64,000 bases of DNA from Pseudomonas putida. Lineage in GTDB: Bacteria; Pseudomonadota; Gammaproteobacteria; Pseudomonadales; Pseudomonadaceae. How positions within the stretch are numbered: position 1 is the stretch's first letter; every line of letters starts with the position of its first letter. The notes below the pieces were generated by a model. The model was not told the DNA's origin. It saw only the letters and a program-made list of their open reading frames with translations, and did not search any database. Below, piece by piece: positions 1 through 64,000 of this stretch. The stretch covers positions 3,286,001 to 3,350,000 of the forward strand of contig NZ_CP113097.1 of the NCBI RefSeq assembly GCF_026625125.1. The letters are read 5' to 3'. The translations under genes and the position numbers were made by a program.

Positions 1-663
1 CGGCAAGACGGTCAATGCATCGTCGGAACTCAACAGCGGTGGCAGATCGAAAATGCAGATGCGCGAGTCGTAGCGGTCGCGCAGGTCGCTGATCAGGCTG
101 TTGACCTTGGGCGATGACAACATCTCGGTGGACATCGGTATCGGTTCGCGCGTCGGCAACACCACGAACCGCGGCAAGGTCGGGTTGACCAGAACCTCTT
201 CCAGCCAGGCCTCGCCTTTGAGGAGCTCATTCAGCGCTTTGTCCATGGGCAGGCCAAGGCTGCTGCCAACCCTGGGTCGGCGCAGGTCGAAGTCCACCAG
301 CAATGCGGTCTTGGTGGTGTGGTGGGCGATGCTCATGGCCAGGTTGACAGCCAGCACCGTCTTGCCCGCCTCGGGTGTCGGCGACGTGATCGCCAACGTC
401 CGCCAGCCGTTTTCTTCCATGGCCTGCAACACTTGCGTGCGCAGCAGGTCGATGGCCCCGCTCATGTTCGAGTTCTTGTTGTAGGAGACGATCCGGTTGC
501 GTTCCAGGTGCTCCGCCCGCAGCGGCACCACCTTGGTCTGCACGTAGTCGAATTGCCCCAAGGCTTCGGGCTGCTGCGGCACGAGCGGCGCCTTTGGCGT
601 TTCAGCGGGAGAGGGAGAAACCTGATGAATGTTCTTTCCGATAGCCGGCGTAATTCTGTCCAT
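1..663 (-). CDS. Exopolysaccharide-locus tyrosine kinase (CpsD/CapB type), C-terminus cut by window edge
   Basis: The reading frame starts at an ATG at 663 and stays open to base 1, so about 221 residues are visible and the C-terminus (where a tyrosine cluster would lie) is missing. The protein has the BY-kinase ATPase layout: a Walker A-like loop TSPTPEAGKT, a Walker A' strand ALLVDFDLRRP, and a Walker B-like strand ICIFDLPPLLSSDDA. Proteins of this family phosphorylate themselves on tyrosines and work with a Wzz-type membrane partner to control polymerisation and export of an exopolysaccharide. That partner is the gene immediately upstream, which ends 12 bases before this start, so the two are cotranscribed. 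It resembles the autokinase subfamily found in PEP-CTERM loci. The substrate polymer is not known from the sequence. Confidence 0.85.
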   Translation of the reverse strand, partial: MDRITPAIGKNIHQVSPSPAETPKAPLVPQQPEALGQFDYVQTKVVPLRAEHLERNRIVSYNKNSNMSGAIDLLRTQVLQAMEENGWRTLAITSPTPEAGKTVLAVNLAMSIAHHTTKTALLVDFDLRRPRVGSSLGLPMDKALNELLKGEAWLEEVLVNPTLPRFVVLPTREPIPMSTEMLSSPKVNSLISDLRDRYDSRICIFDLPPLLSSDDALTVLP

Positions 664-675
664 CGCTGCGCTTCC

Positions 676-2244
676 CTATTCAAACCGAGCCATAGCTTTA
701 AACAGCAAGAGGTCCAGTGGCATGTAGAACACATGGACGACCACCATCAGCATAGCAATCAGTAACAACCCGGCGATGGCCAGCAGCACTCGCCACTTGC
801 GGCGCCTGGCTACATCGGCCTGGGTGGAAATGTACGGCACGGCCACCAGCACGCGCTTGCCCAGCACGCTTTCCAGGGCACCGACACCGCGGATACGCTG
901 GTTGAGCATTTCCAGCAGCATCACCAGCCCGCCACCCACTGCCGGCGCCAACACCAGGCCCAATGCGACAATTTTCTTGCGGTTGGGCTTGACCGGTTTT
1001 TCCGGCATCAACGGTGGCTCCAGCAGCACGAAGCGCTCGGCCTTGTTTTCCTGCTCCAGGCTTTCGGTGATCTTCGCGCCCATTTCCTTGTTGCGGATTT
1101 CCTCGTACTTCTTGCGCGCGTTGTCATGGTCGCGCATCAGCGTGACCAAGCCGCGCTCCACCTGCGGAGCCTCGAGAATATCGGCCTCATAGCCTTCCAT
1201 CTTGGCCGTCAGCTGCCGTTTCTGTTCAGCAAGCGATGCGATGCGCGACTGAGTAGCCGCCATTTTGGTGCGTACCCTGGCGGCGTCGAGATTCATGGCC
1301 GCCGCAGCGGCGATCCCCTTCTCGCCCGACGCCTTGAGCAGGTCGATCTTGCGTTTGACGGCCACCACATCGGGGTGCGCCGGGGTGTACTTGGTCAACA
1401 GCCGGGCATACTCGGCCTTGAGGCTGGCCAGGTCCTGGGGTTGGTCCGCCGCGGCAGGCCTGCCGCCAGCCGCCTGTGCGGGCACCCCCGCATTGGCAGC
1501 CGCCAGTTCCAGTTCCAGGTAACGCAGCTCTTCCTGGGCGGCCTTGTAGTCACGATCGACCTCGCGGAACTCCAGCTCCGAACGCGACAACATGCTCATG
1601 CGCAACTGCTGGTTCTCAGGCAAGGCATTGGCGTGCGCCTGCTTGAAATCCGCCAGCTTGTTCTCGAGTGCAGCCAACTCGGCGCCCAGCTTGTTCGCCT
1701 CTTGGGTAAGGAATTCAGTGGTCTCGGTTGCCCGTTCGGTGCGCTGCTTCATGTTTTCGTTGAGAAACAGCGTCACCAGTTCGTCGGCCACTTCCTTGGC
1801 AACTTCAGGGCGCTTGTCCTCGTACGAAACCGTGAACGCGACCGTCGCCTCGCCACGCCCTTTGACATAGGTACTGAGCGTGGCCACGGCGATGGCGCTG
1901 CGCATCTGCTCGATCTTGTCGGTTTCGCTGAACTGCCTGCCCTTGTCGGCGAACAGATTGTATTTGTCGATGATCTTCAGCAGGTTCTCGCGGGTCATGA
2001 CGCGCTGACGAATGACCTCGATACGCTCATCGGCAAAACTGTTGTTGTTGGCCGAGACCAGCTCCGGGGAAATCTGCTGCGACTCCACCAGGATGGTGCC
2101 GGTCGACTGGTAAAGGGGCGGCACCGTGACGGCCACCCCGATGGTTGCCGCAATCACGACCACGATGCTCACCCCCAGCAACAAGGCGCGGTCCTTGATG
2201 ATGGCGATGTAATCTTTAAGGGAAAGCTCGTAGTCCGATTTCAT
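676..2244 (-). CDS. Polysaccharide chain-length determinant (Wzz/GumC-like, PEP-CTERM locus type)
   Basis: This 522-residue inner-membrane protein has a short cytoplasmic N-terminus, a first membrane helix at about residues 20-45, a long periplasmic region rich in alpha-helical coiled coil (roughly 150-400), and a second helix near 430-450 after a proline-rich stretch (EPPLMPEKPVKPNRKK). A third helix (VLLAIAGLLLIAMLMVVV) near the C-terminus is typical of the chain-length proteins of PEP-CTERM-type EPS loci. It should set polymer length together with the kinase encoded just downstream. The frame also has a GTG three codons earlier (2253); I chose the ATG at 2244 because a GGTGG sequence precedes it. 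It lies between the outer-membrane barrel gene and the kinase with only short gaps. Confidence 0.87.
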   Translation of the reverse strand: MKSDYELSLKDYIAIIKDRALLLGVSIVVVIAATIGVAVTVPPLYQSTGTILVESQQISPELVSANNNSFADERIEVIRQRVMTRENLLKIIDKYNLFADKGRQFSETDKIEQMRSAIAVATLSTYVKGRGEATVAFTVSYEDKRPEVAKEVADELVTLFLNENMKQRTERATETTEFLTQEANKLGAELAALENKLADFKQAHANALPENQQLRMSMLSRSELEFREVDRDYKAAQEELRYLELELAAANAGVPAQAAGGRPAAADQPQDLASLKAEYARLLTKYTPAHPDVVAVKRKIDLLKASGEKGIAAAAAMNLDAARVRTKMAATQSRIASLAEQKRQLTAKMEGYEADILEAPQVERGLVTLMRDHDNARKKYEEIRNKEMGAKITESLEQENKAERFVLLEPPLMPEKPVKPNRKKIVALGLVLAPAVGGGLVMLLEMLNQRIRGVGALESVLGKRVLVAVPYISTQADVARRRKWRVLLAIAGLLLIAMLMVVVHVFYMPLDLLLFKAMARFE

Positions 2245-2264
2245 GGTGGCCACCCGTGCGAGAG

Positions 2265-3380
2265 TCAGATGTCGGGATATCTGTACGTCAACGTCAATCC
2301 GGCAATGGTCGCGTCAGCATCGGGCAAGCCGTCTTGCTGGCGCTGCTTGTACATCAACGAAAAACGCAGGTCCCAGGCCGGTGAGAATGCGCGGCTGGCC
2401 CACACGCCATAGGTTTGCAAGGTGTTTGGCGACACCCCTTTGCTGTCCTGCCAGGAGGCATCCACACCTACGCGGTCGACCTCGGTGACCAGGTAGCTCC
2501 AGCTGCCGCGCACCATGTCGAGCTCGGCGAAGCCGCCCTCGGCGTTGGCTACGGTGCTGCGCTCAGCGCTGAAGCTGGCGTCGGCACGTTCACCCCGGTA
2601 GAACAGCGACATGCCACCTTCACCGCGGCGCCCGCCGCCAGACCCCGTGGTCTTGTTGACGCCGACATGCACCTCGCCTTCGAACCGTTCGGAAAAACGG
2701 TGCCTGACGCCGATGTTCGGGCTGTAGCTGTTGGAAGACACTGCGGTGGTATCGTCCTGCGGCTCATAACGCCTGGCGTCGAAACCGGTGATGATGTCGG
2801 TGCGCTCACTCCAGGCGTAGGTCCACGTCGATGTGTTGTACAACTCGTCGTAACCGGTCAGCGAACTGATGTCATAACGGGCATGCGAATAGGTAAGGAC
2901 GTTGGCCAGCGTACTGCGCTCGGTCACCGCACTGCTCCAGTTGCCCTCGAGCGTGGACATCCTCTGCGTGCCGTCGGTGGTGACCACACCGGTGTCCTGC
3001 ACCGCACCGGACAGCGTGGAGCTTTCCTCGTAACGCGCCAGCAAACCGAAGCCTCCGGTCTGGGTTTCGCGCTGCCACCCCAGGCTCAACTTGGGGTCTT
3101 CTCGGTCATCGACGATCGACCGATCGGATGAGCGCAGCACGTTGACACCCAGGCCCAGACGCAACTGGTCGCGGTCGAACTGACCGATCAGGCTGTAGTC
3201 GGGCGCAATGATGGTACGCGTCACACCTTCCTCCTCGGACGTCAGGAGCAATGGGTTGCTGTCGTACTCGACAGACGTGGGCACCACGACTGAAGACTGC
3301 CAAATGGCGGCGTGAACCACCCCAGACAACGGCAACATCATCATTGCCGTTGCAATATGCGTTGGTCTAAAAATAGGCAC
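2265..3380 (-). CDS. Outer-membrane beta-barrel protein of the EPS locus
   Basis: This 371-residue protein begins with a signal peptide (TAMMMLPLSGVVHAA, cleavage near residue 25). The rest is a series of alternating polar/hydrophobic strands rich in aromatic residues, ending in TLTYRYPDI, as in outer-membrane barrels. Similar proteins occur beside Wza/Wzz/kinase genes in PEP-CTERM-type EPS loci, where a role as outer-membrane exit pore or secretion accessory is suspected but not settled. The start is a GTG at 3380 with a poor ribosome-binding site; no better start exists before the signal peptide. It sits 25 bases after the export-protein gene and 20 bases before the chain-length gene, so one transcript is likely. 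Confidence 0.78.
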   Translation of the reverse strand: MPIFRPTHIATAMMMLPLSGVVHAAIWQSSVVVPTSVEYDSNPLLLTSEEEGVTRTIIAPDYSLIGQFDRDQLRLGLGVNVLRSSDRSIVDDREDPKLSLGWQRETQTGGFGLLARYEESSTLSGAVQDTGVVTTDGTQRMSTLEGNWSSAVTERSTLANVLTYSHARYDISSLTGYDELYNTSTWTYAWSERTDIITGFDARRYEPQDDTTAVSSNSYSPNIGVRHRFSERFEGEVHVGVNKTTGSGGGRRGEGGMSLFYRGERADASFSAERSTVANAEGGFAELDMVRGSWSYLVTEVDRVGVDASWQDSKGVSPNTLQTYGVWASRAFSPAWDLRFSLMYKQRQQDGLPDADATIAGLTLTYRYPDI

Positions 3381-3405
3381 TAGAGATTCTTATATATTGG
3401 AAGGG

Positions 3406-3963
3406 TCAAGGTACGACCAGCGTATCGCCAGCCTGAAGTTGGAAGTTGGTGGACATGTCGCGCCCAGAAACCAGATCCTTGTAGCGCACCGGCAATACCT
3501 TTTGTGACGGGCCGCTGCCGCGGATGACCTTGATGGCACTTTCGTCGGCGAATTTGTCCATTCCACCCGACATGCTCAGCGCCTGAAGCACCGCCGTAGG
3601 GCCTGCCATGGGCACCGGCCCTGGCTTGATGACTTTGCCTTGCACATACACAAGGTTGCCCGCCGTGCCAGTGACGACGACGCTTACGTTGGGATCGGCC
3701 AGGTAGGGTTTCAGGCCGGCGGTGACCTTGGCGGCAACCGCCGTGACGTCCAGGCCGGCCACATCGATGCGGCCAGCCAGTGGGAAGGTGATGCTGCCAT
3801 CGGGCAGTACGACGGTTTCCTGGCGAAGGGTGTCCTCCTGCCAGACCGAAATCAGCACCCGGTCACCGGGGCTGAGCAGATACGCTGAATTGCCTTGATC
3901 AGCAACACTGCTGCCGGACCAAGCCACCAATACGCAGAAGATGGAAATCAGCAAACGCGCCAT
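3406..3963 (-). CDS. Polysaccharide export protein (Wza-type, Poly_export plus SLBB)
   Basis: This 185-residue exported protein has a signal peptide (about residues 1-21) followed by a polysaccharide-export domain (YLLSPGDRVLISVWQE, LPDGSITFPLAGRIDV) and one SLBB-type domain (VYVQGKVIKPGPVPM ... LQAGDTLVVP). Members form or line the periplasmic/outer-membrane channel for exopolysaccharide. There is no lipobox cysteine at the signal cleavage site, and the protein is much shorter than Wza, so it probably needs the neighbouring beta-barrel for outer-membrane passage. That is how short export proteins of PEP-CTERM-type loci are arranged. An ATG at 3963 has GGAGGG seven bases upstream. It is the first gene after the predicted promoter at 4146-4173. 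Confidence 0.85.
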   Translation of the reverse strand: MARLLISIFCVLVAWSGSSVADQGNSAYLLSPGDRVLISVWQEDTLRQETVVLPDGSITFPLAGRIDVAGLDVTAVAAKVTAGLKPYLADPNVSVVVTGTAGNLVYVQGKVIKPGPVPMAGPTAVLQALSMSGGMDKFADESAIKVIRGSGPSQKVLPVRYKDLVSGRDMSTNFQLQAGDTLVVP

Positions 3964-4267
3964 CAGGGATCCCTCCGGCCTTGCGGCCCAGGTTCAAGAG
4001 CACTGAATGAGAACGACACTAAACCTCTCGCTCCACTTCGCAGCCGTTATCGCGCTGCGACGGCCTCAAGCATCCAGGAGGCCCTGTTACCGCAATGCCG
4101 CTTCGCCTGCCACTGCCAATTTGCGCCTGGGGCGTCAGCTACTGGAATATAGCAACAGCTGTAAAATTGACAAGCGACTGATCCCGTCTTTGACCTAAAC
4201 ATCCCATATCTAGCGTCAATTCACTGGCACCACGGTTAAGTACTTCGTATTTGTAATAGCAACGTCC
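3964..4267. other. Intergenic leader of the EPS export operon
   Basis: No gene is seen here. Read on the minus strand, the stretch holds a sigma70-type promoter (listed separately) and an untranslated leader of roughly 175 bases before the export gene. A small 6-bp hairpin (TCGCAG/CTGCGA near 4038-4060) lies in the leader. I found no JUMPstart/ops element. Confidence 0.5.
4146..4173 (-). promoter_or_regulatory. Predicted sigma70 promoter of the EPS export operon
   Basis: On the minus strand a -35 box TTGTCA (4173-4168), a 16-base spacer and a -10 box TATATT (4151-4146) give a near-consensus promoter. It points at the export gene, with an expected transcription start near 4139. Confidence 0.55.
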
Positions 4268-4444
4268 TCAAATTTTCTTTCTGTTGGCAACTGCGACAAA
4301 CCCGATTACCGCAAACGCAAACACCCAGCCTGCCGTCGCCAGAGGAACAATGTTGGTCTGGCTCATATAAGAGTCAGCCGCCCGTGCCGCCCCGCTCAAT
4401 AACACCAACAAAAAGATGGATTTGATGAACAGTGTTGAGCGCAT
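4268..4444 (-). CDS. Small secreted protein with a PEP-CTERM/VPLPA-like C-terminal sorting signal
   Basis: This 58-residue protein starts at an ATG (4444) preceded by a perfect AGGAGG five bases upstream. The N-terminus is a signal peptide (MRSTLFIKSIFLLVLLSG, cleavage after ARA near residue 22). Only about 10 residues of mature sequence (ADSYMSQTNI) precede a C-terminal tripartite tail: VPLATAGW, a hydrophobic helix of about 18 residues, and the basic end NRKKI. The tail aligns without gaps with the exosortase signal pattern VPLPAA-W-F..A..G....A.RRKK. Its place inside an EPS locus with PEP-CTERM-type partners fits. No exosortase gene is visible; one could lie left of the window. An alternative reading is a small single-pass membrane protein with no processing. 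Confidence 0.75.
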   Translation of the reverse strand: MRSTLFIKSIFLLVLLSGAARAADSYMSQTNIVPLATAGWVFAFAVIGFVAVANRKKI

Positions 4445-4783
4445 GGTCCCCTCCTACGAAGAGGAAAATTTATTATGGGTTTTTTGGCGGAGGAATGAAT
4501 CGCTGTTGATTTGAGCTTATGGGCACGATGCCATTACGTCAACGTTCCGACACCATAATAAATCTCAATCGGCCACCCCCTGATTAGTCAAATTTTCGAC
4601 ATGCAGAAGATGCAGGCTCTTTTGAGGGTGGCCAATCTGTAGCAACTCATTGAAATGGCGGAAAAAAGAGTTTTTCATCGAGACCCCCAATGGCTCGCTT
4701 GCGGATAGACACACCCACGCGCGAGTTGAACGATGTGTTTCAAAGACGAGAAACAGTGCGAATCATTGCGCTTCGCGTCACGC
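4445..4783. other. Intergenic region upstream of the small PEP-CTERM-like gene
   Basis: No further gene is seen. An 8-bp inverted repeat (GGCCACCC at 4571-4578 and GGGTGGCC at 4626-4633, 47-base gap) lies in the middle. The stretch is AT-richer than its surroundings. On the minus strand a CATAAT hexamer just upstream of the small gene's ribosome-binding site could be a -10 box, but no good -35 accompanies it. Confidence 0.35.
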
Positions 4784-5902
4784 TTATGACGGGAAAAGAT
4801 CGAGGGTACGTTCGACCTCATCGATATCGATCGTGAAGCCATCGCCCTGCGGCATACCGACCACAAAGCCGAAATGCTGATAGTCACGGTCCGTCAGGTA
4901 CTTGTAGTAGCTGACGAAGCGGTTGGGCGGCTGCAGCGTCAGCAGCGAGCCACCTGAGCGCAGTACGTTGACGCCGTGAACCAGCTGGCTGCCTTCCACG
5001 CCGATCACCGTCCTGGCCCCTGCGCACGCCGCAACGATGGTCGGCACATCGCATTTGAGTGGGTCGATGACTCGAAAGCCACGGTGCCTGCGCAGGTGTT
5101 CGGCGACCTCGAGTTCATTGCGCATGAACCGCAATTCCCCTTCACAGCCGCGTAGAATGAACACGCCGGGGTGCGTCACAGGGTCCACATGCGACAGCAA
5201 CTTGTCGCCCATGGCGCGGTAGCGCCGATGCCGGCTGCTGTTGTTGCTCACGTCATCGAAGAGCACCAGTTCCTTGAAAAAGGCGCTACGCAAGCGCAAG
5301 GGCTGCATGTCCAGCCACGCCTCGTAACCGGGGGCTTGAGTGAACAGTGGAAACCTGGCCGACGGTGCCGTGGTAACAGGGATGCCCTCGTTGCGCGCAA
5401 GTGTGTAGGTCGGGCAATTTTCCATCAACCAGGTACCGAACCACGTGTTGCCGTTTTGCGTGCAATACACGGCACCGCGCTCGATTTCGTAGTCCACCGT
5501 TACCCGCGGAAAGGTGCTGGGCTTCAACGACAGCCAGTGGGTGGCATCGTCTTTGTACAAAGCCCCGTCAATCAGCCATACATCCTTCAGCAGGTAGCCC
5601 CGCGTCGGGCCTTGCTGCGTAAGAATACCGCCGTGCATGGTGCCGGCGGGGTGAACATGCGGGAAAAACCGCTTGGCCTCCCAGCCGGTCACACGCTCCA
5701 ACTGGTTGGGCAGGAAAAACGCCGGTGGGGAGACGGTGGTCTCACCGGGTGCAATGTCCCAGGTTTTAACCGCGCGCGTTTTTATGTCGATATCGGCTTT
5801 ACGGGCAAGCCGCTTTCTCGCGATGTGTTTGTAGGCGGCCAGTGTCCAGGCAGTTTCGCTGGAGATCAGCGTCGAACTGAACTTAGAAATATCGCTACCC
5901 AT
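4784..5902 (-). CDS. Glycosyltransferase family 61 (DUF563-like) protein
   Basis: This 372-residue protein resembles GT61 enzymes, which transfer sugars such as xylose or GlcNAc-type residues to glycans. The C-terminal half carries the usual signature: a VFILRG strand, a conserved EL..AEHLRRHRGFRVIDP segment, and GVEGSQLVHGVN, which replaces the more common GxHGAGLxN loop. The middle contains a NTWFGTWLMENCP segment typical of the family. The frame extends to a TTG at 5941, but the ATG at 5902 has AAGGGG at good spacing and is preferred. It follows the acetyltransferase-like gene on the same strand and probably decorates the polymer made by this locus. Donor and acceptor cannot be told from the sequence. 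Confidence 0.78.
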   Translation of the reverse strand: MGSDISKFSSTLISSETAWTLAAYKHIARKRLARKADIDIKTRAVKTWDIAPGETTVSPPAFFLPNQLERVTGWEAKRFFPHVHPAGTMHGGILTQQGPTRGYLLKDVWLIDGALYKDDATHWLSLKPSTFPRVTVDYEIERGAVYCTQNGNTWFGTWLMENCPTYTLARNEGIPVTTAPSARFPLFTQAPGYEAWLDMQPLRLRSAFFKELVLFDDVSNNSSRHRRYRAMGDKLLSHVDPVTHPGVFILRGCEGELRFMRNELEVAEHLRRHRGFRVIDPLKCDVPTIVAACAGARTVIGVEGSQLVHGVNVLRSGGSLLTLQPPNRFVSYYKYLTDRDYQHFGFVVGMPQGDGFTIDIDEVERTLDLFPS

Positions 5903-5976
5903 GGAAAGCCCCTTTATAAGAGCGCCAAAAAAAGATCGCAAGTAACGTCCTTATCTAGGCCGGCCTTGACGCTGAG

Positions 5977-7125
5977 TTAGTTGGACAATACCCTTTCCAT
6001 CGTGGGCGGTGATTTCAAGTTCGCATAGCGTTGACGCAAGTTCTCGAAGAACAATTCCCCCGAACTTTTAGCCCCATACAGGTATATTTTGTGCAAGCCG
6101 CCAAACACCATTTCGTGGTAGCGGCTGGCGAGCGCTTCATCACTGGACCCTTCCGGCAAACCGAGGTGCAGCGTCAACTTGTCGCCTTCGACCGCAAACA
6201 GTGGCGTGTCCCAAAGAAAACGCGCCACGCCCGTCTTGGGTAGGCGGATGAACATGTAAGCGTGGTTGCCGAGTGAGTCGATATCCCCCCCGCGCCGGCG
6301 TTTCCACTTCAATAACCCATCGTCCGGGCGCGCCAGACAAAGGCCGATGTCGTAGTAGTCGAAGCCATTGGCCAAGGCCCACTCCAATGCCATGTAGGTG
6401 GTGATGGAGTTGACCTCACGCAGTTTCTTGGCATCGGAAAACACGGCTTCGCAGTAACCGAAACGTAACGTGCTCCAGTAGCGCTTGCCCGCCCGGGTTA
6501 TCTCACAGCCAAGGTGGCAGGCAACCACCTCGCCGTTCAACGTGATCAAGTCCAGGCGGCCGACTCCCTTGGCGAGGCGGAACACCTCCTCGGTGGGAAA
6601 CTGCGCCGCATGAATGCCTTGCCGTGCGCTGGCATACGGCCGCAGCAGATCACGGTCGGCCATGGCAATTTCGTCGTCAGCCAGCGTTTGCCTCATCTCA
6701 TAGAGCGGTCGGTTCTTGCGGATACTGCGGCGCAATTCACTGTCATAGCGCGCGGTGATATCGTCCAGCGAGCGCCCCAGCGGTACAACGGCACTCAGGT
6801 AGTGCGGAACGGACAGCGCACCGAGGGTGGGTAACTCACTGACGACGACGCGGCTGGGCAAGCTGCCCGCCGAGCCCTCGGGTTGTGGTGCCTGCTGCTG
6901 CGCCTTGCCGCCTATCAACAGCTTGGCCATCTCACGCTGTTGCTTTCGGCCGATGTACAGAATTTCGTAGGGGCTTTCCTGCTGCAGCCTGAACCGGGCG
7001 ATCTCCCAATGCCAAAAGCACGCCCGCCCCAGCATGTCGCGTAACACGTTTGATACGGTTCTGATCTCGTAACGCAGCGAAGGCGAGATGAGTTTTCGAG
7101 CTACGGCCATCATGTGCGCTTTCAT
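5977..7125 (-). CDS. FemAB/BioF2-like GNAT acyltransferase of the EPS locus
   Basis: The protein (382 residues from the ATG at 7125) looks like the GNAT-fold acetyltransferase group often named BioF2-like. The core runs from about residue 115 to 300 and includes LRRSIRKNRPLYEMRQ, GRLDLITLNGEVVACHLGCE, and FDYYDIGLCLARPDDGLLKWKRR, the last being the usual GL.....G...FK-type closing motif. Such proteins occur in EPS and glycan loci, where they may acylate sugars or amino sugars. A TTG at 7152 is an alternative start (AAGG upstream) that adds nine residues. It is the most upstream gene of the leftward EPS cluster and is divergent from the toxin gene. Confidence 0.7.
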   Translation of the reverse strand: MKAHMMAVARKLISPSLRYEIRTVSNVLRDMLGRACFWHWEIARFRLQQESPYEILYIGRKQQREMAKLLIGGKAQQQAPQPEGSAGSLPSRVVVSELPTLGALSVPHYLSAVVPLGRSLDDITARYDSELRRSIRKNRPLYEMRQTLADDEIAMADRDLLRPYASARQGIHAAQFPTEEVFRLAKGVGRLDLITLNGEVVACHLGCEITRAGKRYWSTLRFGYCEAVFSDAKKLREVNSITTYMALEWALANGFDYYDIGLCLARPDDGLLKWKRRRGGDIDSLGNHAYMFIRLPKTGVARFLWDTPLFAVEGDKLTLHLGLPEGSSDEALASRYHEMVFGGLHKIYLYGAKSSGELFFENLRQRYANLKSPPTMERVLSN

Positions 7126-7364
7126 TTCTTCTTCGACGTCCTTTGAATTCAAACGGCCTTATCGGAAGAGAAGCGGGTTATTGCTCAAGACAGTGACGTA
7201 AGCGACTGATATTCCGACAACATTGCCCCTTGCCGGCCTAACATTCAGTAACAATTTAAGATGCAAGCCCGCGCATTAGCAAGCGGCGTTTTGCAATCAT
7301 CTGCCTTCATTTCATGACGTCAATTTTCTTTCCTGCACGGTTCTAGTCATTAATTACTGCAATG

Positions 7365-7378
7365 GGTAGTTAACTACC
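7365..7378. promoter_or_regulatory. Perfect 14-bp palindrome in the divergent promoter region
   Basis: GGTAGTTAACTACC is a perfect palindrome centred on GTTAAC, located 60 bases before the toxin start in an AT-rich stretch between two divergent genes. It has the form of a dimeric repressor or activator site. No regulator gene is adjacent, so the binding protein is unknown. Confidence 0.4.
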
Positions 7379-7438
7379 TCACTGCTGCGCTGCAAACGGT
7401 GCCTGCTACCGGCTCTTTCCCTCATGCAGGTACCGACG

Positions 7439-10400
7439 ATGACTGATCTCGACCATCACAACCCTCATCAGCAACTGATTCAGGCACAGCTACCGGCATG
7501 GGCCAGAACCCTGAGCCCTGAACACTGGCAGCGCTTGCGCGAGAGCGTGCTGCCCGCACAAGGCCTGGATGAACAACTGCCATGGTTCGCCAATGCTGCA
7601 CCTGATCTGCGCGAAGCAGTGCTTGCCAGCCAGCGCCGGTTGGACAACTCGCACTACCAGCTGGCGCGCGCCTCGGCTGGGCTGCAGAACGTTGCCGAAT
7701 TTGCCGAAGACTTGCTCGGACAACGACTCAAAGCCGAGCACCAACTCTCGGTGCCGCTGCGCAGTACCCAGCTCATCCATATTCAACGCATGTTCACGTT
7801 CGGCACCTACGTCACTGGCCACACAGCCACCAGCCTGCTCGAAGCCGCCCTGCACAACTTTGAACAGCAGCCTAGGTTCAGCCAGGACAGTGCCCTGGTA
7901 CTGGCCGGTGATGCACAGTTCGAAGCAACCACGGTCGTCGGCCAGACCACCCTGGGCGACAGCGATACGTTGGTGGATATCGACCTGCCGTCCGAGGCAT
8001 ATCGCATCAAGCCGCTGCCGCTTTCCCCCAGCAGCTTCGCCAGCAGTTGCCGCGACCTGGACATTGGGCAGCGGTATCAGGAACACCTGCAGACGATCTT
8101 CGAAACACCCTCGAGCCCGGTACGCGCAGCTTTCATGAACACCCTGCGCGATCGCCTGCGGCTTGCCGCCGACATGGCCTTGCTGCGCCACACCATCACT
8201 GGCAACGGCCGTGACGTCATCGAGGCGCTCCTGGGCGATGCACCTCTGCCCTGCTGGCAGCCATCGCTGTTCGGCATCGCGCTGCACGAAGTCCTGATCA
8301 TCGACGCTGGCAAGGCGGGGTTGTTGTTGTACCTGCCGGGTGATGAGCAGCACCTGTTGCAGTTCCCCGGCCTTGCAGGGGTGCATGCGCATCTGGCCAC
8401 CCACTTGCTGCAAGCGGGGTACCGACGCGCTTTCCAGCGCTACGTGTCATCGGTGCAGTGCTATCGCTTCTTCGACCTGCTGCAGCAGAACCTCGACGCC
8501 GCAGGTACCAGTGCCTTGGATCAACAGTGGTCGATGCGCGAGGGCGCCGACCTGCACCTGACCCTTGCCCCCATCGAGGCGCCCCTGCTGAGGTTTCTCT
8601 ACGACGACCATGTGGCACGCCTGAAGGCCGAGGCCGCAGCCCTGGCAGTGCCTAGCGCAGCGCTCGACCGGCAGGCGCACCAGCGGCGCATGGCCCAGTG
8701 GCAAAGCATCGGCCTGAACGCACTGATGATTGCAGGTTTCTTCATACCCGGGGTCGGCACCCTGATGACAGGGGTAGTCGCCTGCCAGTTGCTTGGCGAG
8801 GTGTTCGAGGGTTACCAGGCGTGGAGCATCGGCGACCGCCACCTGGCCTTGCAGCACATCGAGGCGGTCGGTTTGAACCTGGCTGCGATCGGCGGGTTGC
8901 ATGCAGCAGGCAAGGTGCTGCCGAAGCTGTTCAACAGCGCGCTGATGGAAAGCCTCGAACCGGTGAAGCTGCAGGACGGCAGCAAGCGACTCTGGCGAGC
9001 GGACCTGACAGGCTACGCGCGTACCGAGCCGTTACCTGCAGAACCTGATGCCGACCCGCAAGGGCTGCAAGCCCATCAAGGCAGGCAGTTCATCCGCATG
9101 GAGGGGCAACAGTATGAAGTAGCCCAGCGTGGGACCGACCCGCGCTGGAGGTTAATCCACCCGACTGACCCCAAGGCCTACCAACCGTTGCTGGAACACA
9201 ACGGCGAGGGCGCCTGGCGGGGGGAGCACGAGGTGCCCCAGGGCTGGTCCGACAGCCAGTGCATGCGGCGCCTCGGCTTGCCCGTCGATACCCTGGACGA
9301 TGTGCAATTGCAGCAGGCCATGGTCATCAGTGGCGTGGACCGGGCACAGTTGCTGGCAGTCCACCTGGCCGGTGAGGCCACGCCTGCACTGCTCGCCGAT
9401 AGTTTGGAGCGCCTGACGCTGGCCGAGCAGATGCCCGAGCTGGGCGGCGCGGCACTGACGCGCATTTACCAGCGTACGGCAAGCGCCGCCGAACAGCGGC
9501 TGTGCCAGGCCTATGCGCCGTTGACACCACCGCTGGCCAGGCGCCTGCTCGCGCGCCTCTCACCAGAGGCATTGGCCGCTTGGCACTCGCAAGGTGCGCT
9601 CCCCGCCTGGCTGCAGCAGCAAGCCCAGCAGATCACCCGCGATCTACCCCTGGCCCGGGCCTTGGAGGGCCTGTACCAGCCACGCCTGGCCGACAGCGAC
9701 AGCGAACGCTTGCTACTGGCCTGCATTGAGCGGCATTCCGGTTGGCCAGACCCCGTGCGCCTGGAAATCCGCCAAACCCATCCCGAGGGCCGCCTACTGG
9801 CGGCCATCGGCGCGCAACAGGCCAGCGAGCGTTGCGTGTTGCTCAGGTCTGACCTGGGGTACGAAGTGTTCAAGGGCGAGCGCCCGGTGGCCGGGCCCCT
9901 GTACCGCGACGCCTACCAAGCGCTGTACAGCGCAGCGCCAGCGAAACTGAAAGCGGCCTGGGGTAGCGCACAAGCCTTGGGTGAGCATACGCAACACCTG
10001 GCCGCTGCCGAGCGGGAAAAATGGCCACTGCGCCTCTGGGGCCCCCAGGCCAAGCGCCCTGCCCTGCGTCACCGGTTGCGCGGTGGCGCACCGCTCTCCC
10101 CGCAGGTACCCAGTTCACCGTTCTTCGATCGGAGCGTGCCGGCGCGCTTGCGCAGGCTTTACCCCAGCATCACCCAGGAGCAGGTCGAGCGCTTGCAGGC
10201 AGACTGGCGTAACACGATGCGCTCTGCGGAAACGGAACTGCAAATTCGCGAAGACGCCTTGAGGCAGGTACGCATCGACCTTGATCGATGGGCGGCGGCC
10301 GTTCCCCGGCGCCGGCCCGCCGTGCGGAAGGTTCTCAATGCCTGGCAGCAGAATTCGATCCGTGTGCTGTCCACCGGCCAACGCATCCACGCCCTCGACC

Positions 10401-11227
10401 TGAAAAACTTCGAGCTTGAAAACAGCGACTTGGCGTCCCTCACGCTGCCAACGGGTTTGAGCCACATCGCCGACCTTGACCTCAGCGGTAACAACGCCCT
10501 GAGCGAGTTGCCCGCACACTGGCTGCAAAGCCTGCCCCAACTGCAGCGCCTGACCTTGAGCCGTTGCCGCTTCGACGCGCTTCCAGAACTTCGGGTACCC
10601 GGCAACCTGCAATGGCTTGACCTCGAACATAACCGCATCAGCTGGGACGCCCGCGCACAGGCAGCGCTGGAGCGACTGACCGGGTTGAGGGTGCTGGACC
10701 TGTCTCAGAACCCATTGCTCCAGGCGCCGAACCTGCAGCACCTGCCGGGGCTTGGCTCGGTGTTCATGGTCAATTGCGGCCTGACCGAACTCCCCCAAGG
10801 CCTTGAGCGCCTGGAGTCGGCGTTGATCATCGACCTGTCCGAGAACCAGTTCCAACGCCTGGCGCCGGGCTTCACCCTGCCCGTTGACACCGCCAATGCC
10901 CTGACTCTGGAAAGCCCAGCGCTTGGGCCGCACATTCGCGAGCAGATTGAAGAGTATTACCAACTGCATGGTGCGGACCTGCTGGTGTCGGATATCGACT
11001 ACCAGCCACTGCTGGCCGACGCCAGTGCAAGGCGGCTGCAGCTTTGGACGCGGGTGCCTATGCACTACCGACGCGCGCTGCGCCAACTGATCGACGACGC
11101 GGCCGACTACGATGACACCCTGACGGGCCTGGAATCACTGTGGCGCCGCCTGGAGCGGATGGATACAGACCCCGCCTTCCGCGAGCTGGCGCTGGACTCG
11201 CCAGCCAGCTTGCTGTTGGACCTCTGA
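7439..11227 (+). CDS. DUF6543 (dermonecrotic toxin-like) LRR protein lacking a NEL domain
   Basis: This 1262-residue protein shares its architecture with the larger gene at 55898. It has an N-terminal DUF6543-type region (PAWARTLSPEHW at the start, SLLEAALHNFE, FASSCRDLDIGQRYQEHLQ, HEVLIIDAG), a hydrophobic segment at about residues 425-460 (NALMIAGFFIPGVGTLMTGV), a long helical middle, and leucine-rich repeats at about 985-1145. It stops at SPASLLLDL, just where the homologue has the catalytic-cysteine segment of its E3 ligase domain. So the enzymatic NEL domain is absent. There is no signal peptide. An in-frame ATG at 7424 is possible; 7439 has a weak AGG upstream. The target and route of export are unknown. 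Confidence 0.75.
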   Translation: MTDLDHHNPHQQLIQAQLPAWARTLSPEHWQRLRESVLPAQGLDEQLPWFANAAPDLREAVLASQRRLDNSHYQLARASAGLQNVAEFAEDLLGQRLKAEHQLSVPLRSTQLIHIQRMFTFGTYVTGHTATSLLEAALHNFEQQPRFSQDSALVLAGDAQFEATTVVGQTTLGDSDTLVDIDLPSEAYRIKPLPLSPSSFASSCRDLDIGQRYQEHLQTIFETPSSPVRAAFMNTLRDRLRLAADMALLRHTITGNGRDVIEALLGDAPLPCWQPSLFGIALHEVLIIDAGKAGLLLYLPGDEQHLLQFPGLAGVHAHLATHLLQAGYRRAFQRYVSSVQCYRFFDLLQQNLDAAGTSALDQQWSMREGADLHLTLAPIEAPLLRFLYDDHVARLKAEAAALAVPSAALDRQAHQRRMAQWQSIGLNALMIAGFFIPGVGTLMTGVVACQLLGEVFEGYQAWSIGDRHLALQHIEAVGLNLAAIGGLHAAGKVLPKLFNSALMESLEPVKLQDGSKRLWRADLTGYARTEPLPAEPDADPQGLQAHQGRQFIRMEGQQYEVAQRGTDPRWRLIHPTDPKAYQPLLEHNGEGAWRGEHEVPQGWSDSQCMRRLGLPVDTLDDVQLQQAMVISGVDRAQLLAVHLAGEATPALLADSLERLTLAEQMPELGGAALTRIYQRTASAAEQRLCQAYAPLTPPLARRLLARLSPEALAAWHSQGALPAWLQQQAQQITRDLPLARALEGLYQPRLADSDSERLLLACIERHSGWPDPVRLEIRQTHPEGRLLAAIGAQQASERCVLLRSDLGYEVFKGERPVAGPLYRDAYQALYSAAPAKLKAAWGSAQALGEHTQHLAAAEREKWPLRLWGPQAKRPALRHRLRGGAPLSPQVPSSPFFDRSVPARLRRLYPSITQEQVERLQADWRNTMRSAETELQIREDALRQVRIDLDRWAAAVPRRRPAVRKVLNAWQQNSIRVLSTGQRIHALDLKNFELENSDLASLTLPTGLSHIADLDLSGNNALSELPAHWLQSLPQLQRLTLSRCRFDALPELRVPGNLQWLDLEHNRISWDARAQAALERLTGLRVLDLSQNPLLQAPNLQHLPGLGSVFMVNCGLTELPQGLERLESALIIDLSENQFQRLAPGFTLPVDTANALTLESPALGPHIREQIEEYYQLHGADLLVSDIDYQPLLADASARRLQLWTRVPMHYRRALRQLIDDAADYDDTLTGLESLWRRLERMDTDPAFRELALDSPASLLLDL

Positions 11228-11233
11228 GGCGGG

Positions 11234-12835
11234 TCAGGCGCTGCCCTGGCGGCCCCGCTCGGTACGGGTCGCCAGCCAGCGCGCAAGGTCCGCCGCCGGC
11301 ATTGGCCGGGCCAGCAGATACCCCTGGCCCTGGTCGCATCCGGCGTTGCGCAAGAAGTCATACTGCTCCTGGGTTTCAATGCCCTCGGCAGTGATCCGGA
11401 AGCCCAGCGCGTGGCCCAGGTCGATGATGGCCCGGGCCACGGCCACTGCATCGTCATCGTCCGGCAAGTCCTTGATGAACGCACGATCGATCTTCAGGTG
11501 ATCGATCGGCAGCGCTCGCAAATACGCCAAGGAAGAATAGCCCGTGCCGAAGTCGTCCACGGCCGTGGTCACGCCCATGGCCTGCAATTGGGCCAGTACC
11601 TCACAGGCCTGTTGCTGGCTTTCCATCAGCAGACTTTCAGTGATTTCCACTTCCAGCAGGCTCGGCGCCAGGCCGTGACACTCCAGCGCCTGGGCCAGGC
11701 TGGAGACATAGTCGCTGCGCTCGATCTGCAGCGCCGCCACGTTGATCGCCATGGGCCCGGGTAGGCGGTCCTCGTCACGCCAGGCGGCCAGCTGAGCGCA
11801 GGCAAGCGCCAACACCCGCTCACCTAGCGGGATGATCAAGCCCGTACGCTCGGCCAACGGAATGAATTCGGCAGGTGACACCAGGCCATGGACCGGGTCG
11901 CGCCAGCGCAGCAATGCCTCGACACCCTGCACGCAGCCGCTGAACAGGTCGACCTTGGGTTGATACCACAGCTCGAACTCGTTCGCCTGCAAGGCACGGC
12001 GCAGGTTGCGCTCAAGCTCCAGGCGCTGCTGCAGGCGGGCTGTCATATCCGTGTGGTAAGGGCGCCAGGCGTTGCGCCCACTTTCTTTGGCTGCATACAT
12101 CGCCGTATCGGCGTGACGCAGCAAGCTACCGACATCCTCGCCATGCTGCGGGCACCTGGCCAGCCCGATACTGCCGGTCACCAGGGCGGTGCTGCCGTTG
12201 AGGTCGAACGGCCGCTGCAGGCAACGCAGCAGATGGCCCACCTGATGGCTGACCTGGCCTTGGGTGCCGCGCAGCATGAAAACGAATTCGTCGCCGCCCA
12301 GGCGACATACCCGGTCAGCCGCGTCCAGCTCCTGCAAAAAGCGTGCGGTGGCTTGCTGCAGCAACAGGTCACCCATGGCATGACCGAGGCTGTCGTTCAC
12401 CTGCTTGAAGCCATCGATGTCCAGCATCAGCACAGCCAGGCCATCGCCCTTGAGAATGGCATCGGCCAGCTGTTGCTGGAACAGCACGCGGTTGGGCAAG
12501 CCAGTGATGGTGTCGTAGTGGGCCAGCCGCTCAAGCTGCGCCTGGGAGCTACGCAGTTCTCGGTTGCGTTGCTGCAGCTGGCGTTGCTTGCGGTTGATCA
12601 ACGCCAGGAACAGGCTGGTCAAACCCGTACAGGCCAGGGCGAACCAGAGCAGCGGCGAGACCAGCGGGCTGGTCAACAGGCCGCCAGGCTGGCGTTGCAC
12701 GTCCAGGTTGCCCAGCAGCACCGACAGGGCGATGCCGACCAGGGCAAAGCCTACCGGCATCAGGCTGCCAAGGGAGCGGCGCGGCAGGCCGGTGGGCGGC
12801 GGCTCATCAGGTAGTGGGGTATTGGACGGAGTCAT
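11234..12835 (-). CDS. GGDEF-EAL membrane protein (c-di-GMP turnover)
   Basis: This 533-residue protein has two N-terminal membrane helices (about residues 22-42 and 60-85) with a short intervening loop, a GGDEF domain with an intact RLGGDEF motif at about 180, and an EAL domain with the catalytic signatures EALLRW, EITES, DDFGTGYSS, KIDRAF and AEGIE. All EAL metal-binding motifs look intact, so it should be able to hydrolyse c-di-GMP. The RxxD inhibitory site before GGDEF is replaced by DAAD. The open frame continues far upstream antisense to the next gene, but the ATG at 12835 is the sensible start. It converges on the toxin gene, with only six bases between stop codons. Confidence 0.9.
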   Translation of the reverse strand: MTPSNTPLPDEPPPTGLPRRSLGSLMPVGFALVGIALSVLLGNLDVQRQPGGLLTSPLVSPLLWFALACTGLTSLFLALINRKQRQLQQRNRELRSSQAQLERLAHYDTITGLPNRVLFQQQLADAILKGDGLAVLMLDIDGFKQVNDSLGHAMGDLLLQQATARFLQELDAADRVCRLGGDEFVFMLRGTQGQVSHQVGHLLRCLQRPFDLNGSTALVTGSIGLARCPQHGEDVGSLLRHADTAMYAAKESGRNAWRPYHTDMTARLQQRLELERNLRRALQANEFELWYQPKVDLFSGCVQGVEALLRWRDPVHGLVSPAEFIPLAERTGLIIPLGERVLALACAQLAAWRDEDRLPGPMAINVAALQIERSDYVSSLAQALECHGLAPSLLEVEITESLLMESQQQACEVLAQLQAMGVTTAVDDFGTGYSSLAYLRALPIDHLKIDRAFIKDLPDDDDAVAVARAIIDLGHALGFRITAEGIETQEQYDFLRNAGCDQGQGYLLARPMPAADLARWLATRTERGRQGSA

Positions 12836-12973
12836 AGGCCTTGGTATGCGCTCGATTAATGCTGTATCGGCGCACTGCGGGCAATATTGAACCAGACTGG
12901 TATTTTTCTTTCGGCGGGTGCATCCTCGAAGCTGAAGCGATTCACCTACCCAGACTTGTGAGGTGCAGCACAC

Positions 12974-14593
12974 ATGGACCATCTGCTCGATTCGCTGTTT
13001 CCTGCTGCCGGGGATGTCCCTACCCCCTGGCAGCTGGATGCCCCCCTGGAGCAACGCGATTACCTGGTCAATGGCGAACTGAGGCGCTGGGATGGGCCGC
13101 TGGCCACCGTGCGCAGCCCGGTTTGGCTGAAGGAAGGCGGCGGCGAGCGACAGGTGATTCTCGGCAGCGCCCCGCTGCTCGATGCCGATACGGCCCTGAC
13201 GGCACTGGACGCCGCGGTACAGGCCTATGACAAAGGCCGCGGCGCGTGGCCGAACATGCGTGTGGCCGAACGCATCCAGCATGTGGAAACCTTCCTGGCG
13301 CGCATGCGCGAACAGCGCCAGGCCGTGGTCAAGCTGCTGATGTGGGAGATCGGCAAGAACCTCAAGGACTCCGAGAAGGAGTTCGATCGCACCTGCGACT
13401 ATATCGTCGACACCATCAACGCCCTGAAAGACCTCGACCGCCGGTCCAGCCGCTTCGAACTCGAACAGGGCACACTCGGCCAGATCCGCCGTGCGCCACT
13501 GGGCGTGGCCTTGTGCATGGGGCCTTACAACTACCCGCTCAATGAAACCTTCACCACGCTGATTCCCGCGCTGATCATGGGCAACACGGTGGTGTTCAAA
13601 CCGGCCAAATTCGGCGTGCTGCTGATTCGCCCGCTGCTCGAAGCGTTCCGTGACAGCTTTCCGCCGGGGGTGATCAACGTCATTTATGGCCGCGGGCGCG
13701 AAACGGTCAGTGCCTTGATGGCCAGCGGCAAGGTCGACGTGTTCGCCTTCATCGGCACGCACAAGGCCGCCAGCGACCTGAAAAAGCTCCACCCGCGCCC
13801 GCACCGGCTGCGCGCCGCCCTGGGGCTCGATGCCAAGAACCCCGGCATCGTGCTGCCCCAGGTAGACCTGGACAATGCAGTCGAAGAAGCGGTCACCGGC
13901 GCGTTGTCGTTCAATGGCCAGCGTTGCACCGCACTGAAAATCCTGTTCGTCCATGAGGACGTGGTCGAACCGTTTCTGGACAAATTCCAGCGCAAGCTCG
14001 CTGCGCTCAAGCCAGGCATGCCCTGGGAGCCAGGGGTGGCCCTGACGCCGCTGCCGGAGCCGGGCAAGGTCGATTACCTCGACGCCCTGGTGGCAGATGC
14101 CACGGCCAAAGGCGCGCGGGTGGTCAACGAGGGGGGTGGGCACAGCCGCGGGTCGTTCTTCTACCCTGCCCTGCTCTACCCGGTAACCTGCGACATGCGG
14201 GTGTACCACGAAGAGCAATTCGGGCCCGTGGTACCCGTGGTGCCCTATCGCGACCTGCAGACGGTGATCGACTACGTGCTCGATTCCGACTTCGGCCAGC
14301 AGTTGAGCCTGTTCGGCAACGACCCGAAGACCATCGGCAGCCTGGTCGATATCTTTGCCAACCAGGTCGGCCGTATCAACCTCAATGCCCAGTGCCAGCG
14401 CGGCCCGGACACCTACCCCTTCAATGGTCGCAAGAACAGCGCCGAGGGTACCTTGTCGGTGCATGACGCCTTGCGCGTGTTCTCCATCCGTACCTTGGTC
14501 GCGACCCGCTTCCAGGAAGCCAACAAGGAACTGATCAGCGAAATCATCCGCAACCGGCAATCGACCTTCCTCACCACCGATTACATCTTCTGA
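12974..14593 (+). CDS. NADP-dependent glyceraldehyde-3-phosphate dehydrogenase-like aldehyde dehydrogenase
   Basis: This 539-residue protein belongs to the aldehyde dehydrogenase superfamily, closest by eye to the non-phosphorylating GAPDH-like group. Landmarks are the N-terminal pocket signature GPYNYPLNE, the NAD(P)-binding lysine strand NTVVFKPAK, and the catalytic cysteine in NGQRCTA at residue 318. A C-terminal EEQFGPVVPVVPY follows. The usual general-base motif ELGGK reads GLDAK at residues 284-288, so the glutamate position is a glycine. That may be a subfamily trait or may change catalysis. Members oxidise glyceraldehyde-3-phosphate or other aldehydes with NADP. It is monocistronic or leads into the VOC gene; a hairpin lies in the gap. 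Confidence 0.82.
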   Translation: MDHLLDSLFPAAGDVPTPWQLDAPLEQRDYLVNGELRRWDGPLATVRSPVWLKEGGGERQVILGSAPLLDADTALTALDAAVQAYDKGRGAWPNMRVAERIQHVETFLARMREQRQAVVKLLMWEIGKNLKDSEKEFDRTCDYIVDTINALKDLDRRSSRFELEQGTLGQIRRAPLGVALCMGPYNYPLNETFTTLIPALIMGNTVVFKPAKFGVLLIRPLLEAFRDSFPPGVINVIYGRGRETVSALMASGKVDVFAFIGTHKAASDLKKLHPRPHRLRAALGLDAKNPGIVLPQVDLDNAVEEAVTGALSFNGQRCTALKILFVHEDVVEPFLDKFQRKLAALKPGMPWEPGVALTPLPEPGKVDYLDALVADATAKGARVVNEGGGHSRGSFFYPALLYPVTCDMRVYHEEQFGPVVPVVPYRDLQTVIDYVLDSDFGQQLSLFGNDPKTIGSLVDIFANQVGRINLNAQCQRGPDTYPFNGRKNSAEGTLSVHDALRVFSIRTLVATRFQEANKELISEIIRNRQSTFLTTDYIF

Positions 14594-14663
14594 CCCGGCC
14601 ATGCTTATAGACAAACGATCTAGCGAACCTGTCGATCTTCAAGCGGCCTGACCGACTCTATGC

Positions 14664-14687
14664 AAAGGGGGCGCTACCTGCCCCTTT
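14664..14687 (+). terminator. Possible weak terminator hairpin
   Basis: AAAGGGG (14664-14670) and CCCCTTT (14681-14687) form a 7-bp stem with a 10-base loop between the dehydrogenase and VOC genes. Only scattered T residues follow, so it may attenuate rather than stop transcription. Confidence 0.35.
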
Positions 14688-14714
14688 CGCATTCATTTCA
14701 GAGGAGTGTCGAAC

Positions 14715-15182
14715 ATGGCAGCCAGCCCGATTCCACAAGGCCAACACAGCATCACCCCGTACCTGGGCATCAAGGATGCCGCCAAGGCCATCGACTTCTA
14801 CAAGCAAGCCTTCGGCGCGGTCGAAATGTTCCGTCTAGAGGGCCCGGACGGCCGTGTAGGCCACGCCGAGCTGAAGATCGGCGATTCTTCGCTGATGCTC
14901 GCCGACCCATGCGACATGGAGGGAGGGCTGGCGCCCAGCCAGTCACTCAACGGTGTCGCCGTTGGCCTGCACCTGTACGTGGAGGACTGCGACAAGGTCT
15001 ACGCCCAGGCCATCGCAGCAGGAGCAAGCCCCCTGCATGAGGTAAAGGACCAGTTCTACGGCGACCGCAGCGGCACATTGAAAGACCCGTTCGGCAACAT
15101 GTGGTTCGTCTCCACCCATAAAGAAGACCTCAGCCCCGACGAAATTCGCGCCCGCGCCGCAACACTGTTCGCCGGCAACTGA
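14715..15182 (+). CDS. VOC-family (PhnB/glyoxalase-like) protein
   Basis: This 155-residue protein has the VOC beta-alpha-beta-beta-beta layout: ITPYLGIKDAAKAIDFYKQAF at the start, GHAELKIGDSSLMLAD in the first module, and DRSGTLKDPFGNMWFVSTH in the second. The last matches PhnB-like proteins, which lack demonstrated enzyme activity in most cases. The ATG at 14715 with GAGGAG eight bases upstream is better than the upstream GTG. It lies between the dehydrogenase and an unknown gene. Its substrate is unknown. Confidence 0.82.
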   Translation: MAASPIPQGQHSITPYLGIKDAAKAIDFYKQAFGAVEMFRLEGPDGRVGHAELKIGDSSLMLADPCDMEGGLAPSQSLNGVAVGLHLYVEDCDKVYAQAIAAGASPLHEVKDQFYGDRSGTLKDPFGNMWFVSTHKEDLSPDEIRARAATLFAGN

Positions 15183-15245
15183 GCGATTGGTTGAAAGCGG
15201 CGCAACTTTGCCTGAAGCTTGTGGCTCGTAGCTTGGAGCTGCTTC

Positions 15246-16433
15246 ATGCGAATCATCGACAAAACCGCCGCGCAGGTACGTAGCCTGACCCCGGCCGAAG
15301 AGGCACTGCTGCAGGCATTCGCCACCGGCACCCTCACCGGCCCCGGCCTGTTACAGGCCAACCAGTTGCTGATGAAGGTGCGCAGCGCCAACCAGTGGCT
15401 GGCATGCGATTGCCGCAAGGACGCCCTTCCGGTGCTCAATGTCACCCTCAATGGCAGCACCGGCACGCTGTTTCTCAAGAACAACCCCGGCACCGCCGAG
15501 CATGCACCCGGCTGCCCGTTCAGCAAAGACGAGCGTGAGGGCGCCGACCATGAGCAAGACCCTGCCCCGCCCGCCGCCTGGCTGGCCCCCGATACACCAT
15601 TGCGCCTGCTCGGCGACTTCCGCAAGGCCAGCGACAGCACGGGCGGCGCCGGCGATGGCAATGAACGCCGCGATCAACAGCGCCTGCTCTCGCTGCTGCT
15701 GACCTGGATCGAAACCAGCGGCTTGAACCTCTACGCCACGCACCTGAAGAAAGACCTGACCAGCCAGTTCGCCGAACTGCGCAGCGTCGCCAGCCGTTAC
15801 CCGCTGCTCGAACGCGTGCCCGCCAGCAACTACCTGGAAACCCGGCTGGACATGAAGCACATGATGATGCTCAAGGCCCGCCTGCGCGAAGCCACGGTGT
15901 TCGGCAGCCACCGCCGCCACGGTTTGCTGTTGGACTGCGTCGACCAGATCAAAGGCCGCAAGCTGTTCAACAACCGCAGCGAGGACGGTTTCGACTTCCA
16001 GGGGCACCATCTGTACTGGGGCGGCAGCCGGGCATCCGGGCCGCTGCTGGCGCTGACCCTGTACTCGCCCACCAGCGCAGGCAGTCACTTCTATGAACTG
16101 ATCCACGTGGCCAGCGTGCCGGTGCTGTCGCGCGCTCACCTGTTCCCGGTTTACCGCGACGAGGAACGTGAGCCGCTCAAGGCCCTGGTGTCGTTGATTG
16201 ACTGGATGGCCAGCAAGGGGGTGAAGGTGCAGATGCGCAGGCCGGTGATCGGTGGCCAGGTGATGGATGAACTGGTGCTGACCTCCGACCAGGACCGCGT
16301 GCTGTCGGTGTCGCTGCTGGAGCAGCCGGTGGGGCCGGAACCGGACGCCGAGAACTTCAAGCGCTACGCCGACTTCAAGAGCCTGGAGACATTCCGCAAG
16401 TTCGTGGCCGGGTTCTTCATGCGCGAGCGCTGA
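15246..16433 (+). CDS. Conserved-looking protein of unknown function
   Basis: This 395-residue protein was not recognised. It has no signal peptide or membrane helices. The N-terminal quarter contains cysteines in ACDCRKD and APGCPFSKDE, spaced about 40 residues apart, which could bind metal. The middle is helical and charged, and the C-terminal half contains FDFQGHHLYWGG and LTLYSPTSAGSHFYEL. The start at the ATG 15246 has GGAG upstream. It follows the VOC gene on the same strand and converges on ilvA across a long inverted repeat. No function is proposed. Confidence 0.7.
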   Translation: MRIIDKTAAQVRSLTPAEEALLQAFATGTLTGPGLLQANQLLMKVRSANQWLACDCRKDALPVLNVTLNGSTGTLFLKNNPGTAEHAPGCPFSKDEREGADHEQDPAPPAAWLAPDTPLRLLGDFRKASDSTGGAGDGNERRDQQRLLSLLLTWIETSGLNLYATHLKKDLTSQFAELRSVASRYPLLERVPASNYLETRLDMKHMMMLKARLREATVFGSHRRHGLLLDCVDQIKGRKLFNNRSEDGFDFQGHHLYWGGSRASGPLLALTLYSPTSAGSHFYELIHVASVPVLSRAHLFPVYRDEEREPLKALVSLIDWMASKGVKVQMRRPVIGGQVMDELVLTSDQDRVLSVSLLEQPVGPEPDAENFKRYADFKSLETFRKFVAGFFMRER

Positions 16434-16477
16434 GCCGGCCGTTGTCGCGTGCCGGCCTATGAGTTGAGTATTGCGGG

Positions 16478-16523
16478 GCTGTTGAGATCGCGCGCCCCGT
16501 GCGCGGCCTTCGATCTCAACAGC
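16478..16523. terminator. Long inverted repeat between convergent genes
   Basis: GCTGTTGAGATCG (16478-16490) and its exact complement (16511-16523) form a 13-bp perfect stem. The 20-base GC-rich loop can fold further. It sits between the unknown gene and ilvA, which converge, and could serve as a terminator in both directions; it may also belong to a dispersed repeat family. Confidence 0.5.
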
Positions 16524-16529
16524 GCCCGA

Positions 16530-18092
16530 TCATCCAAGAAACAGCTTGTAAGCCGGGTTGTCGGTTTCATCCCAATACCGATAGCCCATCTCATCCAGCG
16601 CCAGCGGCAGCCCTGCCTGCTCATCCTTTGGCACCTCCAGGGCGGCAAACACCCGCGCTTCGGCCGCGCCATGGTTGCGGTAATGGAACAGGCTGATGTT
16701 CCAGCGCTTGCCCAGCCGCTCCAGGAAGCCCAACAACGCGCCCGGCCGTTCCGGGAACTCGAAGCGCAGCACCCGCTCATCGGCCCCCGGCGCCGCATGG
16801 CCACCCACGGTATGGCGCACATGCAGCTTGGCCAACTCGTTGTCGGTCAGGTCGAGCACGCTGTAACCCTGCTCGGCCAGCTGTGCCAGCAGGTTCTCCC
16901 GCGGGTCGTGCAGCGGGTGCGTCTGCACACCGACAAAAAGCCGCGCTTGCTTGCCGGGGTAGTAGCGATAGTTGAACTCGGTGATCTGGCGCTTGCCCAG
17001 TGCCTGGCAAAAGGCGCGGAAACTGCCGGGCTGCTCGGGGATGGTCACGGCGATGATCGCCTCGCGCTGCTCACCCAGCTCGGCGCGTTCGGCCACGTGG
17101 CGCAAGCGGTCGAAGTTGACGTTGGCACCGGAATCGATCGCTACCAGCGTCTGCCCCTGCGCGCCTTCGCGGGCCACGTACTTCTTGATGCCTGCAACAG
17201 CCAGAGCGCCAGACGGCTCGGTGATGGAACGGGTGTCGTCATAGATGTCCTTGATTGCCGCACACAGCTCATCGCTGCTGACGGTCACCACCTCATCGAC
17301 AAAATGCCGGCACAGTTCGAAGCAGTGCGCGCCGACCTGGGCAACCGCCACACCATCAGCGAAGGTGCCGACCTGCGGCAGGATCACCCGCTCCCCGGCA
17401 GCCATGGCGGCCTGCAGGCAATTGGAGTCCTCAGGCTCCACGCCGATCACCTTGACCTCAGGGCGCAAGTACTTCACGTACGCGGCGATGCCTGCCACCA
17501 GGCCCCCGCCACCGACCGGTACGAAGATGGCATCCAGCGCACCGGGCTGCTGGCGAAGGATTTCCATGCCCACCGTGCCCTGCCCTGCGATCACGTCCGG
17601 GTCATCGTACGGGGGGACGAAGGTGGCGCCTTCGCTGTCGGCCAGGGTCAGTGCATGGGCCAGCGCATGGGGGAAACTTTCACCGTGCAGCACCACATGC
17701 CCACCCCGTGAACGCACACCCTCGACCTTCAGCGATGGCGTGGTGGTCGGCATCACGATGGTCGCCTTGATGCCCAGATGCGAGGCCGCCAGCGCTACAC
17801 CCTGGGCGTGGTTGCCTGCCGATGCGGTGATCACACCGCGCTCGCGCTGGGCGGTGGTCAGACGCGCCAGCCGGGTGTAGGCACCACGGATCTTGAACGA
17901 GAACGTGGGCTGCAGGTCTTCGCGCTTGAGCAACACCTGGTTGCCCAGGCGTGCAGACAACGCCGGCGCCGCTTGCAGGGGGGTCTCGATGGCCAGGTCG
18001 TACACCGGCGCGGACAAAATGCGCCGCACCTGCTCCGACAGCAGCTGCTGAGGGCTAAGCGGGGTACGGGGGCTGACGTTGAGGCTGGTCAT
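16530..18092 (-). CDS. ilvA: Threonine ammonia-lyase (threonine dehydratase), biosynthetic
   Basis: This 520-residue enzyme makes 2-oxobutanoate from threonine, the first committed step to isoleucine. The PLP lysine is in SFKIRGA (K67), with the preceding KREDLQPT strand, the serine/glycine loop SAGNHAQG, and the PLP-phosphate loop VGGGGLVAG. The C-terminal third has two ACT-like regulatory halves (EQPGSFRAFCQALG and ERPGALLGFLERLG) that bind isoleucine and valine, so this is the allosteric biosynthetic form. The ATG at 18092 has AAGGAG nine bases upstream. Upstream lie a leader peptide and mutually exclusive hairpins, so isoleucine supply probably also controls transcription by attenuation. 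Some pseudomonads have a second ilvA. Confidence 0.93.
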   Translation of the reverse strand: MTSLNVSPRTPLSPQQLLSEQVRRILSAPVYDLAIETPLQAAPALSARLGNQVLLKREDLQPTFSFKIRGAYTRLARLTTAQRERGVITASAGNHAQGVALAASHLGIKATIVMPTTTPSLKVEGVRSRGGHVVLHGESFPHALAHALTLADSEGATFVPPYDDPDVIAGQGTVGMEILRQQPGALDAIFVPVGGGGLVAGIAAYVKYLRPEVKVIGVEPEDSNCLQAAMAAGERVILPQVGTFADGVAVAQVGAHCFELCRHFVDEVVTVSSDELCAAIKDIYDDTRSITEPSGALAVAGIKKYVAREGAQGQTLVAIDSGANVNFDRLRHVAERAELGEQREAIIAVTIPEQPGSFRAFCQALGKRQITEFNYRYYPGKQARLFVGVQTHPLHDPRENLLAQLAEQGYSVLDLTDNELAKLHVRHTVGGHAAPGADERVLRFEFPERPGALLGFLERLGKRWNISLFHYRNHGAAEARVFAALEVPKDEQAGLPLALDEMGYRYWDETDNPAYKLFLG

Positions 18093-18143
18093 CGGGTGCA
18101 ACTCCTTGGCTGTTTTCACGTTGCCCAGGAGTCGAAGAGTGGA

Positions 18144-18164
18144 AACCCGCCTCCAGGGCGGGTT
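18144..18164 (-). terminator. ilvA attenuator terminator hairpin
   Basis: On the minus strand AACCCGCC, a 5-base loop and GGCGGGTT form an 8-bp stem (18164-18157 with 18151-18144) followed by a short T run. It lies between the leader peptide stop and the ilvA start. Its left arm can instead pair with GGCGGGCTAG at the end of the leader frame (18189-18180), giving an antiterminator. Confidence 0.65.
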
Positions 18165-18179
18165 AGGTGCACGTACGCG

Positions 18180-18239
18180 CTAGCCCGCCAAACTGATAAT
18201 GGCGGTAATAATGGCGTTCACGTGCGGGAAAGTGTTCAT
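18180..18239 (-). CDS. ilvA leader peptide
   Basis: A 19-codon frame encodes MNTFPHVNAIITAIISLAG. Four of its residues are isoleucine, in two adjacent pairs, with threonine between them. It ends 88 bases before ilvA and overlaps one arm of an RNA switch. If charged isoleucyl-tRNA is scarce, a ribosome stalled at the Ile codons would leave 18189-18180 free to pair with 18166-18157 and block the terminator. If it reads to the stop codon it covers that arm and the terminator forms. There is no clear Shine-Dalgarno sequence; the predicted promoter places the start codon very near the RNA 5' end, so translation may be almost leaderless. Confidence 0.65.
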   Translation of the reverse strand: MNTFPHVNAIITAIISLAG

Positions 18240-18248
18240 GGGGTGGGA

Positions 18249-18277
18249 ACTTATCCCGCTGTACGTCGGCGTGTCAA
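18249..18277 (-). promoter_or_regulatory. Predicted ilvA leader promoter
   Basis: A consensus -35 box TTGACA (18277-18272), a 17-base spacer and ATAAGT (18254-18249; GATAAG with a 16-base spacer) precede the leader peptide. The -35 box overlaps the end of the upstream PACE gene. The expected RNA start is only a few bases before the leader ATG. Confidence 0.6.
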
Positions 18278-18705
18278 CACTTGGCTTGCTGTGCCGAGAG
18301 CGGCACATCGAAGACCTTGTCGAACCCCCACTGGAACACGAAAGCATAAACGAAGAAGAACACGAACAACGCCATGTTGGTGAGCAACGCTGCCCATAGG
18401 CTGACATCCAGCCAGTACGCCACCAGCGGCAGCAGGATCACCACCAGCCCGCCTTCGAAGCCCAGTGCGTGCAGCACCCTGCGCAAGAACGTGCGCTCGC
18501 GTTTGGGCTGGCGTGCTTCCCAGCGCTCGAACACCCAGTTGAAGCCCATGTTCCAGCTCATGGCGATGCCCGACATCAGGATCGACAGCACGGTCGATTG
18601 CGCCATGCCGGCCCCGAATGCCAGCTCCAGCGCCGGCGCCACGCAGGCCACGGCAATGGCCTCGTAGAGAATGGCCTGGACGATCTTACGGGCCTTGCCT
18701 TGCAT
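18274..18705 (-). CDS. PACE-family multidrug/chlorhexidine efflux protein
   Basis: This 143-residue protein has four membrane helices arranged as two tandem bacterial transmembrane pair domains. Each pair begins with a short charged helix (RKIVQAILYEAIAV and RVLHALGFEGGLVV) and contains the family's conserved glutamate (YEAIAV in the first, FEGGLVV in the second) and the SWNMGFNWVFE signature. PACE proteins such as AceI export chlorhexidine and short diamines using the proton gradient. The start at 18705 has AGAGGG eight bases upstream. A TetR-like palindrome overlaps its predicted promoter. Its 3' end contains the -35 box of the ilvA leader promoter. Confidence 0.88.
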   Translation of the reverse strand: MQGKARKIVQAILYEAIAVACVAPALELAFGAGMAQSTVLSILMSGIAMSWNMGFNWVFERWEARQPKRERTFLRRVLHALGFEGGLVVILLPLVAYWLDVSLWAALLTNMALFVFFFVYAFVFQWGFDKVFDVPLSAQQAKC

Positions 18706-18777
18706 GTTCAGATCCCTCTAGAAAAGGCCTCCCAAGTTACAAGAACACGCCTGCAAGAAAAAGTCAGAAATACTTTT

Positions 18778-18797
18778 TTGACTGACCATCCAGTCAA
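18778..18797. promoter_or_regulatory. TetR-type operator candidate at the PACE promoter
   Basis: TTGACTG (18778-18784) and CAGTCAA (18791-18797) form an interrupted palindrome. Read on the minus strand, TTGACT at 18797-18792 would be the -35 box of the efflux gene, with AGTATT 17 bases on as a weak -10. So the palindrome would block the promoter. No regulator gene is adjacent. The rest of the 18706-19016 gap shows no gene. Confidence 0.45.
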
Positions 18798-19016
18798 GAA
18801 AAACTAGCATGACCGTTTCCGCACCACCCCATCCCCCCCCTGGAACCCGGCCGCCTGGCGGCCTGAATCGACCTCGCCTTGATGCGCTCAACGCAGGCCG
18901 TTGGCTGCGAACGCGCGTGCATTGGACAACCCGGCACCTGCCTGCTTGTATCTACCCATTGCAGGCGGCGCAAGGTCGCACACCTTCGTCCAGGGAATCG
19001 TACGAGGAACTACACG

Positions 19017-20171
19017 ATGGCCAACACCGTCATGATGGTATTCGGTACTCGCCCAGAAGCGATCAAGATGGCCCCACTGGCCAGGGCTCTGCGTGAGTGG
19101 CCCGACATCGATCTGCACATCTGCTCGACCGGCCAACACCGGGAGATGCTTGAACAAGTGCTGACCGCCTTTGGCCTGAGCGTCGATCAGGACCTGAAGG
19201 TGATGACCCAGAACCAGACCCTCAATGGCCTTGCCCGCGACCTGCTGGGCTCGATCGACAAGGCCTATGAACAAGTCAAGCCAGCGATCGTGCTGGTCCA
19301 CGGCGATACCACCACCAGCTTCATCGCCGGCCTTGCCGCCTTCCACCGGCATATCCCCATCGGCCACGTCGAGGCCGGGCTGCGTACCGGCAACCTGCAG
19401 CAACCCTGGCCCGAGGAAGCCAACCGGCGCCTGACCGGGGTGATCGCCGACCTGCACTTCGCGCCCACCACCAAGGCCCGCGACAACCTGCTGCGCGAAG
19501 GCGTACCGCTGGAACATATCGAAGTCACCGGCAACACCGTCATCGACGCCTTGCTGTGGATGCGTGAATACCTGAAGGAAACCGCATGGCACCCCGCCGC
19601 CGACTCGCCCTTGCACAACCTGCAGGACGATCAGCGCATGGTGCTGATCACTGGCCATCGCCGGGAAAACTTCGGCGCCGGTTTCGAACGTATCTGCCTG
19701 GCACTGGCCGAACTGGCCCTGCGATACCCGGATGTGCAGTTCGTTTACCCCGTGCATCTCAACCCGCAGGTGCAGAAAGCGGTCTACGGCCTGCTCTCGG
19801 GGCGTGACAACATCCACCTGATAGCGCCACAGGACTATCAGCACTTCGTATGGCTGATGAACCGCGCCCACATCATCCTCACCGACTCCGGTGGCATCCA
19901 GGAAGAAGCCCCGGCCCTGGGCAAGCCGGTGCTGGTGCTGCGCAAGGTCACCGAACGGCCGTCAGTGCTCGAAGGCGGAACGGTGAAGCTGGTCGGCACG
20001 CAGACCGAGCGCATCGTCAAGGAAACCAGCCTATTGCTGGACGATGACCAGGCCTACGCGCGCATGGCCCGCGTATTCACCCCATTCGGTGACGGCCACG
20101 CCAGCGAAATCATCGCCGAGCGCCTGAGCCGCTGGTTCGAGGAAAGCCTGAGCAAACGGGATGACGCATGA
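19017..20171 (+). CDS. wecB: UDP-N-acetylglucosamine 2-epimerase
   Basis: This 384-residue cytoplasmic enzyme interconverts UDP-GlcNAc and UDP-ManNAc. Signatures are VFGTRPEAIKM at the N-terminus, the HVEAGLRTG loop, ATGNTV-like TGNTVIDALL, ITGHRRENFG, and the nucleotide-binding TDSGGIQEEAP with VLRKVTERPS. Length matches E. coli WecB (about 376). The ATG at 19017 has GAGGA nine bases upstream; the frame is open further but lacks a good start. It overlaps the next gene by four bases (ATGA), so it is dedicated to the nfr operon. There it would supply UDP-ManNAc for the glycan made by NfrB. This parallels E. coli, where WecB is needed for the NfrA/NfrB-dependent polysaccharide. Confidence 0.93.
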   Translation: MANTVMMVFGTRPEAIKMAPLARALREWPDIDLHICSTGQHREMLEQVLTAFGLSVDQDLKVMTQNQTLNGLARDLLGSIDKAYEQVKPAIVLVHGDTTTSFIAGLAAFHRHIPIGHVEAGLRTGNLQQPWPEEANRRLTGVIADLHFAPTTKARDNLLREGVPLEHIEVTGNTVIDALLWMREYLKETAWHPAADSPLHNLQDDQRMVLITGHRRENFGAGFERICLALAELALRYPDVQFVYPVHLNPQVQKAVYGLLSGRDNIHLIAPQDYQHFVWLMNRAHIILTDSGGIQEEAPALGKPVLVLRKVTERPSVLEGGTVKLVGTQTERIVKETSLLLDDDQAYARMARVFTPFGDGHASEIIAERLSRWFEESLSKRDDA

Positions 20172-22342
20172 GCCTGGCTTTCGTCGATTTTCTCACCTAC
20201 GTACTGTTTGGCCTCAAGATCCTGGCGATCATCCTCGCCGCACTGATGTTCGTGCTCGGGCTGGACGACCTGTTCATCGACCTGTGCTACTGGTGCCGCA
20301 AGCTGTTCCGCCATTTGCGTATCTATGACAAGTACGCCAGGGCCGACGAGAAGCGCCTGTTCGAGGTGCCGGAAAAGCCCCTGGCGATCATGGTCCCGGC
20401 CTGGAACGAAGTGGGCGTGGTGGGTGAAATGGCGCGCCTGGCGGCCTCGACCATCGACTACGAGAACTACCAGATCTTTGTCGGCACCTACCCCAACGAC
20501 CCACAAACCCAGGCCGACGTCGATGCCGTGTGCCTGCACTACCCCAACGTCCACAAGGTGGTCTGCGCCCGCCCCGGCCCCACCAGCAAGGCTGACTGCC
20601 TGAACAACATCATCGACGCCATCCTGCGTTTCCAGAGCGACGCGCGTATCGAGTTCGCAGGCTTCATCCTGCATGACGCCGAGGACGTGATCTCGCCCAT
20701 GGAGCTGCGGCTGTTCAACTACCTGCTGCCCGCCAAGGACATGATCCAGATCCCGGTGTACCCGTACGCGCCGCAATGGCGTGGCTTCACCGCCGGGCAT
20801 TACGTGGACGAGTTCGCCGAAAACCACGGCAAGGACGTGATCGTCCGCGAGGCACTTACCGGCCAGGTGCCCAGTGCCGGGGTGGGTACCTGCTTCAGCC
20901 GCCGTGCCATCAGCGCCCTGCTCGAGGACGGTGACGGCATCGCCTTCGACGTGCAGAGCCTGACCGAGGATTACGACATCGGCTTTCGCCTGAAGCAAAA
21001 AGGCATGAAGTGCATCTTTGCCCGCTACTCGGTCACCGACCCAGCACTGGCTCTCAAGCGGGAATGGCGCCCCGGCATGAGCCGCGAGTTCGCCCAGGTG
21101 ATCTGCGTGCGCGAGCACTTCCCGCGCGATTGGCAGCATGCCATCCGGCAAAAGTCCCGCTGGATCGTCGGCATCGTCTTCCAGGGCACCAGCAACCTGG
21201 GCTGGAGCCGAACAGGCGCGCTCAACTACTTCCTCTGGCGCGACCGCCGAGGCTTGTTCGCCTACCTGCTGAGCTTCTTGGTCAACCTGTTGCTGCTGGT
21301 GCTGCTGGCGATGTGGCTGGTGACGGTGATTGCCCCGCAATCCTGGCGCTTCATGTCGATCCTCAGCGACAGCCAACTGCTGACCACACTGCTCTGGCTC
21401 AACGGCCTGCTGCTGATCAACCGCCTGTTCCAGCGTGGCTGGTTCGTCACCCGCTATTACGGCATCGGTGAGGGGCTGCTGTCGGCCCCACGGATGATGT
21501 GGAGCAACTTCGTCAACTTCTTCGCCAACCTGCGCGCCCTGCGGCAAGTGATGGAGATGGGCGATTCGCGCCGGGTAGCCTGGGACAAGACCACCCACGA
21601 ATTCCCTGCCATCGCCTCACCGGCCCGTACCCCGCTGGGGCACCGCCTGGTCGCCAAGGGCTATATCAGCGAAGCGCAGCTCGAACAGGCCATCACCAGC
21701 CCGGTACGGCGGCGTCTGGGCCGCGAACTGCTGCTGCGTGGCTGGCTGACCAGCGAACAGCTGGTGCAGACCCTCGCCGAACAACTCGACCTGCCCTGGG
21801 CCCCCCTGAACCCGTTCAAGCTCGATCGGCAACTGATCGCGCTACTGCCACGCCGCTTGGCGACACACTATGGCGTACTGCCGGTAGCCGAAGAGGGCGA
21901 CACCCTGGTGCTGGCCAGCGAAAGCCCGGTCAGCCAGGTCTCGCTGGGGGTCATCAGCCGCCAGCTCAAGCGCCCGGTCAACTACCGGCTGGCGCCACAG
22001 GGCCGGGTCACGCTGGGCCTGCGCTATCACTACCCCAGCCCCTGGCAGCAGGCGGAGACCCGGCAGATGCTGGAGGTGCTGGAAAGGCACCAGGACAACG
22101 CCGAACTGATCGAGCAGGTCAGCACTCACCAGGTCATGCTCGGTGCCTTGCTGCAGGTGCGCGGCATGGTGCCGGTGACGCTGTTCAACCAGGCGCTAAT
22201 CGATTTCGACCCCGAGCAGCAAAGCCTCGGCGAGCACTTGATCGCACGCGGCATCATCACCGAGACCGTGCTGGAGCAGGCGCTCGCCGAACAGGCCAGC
22301 GAGCAGCAGGCTGCCTTCGACCTGATCAGGGAGGTGGCATGA
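20168..22342 (+). CDS. nfrB: NfrB-like glycosyltransferase with c-di-GMP-binding MshEN domain
   Basis: This 724-residue inner-membrane protein has an N-terminal helix, a GT2 catalytic domain (about 75-335) with HDAEDVISP, TEDYDIGF and RQKSRW as the acidic and QxxRW motifs, then membrane helices at about 360-440. The C-terminal 230 residues form an MshEN/GspE-N type region. RLGRELLLRGWLTSEQLVQT starting at 516 matches the c-di-GMP-binding pattern RLG..L...G.L....L...L..Q, and a similar SLGEHLIARGIITETVLEQA repeat lies near the end. In E. coli NfrB, c-di-GMP binding activates synthesis of a ManNAc-type glycan used by phage N4 as receptor. Translation is coupled on both sides by ATGA overlaps. 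Confidence 0.9.
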   Translation: MSLAFVDFLTYVLFGLKILAIILAALMFVLGLDDLFIDLCYWCRKLFRHLRIYDKYARADEKRLFEVPEKPLAIMVPAWNEVGVVGEMARLAASTIDYENYQIFVGTYPNDPQTQADVDAVCLHYPNVHKVVCARPGPTSKADCLNNIIDAILRFQSDARIEFAGFILHDAEDVISPMELRLFNYLLPAKDMIQIPVYPYAPQWRGFTAGHYVDEFAENHGKDVIVREALTGQVPSAGVGTCFSRRAISALLEDGDGIAFDVQSLTEDYDIGFRLKQKGMKCIFARYSVTDPALALKREWRPGMSREFAQVICVREHFPRDWQHAIRQKSRWIVGIVFQGTSNLGWSRTGALNYFLWRDRRGLFAYLLSFLVNLLLLVLLAMWLVTVIAPQSWRFMSILSDSQLLTTLLWLNGLLLINRLFQRGWFVTRYYGIGEGLLSAPRMMWSNFVNFFANLRALRQVMEMGDSRRVAWDKTTHEFPAIASPARTPLGHRLVAKGYISEAQLEQAITSPVRRRLGRELLLRGWLTSEQLVQTLAEQLDLPWAPLNPFKLDRQLIALLPRRLATHYGVLPVAEEGDTLVLASESPVSQVSLGVISRQLKRPVNYRLAPQGRVTLGLRYHYPSPWQQAETRQMLEVLERHQDNAELIEQVSTHQVMLGALLQVRGMVPVTLFNQALIDFDPEQQSLGEHLIARGIITETVLEQALAEQASEQQAAFDLIREVA

Positions 22343-25341
22343 AGCCGCGTTTGACCCTCACGTTCACCAGCCTGCTGCTGTGCTCCTGCGCCCTGCCTGC
22401 CTTGGCGGCGCCGATGACCGATTTTCAGCGCTTTACCAGCTACCCGTTCATGGAGCGCAGTTACCGCGAAGCGAAGAAGGACAACTGGGCCGAAGTCGAG
22501 CGCCTGACCCGCCATGTACTGGGCCGGGTGCCGAACAATGACGAGGCCCGCGCGCTGCTGGTCGAGGCACTGGCTCACCAGCGCCGCTACAAGGACGCCC
22601 AAGCCCTGGCCGAGCAACTCGGTGGCAGCCCCGAATACGCCAATGCCCTGCTGGAACTGCGCCTGACCTGGATCGAACAGGACCCACCGCCCGCCAGCCA
22701 GGTGGAAAGCTGGCTGGCCACGGCCGACAGCATGCAGCGGGTACGCCTGTGGCAGGCCTACAGCCTGAGCCTGGCCAAGTTCGGAGGCGCCGGCCGGGCC
22801 CTGGACTGGCTCAACCAACTGCCGCCGCGCGACGACGGCCAGGTGCTGCGCCTTGCCCGGGCCAACTTCGCCGAGCAACTGCGCAACTGGAAGCAGACCA
22901 TCGAACAGCTGCAACCCTTGGCCGACCACGGCCAGTTGCCGGCAGAGGACTGGCAGCGGCTGGCCAATGCGTACGTTCAACAACTCGATGAAAAGGGCCT
23001 GAGCAAGCTCCTGCAAAGCGCTCCCTCGCCCGGGATCGCCGACCAGACCCGGCTGGCGATGGCCAGCCGGGCCATTGCCGTGGGCCATAACGAGCAGGCC
23101 CAGCGCTGGTTGCAAAGCCTGCCCGCCGAGCAACTGCAGGACCCGGCACTGCGCCAGCAGCTTTGGGAATTGGCCCGTGAAGGCGACGATGCGCCCTTGG
23201 TCCGGCGCTTGAGCAACGAACTGCAGCGCCCGTGCCTGGACACCGTCGATTGGCTGTCACGCCACGACCCGGATGTCGCCCGCGCGCAGTTCAAGGGCTG
23301 CCAGATCAGCGCGGATCCCCGCGCCTATGCGGTGCTCAAGCAGCGCCTCTATGGCGACCCTGCGCCAGCGCCGCAACCACGTACTGCAGCCGAATGGGAG
23401 CAGCGTTACCGTCAAAGCGGTGACCTGGCGGCACTCGAACAGGCCACGTTCCTGCTGTTGCAGCAAGGCCATGGCGACCGAGCCCGAGGCCTGCTGGAGC
23501 AGGCCTACGACCGCCGGCAAGGCCGTCTGACGCCTTCGCTGCTGCAGCGCCTGGGCAATCTGTATGCACGCAACGACGGCCCGCTGGACACCCGGCGGAT
23601 GCTCAGCCTGATGCCCAGGGTCGATGCCAGCACCCGCGCCCAGTTACTCGGCCGCCTGGCCGAGGCCGGCCAGTGCGACACCGTGCGCCAGGCCATTGCT
23701 GCCCCCCCCACCGAAGCCGGGCAGTACCGCGCCTTGGGTCGCTGCGCGATGCCTGAGCAACCCGGTGAAGCAGTGGTCTATTACCAGGCTGCCGAAGGAT
23801 TGGGCGACAGGGGTAGTCGCCTACCGCTGGCCTACGCCCTGGAAGCTGCTGGCGACTCCGAAGCCGCCCTGCCCATCTGGCGCAGCCTGCCGGACAGCGC
23901 CTGGACTGACAACGCCCGTCTGACCGCCGCCGCCGGGGCCTTGAACGCCGGCGACATCCAGGCTGCCCGCCGTTACTGGGATGGCGCTGCACACGACAGC
24001 GCCGACAACTGGGCGCTCGGCGCCGCGATCGCCCAACGCCAGGGCGAGCTGCAGACGGCGTTGGGTTTCCAGCGCCAAGCGCTGGCGCACAACCCAAGCG
24101 CTGAGCACTTCTACGCGGCTGCCAGCACCGCACAGCTGGCAGGCGACCCCGCCCAAAGCACCGCCTGGCTTGCCGAAGCGGTGCGTCTGGCCCCCGACCA
24201 GCCACGCTACCGCGCGGACTACGGCATGCGCCTGGCCAGTTCGCCCGACAAAACCCTGCGCCGCCAGTCGATCCCATACCTGGAGCAGGCTACCCGCGAC
24301 TTCCCTGAGGATTACCGCATTGGCGAAACCCTCGCCCTGCGTTATGACGAAGCCCAAGACAGCGCTTCGGCCCGCCGCGAACTGCGCCGGATCCTCGATG
24401 TGGAGCAGCATCTGGTCGATGCCGACGATGAGTTCGGCAGCCTCGAAGCGCGCAAATACCGCCAGCGTCGCGCCCACGAAACCTTGTCGCGCCGTGACAG
24501 TGTCTCCCTGGCCAGCACCTGGTCGCCCGCCGGCACCTCGACCAACGACAAATTCCTCGAAAACGGCGAGCGCAGCGGCACTTCCCGCCGGGCGCAATCG
24601 CAGAATGTGCAAATGGCCATGTGGGACCACGCCCTGGGCGAAGAACCCAGCCGCGACGGCAGCACCTTGTCGGTGTACGGCCGGGTGCTGTTCGGTGGCC
24701 AAAGCCGCACCGATTACGCGCAAAGTATGGGCACCGGGGTTGGCCTGCGCTACAAACCGCTCGGCCAGGCCAACCTCAACCTGTATGCCGAGCTGTACCA
24801 CCAGCGGCAGATCGACACCGAGCACTACAGCGGCCTGAGCCTGGGCGAGCTGCTGAGCCCGAGCAAGGTCGGCGGCAACTGGAGCGACTTGCGCAACCAT
24901 GCCGAGTCGAGCAATGACCTGCTATTGCGCGCGACGGCGTCGTTCCTCGACCAGGGCACCTGGCGCAACGACTGGCGGGTCGACGAAGACGACTGGAACG
25001 AACGTTTCCTCTACCTGGACGCTGCCTGGTGGACCCGTGCCGGCGACCATGCCTGGCTATCGCGCTACCAACAGGGCCATGCCTGGAAGTTGCCTGGCAG
25101 CTCGCCGCAGACCTTGATGCCATACGGATTCGTCGAATTTTCCAGCCAGGACCCGAGCAACGACTGGCGCCAGGATGCCCGCGCCGGTGTCGGCCTGCGC
25201 TGGCAGTGGTGGTTCGACGACGATCGCTACAACGCTTACCGCGGCACGCTGAAAGTGCGTGCCGAATATCAGCAGTCGCTGGGAGGCAACCTCTACCAGC
25301 GGGCTGACGGTGTGCTGGTTGGCGCGGAGATGACCTTCTGA
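22339..25341 (+). CDS. nfrA: NfrA-like outer-membrane glycan secretion protein / phage N4 receptor homologue
   Basis: This 1000-residue protein begins with a signal peptide (LLLCSCALPALAA, cleavage near 24). A long TPR-like helical region follows (about 40-680), with repeated helix pairs such as EARALLVEALAHQRRYKDAQ. A C-terminal domain from about 700 to 1000 is rich in beta-strands and aromatic residues, ends in LVGAEMTF, and fits the NfrA outer-membrane C-terminal barrel. The length is close to E. coli NfrA (about 990). It is thought to carry the NfrB-made polymer through the periplasm and outer membrane and serves as the N4 docking site in E. coli. The start overlaps nfrB (GGAGG five bases upstream). 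Confidence 0.88.
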   Translation: MKPRLTLTFTSLLLCSCALPALAAPMTDFQRFTSYPFMERSYREAKKDNWAEVERLTRHVLGRVPNNDEARALLVEALAHQRRYKDAQALAEQLGGSPEYANALLELRLTWIEQDPPPASQVESWLATADSMQRVRLWQAYSLSLAKFGGAGRALDWLNQLPPRDDGQVLRLARANFAEQLRNWKQTIEQLQPLADHGQLPAEDWQRLANAYVQQLDEKGLSKLLQSAPSPGIADQTRLAMASRAIAVGHNEQAQRWLQSLPAEQLQDPALRQQLWELAREGDDAPLVRRLSNELQRPCLDTVDWLSRHDPDVARAQFKGCQISADPRAYAVLKQRLYGDPAPAPQPRTAAEWEQRYRQSGDLAALEQATFLLLQQGHGDRARGLLEQAYDRRQGRLTPSLLQRLGNLYARNDGPLDTRRMLSLMPRVDASTRAQLLGRLAEAGQCDTVRQAIAAPPTEAGQYRALGRCAMPEQPGEAVVYYQAAEGLGDRGSRLPLAYALEAAGDSEAALPIWRSLPDSAWTDNARLTAAAGALNAGDIQAARRYWDGAAHDSADNWALGAAIAQRQGELQTALGFQRQALAHNPSAEHFYAAASTAQLAGDPAQSTAWLAEAVRLAPDQPRYRADYGMRLASSPDKTLRRQSIPYLEQATRDFPEDYRIGETLALRYDEAQDSASARRELRRILDVEQHLVDADDEFGSLEARKYRQRRAHETLSRRDSVSLASTWSPAGTSTNDKFLENGERSGTSRRAQSQNVQMAMWDHALGEEPSRDGSTLSVYGRVLFGGQSRTDYAQSMGTGVGLRYKPLGQANLNLYAELYHQRQIDTEHYSGLSLGELLSPSKVGGNWSDLRNHAESSNDLLLRATASFLDQGTWRNDWRVDEDDWNERFLYLDAAWWTRAGDHAWLSRYQQGHAWKLPGSSPQTLMPYGFVEFSSQDPSNDWRQDARAGVGLRWQWWFDDDRYNAYRGTLKVRAEYQQSLGGNLYQRADGVLVGAEMTF

Positions 25342-26180
25342 TGCGTACCTTTCTGGCAATCTGCATGCTCGCCCTCTGCCTGCCGGCCCTGGCAGACCAA
25401 CGCCTGTTCTATCAGCCGCTGAACCGCGATGCCGACATCAGCCCGGCCCAGTGGCAGCGACTGTGGCAGGCCACGGCGGCGCAGGGTGGCAAGAGCCTGA
25501 TCGTGCAATGGAGCGCCTATGGCGACAGTGATTTTGGCGGCGCCCAGGGCTGGCTGGCCAACAGCCTGCGCCAAGCACGCGCCCAAGGCCTGGAGCTGGT
25601 GCTCGGGCTTTACATGGACCCGGATTATTACAAGCGCATCGAGCAGTCCGACAGCGAGGGGCTGAGCAGCTACTGGAAGGCTCAGTTGGGACGCTCCTTG
25701 AGTCACTATCAGCAGCTACGCCAGGACTGGAGCCTCGATGTGGTGGGGTGGTACCTGCCGATGGAACTGGACGACCTGCACTTTCATGACGCCCAGCGCC
25801 GTGAGGCGCTGTACAGCCAGCTGCAGGCATTTAACCGGCAGCTGGACAAACCGCTGCACCTCAGTGCCTTCAGTGCCGGCAGGCTGGCGCCGCGGGTCAA
25901 CGCCGCATGGCTGGATCAACTGGCGCAGCTGGGCTTGACTGTGTGGTGGCAGGACGGCGCCGGCACCGGGCGGCTGCCACCACTGGTGCGCCAAGGGTAC
26001 GAGCAGGCCTTGCCGTGCCGCGTGGGCGTGGTGCGTGAGGCATTTCGCCAGGTGAGTGGCCCGGGGCAGGCTTTTCGGGCGCAGGCGGCTGAGCCTGTGC
26101 TGACCGGCGGATGCCATGCCGAAGCGGTATTCGCGCTGCGTTATCGGCCTTGGGCTCGCGGTGTTCTGTCATTGGAGTGA
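25341..26180 (+). CDS. DUF4434 family periplasmic protein (possible glycoside hydrolase)
   Basis: This 279-residue protein has a clear signal peptide (MRTFLAICMLALCLPALA, cleavage near 18). The mature part has a TIM-barrel feel: LFYQPLNRDADISPAQW, SLIVQWSAYGD, LVLGLYMDPDYY, VVGWYLPMELDDLHF, PLHLSAFSAG and LTVWWQDGAG. WYLPMELDD and WQDGAG place acidic residues at strand ends, as in glycoside hydrolase-like folds. Similar DUF4434 proteins occur beside nfrA/nfrB in enterobacteria, as I recall. It is translationally coupled to nfrA by a TGATG overlap. I infer that it trims or processes the Nfr glycan in the periplasm; this has no direct proof here. Confidence 0.75.
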   Translation: MRTFLAICMLALCLPALADQRLFYQPLNRDADISPAQWQRLWQATAAQGGKSLIVQWSAYGDSDFGGAQGWLANSLRQARAQGLELVLGLYMDPDYYKRIEQSDSEGLSSYWKAQLGRSLSHYQQLRQDWSLDVVGWYLPMELDDLHFHDAQRREALYSQLQAFNRQLDKPLHLSAFSAGRLAPRVNAAWLDQLAQLGLTVWWQDGAGTGRLPPLVRQGYEQALPCRVGVVREAFRQVSGPGQAFRAQAAEPVLTGGCHAEAVFALRYRPWARGVLSLE

Positions 26181-26206
26181 GTGGCCGTTTGAGCAGGAAC
26201 TCAGGC

Positions 26207-27319
26207 ATGTTCAAGACCATCGAGGACCACGTTCGCCAGCAGGTCGCGCCCGCTGCACTGCGCGCCGAGTTCCGCCAGCATGAATTCGACAACTCGCGGC
26301 GCTTCTGCCAGCTGATTTTTTGCGTCAGCATCGCCGTCTGGCTAGTCTTCGACCTGATTGTCAGCTACTTGGGCAACCAGGGCTTCACCTGGCGTTCCGG
26401 CCTGTTCATGGCATTGCTGTGCAGCCTCACGGTAGTCCTGGGCTTCACCCGCCGGAGCCACCATTTCGACGTACTCAACCTGCTGTTCATCACCGTCATC
26501 ACCCTGGGCATGCGCCTGGTCATCGAAGGCCTGCCTATCGCCCTGCGCCCGGTCTGGCTGGTGCTGGGCACATCCACCGTGCTGTACAGCGTCTCGGCTC
26601 TGCCAGTCCGGCGCTGGTCGTTCTTCTGCGCCATGGTCATCACCTGGGCCATGCTCAACCCGTTCTACGGTACCAACATCGACCTCGACGAACTTGAAGC
26701 CGCCATGCTGCTCAGCTATGCGGTGTTTTTGAGCGGCCTGGTGATCTACAGCTACCTGCGCATCCGCCAGGCCAAGCTGCACAACTTCTACATGTCCAGG
26801 TTGCTGCTCGAACAGGCTTATGTAGATGTGCTCACCGAAATCCCCAACCGCCGCTCGTTCATGGTCAAGGCCGAGCGCCAATTGCACCAGGCGCCGCCGG
26901 GGCAATACCTGGCGATGATCGATATCGACAATTTCAAGAAGGTCAACGACCGCTTTGGTCATGACGTCGGCGATGACGTGCTCAAGCGCGTGGCCGCGCA
27001 CATCAAGACCACGATGCAGGGATATGAATTTGCCCGGCTGGGCGGTGAAGAGTTCGTCATTTTATTCGCCGGGCTCGACCAGCAAGACGCCGAGCGGCGC
27101 GTCGCGATGTTGTGCCAACGGGTGCGCAAGGACGTGGACGCACAACCGGTGACGATCAGCATTGGCCTGACCCGAATCGTCGCCGGGGACACCTTGAGCA
27201 TGGCGTTGATGCATGCCGACCAAGCCCTTTACCAGGCCAAGCATGCCGGTAAGGACCGCTACGTACTCTGGCAGCAGGAGGCCGACAAGCAAGCGCTCGA
27301 CCCGCAAGGCAAGGGCTGA
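26207..27319 (+). CDS. Membrane diguanylate cyclase of the nfr operon
   Basis: This 370-residue protein has about six membrane helices in residues 30-190, then a GGDEF domain beginning near DVLTEIPNRRSFM. The active site reads RLGGEEF (GGEEF at 279-283), and the metal- and substrate-binding segments MIDIDNFKKVNDRFGHDVGD are intact, so it should make c-di-GMP. The RxxD inhibitory site is missing (MQGY at that place), so product inhibition is unlikely at that site. It lies 26 bases after the DUF4434 gene. Since NfrB carries a c-di-GMP-binding domain, this cyclase is the obvious local activator of glycan synthesis. In E. coli the corresponding cyclase is not encoded in the operon. Confidence 0.88.
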   Translation: MFKTIEDHVRQQVAPAALRAEFRQHEFDNSRRFCQLIFCVSIAVWLVFDLIVSYLGNQGFTWRSGLFMALLCSLTVVLGFTRRSHHFDVLNLLFITVITLGMRLVIEGLPIALRPVWLVLGTSTVLYSVSALPVRRWSFFCAMVITWAMLNPFYGTNIDLDELEAAMLLSYAVFLSGLVIYSYLRIRQAKLHNFYMSRLLLEQAYVDVLTEIPNRRSFMVKAERQLHQAPPGQYLAMIDIDNFKKVNDRFGHDVGDDVLKRVAAHIKTTMQGYEFARLGGEEFVILFAGLDQQDAERRVAMLCQRVRKDVDAQPVTISIGLTRIVAGDTLSMALMHADQALYQAKHAGKDRYVLWQQEADKQALDPQGKG

Positions 27320-27340
27320 TCAGCCCCTGCCCTTATCGCG

Positions 27341-28588
27341 TCAAACGAAGTAGCACACCAGGTAGGCCTTGCTGTTCTCACCCGGCACGTTCGCAGTGCC
27401 GCCCAGGATCAGGCGCTGATCGTCCGGGCTCAATGCACAGTGTGCAACGTCTGCGCCCGCTTCGATGTTGGTGCGCTTCAGGCCGGTACCGTTGCCGAAG
27501 CCCGGGTCCAGTTGCCCATCTGCCAACAGGCGCCCTACCAGAAACTCGGTCTCGCGCTCGTTGTAAGGAATACCGGTCAAGCCAGCACAGACCGTGACTC
27601 GGCCGTCACGCTGCAGGCTGCGGACCCAACGGGAGCCAAAGCTGCTGGCGGCGGTTACCAGCACATCACCGCTGTTGAAGGACGGATCCAACTGTCCCGT
27701 GGACGTGACTCGCCCGACCACTGCCAGATAAGGCCGGCTGTCGGTGGCGCCGGCAACCACCAGGTCGCCGCCCTCACCCTCGACCACGTCGTAGAACTCG
27801 ATGCTCGCCCGCTGGGTACCACGCGGCGCGGTGAGACGCACGCAGCCGCCCTCGCCAAAGCCAGCGTCGGGCAGGTCATCCAGGCCCAGGCGCAGCAGCA
27901 GCCCTGCCGCATCGGTCGAGCCCCAGACCACTACCCGGCCATCCTGTTGCTGCAGGGCCCCCTCGAACCACAGGTTGGACGCATCGTTCAAGGCAAAGAC
28001 AAACACGCCGTTGTCATGGAACGAGGCGTCAAGGCTGCCATCGGCCAGCAAACGCACCAGCAGGCCCACGCTGTTCGCCTCGTGGTCGAAGCGGGTGATG
28101 GCGACCAGCAGCCGCCCATCGGCCAGTTCGGTCAGGCCAAAGGGTTCATCGTTGGATAGCAGCCCTGGCAGCTTGAGCGTTACCACCCCTGCCTCGCCGA
28201 AGCTGCGATCCGGCTCGCCATTGGGCTTGTAGCGCCCCAGGATGGGGAAGCCAGCCGACTGCGAACGGTCTTCAGCCAGCACCACGAAGTCACCACCGGC
28301 ACTGGCGATGACCTCGATCGGCTTGGCCGCATGGTCTTTACCGAACGGCGCCATGACAAAACCCTGCTGGCCGAAGCTTGGGTCCACCTGGCCCTGCTCG
28401 GTCAAACCGGCAAAGGCGACCTGGCCCGCAAAGCCGTGGCTGACCCGGGCCACCACGAACAGGCGGCCATTGTTCAACGCCATACCGTGTACGCCGCTGG
28501 CGACGTTACCGGGGAAGACAATCTCAACTTTTCCGCTTTGACCGAAAGCGGCATCCGGGATACAGCTCTTGCAGGATAATTCAGACAT
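27341..28588 (-). CDS. Delta-60 repeat beta-propeller-like protein
   Basis: This 415-residue protein is built from about seven repeats of 50-60 residues, each with a core like GQVDPSFGQQGFV, GEPDRSFGEAGVV, GSLDASFHDNGVF, DLPDAGFGEGGCV, GQLDPSFNSGDVL and GQLDPGFGNGTGL. That is the delta-60 (DUF5122) repeat, predicted to fold as a beta-propeller. No signal peptide is visible, although relatives are usually long surface proteins, so this is a compact stand-alone form. An N-terminal CKSC pair and a few other cysteines are present. The start at 28588 has GAGAGG seven bases upstream. It stands alone downstream of an AT-rich region. Function is unknown. Confidence 0.8.
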   Translation of the reverse strand: MSELSCKSCIPDAAFGQSGKVEIVFPGNVASGVHGMALNNGRLFVVARVSHGFAGQVAFAGLTEQGQVDPSFGQQGFVMAPFGKDHAAKPIEVIASAGGDFVVLAEDRSQSAGFPILGRYKPNGEPDRSFGEAGVVTLKLPGLLSNDEPFGLTELADGRLLVAITRFDHEANSVGLLVRLLADGSLDASFHDNGVFVFALNDASNLWFEGALQQQDGRVVVWGSTDAAGLLLRLGLDDLPDAGFGEGGCVRLTAPRGTQRASIEFYDVVEGEGGDLVVAGATDSRPYLAVVGRVTSTGQLDPSFNSGDVLVTAASSFGSRWVRSLQRDGRVTVCAGLTGIPYNERETEFLVGRLLADGQLDPGFGNGTGLKRTNIEAGADVAHCALSPDDQRLILGGTANVPGENSKAYLVCYFV

Positions 28589-28785
28589 CTATGGACCTCT
28601 CAATCCGTCATTAAGGAAGGCACATAAATCTCATCATCCATTGGAAAAAACTAACCCCGTGAATGATTCTAAAAATTTCGGTCGAGCATTTACGGGGGGC
28701 GAGAAAAAAGTTCGTTTATTACTTCAGAAAAGTTACCTTCGCTATTACATTCGCGAAGAAATTATTCGCTATTGAAAGTGTAAGT
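28589..28785. other. AT-rich intergenic region with direct repeats
   Basis: No gene is seen in this stretch, which is much richer in A+T than both flanks. TTCGCTATT occurs twice (28738-28746 and 28765-28773), with a TTCGCGAA palindrome between the copies. It is the upstream region of the delta-60 gene and the downstream region of the histidine kinase gene. Confidence 0.5.
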
Positions 28786-30087
28786 TTACCAAGCTGCTGG
28801 CAGACGAATCCTGAACTGCGCCCCACCCAGCGCCGACTGCGCCACGGTCAATGTCCCACCCTGCCCCTCGATGGCCCGCCGGCTGATCGCCAGCCCCAGG
28901 CCGAAGCCGCCGGTATTTCGGTCCCGGCTGCGGTCCAGGCGGTAGAACGGCTGGAAGATCCGTTCGCGCTCTTCGGCCGGGATGCCGATACCGTCGTCCT
29001 CGACCGTCAACAGGCAAGCACCGTCCTCTTCCAGGCGCAGGCACAGCAGCAGGCTCTGATCGCAATAGCGCATGCCATTGCGCACCAGGTTCTGCACGGC
29101 CCGGGCCGTCAGACGCGGGTCAAGCACAAAACGGGGCAAACCATCATCGGCGCGCACTTCCCAGCGGATGCCCCGGCTATCGAGCTCTTCGGCAAAGCCA
29201 CCAAGCACACTGTCGACCAATTCCAGCAACGATACCTCGACCCGCTCACGGGCCTGGTCGGCGTTGTACAGCCGGCTGTAGGACAGCAGTTCGAGTACCA
29301 GCTCATCCAGCTCGCGTACGTGACCGACCAGCTCCAGCAGGCGCTTGCGACTGGTGGGCGGCACTTCGTCAAACAACAGCACCAGGCCGAAGTCCAGGCG
29401 GGTGAGCGGCGTGCGCAGCTCATGGGACACGGCGTTGAGCAGCTCACGCTGCTGATTGACGTGGCGCTCCAAATCGCTGGCCATGGTGTCGAACACACCG
29501 GCCAGCTCACCGATGTTCGAATGCGGGGAAATATGCGTGCGCTCGGCCATCTGCCCCTGGCCCAGGCGCCTGGCCGTTTCCTTGAGGCGCTCGAGGTCGC
29601 GCCAGTGAGGCCACAGCCACAGCAGCAGGCAGCCGAGCAGTGCGGCGCCGATCAGCACGGTCACACCCCAGGACAGCACGTTGATGTCCAGTGGGTCCGG
29701 TGGCGAGTGCAGGCTTACCAGCCAGCCCTCCTCCAGCGGCGCCAGCACCGTTTGGTAGTAACCCCAGTCGCCGATGCGCACCGCATACAAGCCCTGGGCC
29801 AGACGCGCCTGCTCTGGCGCGCTCAAGTTGGCCTGATCGGTACGCAACAGGCTCACCTGCAGCGGCGCGAACGCCTCGGCCAGCTCCTGTTCGACCGCCG
29901 GCCATTGCTCGCGCGGGGCCTGGCGGAACTGGCGCACGATCAGTGACTGCACGCCTTTGGCCTGGTCCAGGTTGTAGGCCATGAACCGGTCATGGAACAG
30001 GCCGACGATGGCGTCTGGAATCAACAACAGAGCACCGGCATAGGCGACGATGATCACCAGGTACAGGCGCACCAGAATCTTCAGCAT
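28786..30087 (-). CDS. Sensor histidine kinase (OmpR-partner type)
   Basis: This 433-residue kinase has an N-terminal membrane helix, a periplasmic sensor loop of about 120 residues, a second helix at about 140-160 (VTVLIGAALLGCLLLWLW), a HAMP linker, and the HisKA domain with the phospho-accepting His222 in NAVSHELRTPLTRL. The ATP-binding part has the N box (NLVRNGMRYC), G1 (DDGIGIP) and G2 (GFGLGLAIS). It starts just after the response-regulator gene on the same strand, six bases past its stop. The pair is divergent from the RND pump and likely controls it. The signal is unknown. The short sensor domain resembles RstB/CpxA-like kinases. Confidence 0.9.
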   Translation of the reverse strand: MLKILVRLYLVIIVAYAGALLLIPDAIVGLFHDRFMAYNLDQAKGVQSLIVRQFRQAPREQWPAVEQELAEAFAPLQVSLLRTDQANLSAPEQARLAQGLYAVRIGDWGYYQTVLAPLEEGWLVSLHSPPDPLDINVLSWGVTVLIGAALLGCLLLWLWPHWRDLERLKETARRLGQGQMAERTHISPHSNIGELAGVFDTMASDLERHVNQQRELLNAVSHELRTPLTRLDFGLVLLFDEVPPTSRKRLLELVGHVRELDELVLELLSYSRLYNADQARERVEVSLLELVDSVLGGFAEELDSRGIRWEVRADDGLPRFVLDPRLTARAVQNLVRNGMRYCDQSLLLCLRLEEDGACLLTVEDDGIGIPAEERERIFQPFYRLDRSRDRNTGGFGLGLAISRRAIEGQGGTLTVAQSALGGAQFRIRLPAAW

Positions 30088-30093
30088 GCTGCT

Positions 30094-30795
30094 TCAGCAC
30101 TCCCATTCGACGCGACTGAACAGGTAACCCTTGCCCCACACGGTCTTGATCTTGCGCGCTTCGCCGGCACTGTCGTCAAACTTGCGCCGCAACTTGGAAA
30201 TGGCCACGTCCACCGAACGGTCAGTGCCGTTGAACTCGATGCCGCGCAGTTGCTGAAGGATCCGGTCACGGCTGAGCACCTCCCCGGCATTGCGCGCCAG
30301 CACCACCAGCAGGTTGTATTCACCGCTGGACAGTTCCACCTCTTCGCCGCGCCAACTGACCAGGCGCTCGGCCAGGTCGATGCGCAAGCCACCGACCAGG
30401 ATCTGCTCGCTGTCCAGCCGTGGCTCATGGACGCTGCTGCGCCGTAACAAGGTGCGCACCCGTGCCAGCAGCACCCGCGGCTCACACGGTTTGGTCACGT
30501 AGTCGTCGGCGCCCATCTCCAGCCCCAAGACCTGGTCGTGGCTGTCGTCGCGGGCCGTCAGCATAAGGATCGGCAGGCTTTGCGATTCGTGGCGCAGCAG
30601 GCGGCACACCTGCAGGCCGTCGACACCCGGGAGCATCAGGTCAAGGATGACCAGGTCGGGTTTATCTTGCCGCAGCGCGTCCAGCACATGGTCGCCCCGG
30701 GCGATCACCCGCACATGGAAGTCGTTGCGTTGCAGGTAGCTGGCGATCAATTCAGACAGGGCGCTGTCGTCTTCGACCAGAAGAATGTTTGGCAT
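30094..30795 (-). CDS. OmpR-family response regulator
   Basis: This 233-residue regulator has a receiver domain with the acidic pair VEDD at 8-10, the phosphorylated Asp52 in VILDLMLPG, and the conserved lysine in DDYVTKPCEP. A C-terminal winged-helix DNA-binding domain follows (ELSSGEYNLLVVLARNAGEV, VDVAISKLRRKFDD, KTVWGKGYLFS). The start at 30795 has no good ribosome-binding site, but the domain begins there. It is cotranscribed with the kinase and divergent from the RND genes. Two TTCACAC repeats 10 bases apart in the shared gap are a likely binding site. Confidence 0.92.
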   Translation of the reverse strand: MPNILLVEDDSALSELIASYLQRNDFHVRVIARGDHVLDALRQDKPDLVILDLMLPGVDGLQVCRLLRHESQSLPILMLTARDDSHDQVLGLEMGADDYVTKPCEPRVLLARVRTLLRRSSVHEPRLDSEQILVGGLRIDLAERLVSWRGEEVELSSGEYNLLVVLARNAGEVLSRDRILQQLRGIEFNGTDRSVDVAISKLRRKFDDSAGEARKIKTVWGKGYLFSRVEWEC

Positions 30796-30874
30796 AGGGC
30801 TTGGTACGGGCTGAAGGAGGCCAATGAGGCATGTGCGGCAAGAATATAGAATCCCCACGAGTGCAGGATTTTTC

Positions 30875-30891
30875 TTCACACTTTTTCACAC
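30875..30891. promoter_or_regulatory. Direct-repeat box for an OmpR-type regulator
   Basis: TTCACAC occurs at 30875-30881 and again at 30885-30891, one helical turn apart. OmpR/PhoB-type regulators bind such tandem repeats. The site lies between the response-regulator gene and the divergent RND pump genes and could control both. Confidence 0.5.
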
Positions 30892-30966
30892 ACGTCCTAC
30901 AGGTATTAACAGGCACCCGCGCCCCGCCTGCCTTAGCATACAGCCGGTCATCATCGGAAGATCCGT

Positions 30967-32142
30967 ATGCCTATCATTCTTGTCCATCGCCTGCGCCCCT
31001 TGGCGCTCGCGGCGCTTCTGGCCCTGCTCCTAGCCGGCTGCAACGATACCGAAGAGCAGGCTACCCAGCCCCCGGTACCCCAGGTGCGGGTGGAAACCCT
31101 GCAGCTTGAACCTTTGGCCATTAGCACGGAGCTCAGTGGGCGCATGCTTGCCCCGCGTACCGCCGAAGTGCGCGCACGCGTGGCGGGCGTGGTGCTCAAG
31201 CGGGTCTACCGCGAAGGCAGCGACGTCAAGCAGGGCGACGTGCTGTTTCTGATCGACCCGGCACCGCTCAAGGCCGACCACGATAGCGCCCGCGCCGCAC
31301 TGGCCAGGGCCCAGGCCAACCTGTACCAGGCCCGCCTGCAGGAGCAGCGCTACCGCGAACTGGTCGACGACAAGGCCGTCAGCCGCCAGGAGTACGACAA
31401 CGCCCGCGCGGCCTTCCTTCAGGCCGACGCCGAAGTGGCCGCGGCCAAGGCTGCGCTGGAACGGGCGCGCCTGAACCTGGGTTACGCCACGGTTACCGCA
31501 CCGATCTCCGGGCGCATCGGCCGCGCCTTGGTTACCGAAGGCGCACTGGTGGGGCAGAACGAGGCCACGCCCCTGGCGACCATCCAGCAGCTGGACCCGA
31601 TCCACGCCGACGTCACCCAGTCGACCCGCGAGCTCAACGCCCTGCGCCGTGCGCTGCGCGCAGGCGAGTTGCAGCAGGCAGGCAAGGGAGAAGCAAGCGC
31701 CACGTTGATCCAGGATGACGGTACTGCCTACCCGCTGCCCGGCAAGCTGCTGTTCTCGGACATCAGCGTCGACCCAAGCACCAACCAGATCACCCTGCGC
31801 AGCGAGTTCCCGAATCCAAACCTGGACCTGCTGCCCGGCAGCTACGTGCGCGTGCGCCTGGAGCAGGCCGTGCAGCCCAAAGGCATCAGCGTGCCCCAGC
31901 GCGCCATCCTGCGCGATAGCGCGGGAGTGCCGAAAGTGCTGGTGGTCGACGCGCAGGCGCGCATCAGCGAACGCCAAGTGGTACTGGGCAACGCCCAAGG
32001 CGACCGCTGGATCATCAGTGAAGGCCTGGCCGCCGGCGAACGAGTGGTGGTCGAGGGCCTGCAACATGTCAAGGCCGGTGACCAGGTCCAGGTCGACACG
32101 GCCCAGGGCAGCCAACCCATCGCCCAGCACAACGGCCAGTGA
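30967..32142 (+). CDS. RND efflux membrane fusion lipoprotein
   Basis: This 391-residue periplasmic adaptor has a lipoprotein signal with the lipobox LLAGC, so it is anchored by Cys25 or close to it. The order of domains is as in AcrA/MexA: a beta-barrel strand, a biotinyl-lipoyl half (VAGVVLKRVYREGSDVKQGD), a helical hairpin (about 100-170), the second lipoyl half (YATVTAPISGRIGRALV), and the membrane-proximal domain. It links the inner-membrane pump encoded 11 bases downstream to an outer-membrane channel, which is not encoded here. Regulation by the divergent two-component system is likely. Confidence 0.93.
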   Translation: MPIILVHRLRPLALAALLALLLAGCNDTEEQATQPPVPQVRVETLQLEPLAISTELSGRMLAPRTAEVRARVAGVVLKRVYREGSDVKQGDVLFLIDPAPLKADHDSARAALARAQANLYQARLQEQRYRELVDDKAVSRQEYDNARAAFLQADAEVAAAKAALERARLNLGYATVTAPISGRIGRALVTEGALVGQNEATPLATIQQLDPIHADVTQSTRELNALRRALRAGELQQAGKGEASATLIQDDGTAYPLPGKLLFSDISVDPSTNQITLRSEFPNPNLDLLPGSYVRVRLEQAVQPKGISVPQRAILRDSAGVPKVLVVDAQARISERQVVLGNAQGDRWIISEGLAAGERVVVEGLQHVKAGDQVQVDTAQGSQPIAQHNGQ

Positions 32143-32153
32143 GGGCCTGACCC

Positions 32154-35100
32154 ATGCCGCAATTCTTCATCGACCGCCCGGTATTTGCCTGGGTGGTCGC
32201 GCTGTTCATCCTGCTGGCTGGCGCCCTGGCCATCCCGCAACTGCCGGTGGCCCAATACCCCAACGTGGCCCCGCCGCAGGTGGAAATCTATGCCGTGTAC
32301 CCGGGGGCGTCCGCCGCCACCCTGGACGAGAGCGTGGTCAGCCTGATCGAGCAGGAGCTCAACGGCGCCGACAACCTGTTGTACTTCGAGTCGCAGAGCA
32401 GCCTGGGCAGCGCCACCATTACCGCCACCTTCGAGCCAGGGACCAACCCTGACCTGGCCCAGGTCGACGTGCAAAACCGCCTCAAGGTCGTAGAGTCTCG
32501 CTTGCCGCGCCCGGTGACCCAGCAAGGCCTGCAGGTGGAGAAGGTGTCCACCGGCTTTCTACTGCTCGGCACCCTGACCTCTGAAGACGGCAGCCTCGAT
32601 GAAACCGCCCTGTCAGACATCCTTGCGCGCAACGTGATGAACGAAGTTCGCCGCCTCAAGGGCGTCGGCAAAGCTCAGCTGTATGGCTCCGAGCGTGCCA
32701 TGCGGATCTGGATCGACCCGGGCAAGCTGATCGGTTTCAGCCTCACGCCCAACGATGTGGCCAACGCCATCGCCGCCCAGAACGCCCAGGTGGCGCCCGG
32801 CAGCATCGGTGACCTGCCTGCCCGCAGCACCCAGGAGATCACCGCCAATGTGGTGGTCAAGGGCCAGCTGAGCACGCCGGAGGAGTTTGCCGCCATTGTG
32901 CTACGCGCCAACCCCGACGGCTCGACGGTGACCATCGGCGATGTGGCGCGGGTCGAGATCGGCGCCCAGGAATACCAGTACGGCACACGCCTGAACGGCA
33001 AGCCGGCCAGCGCCTTCAGCGTGCAGCTGGCGCCGGGCGCCAACGCCATGCAAACCGCCACCCTGGTGCGGGCGAAGATGCAGGAGCTGTCGGTGTATTT
33101 CCCGGAGGGGGTCAGGTACGACATCCCGTATGACACATCGCCGTTCGTCAAGGTCTCCATCCAGCAGGTCATCAGCACCCTGTTCGAAGCCATGCTGCTG
33201 GTGTTCGCCGTGATGTTCCTGTTCCTGCAGAACCTGCGCTGCACGCTGATCCCGACCCTGGTGGTGCCGGTGGCGCTGATGGGGACCTTCGCCGTGATGC
33301 TGGCGCTGGGCTTCTCGGTCAACGTGCTGACGCTGTTCGGCATGGTCCTGGCCATTGGCATCCTGGTCGACGATGCCATCGTGGTGGTGGAGAACGTGGA
33401 ACGCATCATGGCCGAGGAAGGCCTGCCGCCGAAGGCCGCGACGCGCAAGGCGATGGGCCAGATCAGCGGCGCCATCATCGGCATCACCCTGGTGCTGGTG
33501 GCGGTGTTCCTGCCCATGGCCTTCATGAAAGGCTCTGTCGGGGTGATCTACCAGCAGTTCTCGCTGTCGATGGCGGTGTCGATCCTGTTCTCGGCGTTTC
33601 TGGCCCTGAGCCTGACCCCTGCCCTGTGCGCCACACTGCTCAAACCGGTGGCCCAGGGCGGCCACCATCAACGCAAGGGCTTCTTCGGCTGGTTCAACCG
33701 CAGTTTCGACCGCGTGAGCGACGGCTACCAGCGCTGGGTTGTGCAGGCCCTCAAGCGCAGCGGCCGCTACCTGCTGGTGTATGGCCTGCTGCTGGCGGTG
33801 CTCGGCTACGGCTTCAGCCAGTTGCCCACGGCGTTTTTGCCCACTGAAGACCAGGGCTACACCATCACCGACATCCAACTGCCACCAGGCGCCAGCCGCA
33901 TGCGTACCGAGCAGGTAGCCGCGCAGATCGAGGCGCACAACGCCCAGGAGCCGGGCGTGGGCAACACCACGGTGATTCTCGGTTTCAGCTTCTCCGGCAG
34001 CGGGCAGAACGCGGCGCTGACCTTCACCACCCTGAAGGACTGGGCAGAACGCGGCGCCGACGACAGTGCCCAGGCGATTGCCGAGCGCGCCAGCGCTGCA
34101 TTTTCCCGGATCCGCGACGCGGTCGCTTTCTCCGTGCTGCCGCCGCCTATCGACGGGCTGGGTGAGTCCACCGGTTTCGAGTTCCGCCTGCAGGACCGTG
34201 GGGGCATGGGCCATGCCGCACTCATGGCGGCACGTGACGAACTGCTGGCCGGCGCCGCGAGCAGCAAGATACTGGTGAACGTACGCGAGGCTTCGCTGGC
34301 CGAAAGCCCGCAGGTACAGCTGGAAATCGACCGCCGCCAGGCCAATGCATTGGGCATATCGTTCGCCGACATCGGCGCGGTGCTGGACACCGCCGTGGGC
34401 TCCAACTACGTCAACGACTTCCCTAACCAGGGCCGCATGCAGCGGGTGGTGGTGCAGGCCGCAGGCGACCAGCGCAGCCAGGTCGAGGACCTGCTGAAGA
34501 TCCACGTACGCAACAGCAGCGGCAAGATGGTGCCCTTAGGCGCCTTCGTCCAGGCCAAATGGGTCAGTGGCCCGGTGCAGCTGACCCGTTACAACGGCTA
34601 CCCGGCGGTGTCGATTTCCGGTGAGCCGGCAGCCGGCTATAGCTCGGGCGAGGCCATGGCCGAAGTCGAGCGCCTGGTCGCGCAGTTGCCGGCCGGTGCC
34701 GGCCTGGAATGGACCGGCCTGTCCTTGCAGGAGCGCCTGTCCGGCAGCCAGGCACCGCTGCTGATGGCGCTGTCACTGCTGGTGGTGTTCCTGTGCCTGG
34801 CGGCGCTGTACGAAAGCTGGTCGATCCCTACCGCCGTGCTGCTGGTGGTACCGCTCGGCGTGCTCGGCGCAGTCCTGGCGGTGACCCTGCGCGGCATGCC
34901 CAACGATGTGTTCTTCAAGGTCGGTTTGATCACCCTGATCGGCTTGTCGGCGAAGAACGCCATCCTCATCATCGAGTTCGCCAAAGGCCTGGTGGACCAA
35001 GGCGTGGAACCCTTTGACGCCGCTGTGCAGGCCGCGCGCCTGCGCCTGCGGCCGATCGTGATGACCTCGCTGGCGTTCATCCTCGGCGTGGTGCCACTGG

Positions 35101-35282
35101 CCATCGCCACTGGCGCCAGCTCGGCGAGCCAGCAGGCGATTGGCACCGGGGTGATCGGCGGGATGCTCAGCGCCACATTGGCCGTGGTGTTCGTGCCGGT
35201 GTTCTTCGTGGTGGTGATGCGCCTGGCTCCCACCCGTCATGAAACGCCCGGGGCTAAGGTGGCAAGGGGCGACAATACGTGA
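32154..35282 (+). CDS. RND multidrug efflux pump, inner-membrane subunit (AcrB/MexB type)
   Basis: This 1042-residue transporter has the standard hydrophobe/amphiphile efflux layout: an N-terminal helix (FFIDRPVFAWVVALFILLAG), two large periplasmic loops, and twelve helices in total. The proton-relay motif in TM4 is present (GILVDDAIVVVENVER, with the Asp-Asp pair), as are the PGASAATLDE and LPTAFLPTEDQG landmarks. It exchanges drugs for protons and works with the fusion protein encoded just upstream. No outer-membrane channel gene follows, so a shared TolC/OprM-type channel would be used. The substrate cannot be deduced. The gene is followed by HU on the other strand. Confidence 0.93.
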   Translation: MPQFFIDRPVFAWVVALFILLAGALAIPQLPVAQYPNVAPPQVEIYAVYPGASAATLDESVVSLIEQELNGADNLLYFESQSSLGSATITATFEPGTNPDLAQVDVQNRLKVVESRLPRPVTQQGLQVEKVSTGFLLLGTLTSEDGSLDETALSDILARNVMNEVRRLKGVGKAQLYGSERAMRIWIDPGKLIGFSLTPNDVANAIAAQNAQVAPGSIGDLPARSTQEITANVVVKGQLSTPEEFAAIVLRANPDGSTVTIGDVARVEIGAQEYQYGTRLNGKPASAFSVQLAPGANAMQTATLVRAKMQELSVYFPEGVRYDIPYDTSPFVKVSIQQVISTLFEAMLLVFAVMFLFLQNLRCTLIPTLVVPVALMGTFAVMLALGFSVNVLTLFGMVLAIGILVDDAIVVVENVERIMAEEGLPPKAATRKAMGQISGAIIGITLVLVAVFLPMAFMKGSVGVIYQQFSLSMAVSILFSAFLALSLTPALCATLLKPVAQGGHHQRKGFFGWFNRSFDRVSDGYQRWVVQALKRSGRYLLVYGLLLAVLGYGFSQLPTAFLPTEDQGYTITDIQLPPGASRMRTEQVAAQIEAHNAQEPGVGNTTVILGFSFSGSGQNAALTFTTLKDWAERGADDSAQAIAERASAAFSRIRDAVAFSVLPPPIDGLGESTGFEFRLQDRGGMGHAALMAARDELLAGAASSKILVNVREASLAESPQVQLEIDRRQANALGISFADIGAVLDTAVGSNYVNDFPNQGRMQRVVVQAAGDQRSQVEDLLKIHVRNSSGKMVPLGAFVQAKWVSGPVQLTRYNGYPAVSISGEPAAGYSSGEAMAEVERLVAQLPAGAGLEWTGLSLQERLSGSQAPLLMALSLLVVFLCLAALYESWSIPTAVLLVVPLGVLGAVLAVTLRGMPNDVFFKVGLITLIGLSAKNAILIIEFAKGLVDQGVEPFDAAVQAARLRLRPIVMTSLAFILGVVPLAIATGASSASQQAIGTGVIGGMLSATLAVVFVPVFFVVVMRLAPTRHETPGAKVARGDNT

Positions 35283-35363
35283 GACCAGTGGGGCTGCATC
35301 GCCAGCCCCCTTGGTCACCGCTCTACTGGGCGGCGCGAGCAGCTAATGACGGTTCGGATCCTG

Positions 35364-35636
35364 TTACGCCACGGCGTCTTTCAACTTTTTCCCAGCCTTG
35401 AATTTGACAACGGGGGCCGCCTTGATGTTGATCTCTTCACCCGTCCTAGGGTCACGCCCCTTGCGCCCTGCACGTACATCGCGTTTGAAAGTGCCAAACC
35501 CAACTAGCTTGATCTCCCCGTCTTTTTTCAATGACTTATTAAAGGCTTCGATCATGGCGTCGACAACTTTGCTAGCTTGGGCCTTGGTAAGGTCAGCTTT
35601 ATCTGCTACCTGGGCAATCAATTCAGTTTTATTCAT
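35364..35636 (-). CDS. HU-family DNA-binding protein
   Basis: This 90-residue histone-like protein matches HU along its length: MNKTELIAQVADKADLTKAQ at the start, VGFGTFKRDVRAGRKGRDPRTG in the DNA-binding arm with the conserved proline and arginines, and KFKAGKKLKDAVA at the end. HU dimers bend and compact DNA and assist replication and transcription. The ATG at 35636 has GGAG eight bases upstream. It stands alone. Pseudomonads carry several HU genes, so this may be a secondary copy (HupN-like); the paralogue cannot be fixed from the sequence alone. Confidence 0.92.
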   Translation of the reverse strand: MNKTELIAQVADKADLTKAQASKVVDAMIEAFNKSLKKDGEIKLVGFGTFKRDVRAGRKGRDPRTGEEINIKAAPVVKFKAGKKLKDAVA

Positions 35637-35815
35637 GTCCTTGCTCCTTGGCGTAACGGAATGGGCCTGTGCATTGCCTGCCTCTGACTACCATTGAATG
35701 AAGATCGCCCTGTCAGCACAACTGGCAAATATGTCAGGTGGCGCTTACCGGTCAGCCTGGACAATTGCACTGCAGCGTGGGAGGGTGCGCTGGCCTATCT
35801 TCAGGAACCAGACCG

Positions 35816-36391
35816 ATGACCGAATCCCTGCCGCCCTTCACCACGTTGATCCTTGCCGGTGGCCGTGGTCAGCGCATGGGTGGCCGTGACAAGGGGCTGG
35901 TGCGTTGGCGTGGCGAGCCGCTGGTGGCGCATGTGCAGCGGGTGGTGCGCCCCCTTTGCGACGATGTGGTGATCTCCTGCAATCGCAATCACCAACTTTA
36001 TCGCCCGTTCGCCGACCAGCTGGTGTGCGATGCACAAGCAGACTTCCCCGGCCCGTTGGCCGGGGTGATTGCCGGCCTGACGGCGGCCAGGCATGCATGG
36101 GTGGTGGTGCTGGCGTGCGATGCACCGCTGATCGACCGCCGCCTGATCGAAGACCTGGTGCAGGTGGCAGTGGCCAATGACAGTGCGGCGATGGTGCGTC
36201 AGGGCGGGTATTGGCAACCGATGTTCAGCGTGCTGCCGCGCAGCGTGCTGCCGCTGCTGGAGCAGGCCTGGGCGGCGGGTGAGCGGAGTTTGCAGAAGGC
36301 CCTGTTGCTGGCGCCGCTGCAGGCCCTGGAATGCCCCGAGGGCGACCCGCGCTTGAACAATTTCAACAGCCCTGACCTGTTGCAGGGGTGA
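35816..36391 (+). CDS. mobA: Molybdenum cofactor guanylyltransferase
   Basis: This 191-residue protein attaches GMP to molybdopterin to make the MGD cofactor of DMSO-reductase-type enzymes. The GTP-binding loop LAGGRGQRMGGRDKGL is intact at about residues 13-28, followed by the lysine-containing LVRWRGEPL segment and the aspartate motif VVLACDAPLI. Length is normal for MobA. The ATG at 35816 with AGGA nine bases upstream was chosen; the frame extends upstream without a good start. It is divergent from the HU gene and followed by the curli-like operon. Confidence 0.92.
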   Translation: MTESLPPFTTLILAGGRGQRMGGRDKGLVRWRGEPLVAHVQRVVRPLCDDVVISCNRNHQLYRPFADQLVCDAQADFPGPLAGVIAGLTAARHAWVVVLACDAPLIDRRLIEDLVQVAVANDSAAMVRQGGYWQPMFSVLPRSVLPLLEQAWAAGERSLQKALLLAPLQALECPEGDPRLNNFNSPDLLQG

Positions 36392-36548
36392 GCCATTAGC
36401 CGACTGCACCAGCCCTGTCACCGGCAGCCGGCTAGTGCAGCATTGTTGATCCGGGCGTCGATTGCTTTGACGGAGCTGCCCTGCAAATGATCATCCCCAA
36501 TCCCCCAACCCTGGGGAACACAACCCACCGAAAACACCTCACCAAACC

Positions 36549-36583
36549 GCCACGTCCAAGCTGGAAGCCAGAGAATACGTGGC
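36549..36583. repeat. Inverted repeat upstream of the sigma54 promoter
   Basis: GCCACGT (36549-36555) and ACGTGGC (36577-36583) face each other across 21 bases, centred about 65 bases before the predicted transcription start. This could be an enhancer-binding-protein site. It is closer to the promoter than most such sites. The remainder of the gap from 36392 shows no gene. Confidence 0.35.
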
Positions 36584-36604
36584 CTTGAGCTTGTTTCAAA
36601 CTTT

Positions 36605-36619
36605 TGGCACGGCTGTTGC
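36605..36619 (+). promoter_or_regulatory. Sigma54 (RpoN) promoter of the curli-like operon
   Basis: TTGGCACGGCTGTTGCC contains TGGCAC, five bases and TTGC, matching the -24/-12 consensus at every conserved position. The expected start is near 36631, about 45 bases before the first gene. No enhancer-binding activator is encoded nearby. Confidence 0.75.
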
Positions 36620-36675
36620 CGATCTCCTGTCAGACGCCCCAAGTCCATGGGCCCGTTTGCAGGAGAAAATGACTC

Positions 36676-38004
36676 ATGCACCGACCGATACCCACTCCGC
36701 TGGCAGTGGCGATTTTCGCCAGCATGCTCCAGCTCCCGGCTCAAGCAGCGCTGTACGCTGTCGACCCCGGGCCCTATGACCCCGCCAATGGCAATTTCGC
36801 CGCCTGGTATCAGGATACCCACGGGCGAACCCTTGACCTGTGCCTGACCAAGACCGTCAGCTCACGTGCTGCCGGCGCCCCTGGTGCACCGGCATACATG
36901 TGTACGCTGCTGCCGACGCCGGGTGTATTCGACGACACCCAGCCCATCGTGTTTCCCAGCAACTTCCCCGACGAAGCCTTCTGGTTCACCGCCGACGCCG
37001 CCATCGTCGATGCCGCCCGCGGCATCGACCTGAGTTACGGCACGGCGATCGAAGCGGCGTTCGCCGCCGAGGAGCCGGTCGAGGGCGACCAGGTCAGCTT
37101 CGCCCGGGTGCGTATCCGCGTCGATGTGCCGACCGCCGGCACCTACATCGTCACGCACCCCTACGGCGTGGACGTGTTCGACGTGCCCGCCGCCGGCGAT
37201 CGGGCGATCAATATGACCCGCGATATCGGCATCGCCGGTGCTGGTGATTTCAGCGGCGCGCTAAAAGGTGACGTGGGGCCGTTCCTGCGCAGCGTCAACG
37301 GCCCCTACACCGAAGGCAGCGAGCGCTTCATCGGCGACCCGAACCTGGAGGAGCCCGTCACCGGCAGCCCGTACAACACCAACTACGTACGTATCGAGGG
37401 CCCCGGCGGCATAGACCTGCGCACCGAGCTGTTCTCGATCTCCGGCAAGCTCTCCGACGTTGCCCGGCCAACCCCGCTGATGCCACTGCGCAGTACCTAC
37501 TCGCGGCATACCGAGGACGGCGACCTGCGTGCCCAGCAGGATGTGTTCGTCATGGCCCCGCCGCCACCGGCCACCGTGACCCTGACCAGCCAGACGCCAA
37601 ACCTGAGCCTGACCGAAGCCAACAGTACCGGCGCCTGGTATGCCCAGTCCGTCCTCAACCCGCTGTTGCCGACTTCGCTGACACTGACCGCTGACAACAG
37701 TGTGGCGATCCCCACCAGCAGCCTGGCCACCGTCAATCTGCCGCTGACCGATCTGGTGACCATCACCCGTGCCGAATTCAGCCTGGCCAGCGGCCAGCTG
37801 ACCCTGGTGGCCAGCTCCAGTGACGAGACCAGCCCCCCAGTCCTCACCGCCCACACCGGCAACGGCGCGCTGATCGGCGACCTGGCGGGCAGTGGTGCAG
37901 TGAAAACGCTGAGCACCTCGCTCTCCCCCATCCCTCCGGCCACGGTGCAGGTCACCAGTGCCAACGGCGGTAGCGACAGCGAAGACGTGGTGCTGGTGCC
38001 ATGA
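36676..38004 (+). CDS. Secreted curli-locus protein, short form of a two-member family
   Basis: This 442-residue protein has a signal peptide (AIFASMLQLPAQA, cleavage near 24). The mature N-terminus carries YAVDPGPYDPANGNFAAWYQ, then GAPGAPAYMCTLLPTPGVFD and VFPSNFPDEAFWF. A later block reads TYIVTHPYGVDVFDVPAAG, then INMTRDIGIAGAGDFSGAL and FIGDPNLEEPVTGSP. The next gene has all these blocks in the same order. Cysteines flank the GAPGAP block in both proteins and could form a disulfide. There is no membrane anchor. A start at 36676 has AGGAG ten bases upstream. It is the first gene after the sigma54 promoter and precedes curlin genes, so a role in fibre assembly or as a surface adhesin is inferred. 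I do not recognise a named function. Confidence 0.72.
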   Translation: MHRPIPTPLAVAIFASMLQLPAQAALYAVDPGPYDPANGNFAAWYQDTHGRTLDLCLTKTVSSRAAGAPGAPAYMCTLLPTPGVFDDTQPIVFPSNFPDEAFWFTADAAIVDAARGIDLSYGTAIEAAFAAEEPVEGDQVSFARVRIRVDVPTAGTYIVTHPYGVDVFDVPAAGDRAINMTRDIGIAGAGDFSGALKGDVGPFLRSVNGPYTEGSERFIGDPNLEEPVTGSPYNTNYVRIEGPGGIDLRTELFSISGKLSDVARPTPLMPLRSTYSRHTEDGDLRAQQDVFVMAPPPPATVTLTSQTPNLSLTEANSTGAWYAQSVLNPLLPTSLTLTADNSVAIPTSSLATVNLPLTDLVTITRAEFSLASGQLTLVASSSDETSPPVLTAHTGNGALIGDLAGSGAVKTLSTSLSPIPPATVQVTSANGGSDSEDVVLVP

Positions 38005-38036
38005 ACAGACAAAGGCTCCGCCTTCAAGGAGGCAGC

Positions 38037-40268
38037 ATGAACACTTGGCAACGCCGTGCGCTGTTGGCCGCCGGTTTCTCCCTCACTGTGACCAGCGCGG
38101 CGTGGGCCGCACTGTCGGAGGTAGACCCGGGCCCCTACACCTTTGCCACCGGTGGTTACCCGATGTGGTACAAGGACGCCGACAACCTGTCCCTGGAGCT
38201 GTGCCAGTCGCGCGCTACCAGCACGCGGGCCCCGGGTGCGCCGGGCGCACCCGCTTACATGTGTACCCTGTTGCCTGAACCGGGTGTCTACGACGACGCG
38301 TTGCCCCTGGTGTTCCCCGACAACTGGCCCCCAGAGATGTTCTGGTTCCTGGCTGAAACCTCGATCCCGCAGGTTGGCAACAGTGGCTATGAGCTGGAAG
38401 TCTACGTCGCAGGCCTGGAAGCGGCTTTCGCGGCGGAAAACCCGGTAGACGGTGACCAGCAAAGCTTTGCCCGTATCCGCATCCGCGCCTCGGTCCCGAC
38501 TACCGGCACCTATGTCATCACCCACCCATACGGTGTAGAGACGGTCAACGTGACCGCCGCCGGTCGGCGGGCGATCAACATTACCCGCGACATCGGTATC
38601 GGCGCCCCGGGGGTCTTCAGCGGAGCGCTCAATGGCAACCTCGGGCCGTGGCTGCGCGGCGTCGGTGGCCCTTATACCGAAGTCAACCCGGACACCGGGG
38701 CCAGCGAAACCTTCATCGGCGACCCGAACCTCACCGAGGCCGTCACCGGTAGCCCGTTCAACACCAACTTCGTACGCATCCAAGGGCCGGCCGGGACCAT
38801 CCAGACCAACGTGTTCACCGTATCGGGCAAGGTACTTGACCAGCGTGCGCAAACGCCGGTCACCCTGGAGCGCGCCACCTACTCGCGCAACGGTGCCGGC
38901 ACCCGGATCGAAGTCTTCGCCAAGGCGCCGAACGACGCTGATGTGTGCATGCGCAACGGCCTGGCCTTGGTCGGAACGCCGCCCTCGCCCTGCCAGTTCA
39001 GCCTGCTTGCGGATAACAACGGGCTGTTCTTCACCCAGCAATTGAGCCAGATCGCGCCGCCGCCAGTGGTGGTGGTGACCGGCAGCACGGCTACCGGTGG
39101 CACACGCCCCACTTCGCTGTCGAGCAAGCTGACAGACGTGGTGAAAGTGGACACTGCGCGCTACGACTGGACCAACAAGCGCCTGGTGATCGAAGCGCGC
39201 TCCAGCGACGAGGTCGTAGTCCCGGATCTGGTTGCCCAAGGCTATGGCCGCCTGTCCAAATCCGGCACCCTGCAGAGCCTGACCGTCAACGACCTCAGCC
39301 AGCCGCCAGCCACTGTCACCATCAAGTCCGCCCATGGCGGCAGCGATGTGGAACCGGTGATCGTGGTCGGCAATGCGCCCGTCGAAGCCGAAAACCAGGC
39401 GCCGCTGGCCCAGGCCGATACCGGCAGTACCAGCGTCGGTGTGCCGCTGACCCTCAACCTGTTGCAGAACGACAGCGACCCGGACGGTGACGTGCCGCTG
39501 ACCATCAGCGACCTGACCCAACCAGGTAACGGCCTTGGCGGTGTCGTGCTCAACGGCACGACGTCGGTCACCTACACCCCGCCGGCCGGCGCCACGCAAC
39601 CCCTGGTCGCCACCTTCAGCTATCAGGCGATGGACGCCAAGGGCCTGAAGTCCACCCCGGCCACCGTGACCGTGAACGTGGCGCCGAACCAGCCGCCAAC
39701 CGTGGCCGCCCAGACCGTCGCGACACTGGGCGTGCCCCTGAGCATCAACGTACTGGCAGGCGCCGCCGACGCGGAAGGCAACGCGCCACTGGTGGTGGAC
39801 AACGTCACGCAACCCGCTGCCGGCCGCGGAACGGTCAGTACCGACGGCAGCACGGTGACCTACACGCCACCGGCGACGGTCACCGCGGCGTTCACCACCA
39901 CCTTCACCTACCAGGTGCGTGACTCGATCGGTGCGCTGTCCAACCCCGGCACCGTCACCGTCAACGTGTCGCCACGCCCGGCTGCTGAAACCTTCGCGGT
40001 CACCGCGGCGACGGTCACCGCGCGCTCCAATAACCGCTTCAACTGGGACATCAGCGGTACCTCGTCGGTGACCACCGGCAACACCGTCACCGTGCGCGTG
40101 AGCACCACCACGGGTGAGCAGGTCCTCGGCACCGTCACGGTACCGGTGACCGGACGCTGGCGCCTGGCAGTGGGCAACAGCACCACGCTGATCCCGACTG
40201 CCGCGCCTACGGCAACCGTAACCAGCAGCCAAGGCACCACACGCACAGTCAACGTCGCGGTGCGCTAA
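38037..40268 (+). CDS. Secreted curli-locus protein, long form with Ig/cadherin-like repeats
   Basis: This 743-residue protein has a signal peptide (GFSLTVTSAAWA, cleavage near 24) and an N-terminal region of about 440 residues homologous to the upstream gene (APGAPGAPAYMCTLLPEPGV, ITHPYGVETVNV, FIGDPNLTEAVTGSPFNTN). It then adds two Ig/cadherin-like repeats of about 95 residues (NQAPLAQADTGSTSVGVPLT, NDSDPDGD, and NQPPTVAAQTV) and a final threonine-rich beta domain. Such repeats are common in bacterial adhesins. The ATG at 38037 with AAGGAGG five bases upstream is clearly better than the ATG at 38001 that overlaps the upstream stop. It ends 15 bases before csgB. Function is inferred only from context. 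Confidence 0.75.
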   Translation: MNTWQRRALLAAGFSLTVTSAAWAALSEVDPGPYTFATGGYPMWYKDADNLSLELCQSRATSTRAPGAPGAPAYMCTLLPEPGVYDDALPLVFPDNWPPEMFWFLAETSIPQVGNSGYELEVYVAGLEAAFAAENPVDGDQQSFARIRIRASVPTTGTYVITHPYGVETVNVTAAGRRAINITRDIGIGAPGVFSGALNGNLGPWLRGVGGPYTEVNPDTGASETFIGDPNLTEAVTGSPFNTNFVRIQGPAGTIQTNVFTVSGKVLDQRAQTPVTLERATYSRNGAGTRIEVFAKAPNDADVCMRNGLALVGTPPSPCQFSLLADNNGLFFTQQLSQIAPPPVVVVTGSTATGGTRPTSLSSKLTDVVKVDTARYDWTNKRLVIEARSSDEVVVPDLVAQGYGRLSKSGTLQSLTVNDLSQPPATVTIKSAHGGSDVEPVIVVGNAPVEAENQAPLAQADTGSTSVGVPLTLNLLQNDSDPDGDVPLTISDLTQPGNGLGGVVLNGTTSVTYTPPAGATQPLVATFSYQAMDAKGLKSTPATVTVNVAPNQPPTVAAQTVATLGVPLSINVLAGAADAEGNAPLVVDNVTQPAAGRGTVSTDGSTVTYTPPATVTAAFTTTFTYQVRDSIGALSNPGTVTVNVSPRPAAETFAVTAATVTARSNNRFNWDISGTSSVTTGNTVTVRVSTTTGEQVLGTVTVPVTGRWRLAVGNSTTLIPTAAPTATVTSSQGTTRTVNVAVR

Positions 40269-40283
40269 GGCCAGGAGAACGTC

Positions 40284-40760
40284 ATGAAACGCGTGCACCC
40301 ACTGCTGCTGTGCCTCGCCCTCGCCCTCGCCGGCCAGGTTCAGGCCGATGATCTGATGGACAACGCCGACCTCGCTGCCGGCAGCGACCTCGGTGACCCG
40401 GTGATCATCCGCCTGTTACCGGTAGGTGCCGGGCAAATGGCAGTGATCGAGCAGCTGGGTTCAGGCAACCGCGCCGCCCTCGACCAGAACGGCCAGGCGC
40501 TGCTGGGTCGCATCGTTCAGGCCGGGGGCGCGCAGGAAGCCTACATCCTGCAAGAAGGTAGTGACCTGATGGCCAGCATCAGCCAACAGGGAAATGGCAA
40601 CAGCGCGTCGATCCGCCAGAGCGGCACCAGCAACAACGCCAGCATCGAGCAGATCGGTAACGACAACAGCGCCAGCATCGTACAAGCCGGCTCGGGGCTG
40701 AGCAGTTCCGTGACCCAAGCCGGCGATGGCCAGCATGTTCAGATCACTCAATACCGATAG
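40284..40760 (+). CDS. csgB: Curlin minor subunit (CsgB-like nucleator)
   Basis: This 158-residue protein has a signal peptide (LLLCLALALAGQVQA, cleavage near 21) and curlin-type repeats over the last 100 residues: QLGSGNRAALDQNG, QQGNGNSASIRQSG, QIGNDNSASIVQAG and QAGDGQHVQI. The Q-x-G-x-x-N-x-A spacing is that of amyloid curli subunits. CsgB anchors and seeds CsgA fibres at the cell surface in E. coli. AGGAG lies six bases before the ATG. It is placed directly before the CsgA-like gene, as in other curli operons. Secretion needs CsgG and helpers CsgE/CsgF, none of which is in this window. Confidence 0.85.
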   Translation: MKRVHPLLLCLALALAGQVQADDLMDNADLAAGSDLGDPVIIRLLPVGAGQMAVIEQLGSGNRAALDQNGQALLGRIVQAGGAQEAYILQEGSDLMASISQQGNGNSASIRQSGTSNNASIEQIGNDNSASIVQAGSGLSSSVTQAGDGQHVQITQYR

Positions 40761-40776
40761 ACCTGGAGGCACCACC

Positions 40777-42222
40777 ATGTTCAAGCTCGCTCCCCTAAGT
40801 GCCGCTATCCTCCTGGCCGTGGCTGGCCAGGTCATGGCGGAGGACAGCACCTCGACCCAGTCGCAGACCGGCAACCAGAACATCGCCGAAGTCAGCCAGA
40901 CCGTCGCGCCTTTCGCCTCAGCCACCCAGACCCAGACCGGCAAGGGTCACAACCACCTGGCGGTGCAGGACACCAGCACCAGCCACATCGACCAGACCGC
41001 CAGTGGCTCGTACAACGCCGCCTACGGCGAGCAATTGTTCGAAAATGGCAGCCAGATCACCCAGCAAGCCGAGGGCACCTACAACGACGCCTTCGCCAGC
41101 CAGTCGTTGGGTGAAAACAACCAGGCGCTGCAGATGCAACAAGGCGCCGAGAACCGCTCGACCGTGTGGCAGGACACCCAGCTGGGCAGCCAGGCAACCA
41201 CCCAGCAAAGCGGCCAACGCAACGAAGCTTTCGTCGAACAGCTGTTCGGCGGCAGCAACAACAAAAGCCTGGTGAACCAGGACGGCCAGGACAACTATGC
41301 CGCTGCCGAACACCTGACGCACAACGACGGCAATATCGAGATCTACCAGCAAGGCAAGCAGAACTGGGCCTATGGCGACCAGCGCGACGGCACTGGCGGC
41401 TTCATCGGCATCGACCAGAACGGCACCGGCAACTCGGTGGAAGTCTGGCAGGACACTCAAGTCGGCAGCCAGGCCACCGTCAACCAGAATGGCCAGCTCA
41501 ACGAAGGCTATATCGACCAGAGCCTGGGCCAGGACAACACTGCCAGCCTCTATCAACAAGGCAAGTCCAACGCCAGCTGGTCCGATCAGTTCGAGACCAC
41601 CAACTCGACCACCAGCATTTCCCAGTCCGGCACCAGCAACCTGCACTACACCTACCAGACCGGTGACAACCAGAGCCTGACCGTGACCACTCAAGGCACC
41701 GGTAACAAGGTCATGGCCAGCAACTGGAAAGGCGAGAAACTGGGTGGGCAGTTCGGCAGCGACCAGACCGCCGTGATCAACCAGAAAGGCACGGAAAACA
41801 CCGTCAACCTGACCCAGAACGGTAGCCTGCAACTGGCCACCCTGGGCCAGAAAGGCACCAACAACTCGATGGAAACCAAGCAGGCCGACAGTAACAACGA
41901 GCTGTACTTCGAGCAGAACGGGGCCGACAACATTCTGATCGCTGACCAGCGCGGTATGGACAACTATGCCACCGGCGACACCACCGGCACCGCCAACACC
42001 ATCAACCTGGACCAGTCCGGCTACGCCAACCAGAGCTTCACCACCCAGCTCTACGGCAGTGGCAACAGCGCAACCATCAAGCAGGCCGACACCGCCAACG
42101 TCGCCTACGTGACACAGGGCGGCGCCGGCAACACGGCGTTGGTCGACCAAAGCGGCGCCAACCAGGCCGCCACCATCACCCAGATGGGCAACGGCAACAC
42201 AGCCACCGCTACTCAGCGCTAA
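40777..42222 (+). CDS. csgA: Curlin major subunit (long CsgA-like amyloid protein)
   Basis: This 481-residue protein has a signal peptide (AAILLAVAGQVMA, cleavage near 21) and a repeat domain covering almost all the rest. About twenty imperfect curlin repeats of 20-24 residues carry Q..G..N.A motifs, for example DQNGTGNSVEVWQDT, NQNGQLNEGYIDQS, NQKGTENTVNLTQNG and TQMGNGNTATATQR at the end. E. coli CsgA is about 150 residues with five repeats, so this form is about three times longer, as in other pseudomonads. GGAGG is seven bases before the ATG. It is the last gene of the operon, followed by a strong terminator. Confidence 0.85.
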   Translation: MFKLAPLSAAILLAVAGQVMAEDSTSTQSQTGNQNIAEVSQTVAPFASATQTQTGKGHNHLAVQDTSTSHIDQTASGSYNAAYGEQLFENGSQITQQAEGTYNDAFASQSLGENNQALQMQQGAENRSTVWQDTQLGSQATTQQSGQRNEAFVEQLFGGSNNKSLVNQDGQDNYAAAEHLTHNDGNIEIYQQGKQNWAYGDQRDGTGGFIGIDQNGTGNSVEVWQDTQVGSQATVNQNGQLNEGYIDQSLGQDNTASLYQQGKSNASWSDQFETTNSTTSISQSGTSNLHYTYQTGDNQSLTVTTQGTGNKVMASNWKGEKLGGQFGSDQTAVINQKGTENTVNLTQNGSLQLATLGQKGTNNSMETKQADSNNELYFEQNGADNILIADQRGMDNYATGDTTGTANTINLDQSGYANQSFTTQLYGSGNSATIKQADTANVAYVTQGGAGNTALVDQSGANQAATITQMGNGNTATATQR

Positions 42223-42235
42223 GCAGCTCCCCCTT

Positions 42236-42280
42236 GAACCGCAACGCTTCTCTCCCTGGCGTTGCGGTTCCTTTTTTTTT
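42236..42280 (+). terminator. Strong rho-independent terminator after the curli-like operon
   Basis: A 12-bp perfect stem (GAACCGCAACGC at 42236-42247 with its complement at 42259-42270), an 11-base loop and a run of nine T residues end the operon. Confidence 0.93.
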
Positions 42281-42505
42281 GTGCTGCACACCCCTGTCGA
42301 AACGCGTGGCACTCGCGCGGCAGATCCTTTTGAATGCCGATTAGCTGAACCTTTTATGCACTTTTCACTGCCTGATCTAGACTTTTCGCAACAAAACAGC
42401 AAGTTCAAGCCTGCGACAATCAGACTCAGAACATAATGTACCAACTTGTTAATTAGCTTGCTAAGGGCTTAAACTGCGCTCATTCCACCTGCTGAGATCC
42501 CTGGC
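42281..42505. other. Promoter region of the glucose dehydrogenase gene
   Basis: No gene is seen. The stretch is AT-rich near the gene and contains TTAGC-TT-GCTAA (42453-42464), a small palindrome that could be an operator, about 45 bases before the start codon. No convincing promoter hexamers were fixed. Confidence 0.35.
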
Positions 42506-44923
42506 ATGAACGAAACACCGCGCGCCTCTGGCGTCACAAACATCATCCTGGTCGGCTTGGGCGTGATCATCGCCCTGCTCGGCCTCCTCCTGGCTGCCGG
42601 CGGCGTCAAGCTCGCGGGCCTTGGCGGCTCCTGGTACTTCCTGATCGGCGGCCTGGCCATGGCCATCGCCGGTGTACTCATTGCCCGGCGCAAGAAAGCC
42701 GGTGCCTGGCTGTACGCCGTCTTCCTGGTCGGCACCGCACTGTGGGCGCTGATTGATGCCGGCCTGGTGTTCTGGCCGCTGTTCTCGCGCCTGTTCATGT
42801 TCGGTGCGATCGGCTTGGTGGTGGCGCTCGTCTACCCACAGCTGGTACGTGCCAATGGCGGTAGCACCGGCCGTGGTGCCTACGGCATCGCCGGCGTGCT
42901 GGCCGTGGTGCTGGTGATCGCTGTGGGCAACATGTTCGTTGCCCATCCAAGCGTCGCACCCACCGGCAAAGGCCCGGGCATGACCCCGGTCGAAGCCGGC
43001 AAGGAGCAAAAGGACTGGGCTCACTATGGCAATACCGAAGGTGGCAGCCGCTTCGCTGCACTGGACCAGATCAACCGCGACAACGTCGACAAGCTCAAGG
43101 TCGCCTGGACCTACCGCACCGGTGACGTCGCCGTCAGCGACGGCAACGGTGCCGAAGACCAGCTGACCCTCTTGCAGGTTGGCAACAAGGTGTTCATCTG
43201 CACCCCGCACAACAACCTGATCGCCCTGGATGCCGACACCGGCAAAGAGCTGTGGAAGAATGAGATCAACGCCCAGTCCAAGGTCTGGCAACGTTGCCGT
43301 GGCATGGCCTACTTCGACGCCACCGCGCCGCTCGCCCAGCCGACCCAGCCAAACAGCTCGCCGATCACCGTCGGTAGCGTCCCGGCTGGCGCCAACTGCC
43401 AGCGCCGCCTGCTGACCAACACCATCGACGGCCGACTGATCGCGGTCGACGCCGACACCGGTGAGTTCTGCCAAGGCTTCGGCAACAACGGCCAGGTCAA
43501 CCTCATGGCTGGCCTGGGTGACGTGCCGGACTCCTACTACCAGCTGTCGTCCGCACCGCTGATGGCCGGTACCACTGTGGTGGTAGGCGGCCGTGTCGCC
43601 GACAACGTCCAGACCGACATGCCAGGTGGCGTGATCCGTGGTTTCGACGTGTTCACCGGCGCCATGCGCTGGGCGTTCGACCCGGGCAACCCGCAAGACC
43701 GCAACGCGCCGGCTGACGGCAGCACCTATGTGCGCAGCACTCCGAACAGCTGGGCACCGATGTCCTACGACCCGGCGATGAACACCGTGTTCCTGCCGAT
43801 GGGCTCGTCGTCCACCGACATCTACGGTGTCGAACGCAGCAAGCTGGACCACACCTACGGCGCTTCGGTGCTGGCCCTGGACGCCACCACCGGTAACGAG
43901 AAGTGGGTGTTCCAGACCGTGCACAACGACCTGTGGGACTTCGACCTGCCGATGCAGCCAAGCCTGATCGACTTCACCAAGGACGACGGCAAGTCGGTGC
44001 CTGCGGTGGTGATCGGCACCAAGGCCGGCCAGATCTACGTGCTCGACCGCGCCACCGGCAAGCCGCTGACCCAGGTTGACGAAGTTCCGGTCAAGCCGAG
44101 CAACATCCCGAACGAGCCTTACTCCCCAACCCAGCCAAAATCGGTTGGCATGCCGCAGATCGGCGCGCAGACCCTGACCGAGTCGGACATGTGGGGCGCG
44201 ACGCCCTATGACCAGCTGCTGTGCCGCATCGACTTCAAGAAGATGCGTTATGACGGCCTGTACACCGCGCCGGGCACCGACCTGTCGCTGAGCTTCCCCG
44301 GTTCGCTGGGTGGCATGAACTGGGGCAGCATTTCCACCGACCCGGTGCATGGTTTCATCTTCGTCAACGACATGCGCCTGGGCCTGTGGATCCAGATGAT
44401 CCCGTCGCAGAACAAAGGCGCGGCCGCTGGTGGTGGTGAAGCGCTGAACACCGGCATGGGCGCCGTACCGCTCAAGGGCACCCCTTATGCGGTGAACAAG
44501 AACCGCTTCCTGTCGGTCGCCGGTATCCCTTGCCAGGCGCCACCGTTCGGCACCCTGACCGCCATCGACATGAAGACCCGCCAGGTGGCCTGGCAGGTAC
44601 CGGTAGGCACCGTTGAAGATACCGGCCCGCTGGGTATCCGCATGCACCTGCCGATCAAGATCGGCCTGCCGACCCTGGGCGGCACCCTGTCGACCCAAGG
44701 CGGCCTGGTATTCATCGCCGGCACCCAGGACTTCTACCTGCGCGCCTATGACAGCAGCAACGGTAACGAGATCTGGAAGGCCCGCCTGCCAGTCGGCAGC
44801 CAGGGTGGCCCGATGACCTATGTCTCGCCCAAGACTGGCAAGCAGTACGTGGTGGTCACTGCCGGTGGCGCCCGTCAGTCGACTGACCGTGGCGACTACG
44901 TGATTTCTTACGCCCTGCCGTAA
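42506..44923 (+). CDS. gcd: Membrane-bound PQQ-dependent glucose dehydrogenase
   Basis: This 805-residue enzyme oxidises glucose to gluconolactone in the periplasm and passes electrons to ubiquinone. Five membrane helices fill residues 10-145, followed by the eight-bladed quinoprotein domain. Landmarks include DWAHYGNTEGGSRFA, the tryptophan-docking repeats (LDADTGKELWKNEI, LDATTGNEKWVFQ), HNDLWDFDLP, which carries a catalytic aspartate, and GGPMTYVSPKTGKQYVV near the end. Close relatives act on quinate or shikimate, and these cannot be excluded by motif alone. The OprB-type sugar porin encoded next supports glucose. PQQ synthesis genes are not in the window. No strong ribosome-binding site precedes the ATG. 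Confidence 0.83.
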   Translation: MNETPRASGVTNIILVGLGVIIALLGLLLAAGGVKLAGLGGSWYFLIGGLAMAIAGVLIARRKKAGAWLYAVFLVGTALWALIDAGLVFWPLFSRLFMFGAIGLVVALVYPQLVRANGGSTGRGAYGIAGVLAVVLVIAVGNMFVAHPSVAPTGKGPGMTPVEAGKEQKDWAHYGNTEGGSRFAALDQINRDNVDKLKVAWTYRTGDVAVSDGNGAEDQLTLLQVGNKVFICTPHNNLIALDADTGKELWKNEINAQSKVWQRCRGMAYFDATAPLAQPTQPNSSPITVGSVPAGANCQRRLLTNTIDGRLIAVDADTGEFCQGFGNNGQVNLMAGLGDVPDSYYQLSSAPLMAGTTVVVGGRVADNVQTDMPGGVIRGFDVFTGAMRWAFDPGNPQDRNAPADGSTYVRSTPNSWAPMSYDPAMNTVFLPMGSSSTDIYGVERSKLDHTYGASVLALDATTGNEKWVFQTVHNDLWDFDLPMQPSLIDFTKDDGKSVPAVVIGTKAGQIYVLDRATGKPLTQVDEVPVKPSNIPNEPYSPTQPKSVGMPQIGAQTLTESDMWGATPYDQLLCRIDFKKMRYDGLYTAPGTDLSLSFPGSLGGMNWGSISTDPVHGFIFVNDMRLGLWIQMIPSQNKGAAAGGGEALNTGMGAVPLKGTPYAVNKNRFLSVAGIPCQAPPFGTLTAIDMKTRQVAWQVPVGTVEDTGPLGIRMHLPIKIGLPTLGGTLSTQGGLVFIAGTQDFYLRAYDSSNGNEIWKARLPVGSQGGPMTYVSPKTGKQYVVVTAGGARQSTDRGDYVISYALP

Positions 44924-44936
44924 TCCGCGTCGCCTT

Positions 44937-45003
44937 CATCGCCGGCAAGCCGGCTGCCCCAGGTTCGTAGCAAGCGCCTGGGCCAGCCGGCTTGCGGGTG
45001 ATG
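44937..45003. repeat. REP-like inverted repeat between gcd and oprB
   Basis: CATCGCCGGCAAGCCGGCT (44937-44955) faces AGCCGGCTTGCGGGTGATG (44985-45003) with two mismatches, and inner CCCAGG/CCTGGG pairs extend the stem. The core GCCGGCAAGCCGGC is typical of the dispersed extragenic repeats of P. putida-type genomes. It may stabilise or partly end the upstream transcript. Confidence 0.7.
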
Positions 45004-45034
45004 AGCCCCTGAAAGATCAAATCGAGACCCAGCA

Positions 45035-46303
45035 ATGCCATCCGCTATTCGCATCACCGCCCCCCTTCTGCTGGCCCTGGCCAGCACCGCCGCCCTGGCC
45101 GACGGCGACCTGCTGACCCGCAGCACCATGACCGGAGACTGGGGCGGCCTGCGCCACCAGCTTGAAGAAGACGGCATCAAGGTCACTGGCGACTACAGCG
45201 GTGAGACCGCCTACAACGCCCACGGTGGCCTGCACCGCTCGGCGCGCTATTCGCAGAACCTCAAGTTCGGCGTGCAGTTCGACCTGTCGAAACTGTATGG
45301 CCTGGACAACGGCGGCAAGGTCCAGCTGACCATCAACGACCGTCGCGGCAACAGCGCCTCGGAAGACCTGGTGGGCAACCGTCTGCCGATCCAGGAAAAC
45401 TACGGTGGCCTGTACACCCGCCTGACCGAGCTGAGCTACGAGCGCACCCTGTTCACCCCGGCGCTCAACGTCAAGCTCGGCTACATGGCCATGGGCAACG
45501 ACCTCGGCGGCCTGGACAGTGGCATCCTGTGCAACTTCATGAACGCCGGCTTCTGCGGCCACCCGCTGAACATGTCCGGTGGCAGCGGCTGGGCCAACTA
45601 CCCCAACGCCCACCTGGGCGTGCGTGTGAAGTACGACCTGTCGCCGGCGTGGCAGTTGCGCGTGGCGGCGTTCAACGTCGACCCCGAAAGCAATGGCAAC
45701 TCCAGCCGCGCCTGGCACCTGGGGCCCAAGCACACCACAGGCACCGTGGTGCCGGTCGAGCTGATCTACAAGCTGCAGGGTGAACTGCCGGGTGAATACA
45801 AGCTGGGCTACTACTACGACAGCTCTGACGTCAAACGCATTGGCAGCGACGACGAGGTGTCCGGCCGTGGTGGCCATTACCTGCTGATCGACCAGGCAGT
45901 GTGGAACGATGCCGGTTCGCCGGGCCGCAGCCTGCATGCCTTCGGCCAGTACTCGGCGTCGAGCAAGGCAGCCTCGCCATTCACCAAGTGGTATGGCGCC
46001 GGTGTGGTGCTGTACAAACCGTTCGAAGGCCGCCCGCGTGACACTGTGGCGCTGGGTTATGGCCGCGCCGTGCCGAACCCGCGCAGCCGTGACGTACTGG
46101 AAGATGCCGCCTTCGATGCCGGGCAACAGTTCCCCGACATCGACAGCGCCGAGCAGTTGATCGAACTGAGCTATGGCTACCAGGCGACGCCGTGGCTGAA
46201 CCTGCGTCCGGATGTGCAATACATCATCGAACCGGGTGCTTTCTCCGGTCAGGACATCGACAACGCGCTGGTGGTGGGCCTGCAGGTCAAAGCGACCTTC
46301 TGA
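45035..46303 (+). CDS. oprB: Carbohydrate-selective porin OprB
   Basis: This 422-residue outer-membrane protein has a signal peptide (APLLLALASTAALA, cleavage near 22) and the OprB family start of mature sequence TRSTMTGDWGGLRHQL. The remainder is a series of amphipathic strands ending in VVGLQVKATF, with the usual C-terminal phenylalanine. OprB forms a 16-stranded channel for glucose and related sugars. It lies 111 bases after gcd, separated by a REP-like hairpin, and would bring glucose to the periplasmic dehydrogenase. The cysteine pair ILCNFMNAGFCGHP near residue 168 is a recurrent loop in this family. A terminator follows. Confidence 0.93.
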   Translation: MPSAIRITAPLLLALASTAALADGDLLTRSTMTGDWGGLRHQLEEDGIKVTGDYSGETAYNAHGGLHRSARYSQNLKFGVQFDLSKLYGLDNGGKVQLTINDRRGNSASEDLVGNRLPIQENYGGLYTRLTELSYERTLFTPALNVKLGYMAMGNDLGGLDSGILCNFMNAGFCGHPLNMSGGSGWANYPNAHLGVRVKYDLSPAWQLRVAAFNVDPESNGNSSRAWHLGPKHTTGTVVPVELIYKLQGELPGEYKLGYYYDSSDVKRIGSDDEVSGRGGHYLLIDQAVWNDAGSPGRSLHAFGQYSASSKAASPFTKWYGAGVVLYKPFEGRPRDTVALGYGRAVPNPRSRDVLEDAAFDAGQQFPDIDSAEQLIELSYGYQATPWLNLRPDVQYIIEPGAFSGQDIDNALVVGLQVKATF

Positions 46304-46311
46304 CCCCCCCG

Positions 46312-46335
46312 GGGGCCGCTGTGCGGCCCCTTTTT
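46312..46335 (+). terminator. Rho-independent terminator after oprB
   Basis: GGGGCCGC (46312-46319), a TGT loop and GCGGCCCC (46323-46330) are followed by five T residues. The end touches the stop codon of the convergent deacylase gene, so it may serve both directions. Confidence 0.9.
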
Positions 46336-47495
46336 CAATCCTGCCTGAGGTAATCCACCAGCCTCGACAGCATCGCATCACACCCCTGCAACTGTTCGAC
46401 ACTGACGAACTCGTCCGGTTTGTGCCCCTGTTCCATGCTCCCCGGGCCACACACCACGGTGGGGATGCCTGCCTGATCGAACAACCCGCCTTCGGTCCCG
46501 AACGCCACCGTGCCGAACTCATCCGAGCCACTGAGCAAGGCGACCAACCGCGCCGCCTCACTGTCGGCAGGCGTGGCCAGCCCCGGGTACGCACTCAACG
46601 GCTCCAGGCGAATGGCACTGGCGGCGCTCACGGTGCGCATGCGTGGCAACAGTTCGGCCTCGGCATAGGCCTGCAACTGATCGGCCACCGTCTGCGCTTC
46701 GAAGCCTGGCAAGGCGCGCACCTCGAAGTCGAAGGCACATTCCTCGGGCACGATATTCAGCGCCCTACCGCCCTTGATGGTGCCTGTCTGTACCGTCGAA
46801 AACGGCGGGTCGAAGCGCTTGTCGTGCTGGTCGGGCAGCGCCAGCGCGTCACCGATCTCGCCCAGTTTGCCGATCAACCTGGCGGCATACTCGATGGCAT
46901 TCACCCCATAGGGTGCATAGGCCGAATGGCACGCCGCGCCGTGCACCTGGCAGCGCATGGCCAGCTTGCCTTTGTGGCCGAGCACCGGTTTGAGCTCGGT
47001 CGGCTCGCCAATCAGGCAAAGCCGCGGCTTGTCAGGCCGCTGTTCGAGCGCCGCGAGCATCGAGCGCACCCCCAGGCAACCCACTTCCTCGTCATGGGAA
47101 AACGCCAGGTGCACCGGCATGCGCAGCGGCTTTGCAACGAATGCGGGCACCGCCGCCAACACCGAGGCAATGAAACCCTTCATGTCCGCGGTACCACGGC
47201 CATACAGGCGCCCATCGCGCTCACTCAAGGCAAACGGTTCGACCGTCCAGGCCTGGCCATCCACCGGCACGACATCGGTATGCCCGGACAGCACCACGCC
47301 GCCAACATCAGCCGGGCCGATGGTGGCGAACAGGTTGGCCTTGGTGCCTTCAGGGTTATGGAACAGTTCGCTGGCCACGCCCTGTTCGGCCAGGTAATCG
47401 CGGATGAAACCGATCAACTGCAGGTTGGAATCGCGGCTGACCGTGGCATAGCCGATCAGCCGGGCCAATAGCGCGCGGCTGCTGAACTCACTCAT
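46335..47495 (-). CDS. argE: ArgE-type M20 metallopeptidase (acetylornithine deacetylase family)
   Basis: This 386-residue enzyme belongs to the M20 family. Metal ligands and catalytic residues are visible: His in LSGHTDVVP, Asp in GRGTADMKGF, the catalytic/ligand pair in SHDEEVGC, the ligand in IGEPTELK, and the final His in EQGHKPDEF. The dimerisation domain is at about 175-285. ArgE removes acetyl from N-acetylornithine, but here the gene overlaps by eight bases with a DUF1028 gene and sits beside a monooxygenase and RidA. So a catabolic deacylase acting on another N-acyl amino compound is at least as likely; the name reflects family only. Confidence 0.85.
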   Translation of the reverse strand: MSEFSSRALLARLIGYATVSRDSNLQLIGFIRDYLAEQGVASELFHNPEGTKANLFATIGPADVGGVVLSGHTDVVPVDGQAWTVEPFALSERDGRLYGRGTADMKGFIASVLAAVPAFVAKPLRMPVHLAFSHDEEVGCLGVRSMLAALEQRPDKPRLCLIGEPTELKPVLGHKGKLAMRCQVHGAACHSAYAPYGVNAIEYAARLIGKLGEIGDALALPDQHDKRFDPPFSTVQTGTIKGGRALNIVPEECAFDFEVRALPGFEAQTVADQLQAYAEAELLPRMRTVSAASAIRLEPLSAYPGLATPADSEAARLVALLSGSDEFGTVAFGTEGGLFDQAGIPTVVCGPGSMEQGHKPDEFVSVEQLQGCDAMLSRLVDYLRQD

Positions 47496-48165
47496 CACCC
47501 GGCACCCCATAGCTCGGTGCAGTGGTGGGGTTCAGCGCGCGGGTAACGTAGTCCTGCATCTGCGGGCGGTACGCCTGCCACAAACCCTCGAGCACACCGA
47601 TCGGGTCTTCATCGGCCCAGTCCACGCGCAGGTCCACCAGCGGCCAGGTCAGCTCGCCGGCGATCTTCAGCGCCGCCGAGTGCACCGGGCCTGCCTCGCC
47701 CCCTGCCGCCATTGCCGCATGCATGGCCGCCAGCAGGCGATCGGCCAAGTGCCCGCCGGCCTGTTCGAAGGCTTGCACCATGGCTTCGATCACCTGTACC
47801 GAAGACAACAGGTTGCCAGCCGCCGCGCATTGCTCACCGGCCACCGCATTGTGCACACCCAACGCCTGCTTGCCGGTAAACAGCGCCACCTGGCCATTAC
47901 TGTCGATCACCGTGACCTGGCGGTACTCGCTCCAGCCATTGGCGCTGAGCACCTGGTCCAGCGCTGCAGCAGGCGGCAGCTGGCCCTGCTCCAAGGCATC
48001 GAGGATCTGCGGACCAAGCGCCGGCAAGGTGATGTTCTGGGTGGCAACGGCACCGACGCCTGCACGCACCCAAGGGCAACGCGCGCCGACGGCGATGCTC
48101 GACGAACTGATGGCGATACCGACCTGGCCGGTTTCCTGGCAGCGTCCGATGATGGAGAAGGTCAT
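47488..48165 (-). CDS. DUF1028 (Ntn-hydrolase-like) protein
   Basis: This 225-residue protein begins MTFSIIGRCQETGQVGIAIS, the typical start of the DUF1028 family, where the second residue after processing or nearby serine/threonine may act as a nucleophile in an Ntn-type fold. It continues with GVGAVATQNITLPALGPQIL and ending blocks LVDLRVDWADEDPIGVL. Proteins of this family often occur beside amidases, M20 deacylases and RidA in degradation clusters. CAGGAG lies seven bases before the ATG. It is the first gene of a two-gene operon with the M20 deacylase and is divergent from the monooxygenase. Its activity is not known from experiment as far as I recall. Confidence 0.82.
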   Translation of the reverse strand: MTFSIIGRCQETGQVGIAISSSSIAVGARCPWVRAGVGAVATQNITLPALGPQILDALEQGQLPPAAALDQVLSANGWSEYRQVTVIDSNGQVALFTGKQALGVHNAVAGEQCAAAGNLLSSVQVIEAMVQAFEQAGGHLADRLLAAMHAAMAAGGEAGPVHSAALKIAGELTWPLVDLRVDWADEDPIGVLEGLWQAYRPQMQDYVTRALNPTTAPSYGVPGDE

Positions 48166-48234
48166 GAAGTGGCTCCTGTTGTTCTGGGCGATTGCAGGCA
48201 TTCTGGGCAGAACCTTTTAGTGAGCGAAACCACC

Positions 48235-48261
48235 TTTTTCCTGTGCCTTGAGCAGGAAAAA
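48235..48261. promoter_or_regulatory. Palindrome in the divergent control region
   Basis: TTTTTCCTG (48235-48243) and CAGGAAAAA (48253-48261) form a perfect 9-bp inverted repeat with a 9-base gap. It lies in the 300-base gap between the DUF1028 and monooxygenase operons, close to the former. It may be an operator for the nearby LysR regulator. No gene is seen in the rest of this gap. Confidence 0.35.
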
Positions 48262-48468
48262 ACTAAGGCCGTGCCCAGCCCTGCAAACCCGCCTGAAAAC
48301 CCTCGCCAACTCCGCTGTAGCCCTTACGCATCAAGGCCTTCGCCGTTTTATCGGCAAGTACTCGTTAAATACTAATTTCGCGATTTTCCGTGCATCCCTA
48401 GTCTGGCCCCAGGTAACGGCGGTCCTCCAAACCGACCTGACAAAAACCGCCTGAACAAGGGCTCGGAC

Positions 48469-49788
48469 ATGACAATGAACACAATCGAAATCGACACCCT
48501 CGTCGTCGGCGCCGGCCAGGCCGGCGTGGCCATGAGCGAACATTTGAGCAAGCTCGGCGTGCCGCACCTGGTGCTGGAGCGCAAGCGTATCGCCGAGGCC
48601 TGGCGCACTGGCCGCTGGGATTCGCTGGTCGCCAATGGCCCGGTCTGGCACGACCGCTTCCCTGGCCTTGAATTCAACCTGGACCCCGACGCCTTCGCCG
48701 GCAAGGACCAGGTTGCCGACTACTTCGAGCAATACGTGCGCAAATACAACCTGCCGGTGCGCACCGGCATCGAAGTGAAGAAGGTGGTGCGCAATGCCGA
48801 CCGCCCAGGCTTCACCGTCGAGACCAATGAGGGGGTGATTCGCGCCAACCGTGTGGTGGCCGCCACCGGCCCGTTCCAGCGCCCGGTCATCCCGGCCATC
48901 GCGCCCAAGGACGAGCAGCTGCACCAGATCCACTCCGCCGCCTATTTCAACCCCGAGCAACTGCCTGAAGGCGCCGTGCTGGTGGTAGGTGCCGGCTCTT
49001 CCGGCGTGCAGATCGCCGAAGAGCTGATGCGCGCCGGGCGCCAGGTGTACCTGTCGGTCGGCGCCCACGATCGCCCGCCACGGGCGTATCGCAACCGTGA
49101 CTTCTGCTGGTGGCTGGGCGTGCTGGGCGAATGGGATGCGGAAATCGCCAAGCCGGGCCGCGAGCACGTGACCATCGCCGTCAGCGGCGCCCGGGGCGGC
49201 CACACCGTAGACTTCCGCGCCCTCGCACATCAGGGCATGACCCTGGTCGGCCTGACCCAATCGTTCGACAACGGTGTGGCACGCTTCCAGGAAAACCTGG
49301 CCGACAACATCCGCCGAGGCGACGAAAACTACCTGGCCCTGCTGGACGCTGCCGATGCCTATATCGAACGCAACGGCCTGGACCTGCCGCCAGAGCCTGA
49401 AGCACGCAAGCGCCTGCCGGACCCGGATTGCATCAGCAACCCGCTGCTGGCGTTGGACCTGGCCAAAGCCAATGTCACCAGCATCATCTGGGCCACCGGC
49501 TACGGCGTGGACTTCAGCTGGCTGCAGGTCGACACCTTCGACGCCAACGGCAAGCCCCAGCACCAGCGCGGCGTTTCCCGTGAACCGGGCGTGTACTTCC
49601 TCGGCCTGCCGTGGCTGTCGCGCCGTGGTTCCTCGTTCATCTGGGGCGTCTGGCACGATGCCAAGCACGTCGCCGGGCACATCGCCACCCAGCGAACTTA
49701 CCTGGCCTACCGCGACCGCGAACAGCGTGAAGCGGATGAGCAGCAACCTACCTCGATCAGCAACGTCAGCACCTTCGGAGCCCACTGA
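48469..49788 (+). CDS. Flavin-containing monooxygenase (CzcO/FMO-like)
   Basis: This 439-residue enzyme has the FAD-binding start TLVVGAGQAGVAMSEHL and a second dinucleotide-binding site VLVVGAGSSGVQIAEELM for NADPH, with VAATGPFQRPVIP and IIWATGYGVDFSWL as the ATG-type motifs. That is the group B flavoprotein monooxygenase layout, which oxygenates N- or S-containing substrates or ketones. Translation is coupled to the next gene by a TGATG overlap. With RidA, DUF1028, an M20 deacylase and LysR nearby, oxidation of an amine or N-heterocycle followed by hydrolysis is a reasonable guess. The substrate is unknown. The ATG at 48469 is used; a second ATG lies two codons on. Confidence 0.87.
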   Translation: MTMNTIEIDTLVVGAGQAGVAMSEHLSKLGVPHLVLERKRIAEAWRTGRWDSLVANGPVWHDRFPGLEFNLDPDAFAGKDQVADYFEQYVRKYNLPVRTGIEVKKVVRNADRPGFTVETNEGVIRANRVVAATGPFQRPVIPAIAPKDEQLHQIHSAAYFNPEQLPEGAVLVVGAGSSGVQIAEELMRAGRQVYLSVGAHDRPPRAYRNRDFCWWLGVLGEWDAEIAKPGREHVTIAVSGARGGHTVDFRALAHQGMTLVGLTQSFDNGVARFQENLADNIRRGDENYLALLDAADAYIERNGLDLPPEPEARKRLPDPDCISNPLLALDLAKANVTSIIWATGYGVDFSWLQVDTFDANGKPQHQRGVSREPGVYFLGLPWLSRRGSSFIWGVWHDAKHVAGHIATQRTYLAYRDREQREADEQQPTSISNVSTFGAH

Positions 49789-50204
49789 TGCCTACCCATA
49801 CCCGCATCCGCATGTTCAACACCAAGGCCACTTACCCTAACCAGACCCTGGACAACGACTTGTGCCAAGCCGTGCGCGCCGGCAACACCATCTATGTGCG
49901 CGGCCAGGTCGGTACCGATTTCGAGGGCCGCCTGGTAGGCCTGGGCGACCCTCGGGCGCAGGCTGAACAAGCGATGAAAAACGTCAAGCAACTGCTTGAA
50001 GAAGCAGGCTCCGACCTGTCGCACATCGTCAAGACCACCACCTACATCACCGACCCGCGCTTCCGTGAGCCGGTGTACAAAGAAGTGGGCAAGTGGCTCA
50101 AGGGCGTGTTCCCGATTTCCACCGGGCTGGTCGTGGCGGGCTTGGCGCAGCCTGAATGGCTGATGGAAATCGATGTGATCGCGGTAGTGCCGGATCAGGC
50201 TTGA
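49788..50204 (+). CDS. RidA-family deaminase
   Basis: This 138-residue protein belongs to the YjgF/RidA family, which hydrolyses reactive enamine/imine intermediates. Visible features are GNTIYVRGQVGTDFEGRLVG, the segment EQAMKNVKQLLEEAGSDLSH, ITDPRFREPVYKEVG with the conserved arginine, and the C-terminal MEIDVIAVVP. Its start overlaps the monooxygenase stop, so it likely removes an imine released in that reaction. Unlike housekeeping RidA, the internal sequence is that of the catabolic subgroups. A hairpin follows before the convergent LysR gene. Confidence 0.88.
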   Translation: MPTHTRIRMFNTKATYPNQTLDNDLCQAVRAGNTIYVRGQVGTDFEGRLVGLGDPRAQAEQAMKNVKQLLEEAGSDLSHIVKTTTYITDPRFREPVYKEVGKWLKGVFPISTGLVVAGLAQPEWLMEIDVIAVVPDQA

Positions 50205-50219
50205 CCGAGTGAGGTGGCT

Positions 50220-50236
50220 GGGGCGCGCCGCGCCCC
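50220..50236. terminator. Hairpin between convergent genes
   Basis: GGGGCGC, a GCC loop and GCGCCCC form a 7-bp GC stem between RidA and the LysR gene. There is no T run, so terminator function is uncertain. Confidence 0.4.
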
Positions 50237-50242
50237 GGTCAG

Positions 50243-51148
50243 CTACATCCTGCCCAGTTCCTCGCGGCAGAACTCCACGAACAATTGCGCCGGTTTGGTC
50301 AGCTGCACCCGCTTCAACCGCGCCGCTGCCAGCCCCGACAGCGCCACCGGCTCGACGATGTCCACCGTCACCAGCTTCTGCCCGTCATAGGTGCATTCAG
50401 AATGCGGCCGGGTCACCAGCAGCGAAAATCCGAACCCCTGCCCCACCATTCCCCGCACCATCTCGATCGACGGCGAACTGAAGACAATGTTCGGCGTCAG
50501 GCCCATCTTGTTGAACAGGCTGACGAAGTAGGTTCGGCTCGGTGCCACATCCAGCAGGATCATCGGCTCCGGGCACAAGTCACGCAGTGACACCTGCGAC
50601 TGGCCGGCAAAGCGGTGTTTTTCCGGCAGTAGCACGTAGGGCTTCTGAGGGGGCATCAGCGGCTCAGCCTCGATGGTGCCATCCAGGTCATGATCGTAGA
50701 GGAACGCCAGGTCGAAGGTACCCGCCGTCAGGCCTTGGATCAGTTCCTGCTGCTCGCCGTCGCGCAGGCGGATATCGACCCCCGGGTAGCGTTCGCGAAA
50801 CCCGGCGATCAGGCGTGGCAGGTACAACGGGGCCACGGTTTCGAAGCAGCCGATGTCGATCTGCCCGGCCACCGTATCGTTGTCGGCCAGCGCGTTCTGC
50901 TCGAACTCATGGGCCATCTGCAGCAATGATTTGGTCTTGGCGTAGAAGCGTTTGCCACTGGGGGTGAGCGAAACGCCCTGGGCGTGGTGGCGGATGAACA
51001 GCTGTACACCAAAGCTTTCCTCCAGGCTCTTGATCGCTGTGGAGATGGACGGCTGGGCGATGTACAGCTGGCGCGAGGCCTCGGCGACGCTGCCGGCCTC
51101 GACAGTGGTGACGAAGTATTTGAGTTGTCGCAGGGTATAGGAAGCCAC
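50243..51148 (-). CDS. LysR-family transcriptional regulator
   Basis: This 301-residue regulator has the N-terminal winged helix-turn-helix (LRQLKYFVTTVEAGSVAEAS, QPSISTAIKSLEE, HHAQGVSLTPSG) and a C-terminal effector-binding domain of periplasmic-binding-protein type. It would respond to a small molecule, probably a substrate or intermediate of the adjacent FMO/RidA/DUF1028/deacylase genes. The GTG at 51148 with GAGAGG five bases upstream is chosen; another GTG two codons earlier is too close to that site. It converges on RidA, and its control region faces the VOC gene at 51335. Confidence 0.9.
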   Translation of the reverse strand: MASYTLRQLKYFVTTVEAGSVAEASRQLYIAQPSISTAIKSLEESFGVQLFIRHHAQGVSLTPSGKRFYAKTKSLLQMAHEFEQNALADNDTVAGQIDIGCFETVAPLYLPRLIAGFRERYPGVDIRLRDGEQQELIQGLTAGTFDLAFLYDHDLDGTIEAEPLMPPQKPYVLLPEKHRFAGQSQVSLRDLCPEPMILLDVAPSRTYFVSLFNKMGLTPNIVFSSPSIEMVRGMVGQGFGFSLLVTRPHSECTYDGQKLVTVDIVEPVALSGLAAARLKRVQLTKPAQLFVEFCREELGRM

Positions 51149-51334
51149 AGGCACCTCTCTGGCGCCGGTGGGGGCGCCTTTGGAATTATCCTGCCACTTT
51201 ACCGCGCCGCCGCAGCCAAGGGCGCCCCGAGGGTGAAGGATTTGCCTATGCCTTGAACATATTCTCGCTCTGCCACGCCCGGCTGCAAAACGTCTTTACT
51301 GAAGGGTGAACAGCCACAGGAACGGTGTGAGCCT

Positions 51335-51721
51335 ATGAAAATCGTTGTCACCAGCATCCTCGTCGACGACCAGGCCAAGGCATTGGCGTTCTACCATTAC
51401 GTACTGGGGTTCGAGCCCAAGGACGACATCCCCATGGGCCAGCACCGCTGGCTCACCCTCACTTCACCCAACGAGCCCAACGGTGTTCAGCTGGTCCTGG
51501 AACCCGATGCCCACCCTGCGGCCAAGTCCTACAAGGCTGCGCTGCGCCAGGACGGTATTCCGGCAGCCTCGTTCGGCGTGCGCGACATTCAGGCCGAGTA
51601 CACGCGCCTGTGCAAGGCCGGGGTGAGGTTCACCAAACAACCCACCGACCTGGGCCCGGTCACCGTCGCGGTGTTCGACGATACCTGCGGCAACCTGATC
51701 CAGATCGCTCAAAAGCATTGA
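51335..51721 (+). CDS. VOC-family protein
   Basis: This 128-residue protein shows the two-module VOC fold: KIVVTSILVDDQAKALAFY at the start, HRWLTLTSPNEPNGVQLVLE, then VRDIQAEYTRLCKAGVRFT and VAVFDDTCGNLIQIAQK at the end. The final acidic position of the usual metal site (E/Q near the C-terminus) is a glutamine, and the first-strand ligand is not obvious, so metal binding is unsure. Relatives are glyoxalase/bleomycin-resistance-like proteins. It is probably monocistronic or cotranscribed with the next gene 76 bases downstream. Confidence 0.85.
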   Translation: MKIVVTSILVDDQAKALAFYHYVLGFEPKDDIPMGQHRWLTLTSPNEPNGVQLVLEPDAHPAAKSYKAALRQDGIPAASFGVRDIQAEYTRLCKAGVRFTKQPTDLGPVTVAVFDDTCGNLIQIAQKH

Positions 51722-51797
51722 CCGTGGGCAATGGCAGCCCAAGCTGCCATTGGCTAAAGTTGCCGCTATTCCCGGTGCGCCAGAACAAGGAAAACCC

Positions 51798-52367
51798 ATG
51801 CGCCACGAATTCAGCGAAGTCCTCAACGACCTGGTCGATTATTTCCTGGTCGGGGACATTCAGTTGCTTGACCGCTTCAAGCATGACAACCACCTGCCCG
51901 ATGACCTGGCCAGCGAATTCACCCACACCGACAGCGGCGACAGGGCGGTGAGCGAAGGCATCGTCATACCCATGGCCGGGATCGACAACCTGCCCTACCA
52001 CATCATCTTCACCCTGGAGGGTGATACCCCCGCCTTGCTCGAACCCGGCAGCCGACTGAAACACCGGCGTGGCGGTTATGTGCTGCAGGTCGAAAACCGT
52101 GCGGTGATGGTGTACACCTGGCGCATCCTCCAGCACTTCACCAACAAGACCCTCGGCGACCTGCTGGCCCGCTACCAAGTGCCGGGGCGGCCGATCATCG
52201 AGCTGGACAATGGCTGGTACGACGTCGAGGTACTGGGCGGCGCCGTAGTACGCGACGGGCTGTACGAACCGGCATTCGAGTTCGTGCTGAGCAAACGCCT
52301 GAGCCGTGGCCAGGCCCAGAACGTGGATCTGGGCTATGCCTTCAGCCTGCGTGGGTATTTCGACTGA
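51798..52367 (+). CDS. Small soluble protein of unknown function
   Basis: This 189-residue protein was not recognised. It is acidic, has no signal peptide or membrane helix, and alternates helices (EFSEVLNDLVDYFLVGDIQL) with beta-strands (GIVIPMAGIDNLPYHIIF, GGYVLQVENRAVMVYTW, WYDVEVLGGAVVRDG). The ATG at 51798 with AAGGAA six bases upstream is preferred over the longer frame. It follows the VOC gene and is separated from the convergent transporter by a hairpin. No function is proposed. Confidence 0.65.
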   Translation: MRHEFSEVLNDLVDYFLVGDIQLLDRFKHDNHLPDDLASEFTHTDSGDRAVSEGIVIPMAGIDNLPYHIIFTLEGDTPALLEPGSRLKHRRGGYVLQVENRAVMVYTWRILQHFTNKTLGDLLARYQVPGRPIIELDNGWYDVEVLGGAVVRDGLYEPAFEFVLSKRLSRGQAQNVDLGYAFSLRGYFD

Positions 52368-52382
52368 TTGTGTTCAGTGACC

Positions 52383-52412
52383 GCCCCATCACCGGCCAGC
52401 CGGCGGTGGGGC
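52383..52412. terminator. Hairpin between convergent genes
   Basis: GCCCCATCACCGGC and GCCGGCGGTGGGGC pair with two mismatches in a compact GC-rich hairpin between the unknown gene and the transporter gene. It resembles the REP-like elements of this genome and may end transcription from both sides. Confidence 0.45.
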
Positions 52413-52432
52413 TTGAAAGCGCTGCAGCAGGT

Positions 52433-54106
52433 TCACGTGATATCCCGGTCCTTGGTCTCTGGCAGGAAGAAGATCCCCAGTACCGCTGTCATCACCGCAA
52501 TCACGATCGGGTACCACAGCCCGTAGTAGATATCACCGGTGGCTGCCACCATGGCAAATGCCACGGTAGGAAGGAAACCACCGAACCAGCCGTTGCCGAT
52601 GTGGTACGGCAGCGACATCGAGGTGTAGCGGATACGCGCCGGGAACAGCTCGACCAGCCATGCCGCGATCGGCCCATAGACCATGGTCACGTAAATCACC
52701 AGAATGGTCAGGAGCAACAGCACCATCGGGTAGTGGATCTTCGCAGGGTCGGCCTTCTCGGGGTAACCCGCCTGCTTCAAGGCGCCCGTCAGGGTTGCGG
52801 TAAAGGCGTCGCTTTGGGCCTTCAAGTCAGCCGCCGCCAGGCTGCTGCCATCGAAGCTCGGGATCACCCGCTCACCGATACGGATCTGCGCCACGCTGCC
52901 CGGCTCGGCCGCTTCGTTCGTGTACGGGATCGCTCGCTTGGCCAGCAGGCTCTTGGCGATGTCGCAGGAGCTGGTGAATTTGGCCTTGCCCACCGGGTCG
53001 AACTGGAACGCGCATTGATTCGGGTCGGCCATGACGACCACGGGGTTCTGCTCTTGGGCGACGAACACGTCAGGGTTGCCGTATTCGGTCAACGCTTTGA
53101 AGATCGGGAAGTAGGTCAAGGCGGCAATGATGCAGCCTGCCATGATGATCTTCTTGCGCCCGATGCGGTCGGACAGGCTGCCGAAGAAAATGAAGAACGG
53201 CGTACCGATCAGCAACGAGCCTGCGATCAGCAGGTTGGCGGTCTGCGGGTCGATCTTCAGCGTCTGCAGGAGGAAGAACAGCGCATAGAACTGCCCCGTG
53301 TACCACACCACGGCCTGGCCGGCAGTGCCGCCGAGCAGTGACATGAGCACCACCTTGAGGTTGTCCCAGCGGGCGAAGGATTCGGTCAGCGGCGCTTTCG
53401 AAGCTTTGCCTTCGGCCTTCATCTTCATGAACACCGGCGACTCATTGAGCTGCATGCGGATATAGACCGAAATCGCCAGCAGCAGGATCGACAGCAAAAA
53501 CGGGATGCGCCAGCCCCAGGCTTCGAAGGCCTCAGTGCCCAAGGCCGTGCGGCAGGCGAGGATCACCAGCAACGACAGGAACAGGCCCAGCGTCGCAGTG
53601 GTCTGGATCCACGAGGTGAAGAAGCCACGCCGGCCTTTGGGCGCGTGCTCGGCCACATACGTGGCCGCCCCACCGTACTCGCCACCCAACGCCAGGCCCT
53701 GCAACAAGCGCAGGGCGATCAGAATGATCGGCGCTGCCACACCGATCGTGGCGTAGCTGGGCAACAGCCCGACGATCGCAGTGGACAGGCCCATGATGAC
53801 GATGGTGATCAGGAACGTGTGCTTGCGCCCGATCATGTCCCCCAGACGGCCGAACACAATGGCACCGAACGGTCGCACCGCAAAGCCGGCGGCAAAGGCA
53901 AGCAAGGCGAAAATGAAGGAGGTGGTTTCATTGACCCCGGCAAAGAAGTGCTTGGCGATGATCGCCGCCAGTGAGCCGTAGAGGTAGAAGTCGTACCATT
54001 CGAACACGGTACCCAAGGAAGACGCGAAGATGACCTTGCGCTCTTCCTTGGTGATGCCGCGTTGGGGCGCGCTACTGCCCGTGGATGCGCTGTCGAGAAC
54101 CGCCAT
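52433..54106 (-). CDS. MHS-family MFS transporter (metabolite:H+ symporter)
   Basis: This 557-residue transporter has twelve membrane helices and the metabolite:H+ symporter signatures: EWYDFYLYGSLAA in the first helix, RPFGAIVFGRLGDMIGRKHT in the 2-3 loop, and LQGLALGGEYGGAATYVAEH in helix 4. It is longer than ProP or ShiA-type members (about 430-500) because of an insert of about 100 residues between helices 8 and 9 (near 350-440), which contains two cysteines. The insert is seen in a subset of pseudomonad homologues. Substrate is unknown; small organic acids or betaines are typical. GGAGG is six bases before the ATG. It stands alone. Confidence 0.85.
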   Translation of the reverse strand: MAVLDSASTGSSAPQRGITKEERKVIFASSLGTVFEWYDFYLYGSLAAIIAKHFFAGVNETTSFIFALLAFAAGFAVRPFGAIVFGRLGDMIGRKHTFLITIVIMGLSTAIVGLLPSYATIGVAAPIILIALRLLQGLALGGEYGGAATYVAEHAPKGRRGFFTSWIQTTATLGLFLSLLVILACRTALGTEAFEAWGWRIPFLLSILLLAISVYIRMQLNESPVFMKMKAEGKASKAPLTESFARWDNLKVVLMSLLGGTAGQAVVWYTGQFYALFFLLQTLKIDPQTANLLIAGSLLIGTPFFIFFGSLSDRIGRKKIIMAGCIIAALTYFPIFKALTEYGNPDVFVAQEQNPVVVMADPNQCAFQFDPVGKAKFTSSCDIAKSLLAKRAIPYTNEAAEPGSVAQIRIGERVIPSFDGSSLAAADLKAQSDAFTATLTGALKQAGYPEKADPAKIHYPMVLLLLTILVIYVTMVYGPIAAWLVELFPARIRYTSMSLPYHIGNGWFGGFLPTVAFAMVAATGDIYYGLWYPIVIAVMTAVLGIFFLPETKDRDIT

Positions 54107-54301
54107 TTGTTGCCTCCGGATTGTGGTTGTCGCAGGCCGGAGTACCTCACACCCATTTCACCGTCGCACCCAGGCCTCAGGGGCTTGCTTTGGTTGCGAA
54201 GCACGACGAGGCTGACCGCCTCGGATCGCAGCAAGGTATTTCAAGCATAATCGGCTTTGCCGGGATATCCACTTTGCCAGTATTGGCGAATTCCGTTTAC
54301 T

Positions 54302-54721
54302 TCAAACCCGACCCGACACCGGGCCTTTGAGCTCGACCTGGTTGCCATCGGGATCGTAGCAATACAGCGATAACCCTTCGCCTTCAGCGCCATAGCGCAC
54401 CTGGGCAGGCTCGACTGCAACGCCTGCCGCTTGCAGGTAAGCGGTCAGCGCTTTTTCATTGAATGGCGCTATACGCAAACAGAAATGGTGCAGGTTACGC
54501 CCTTCTGCTCCCGGTGCAGCGCCACCAGGGCGGCCAAGCGGGCCATCGAGGGTGACCAGATCGATCATGGCCGTACCGGTTGCCAAATGGACCATCCCCA
54601 GGTCTTCGCGCTCCCGGCTGACCGTGCAGCCCAACAGGTCACGGTAGAAGGCCACGCTACGCTGCAGGTCGCTGACGCGCAGCACCAGGTGGTCGATGTG
54701 CTGGATGGCGAAGGGTCTCAT
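54302..54721 (-). CDS. VOC-family glyoxalase-like protein
   Basis: This 139-residue protein has the glyoxalase I-type fold with likely metal ligands: His in IQHIDHLVLRVSDLQRSVAF, His in NLHHFCLRI, and the final Glu in DPDGNQVELKG. It matches small VOC proteins often called virulence or glyoxalase-like proteins. AAGGAG lies seven bases before the ATG at 54721. It is on the same strand as the downstream transporter but well separated. Substrate unknown. Confidence 0.85.
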   Translation of the reverse strand: MRPFAIQHIDHLVLRVSDLQRSVAFYRDLLGCTVSREREDLGMVHLATGTAMIDLVTLDGPLGRPGGAAPGAEGRNLHHFCLRIAPFNEKALTAYLQAAGVAVEPAQVRYGAEGEGLSLYCYDPDGNQVELKGPVSGRV

Positions 54722-54786
54722 GCCGGCGCTCCTTGAGGCGATTGCACAGAGGTCCCGGCCACCATAGCCCAGCAAGGCCCGCTCCG

Positions 54787-55713
54787 CTACTCGTTCACCA
54801 GGCGCTGAAGCAGGCCGGCATCATGCCGGGCCAAGGTCCGTAGCAGCTGCTCGACCACCGTTCGGTCCGGCGCGTCCAAGTGGAAGTGATGCCCACCGGG
54901 GTGCCATGACACCCTGGCTTGGCTGGGCAATGCTGCCTGGCGCTGCGCGAAAGCACCGCCCGCAAATGCCCCCTGCCTGCCCAGCATCAGGTACAGCGGG
55001 CAGCGGATCTCCCTGAGCAGGTCACACGCCTCGCGCTCGGTCAGTGGCATCGGTTCGGGCAGCACCAGCCGGGGGTCATGACGCCAGCAGTAGCCATCGG
55101 CCAATTGCAGCAGGTCACGCATGGCCAGCAACCGTGCGGCGTCCTCGGCCAGTTCGGCATCGATGCGCTTGCGCCGCTGCTGCAAGGCGGTTTCCAGATC
55201 GTCGAAGCGGTTCCCGGCGCTGTCGGCAAAGCCGTGCAACCGGCTGCGTTGCACCATGCGCTTGAGCCGATAGGCACGGGCCAGGTGCTGCACGCGATCA
55301 TCCTCGGCAACCGTGAACGGCGCCCCCATGCCGTCGAGGAAGGTCATGCTGGCGATGCCACTGGTCATGGCGGCCAGCAGCGAGGCGATGCCGGTACCCA
55401 TCCCGTGGGCAAGCACATGAAACCGCGCCAGCCCCAGGCTGTCGGCCACCGCCAGCATATCCTCGGCATGCTCCCACACGTAGTAACCGCTGTCGTGACG
55501 CCGGTGATCGGAGCGGCCGTGACCGACCAGGTCGGGGGCGACCACGAAGCAACCCTCAAGCAACGGGCCCAGCCGCTCGAACGAGGCGGCATTGTCCAAC
55601 CAGCCGTGCAACGCCAGCACCGGTATCCCGTCTTCGGCGCCCCACGTGCGTACCGCTATTTCAATACCGTCGAGGTCAAGCAGGTGATCCTTGGGACTGC
55701 ATAGCGAACGCAT
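54787..55713 (-). CDS. Alpha/beta-hydrolase fold protein with glycine at the nucleophile position
   Basis: This 308-residue protein has the alpha/beta-hydrolase framework: LALHGWLDNAASFERL (oxyanion strand HGW), VVAPDLVGHGRSDH, and the nucleophile elbow VLAHGMGTGIAS. The elbow should be G-x-S-x-G; the serine position (residue 104) is GGG, glycine. The final His (GGHHFHLD) is present. So either the protein is not a serine hydrolase, or another residue serves. The codon at 55402-55404 reads GGG on the minus strand, so a single-base error is unlikely to explain loss of a serine codon. AAGGAG is seven bases before the ATG at 55713. It is divergent from the NEL toxin gene. Confidence 0.8.
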   Translation of the reverse strand: MRSLCSPKDHLLDLDGIEIAVRTWGAEDGIPVLALHGWLDNAASFERLGPLLEGCFVVAPDLVGHGRSDHRRHDSGYYVWEHAEDMLAVADSLGLARFHVLAHGMGTGIASLLAAMTSGIASMTFLDGMGAPFTVAEDDRVQHLARAYRLKRMVQRSRLHGFADSAGNRFDDLETALQQRRKRIDAELAEDAARLLAMRDLLQLADGYCWRHDPRLVLPEPMPLTEREACDLLREIRCPLYLMLGRQGAFAGGAFAQRQAALPSQARVSWHPGGHHFHLDAPDRTVVEQLLRTLARHDAGLLQRLVNE

Positions 55714-55897
55714 CGCACTCTCCTTCGCTGAACACTGGCGCCATGCCTTCACCCCACCATCTCGCAGCGTGGCCTGCCTTGCTGGCCTCTTACCGACCCA
55801 TGCATGCACGAGACCGACCCTTGCGGGCAACTATCTACCGCACGGCCGTTTCGCCAGCGGTGTCGACTACCGCCTCCACAGATACGAGGCTCATGCC

Positions 55898-58800
55898 ATG
55901 CACAACGCGATTGCCCTGCACCACGACCTGATCACCGAGGCCCTGCCCCCATGGGCCCGCACCCTGCATCCCACGCACGCCAGAGGCATCGTGCAACGCG
56001 CACGCGCGCCCTACGTGGACGAGAATGGCGCGCCTTACAGCTGGTATGCGACCGCGCTGCCAGCGCATCGTGAGCAGTTGCGCACGCTCATCACGCAACG
56101 TGACACCTGCGTTACCCAACTGAGCAACGCACTTGTCGGCTTCAAGGACATCACTGCGTTCTGCAGCCCGCTGCTGAGCCGCCGGCTGGGGCTCAATGTG
56201 GCCGTGGACAAGGCCCAGTACAACTTTCAGCCCTTCGAGACGGTCATCAATTACGGGCCGGGCCCCGGCAGCCTGGACGTACCCGGGGATGGGCAACTGC
56301 AGGTAGAGGCCTTCGTCACCCGCCCCGTAGGCCCTCGCCAACCCCGCAGCTTGCTCGAAGCCGCCCTGCACAACTTCGAAAGCGCCCAACAAGTCGGGCC
56401 TTACAGCGATCTGACCCGCGCGCCCGATGACGACACGCCGCTGGCCAGTTTGTCCGCGGTGCAATTCGCGGGGCACTGCCGGGATCTTAACCTTGGGCAG
56501 CAATATCAGGACCACCTGCAGGCCATCTATGAGGGCCCGCTCAAGGCGCAGATCAGCCAGCTGTCGATGCGGGCCAGCCAGGAAGAACTGCGCGTGCAGG
56601 CCTACATCGCCTGGCTCAAAGGCCTGCTGAGCGCAGGAGGCCTTGCCGCGATCAGCGAGCTGTGCAATGGCGTACCTCACCCCGTTTACGACGGCCATCC
56701 CCTGCACAGCTGGCGTTTGAGCCTGCTCGACGTTCCGTTGCACGAGATGCTGTTCATCGGCGCCGATACGCCAGGTGCAATCACCCCCTGCATCGTCTAC
56801 CTCCCAGGCGACAGCGAACACCCGGTGCGCGAATACCCCTCCCGTCAGGCTGCTGCCACGTATTTCCGACAGCGCCTGGTGCACAGCACCTTCCGCCAAA
56901 CCGTGATCGGGCTCGCCTATAGGCGCGATCAGCCCAGGCTGGCGGGCAGGCTGCGGGACGCACTGTTCGAGACCGATGAGCAAGGCAGGCAACGGCCACG
57001 CACCTCGCCCAACCTCCACGTCGTGCCAGCGCAAACACGAACCGAGTTGTGGCCCACCCTTTACCGTGCCCACCTCGACCGCCTCAAGGCCGACGCCAGG
57101 GTCCTGGCGGTCCCCACAGCCGATGTCGACGCCGAGGTTCATCAGAGACACCTGCGGTACTGGCTGGAGATGGGCATGAACGTGCTGAACATCGCCGCGT
57201 TCTTCGTGCCCGGCCTGAACGCGGTAATGACCGGCGTGTTCGCTTATCAACTGATGGATTCGGTATTCACCGGTTTTGAGGCCTGGGAAGAAGGTGATAC
57301 CGCGCAAGCACTGGCCCAGGTTGAATCGTTGGCCATCAATGCTGCCGCGATCGCAGGTTTTGCCGGCGCCGCCAAGGCCATCAAAGCGTCAGGTTTCGTC
57401 GATGCCATGCAAGCGGTATGGCATGAAGACCGTCTGCAACTGTGGCACCCGGACATGGGACCCTATGCCAGTCCGGTCACGCTGCCAACAGAAGGCCAGC
57501 CCGATGCGATCGGGCATTACGAGCTCGAGGGCAAACGCTACGTCGTGCTGGAAGGCACGGCCTACGAGACGTTCCAGGGCCCCGACCAGCAATGGCGCGT
57601 CCGCCACCCCAGCGCCCCAACCGCCTACGCGCCACTGCTACACCACCAGGGTGACGGGCGCTGGCTACTGGCCCACGAGCAGCCTGTGCAGTGGGACGAT
57701 ACGCAGGTGCTGCAGCGCCTTGGCCTCACCAGCCGGGGGCTCGACAGCGGCGAGCTGATCACGGCGATGCGCAGTACCGGTGCAGACGCCAGTGTGCTGC
57801 GCCGCATGCATGCCAAAGGGCTGCGCCCACCGGCCTTGCTGGAAGACATGCTGCTGCGCCTACGCCTGGACAACGAGGTGCAGAGCCTGATCCACCGTGT
57901 GCGCAACGGCCTTTCAATGGCTGCCCACAAAAACTTCGCGCTGCCGGAACTGCTGCGCTTGCCAGGTTGGCCGCAAGATCACGTGCTGAAGGTATTCACC
58001 GGCCCCGAACCTTGGGGCGATGCGCTGCGCTATGGCGCGCCCGACACCCCTGGCCAGGTGGAAATCAGCTTGACCCGCACGGACCTGGAGAATGGTCAAT
58101 TGGGCCACGCCGTCGTCGCACAGCTGGACGAGCGACACGTGCGTGCCATGCTCGGCGACCTGCCCTCGCAGCAGTGGGCCTCGGCCTTGAACGCCAGGCT
58201 GGGCGAACAGCTGCAAAGCCAGCGCGAGGCGATTTACCACAGTATGCTGAACTACCATGCCCAGCCGGCCAGTGAAGCGGCACAACCATTGCGCAAGCAA
58301 TTCCCCGGTGTGCCACCCAGCGCTCTGGAAGAGATCGTCCAGGCGGCCAGCCATACCGAACGTGCACGCCTGGCAACCGGACGTGTGCCGTTACGCTTAG
58401 CCGAAGAAGCGCGGCAGTTGCAAGCCCGCACCCGGCTGGACCGCGCCATCATCGGTCTGTACCGCCCGCACCTGGCCAACAGCGATAGCCAGCGGTTGAT
58501 CGAAGGCCTGCTTAGCCAGCATCCGCAGGCAAGCGCCACGCAACTGCTTGAACTTGCCCTCGCCAACCGCGAACACTGCGCTGCGCTGATTGGCCAGCAG
58601 CCAATCAAGCCTGGCTATCGTTCACCTTTGCGCCTTGCCGCCGGCCGTATTGGCTACCCGCTCAGTGGCCGCGGCGCCGGGCGCGCAGTGCAACGCCTGG
58701 GCGCGCTCTTTCCTGAACTCGACCAAAGAGCGCTCAGGGCGCTGCAGTCCGAACTGGCAGAGGCGGGCAACCTGGGTACACAGATCAGCCGGCTGGAAGC

Positions 58801-60775
58801 CGAGCAACGGACCTTGCGCCAAGATCTGAGCAGATGGGTCGGTGACGCGTCTGGCCTGGACGATCGCTTCGACCGTTCCCACTTCGCCGAGAAGCTGCTC
58901 GCCGCCTGGAGCCGCGAAGGTGGCGCCAGCCGGGACACCTTAAGGCTGGACCGCATGCGGTTGCGCATCCTCCCGGCACTGGTGGCACGACTGCCCCATG
59001 TCCGCACCCTGGTGCTGGATGGGCTGGAGCTCGAGCGCCTGGAAGGCGGCTTCCTGTCATGCTTCCCTGGCCTGCGCGCACTGGAGGTGAGCGGTAACCC
59101 GGACATAGACGCCGAGGGGTTGTTCCAGGCGCTGAAGTCGGCCCCTGGCCTAGAATCGCTCCAGCTCACCGAAAATGCTTTGCCAGGCCTCTCGCCCCTG
59201 GCCCATGAGGCGTTGGCCGCCATGCCCGGCCTGCGCGAGCTCAACCTGCGCAGGAACCGTCTGCAACTGGACGCTGCCAGCATCGCCTCGCTGGCTGGCC
59301 TTCGCCTGGATGTGCTGGACCTTGGAAATAATGCCATTACCCTCGACCAAACCCTGGCCTCGGCGTTCCAGGCCATGGTTCATCCCCAGCAACTGATGCT
59401 GGATTTCAACACCCTGGATCTTGCCCCCGACGTCAGCTACATGGGCCGCCTGCGCACCCTGAGCCTGAACAATTGCGGCTTGCAGCAATGGCCCGAGGGG
59501 TTGACCCAGCTGATGAGCCAGCATCAGTACCAACTGCGTCACCTGGACCTGTCCATGAACCGTATTCGCACCCTGCCCAACCTCGCAGACATTCTACGCA
59601 CCCCATTCGCCCGGGATGTCGCTGCGCAATTACCCGAACGGCGCTGGCACCTCAATTTCAACACGCTTGATGCGCAAACCCGTGCGCAACTGCGTGCCAG
59701 TGGCGTCGGGGTTTTCGAGCACGCACCCGACATGCCTGAATGGCAATCCCTGTGGCGCAGTACCGCCTCCACACATCAGGACCAGCTTTGGAGCGATCTG
59801 TTCGACCAAGGCGAAAACGGTGAGCTGCTAGGGATTCTCGAACGCCTGGTACAGTCAGCCGAGGCGCGGCACGAGCCAGATCACCTACGCCGCAGGCTCT
59901 GGGCCCTGCTGGAGAAAGCCGGCCGGGACACGGCGCTGCGCGAACGCCTTGCCGACGTTGCCCGTGCGTACCCGCCGACCTGCGGTGATGCCGGTGCCGA
60001 TGCCTTCAGTGCACTGGAGATCGAAGTGCTGGCCCACGAGGCCGCAGGCCACAGCAGTGACCAGGCCAAGACCTTGCTCGCGCTCTACCGCAAGCTTTAC
60101 CGCCGGGAGCTGGTCAATGAACTGGCCGACCGCATCAGCCTGAGAAGGACATTACGCAAGCAGGCGCTGCAAAATGGCGTGTTCGATACGGATCTGCCCC
60201 GCTACGATTCACTGGATGATCCGGCGGCCTTTCCTGACGTCGACCTGGAACGGGGGCTGGTCGACGATATCGAAGTCCGCCTTGCTTTGCGCCAATCCCT
60301 CGCAACGCGGCTGGGCTTCCCTGAACCCAGCCGCGGCATGCTCTACCGGGATACGGCCAGGATCAACAGCACCATCATCGACAGGGTGCACAGCGCAGTG
60401 CTTGCCCAGGACGCCGCAACCGACAGGCGCCTGGTATGGATAGTCGGGCAGGCAGGCTGGGTGCAATACCTCAAGCGTCACAATGGCGAAGCCTTCAGCC
60501 TGCTCACCGATTTCTGGAGGGTAGGCCATGACTACCTGTTCCATTGCCTGAATGACAGCGAGGAGCCAGTCACCCGTCTGGACGCCTCGGTGCTGCAAGC
60601 CCTGGTGCCTGTGCTGCCGCACAACCCGCTGGATGAAAACGGCCTGCTGCGGCGTGTGCCGATCAATGAGGGCCAATTCGACCGAGCCATGCGCGCCTTG
60701 AACGAGGAGCAGCAAAAGGTCGAGCATGGCCTGTTGCTCAGCCTCACCCGGCAGGCCGAAACCCTCGCGGGCTAA
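55898..60775 (+). CDS. Large LRR toxin/effector with NEL-type E3 ubiquitin ligase domain
   Basis: This 1625-residue protein shares N-terminal DUF6543 architecture with the gene at 7439: LPPWARTLHPTHARG, SLLEAALHNFES, FAGHCRDLNLGQQYQDHLQ and a hydrophobic segment near 427-455 (MNVLNIAAFFVPGLNAVM). Leucine-rich repeats span about 1018-1220 (LRELNLRRNRLQLD, LDVLDLGNNAITL, LRHLDLSMNRIRTLP). The C-terminal part is NEL-like, with a catalytic cysteine at 1362 in PPTCGDAGADAF, matching the CxD motif of IpaH/SspH ligases. Such domains transfer ubiquitin in eukaryotic host cells. No export signal is seen. The ATG at 55898 with GAGG eight bases upstream is preferred over the longer open frame that overlaps the divergent gene. 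Delivery route unknown. Confidence 0.83.
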   Translation: MHNAIALHHDLITEALPPWARTLHPTHARGIVQRARAPYVDENGAPYSWYATALPAHREQLRTLITQRDTCVTQLSNALVGFKDITAFCSPLLSRRLGLNVAVDKAQYNFQPFETVINYGPGPGSLDVPGDGQLQVEAFVTRPVGPRQPRSLLEAALHNFESAQQVGPYSDLTRAPDDDTPLASLSAVQFAGHCRDLNLGQQYQDHLQAIYEGPLKAQISQLSMRASQEELRVQAYIAWLKGLLSAGGLAAISELCNGVPHPVYDGHPLHSWRLSLLDVPLHEMLFIGADTPGAITPCIVYLPGDSEHPVREYPSRQAAATYFRQRLVHSTFRQTVIGLAYRRDQPRLAGRLRDALFETDEQGRQRPRTSPNLHVVPAQTRTELWPTLYRAHLDRLKADARVLAVPTADVDAEVHQRHLRYWLEMGMNVLNIAAFFVPGLNAVMTGVFAYQLMDSVFTGFEAWEEGDTAQALAQVESLAINAAAIAGFAGAAKAIKASGFVDAMQAVWHEDRLQLWHPDMGPYASPVTLPTEGQPDAIGHYELEGKRYVVLEGTAYETFQGPDQQWRVRHPSAPTAYAPLLHHQGDGRWLLAHEQPVQWDDTQVLQRLGLTSRGLDSGELITAMRSTGADASVLRRMHAKGLRPPALLEDMLLRLRLDNEVQSLIHRVRNGLSMAAHKNFALPELLRLPGWPQDHVLKVFTGPEPWGDALRYGAPDTPGQVEISLTRTDLENGQLGHAVVAQLDERHVRAMLGDLPSQQWASALNARLGEQLQSQREAIYHSMLNYHAQPASEAAQPLRKQFPGVPPSALEEIVQAASHTERARLATGRVPLRLAEEARQLQARTRLDRAIIGLYRPHLANSDSQRLIEGLLSQHPQASATQLLELALANREHCAALIGQQPIKPGYRSPLRLAAGRIGYPLSGRGAGRAVQRLGALFPELDQRALRALQSELAEAGNLGTQISRLEAEQRTLRQDLSRWVGDASGLDDRFDRSHFAEKLLAAWSREGGASRDTLRLDRMRLRILPALVARLPHVRTLVLDGLELERLEGGFLSCFPGLRALEVSGNPDIDAEGLFQALKSAPGLESLQLTENALPGLSPLAHEALAAMPGLRELNLRRNRLQLDAASIASLAGLRLDVLDLGNNAITLDQTLASAFQAMVHPQQLMLDFNTLDLAPDVSYMGRLRTLSLNNCGLQQWPEGLTQLMSQHQYQLRHLDLSMNRIRTLPNLADILRTPFARDVAAQLPERRWHLNFNTLDAQTRAQLRASGVGVFEHAPDMPEWQSLWRSTASTHQDQLWSDLFDQGENGELLGILERLVQSAEARHEPDHLRRRLWALLEKAGRDTALRERLADVARAYPPTCGDAGADAFSALEIEVLAHEAAGHSSDQAKTLLALYRKLYRRELVNELADRISLRRTLRKQALQNGVFDTDLPRYDSLDDPAAFPDVDLERGLVDDIEVRLALRQSLATRLGFPEPSRGMLYRDTARINSTIIDRVHSAVLAQDAATDRRLVWIVGQAGWVQYLKRHNGEAFSLLTDFWRVGHDYLFHCLNDSEEPVTRLDASVLQALVPVLPHNPLDENGLLRRVPINEGQFDRAMRALNEEQQKVEHGLLLSLTRQAETLAG

Positions 60776-60782
60776 GCCGTGC

Positions 60783-63263
60783 TCATCGGCCGCGCAGGTC
60801 TTCGAAGAACGCCTGCCGGCCATCCACCTGGCTCGAAGCACGTGGCGCCGCGGCCGCTTCGCCGCTGGCCGCCTCGACGTGCCAATAGCAGTGCTTGGCG
60901 GCGCGCGTGACCGCCACATAGGCCAAGCGCTGTACCTCTTCCTTTTGCGCGGTGTCGAACGGTTGGGCATCACCGGCACGGCCAAGGCCAGCATGGCGAT
61001 ACACCTGGTTCTTGTATGGCGAGCTGGTCAGGTACTGGCAATCGCCGAGCATGAACACGGCATCGGCCTGCAGCCCCTTGGCGCTGTGGTAGGTCAGCTG
61101 GCGAAGACGCCGCTGTTCGGGCGGCAATGCCGCTTCGTCTTGCAGCACCCCGGCCAGGTGCTCGCTCATCAAGGCTTTGTCGGCGCCCTTGCGGTACAGC
61201 ATCATCACCGATTCGCCACGCTGGTAATGTTCGATCAGCGTCTGGCCAAGCACCGCTTCGTCACGTTCGCATACCTTCACTGGCGATACCGGCAACTCGG
61301 CGGCAGGGCCCGCGGCCCGGGCCTTCTTGCCGGTGATCGATGGCGCGCCCTTGACCAGATGCTCGGCAGCCTCGATGACCAGTTGCTGAGAGCGGTAATT
61401 GTCGACCAGCATCACCCGCGTGTTGGCCGGCGACGGGAAGGTCTTGGTGAACTCCATGAAGTATTTTGGCGAACTGCCACGCCAGCCATAGATGGACTGC
61501 CAATCGTCACCCACGCATAGCAGAGAAGAATACTGGGCGTTGCGCCCGGTGTGCATGCCCGGTCCGCGGCGGCGGATCTCCGCGAGGCTGGCACGCAGCC
61601 AGCTGACGATCTGCGGCGAAACGTCCTGGAACTCGTCGATCATCAGATGCGCCAAGGGCCTGAGCAACGGGTCGGGCAACAGGTGCAGGTTTTCCGGATT
61701 GTTCTCACCGAACAGGGCGAACATGCGGTTGTAGCTCATCACCGGCGGCGACTGGTCGAGCAGATGCGACTCGAGGGCCTTCCAGTACAGTGCCAGCGCC
61801 TCGAAGAACAATGCGTCGCTGTCGCCGGAGGGGAAACGCATCGCCGCCACCGCAGTGTTGACCTCAAGGCCGAGGTTTTCGATGAAGTTGGCAGCACCGA
61901 CGAAGGCATCGAGCAACGGCGCCGGGGCCAGTTCGCCCTTGACCTTGTACTCGAACCCGGGGCCCGCGACCGCGTCGCCGGCCAGCGAGGCGGCCAGGCG
62001 CCGGGCCATCGCATAGTTGTCCAGCCAGATCAGCGGCCTGTCGCAGAACGCCTGCAGCAACGTGCGCTTGACCGCCCATTCGGCACGTACGCCAAGCTTG
62101 GCACCCGGGCGCTGGTACTGTGCGCTTTCCGACGGGTCGAACCCAAGCACCACCCAGGCATCCAGGCCTTCCAGGCCTTCCAGGCGGCCATGCACATGGA
62201 AGCGGCTGCCCCGGATATCGACCGTTTCACGGCACGGCTCGATACCCTTGATCGGCCACACGCCCGCCGCGAACCACAGGTCCTCGATCACGTCGCACAG
62301 CTCTTCGTCACGCTGGGCAGCCAGCTGCGTCACCTGCACGCGTTTCTGCACGTCGGGGTGGTCCGGGTCCAGCGGCTTGAGCTGCAGGGCATCACGCCGC
62401 AGGGTCGCGATGATTTCTGCAAAGCGCGGGCTTTCGGCGAGCAGGTCGCGATAGCACAGATTGAGCTGCTGGCGCTGGGCGTCGTTCAGGCGCAGGTCGA
62501 ACAGGTTGCTTTCGGCGTCCGCCTCACGCCCCGCTGGCATGTCGTTGCCCAGGGTCTCGAATGCACGCACCTGGCCAAAGCCCGGCAGGCTGCGGACCAG
62601 CGGCAGGATGCGGGAGTGGAAGGTACGTACCAGCTCGCGGGCACGCGCCGGCGGCAGGTCCAGCTGCCACAGCGAGAACACCTGCACCAGGCGCTTGATG
62701 AAATCCTTGCGAGACTCACGGGTGAAGGTGACGACCGTCATCGCGTCCAGCTCGTAGCCCAGGTAATGGCGCAGCAGCAGGATGCGCAACACCAGCGACG
62801 TGGACTTGCCGGCCCCTGCCCCAGCCACCACGCAGGTGGAGGGCGTGTCGCTGAATATCAGCTTCCATTGAGCGGCACTGGGCTGCGCCTGAGCGGGCAA
62901 CCGCTGGGCTACATCGGCCTTGAAGCGCTTTTTCAGCTCGGTGGTCAGCGGCAGGCGCCAGTCGTCGAACAACAGGTCATCCCGGCCAGGTACTGCCGCG
63001 CTCTCAGGGCGCGAATCGCGAATCACCAGGACCTGGCGGCCCGCCTCATAACCTTCCACCCGCCCACGCTCGAAACCTTCGCGTACGCCATCAGCGTGGC
63101 CGCTGCGCTGGCCGGTGGCATGGCCCAGAAACCAGGAGTCACGGTGTTGCGCCTGCAAGCGGCTCAGGCCACGGCCCAAAAGCCGTGCGGCCAAGCGGCG
63201 CAGCCAAGGCAATTGTGCGGGCGGGGTCAGGTCGGCAGGGGCCTGGGGTTGCTCGTGGGCCAC
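60783..63263 (-). CDS. UvrD/Rep-like SF1A DNA helicase
   Basis: This 826-residue protein has the superfamily 1 helicase motifs in order: motif I VVAGAGAGKSTSLV, motif Ia VVTFTREA-like VVTFTRESRKDF, motif II DEFQDVS, motif III VGDDWQSIYGWRG, motif IV VDNYRSQQ, motif V LTYHSAKGLQADAVF and motif VI LAYVAVTRA. So it should move on single-stranded DNA with ATP. The first 110 residues are a basic extension with a glycine-rich GHADGVREGFERGRVEGYEA block not present in UvrD. A GTG at 63263 with GGAG upstream is chosen; an ATG at 63296 without such a site is possible. It lies alone between the toxin and pirin genes. Specific role unknown. Confidence 0.85.
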   Translation of the reverse strand: MAHEQPQAPADLTPPAQLPWLRRLAARLLGRGLSRLQAQHRDSWFLGHATGQRSGHADGVREGFERGRVEGYEAGRQVLVIRDSRPESAAVPGRDDLLFDDWRLPLTTELKKRFKADVAQRLPAQAQPSAAQWKLIFSDTPSTCVVAGAGAGKSTSLVLRILLLRHYLGYELDAMTVVTFTRESRKDFIKRLVQVFSLWQLDLPPARARELVRTFHSRILPLVRSLPGFGQVRAFETLGNDMPAGREADAESNLFDLRLNDAQRQQLNLCYRDLLAESPRFAEIIATLRRDALQLKPLDPDHPDVQKRVQVTQLAAQRDEELCDVIEDLWFAAGVWPIKGIEPCRETVDIRGSRFHVHGRLEGLEGLDAWVVLGFDPSESAQYQRPGAKLGVRAEWAVKRTLLQAFCDRPLIWLDNYAMARRLAASLAGDAVAGPGFEYKVKGELAPAPLLDAFVGAANFIENLGLEVNTAVAAMRFPSGDSDALFFEALALYWKALESHLLDQSPPVMSYNRMFALFGENNPENLHLLPDPLLRPLAHLMIDEFQDVSPQIVSWLRASLAEIRRRGPGMHTGRNAQYSSLLCVGDDWQSIYGWRGSSPKYFMEFTKTFPSPANTRVMLVDNYRSQQLVIEAAEHLVKGAPSITGKKARAAGPAAELPVSPVKVCERDEAVLGQTLIEHYQRGESVMMLYRKGADKALMSEHLAGVLQDEAALPPEQRRLRQLTYHSAKGLQADAVFMLGDCQYLTSSPYKNQVYRHAGLGRAGDAQPFDTAQKEEVQRLAYVAVTRAAKHCYWHVEAASGEAAAAPRASSQVDGRQAFFEDLRGR

Positions 63264-63482
63264 GGTCACTCCGTTGAAAATCGAAACGACGTGCATGTTC
63301 GCCGCATCGGCAAAAAATCGCCAGCGAATGCTTGCAGATCAGTGGATTAGGCGATGAACCGCACAAATCACTTCGGCCAAATATATCCAATTAAACGATC
63401 ATAATCAGCCGATATTTACGCTTATTTTCGATCTTTCTTTCAAGCATCATGGCCCCATTCCACCCATTCAAGGAGCACGATC

Positions 63483-64000
63483 ATGCTGCAACTGCGACCT
63501 TTCGAAGGCCTTGGCCATGCCAACCACGGCTGGCTCGATGCCCGTCACCACTTCTCGTTCGCCGAGTACCACGACCCGGCGCGCATGCACTGGGGCAACC
63601 TGCGAGTCTGGAACGATGACCTGATCGCCGCCGGCAGCGGGTTCCCACCGCACCCACACCGCGACATGGAAATCATCACCTATGTGCGTGAAGGCGCCAT
63701 CACTCACCAGGACAGCCTGGGCAACAAAGGCCGCACCGAAGCCGGCGATGTCCAGGTCATGAGCGCCGGTACAGGCATCGTGCACAGCGAGTACAACCTG
63801 GAAGACATCGATACCCGTATTTTCCAGATCTGGATCGTGCCGGAACGCGTCGGCGAGGCGCCGTCATGGGGCACTCGGCCGTTCCCCAAAGGCGAGCGCG
63901 CCGAAGGCTTCGTGACCCTGGCCAGCGGCCGTGCGGGGGATGAAGAAAGCCTGCAGATCCGCACCGATGCGCGCCTGGTGGCGGCGACCCTGCGGGCAGG
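63483..64000 (+). CDS. Pirin-family protein, C-terminus cut by window edge
   Basis: The first 172 residues of a bicupin protein are visible and the frame runs off the right edge. The metal site of the N-terminal cupin is intact: His pair and Glu neighbourhood in PPHPHRDMEIITYV and the later His in GTGIVHSEYN. That matches pirins, which bind Fe and in bacteria act as quercetinase-like dioxygenases or regulators. AAGGAG lies seven bases before the ATG at 63483. The upstream gap to the divergent helicase gene (63297-63482) holds no further gene that I can see. Confidence 0.9.
   Translation, partial: MLQLRPFEGLGHANHGWLDARHHFSFAEYHDPARMHWGNLRVWNDDLIAAGSGFPPHPHRDMEIITYVREGAITHQDSLGNKGRTEAGDVQVMSAGTGIVHSEYNLEDIDTRIFQIWIVPERVGEAPSWGTRPFPKGERAEGFVTLASGRAGDEESLQIRTDARLVAATLRA

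Follow-up and report, generated by a model that had tools for sequence, protein, structure and literature searches.

EppA of Pseudomonas putida, a small EPS-locus protein that appears to derive from an exosortase substrate

The eppA gene and its EPS neighbourhood

The whole stretch of DNA analysed here, referred to as the window, comprises 64,000 nucleotides, that is, bases 3286001-3350000 of the 5.86 Mb single-contig genome of a Pseudomonas putida strain. Near its left end lies the 58-codon gene eppA (minus strand, 4268-4444), whose product, MRSTLFIKSIFLLVLLSGAARAADSYMSQTNIVPLATAGWVFAFAVIGFVAVANRKKI, was confirmed by a check of frame and translation. The features of the locus are given below, where short and long homologs are those of 58 and of 114-205 amino acids, respectively.

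4268-4444, minus strand: eppA, 58 codons; signal peptide, 10-residue stub and VPL...W sorting-like tail; family NF046088, E 9.5e-38
4376-4444, minus strand: EppA signal peptide, residues 1-23, ending in AxA (ARA), with the cleavage site placed by eye
4271-4348, minus strand: EppA tail, residues 33-58, homologous to the VPLPA-CTERM signal (motif remnant, helix, ANRKK)
4450-4455, minus strand: ribosome binding site AGGAGG, 5 nt upstream of the eppA ATG
4538-4551, minus strand: palindromic box GTCGGAACGTTGAC, position -107; a box at the equivalent place in 42/44 short homologs
4587-4600, minus strand: palindromic box GTCGAAAATTTGAC, FleQ-box-like, position -156; a box there in 19/44 short and 9/22 long homologs
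3406-3963, minus strand: wza-type export protein, TIGR03027-like (profile search), next downstream of eppA
2265-3380, minus strand: predicted outer-membrane beta-barrel, as assigned in the initial annotation; no family above cut-off
676-2253, minus strand: wzz-type chain-length protein, TIGR03007-like, with three hydrophobic helices (profile and hydropathy)
1-663, minus strand: tyrosine autokinase, TIGR03018-like, running on left of base 1
4784-5941, minus strand (as eppA): glycosyltransferase family 61, next upstream of eppA
5977-7152, minus strand: GNAT-like acetyltransferase of the EPS locus; Pfam match slightly under cut-off

The anatomy described in the initial annotation (AGGAGG, signal peptide, about 10 mature residues, VPL...W, a hydrophobic helix and NRKK) was found in full. 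The signal peptide was called from sequence and hydropathy. The hydrophobic stretch reaches a peak hydropathy of 2.2 over 19 residues and is followed by NRKKI. The NCBIfam family NF046088 (EPS-associated small membrane protein EppA) matches residues 1-58 of 58 at 128.4 bits, against a cut-off of 90 (E 9.5e-38). A protein search with EppA among about 5.8 billion sequences listed 64 proteins including the query, many of them unnamed; the named matches listed are all from Pseudomonas except one labelled Pantoea and one from a compost metagenome. eppA is a real gene, and it is not hidden, because NCBIfam already names its family. It had been described as easily missed by annotation, which does not always hold, as NCBI names EppA in many genomes. 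A chance small open reading frame is ruled out by the NF046088 match, by the 44 short homologs, all of which have exactly 58 codons without a stop, and by dN/dS values of 0.08-0.11.

Upstream of eppA stand two GTCN8GAC palindromes 49 bp apart. Such a palindrome occurs within 200 bp upstream in all 44 short forms, compared with 4.8% in shuffled sequence, and its position recurs: near -110 in 42/44 short forms, near -160 in 19/44 short forms and near -157 in 9/22 long forms. The upstream regions of L201 and L202 were left out of this survey. The portion of the FleQ study available to us (PMC6120874) quotes the consensus sequences GTCaNTAAAtTGAC and GTCAaAAAAtTGAC, states that the motif, apparently GTCAaAAAAtTGAC, occurs twice in pea, and reports a strong FleQ peak upstream of PP_3126 and none upstream of PP_3132. 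By annotation and gene order, PP_3126 would be the wza of the eppA locus; if so, eppA would head a c-di-GMP-controlled EPS unit. FleQ control of eppA is a lead only, since in the same portion of that study the authors could not define a robust FleQ consensus (PMC6120874).

The neighbouring genes had been likened to the EPS set that accompanies PEP-CTERM, and the likeness stands, the locus being of exosortase type: Wzz, the export protein and the kinase are sub-cut-off relatives of XrtA-associated families. In NCBIfam searches, Wzz scored 259.9 bits against TIGR03007 (cut-off 278.85), the wza-type export protein 120.3 bits against TIGR03027 (cut-off 180), and the kinase, of which the in-window part was scored, 118 bits against TIGR03018 (cut-off 230.65). 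The third Wzz helix pointed out earlier is present, and was found in 49/49 loci. It says little, being the least conserved segment of Wzz (identity 51% in short-form and 60% in long-form loci, with 82% in the periplasmic part); the most conserved helix is helix 2 (90% and 94%, respectively). For the same reason, the third helix is not favoured as a specific partner of EppA.

Exosortases and long forms of EppA across the genus

As a rule, a sorting signal is considered meaningful only where its enzyme is present, and the exosortase specific for VPLPA signals is XrtD. Neither PF09721 nor TIGR04178 had a match anywhere in the single-contig host genome, and the VPLPA-CTERM model TIGR03370 gave nothing significant there (best E 3.1), which rules out a working exosortase system in the host. 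The search for an exosortase suggested in the initial annotation thus came back empty, and its proposal of a working exosortase substrate is not supported, no exosortase having been found in the host or in any of the 66 locus carriers described below. As for the TPR and ATPase genes found with XrtD in the genomes described in the next section, no TPR homolog was detected in the host genome at E<=1e-20, tblastn found no match to the ATPase gene within the window or the stretches L054 and L055, and no remnant of XrtD, TPR or ATPase was found by tblastn in the window or L054. EppA itself, run against the sorting-signal profiles as had been advised, matched none of TIGR03370, PF07589 and TIGR02595 (E<=1 in NCBIfam, E<=10 in Pfam).

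The wzz of the eppA locus is present in 66 of 398 sampled genomes of the genus, the weakest full-length match scoring 666 bits and one cut contig 494 bits. A tail protein recognised by NF046088 accompanies it in 66/66: 44 are short, at 58 aa, and 22 long, at 114-205 aa (42 carriers in a 249-genome set, with 27 short and 15 long, plus 24/24 further carriers, with 17 short and 7 long). Conserved copies in related EPS loci, for which a search had been suggested, were thus found in every sampled carrier. The reverse direction, a tail without the locus, was covered in the 249-genome set, with 125 other wzz-free genomes of the 398 lying outside it. There NF046088 had 44 matches, two of them beyond the 42 wzz carriers and hence outside the 66/66 count: G082 (E 0.006), which lacks this type of wzz, and G261, whose contig stops about 0.5 kb past its VPLPA genes and holds no wza or wzz.

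Exosortases were found in 9/398 genomes. None of these nine is among the 66 wzz-locus carriers, in which PF09721 found 0/66; weak PF09721 matches in G024, G086, G211, G214 and G262 (14.5-16.9 bits, cut-off 25.7) were taken as noise. Over the 66 carriers, the VPLPA-CTERM model picked out the EPS-locus protein in five and one 928-codon frame, none above cut-off. Eight other genomes of the genus (G354, G187, G201, G075, G339, G400, G169 and G013; stretches L073-L080) have a different exosortase. The one tested, in L073, is XrtQ (358 bits, cut-off 270) and directly follows a sortase-target-like protein. Since the frame directly before the exosortase ends in a PEP-type tail in 8/8, the two look like a dedicated one-substrate pair.

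In the 22 long-form carriers, the tail gene encodes 114-205 aa, consisting of a signal peptide, a variable middle and a VPLPA-CTERM-like tail, e.g., NAVPLPAAAWLFSSALFGFVVVANRRKV. In 20/22 loci it lies 66-461 bp before wza, after which come the genes for the beta-barrel, Wzz and the kinase; in the other two (L059 of genome G249 and L066 of G100) it is in the same locus, 17-20 kb from wza. Both of these loci are rearranged, with opposite-strand EPS genes between the tail gene and wza. Short-form eppA stands directly before wza in 44/44 loci, verified by BLAST in 25 and by ORF length only in the rest. NF046088 matched the C-termini of 7/7 long forms tested, out of 22, at 35-61 bits, below its cut-off, and it also matches the C-termini of the proteins from the XrtD genomes. 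Long forms that match TIGR03370 score 13.9-24.9 bits, below the cut-off of 25.35, and NCBI labels some long forms as VPLPA-CTERM protein and others as hypothetical.

XrtD systems in Pseudomonas and the origin of EppA

G261, a 77%-complete metagenome bin that may hold foreign contigs, has an XrtD scoring 556.7 bits against TIGR04152 (cut-off 400). On a single contig follow, in order, XrtD, TPR, ATPase, undecaprenyl-phosphate sugar transferase, a full-length VPLPA protein and a second VPLPA-like protein, the TPR, ATPase and transferase being identified by eye. The arrangement is confirmed by two isolates that show the same one, namely P. cuatrocienegasensis (L082, L201; XrtD 563 bits) and P. fluvialis (L083, L202; XrtD 560 bits; cut-off 400). 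Both have the TPR and ATPase genes, an EppA-type full-length protein, the second VPLPA-like protein, and wza, barrel, wzz and kinase genes whose products are 44-72% identical to those of the window. The second VPLPA-like protein directly follows the eppA ortholog in the three XrtD genomes (L201:16456-17034, L202:15599-16177, L058:18862-19431) and precedes wza in the two isolates; outside these three genomes, tblastn of 54 stretches did not find it. In P. cuatrocienegasensis, the translations of L082:16939-17599, a segment separating the transferase gene from the full-length eppA ortholog, give the impression of transposase-like fragments, possibly an insertion sequence.

Broken ends of XrtD were found in two locus carriers. 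When the G261 proteins were searched by tblastn against the 54 stretches, which did not extend to the XrtD genes of the two isolates, XrtD matched outside G261's own contig in one stretch, that of G100. Here the last 29-30 codons survive immediately ahead of the transferase gene (L066:5488-5574, 76% identity, E 4e-9). In G225, an XrtD end broken by a stop and a frame change (L245:12786-12903, joint E 2.4e-5) is directly followed by an intact TPR gene and then the transferase gene, with no match to the ATPase gene in the stretch around TPR. The same genome encodes the longest and least eroded substrate, of 205 aa (L060). A genome-wide search for TPR found it in both XrtD isolates and in 1/66 carriers, again G225 (72% identity), and in G249 a weak TPR-like match of 34 residues (50% identity, E 0.001) lies ahead of the transferase gene. 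Since G100 and G225 keep broken XrtD ends at the expected place, XrtD was lost at least in their lineages. Gain of XrtD by a few Pseudomonas, rather than loss, is disfavoured by these two ends and, weakly, by the TPR-like fragment of G249.

The relationship of EppA to the full-length proteins was traced by profile comparison. A profile of 28 EppA sequences aligned with one of 17 full-length relatives over 41 columns, with 54% identity, a gap-free tail and E 3.7e-15. These 17 came from a protein search, mostly from metagenomes, and their XrtD status is known only through resemblance to G261 and P. fluvialis. The resemblance to exosortase sorting signals noticed in the initial annotation is accordingly homology, specifically with the VPLPA-CTERM of the XrtD system. 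As the alignment extends upstream of VPL, pairing ADSYMSQTN with SDSYISQPS, EppA is an internal deletion of the full-length protein, made up of the signal peptide, the last ectodomain residues and the sorting tail. Could a generic one-helix membrane protein have converged on the look of a sorting signal? EppA alone finds no sorting-signal match in NCBIfam (E<=1) or Pfam (E<=10), which fits such an origin; but the same syntenic place, the long intermediates and gap-free homology reaching into the stub (E 3.7e-15) already refute convergence at the level of homology, and we give it practically no credence.

A tree built on four EPS proteins covered 49 loci (25 short, 22 long and 2 XrtD) and has no root outside Pseudomonas. 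In it, the short forms make up one clan with support 100. All long forms except L060 are grouped, also with support 100, and L060 falls beside the XrtD pair with a weak support of 56. The simplest reading of this is a single collapse to 58 aa. Taken together, homologs with XrtD in the same operon and the broken XrtD ends, along with synteny and the tree, show that EppA descends from an XrtD substrate and has lost the ectodomain.

The tail has changed unevenly. The second Pro of VPLPA (-4 from W) is present in 17/17 full-length relatives, 2/3 known XrtD genomes, 8/22 long forms and 0/44 short forms, and the first Pro (-6 from W) is kept in 18/22 long and 42/44 short forms. W, G+8, F+9, A+13 and N+14 are invariant in 22/22 long and 44/44 short forms. 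Judging by this pattern, the recognition motif has relaxed, and the helix and AN end have held. A highly diverged or non-homologous processing enzyme is possible, and EppA might still be sorted by an unrecognised, non-exosortase enzyme that cuts or transfers it at the tail. The whole tail architecture (motif remnant, helix, basic end), with P at -6 in 42/44, would suit such an enzyme. However, the residues lost are those of the cleavage motif, the second Pro standing at 0/44, and in the 66 genomes the VPLPA model found the locus protein in five, none over cut-off, with PF09721 at 0/66. We therefore regard continued sorting as very unlikely.

Selection, proposed role and comparison with known systems

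For the 44 short forms, dN/dS is 0.080 over all 946 pairs and 0.108 over 138 nearer pairs. By segment (all/nearer pairs), it is 0.070/0.090 for the signal peptide, 0.058/0.088 for the tail and 0.108/0.206 for the stub. In the 22 long forms, the tail has 0.102 (231 pairs) and 0.121 (167 nearer pairs), the middle 0.537/0.565 and the signal peptide 0.394/0.410. These values come from simple pooled pairwise comparisons in which synonymous sites are close to saturation, so differences between segments mean more than the absolute figures. eppA is under strong purifying selection and is not decaying. Within the long forms, whose genomes lack the enzyme, no segment is under tighter constraint than the tail; in the short forms, signal peptide and tail are constrained about equally, so that only the long forms set the tail apart. 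Part of the constraint on the tail may be inherited, as it is already 91% identical among 14 full-length relatives (middle 59%), compared with 83% among the 22 long forms (middle 41%). Its strict conservation suggests that the tail has a job of its own.

The initial annotation had offered a diverged relic of a substrate as a second possibility. The ancestry holds, given the homology with XrtD substrates, but the strong purifying selection on EppA shows that it is not an idle relic. A functionless substrate degenerating after the loss of XrtD would agree with the erosion of the ectodomain, the loosening of the VPLPA motif and the decay of XrtD itself. The AlphaFold model of a 165-aa form also leans this way, being largely coil (pLDDT 47.3, pTM 0.14, low confidence throughout). 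A full-length homolog was modelled as partly beta (pLDDT 51.8, pTM 0.50), and both models are too weak for a fold search. Against decay, the tail protein is kept in 66/66 carriers, 44/44 short forms are intact and dN/dS is about 0.1, and this reading is strongly disfavoured, with very little probability left to it. It had also been stated that a tail conserved only as a generic membrane anchor, with exosortases absent, would refute the proposal; exosortases are indeed absent, and the tail is conserved residue by residue, not merely as a generic anchor.

We hold it quite probable that EppA is the reduction product of an XrtD substrate, retained as a one-helix inner-membrane protein that docks on the EPS complex; a role as a one-helix part of the EPS export machine is likely. 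As homology, synteny, remnants and tree show, the ancestral Pseudomonas EPS locus held XrtD, TPR, ATPase and, before wza, an exported protein of about 220 aa with a VPLPA-CTERM end. In the sampled locus carriers, XrtD has gone or survives as a broken end. The substrate ectodomain shrank stepwise (205, 165, 114 aa), and its deletion in the P. putida-type clade left only the signal peptide, a stub of about 10 residues and the tail. EppA would enter the Sec pathway, and signal peptidase I would remove residues 1-23. The tail helix would stop transfer and stay in the inner membrane, with the stub outside, NRKK inside and no exosortase processing. There the conserved W-A-G-F-AN face may pack against a putative component of EPS synthesis or export and aid its assembly or regulation, with eppA probably co-expressed from a FleQ-type, c-di-GMP-responsive promoter. 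PMC full-text searches found no report of an eppA phenotype.

EppA could instead be a regulatory peptide, a signal or inhibitor, either released or held in the membrane, rather than a structural partner of the EPS complex. Its small size and the conserved boxes that eppA adjoins are compatible with this. Yet constraint is found in the signal peptide, helix and AN end and is weakest in the exposed stub (dN/dS 0.11-0.21), which makes a peptide of this kind unlikely. Returning to EppA as a docked one-helix protein, we may go a step further, though rather doubtfully: the sorting tail may have a second, older job, in which its helix docks proteins onto the EPS complex and XrtD merely releases them. 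If this is true, docking alone would keep the tail alive after the loss of XrtD, down to 58 aa, and it would explain the place of exosortases in EPS loci.

The sorting signal outlives its enzyme in all 66 sampled carriers of the locus, and the broken XrtD ends in two of them fix the direction as loss. P. putida, with its biofilm genetics, offers a laboratory-friendly test case for a direct interaction of exosortase tails with the EPS machinery, which might be why exosortases and EPS loci go together. As a caution, a VPLPA-CTERM annotation in Pseudomonas need not mean an active exosortase system. What is new is the series from a full-length XrtD substrate to a 58-aa protein, the XrtD remnants, and a sorting tail selected without its sortase; among the titles and abstract openings returned by a PMC full-text search, no paper stood out as linking EppA to XrtD substrates.

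With NF046088 EppA, the protein shares family and full-length match, and it is the long forms that differ, the seven tested (of 22) falling below the cut-off; the name of the family says nothing about where the protein came from or how it works. According to the portions of PMC6120874 and PMC12814882 available to us, the Pea locus of P. putida KT2440 (PP_3126-3128, PP_3132-3142) is similar in having an export module beside an EPS operon, with PP_3126 tentatively equated to the window's wza from annotation and order. The VPLPA-CTERM/XrtD system (TIGR03370/TIGR04152) is like EppA in its signal peptide, EPS locus, gap-free tail and syntenic full-length orthologs in XrtD-bearing Pseudomonas. EppA departs from it in having no ectodomain, no second Pro and no TIGR03370 match, and no exosortase was found in its genome. 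The PEP-CTERM/EpsH (XrtA) system is comparable in its EPS-locus context and in the XrtA-associated families that Wzz, the export protein and the kinase resemble. In the sections available to us, Haft et al. (2006) tie PEP-CTERM to EpsH and require more than two signals before scoring a genome as positive, which limits the noise from degenerate systems and false positives (PMC1569441); unlike in the system described there, a lone signal here persists under selection without its enzyme.
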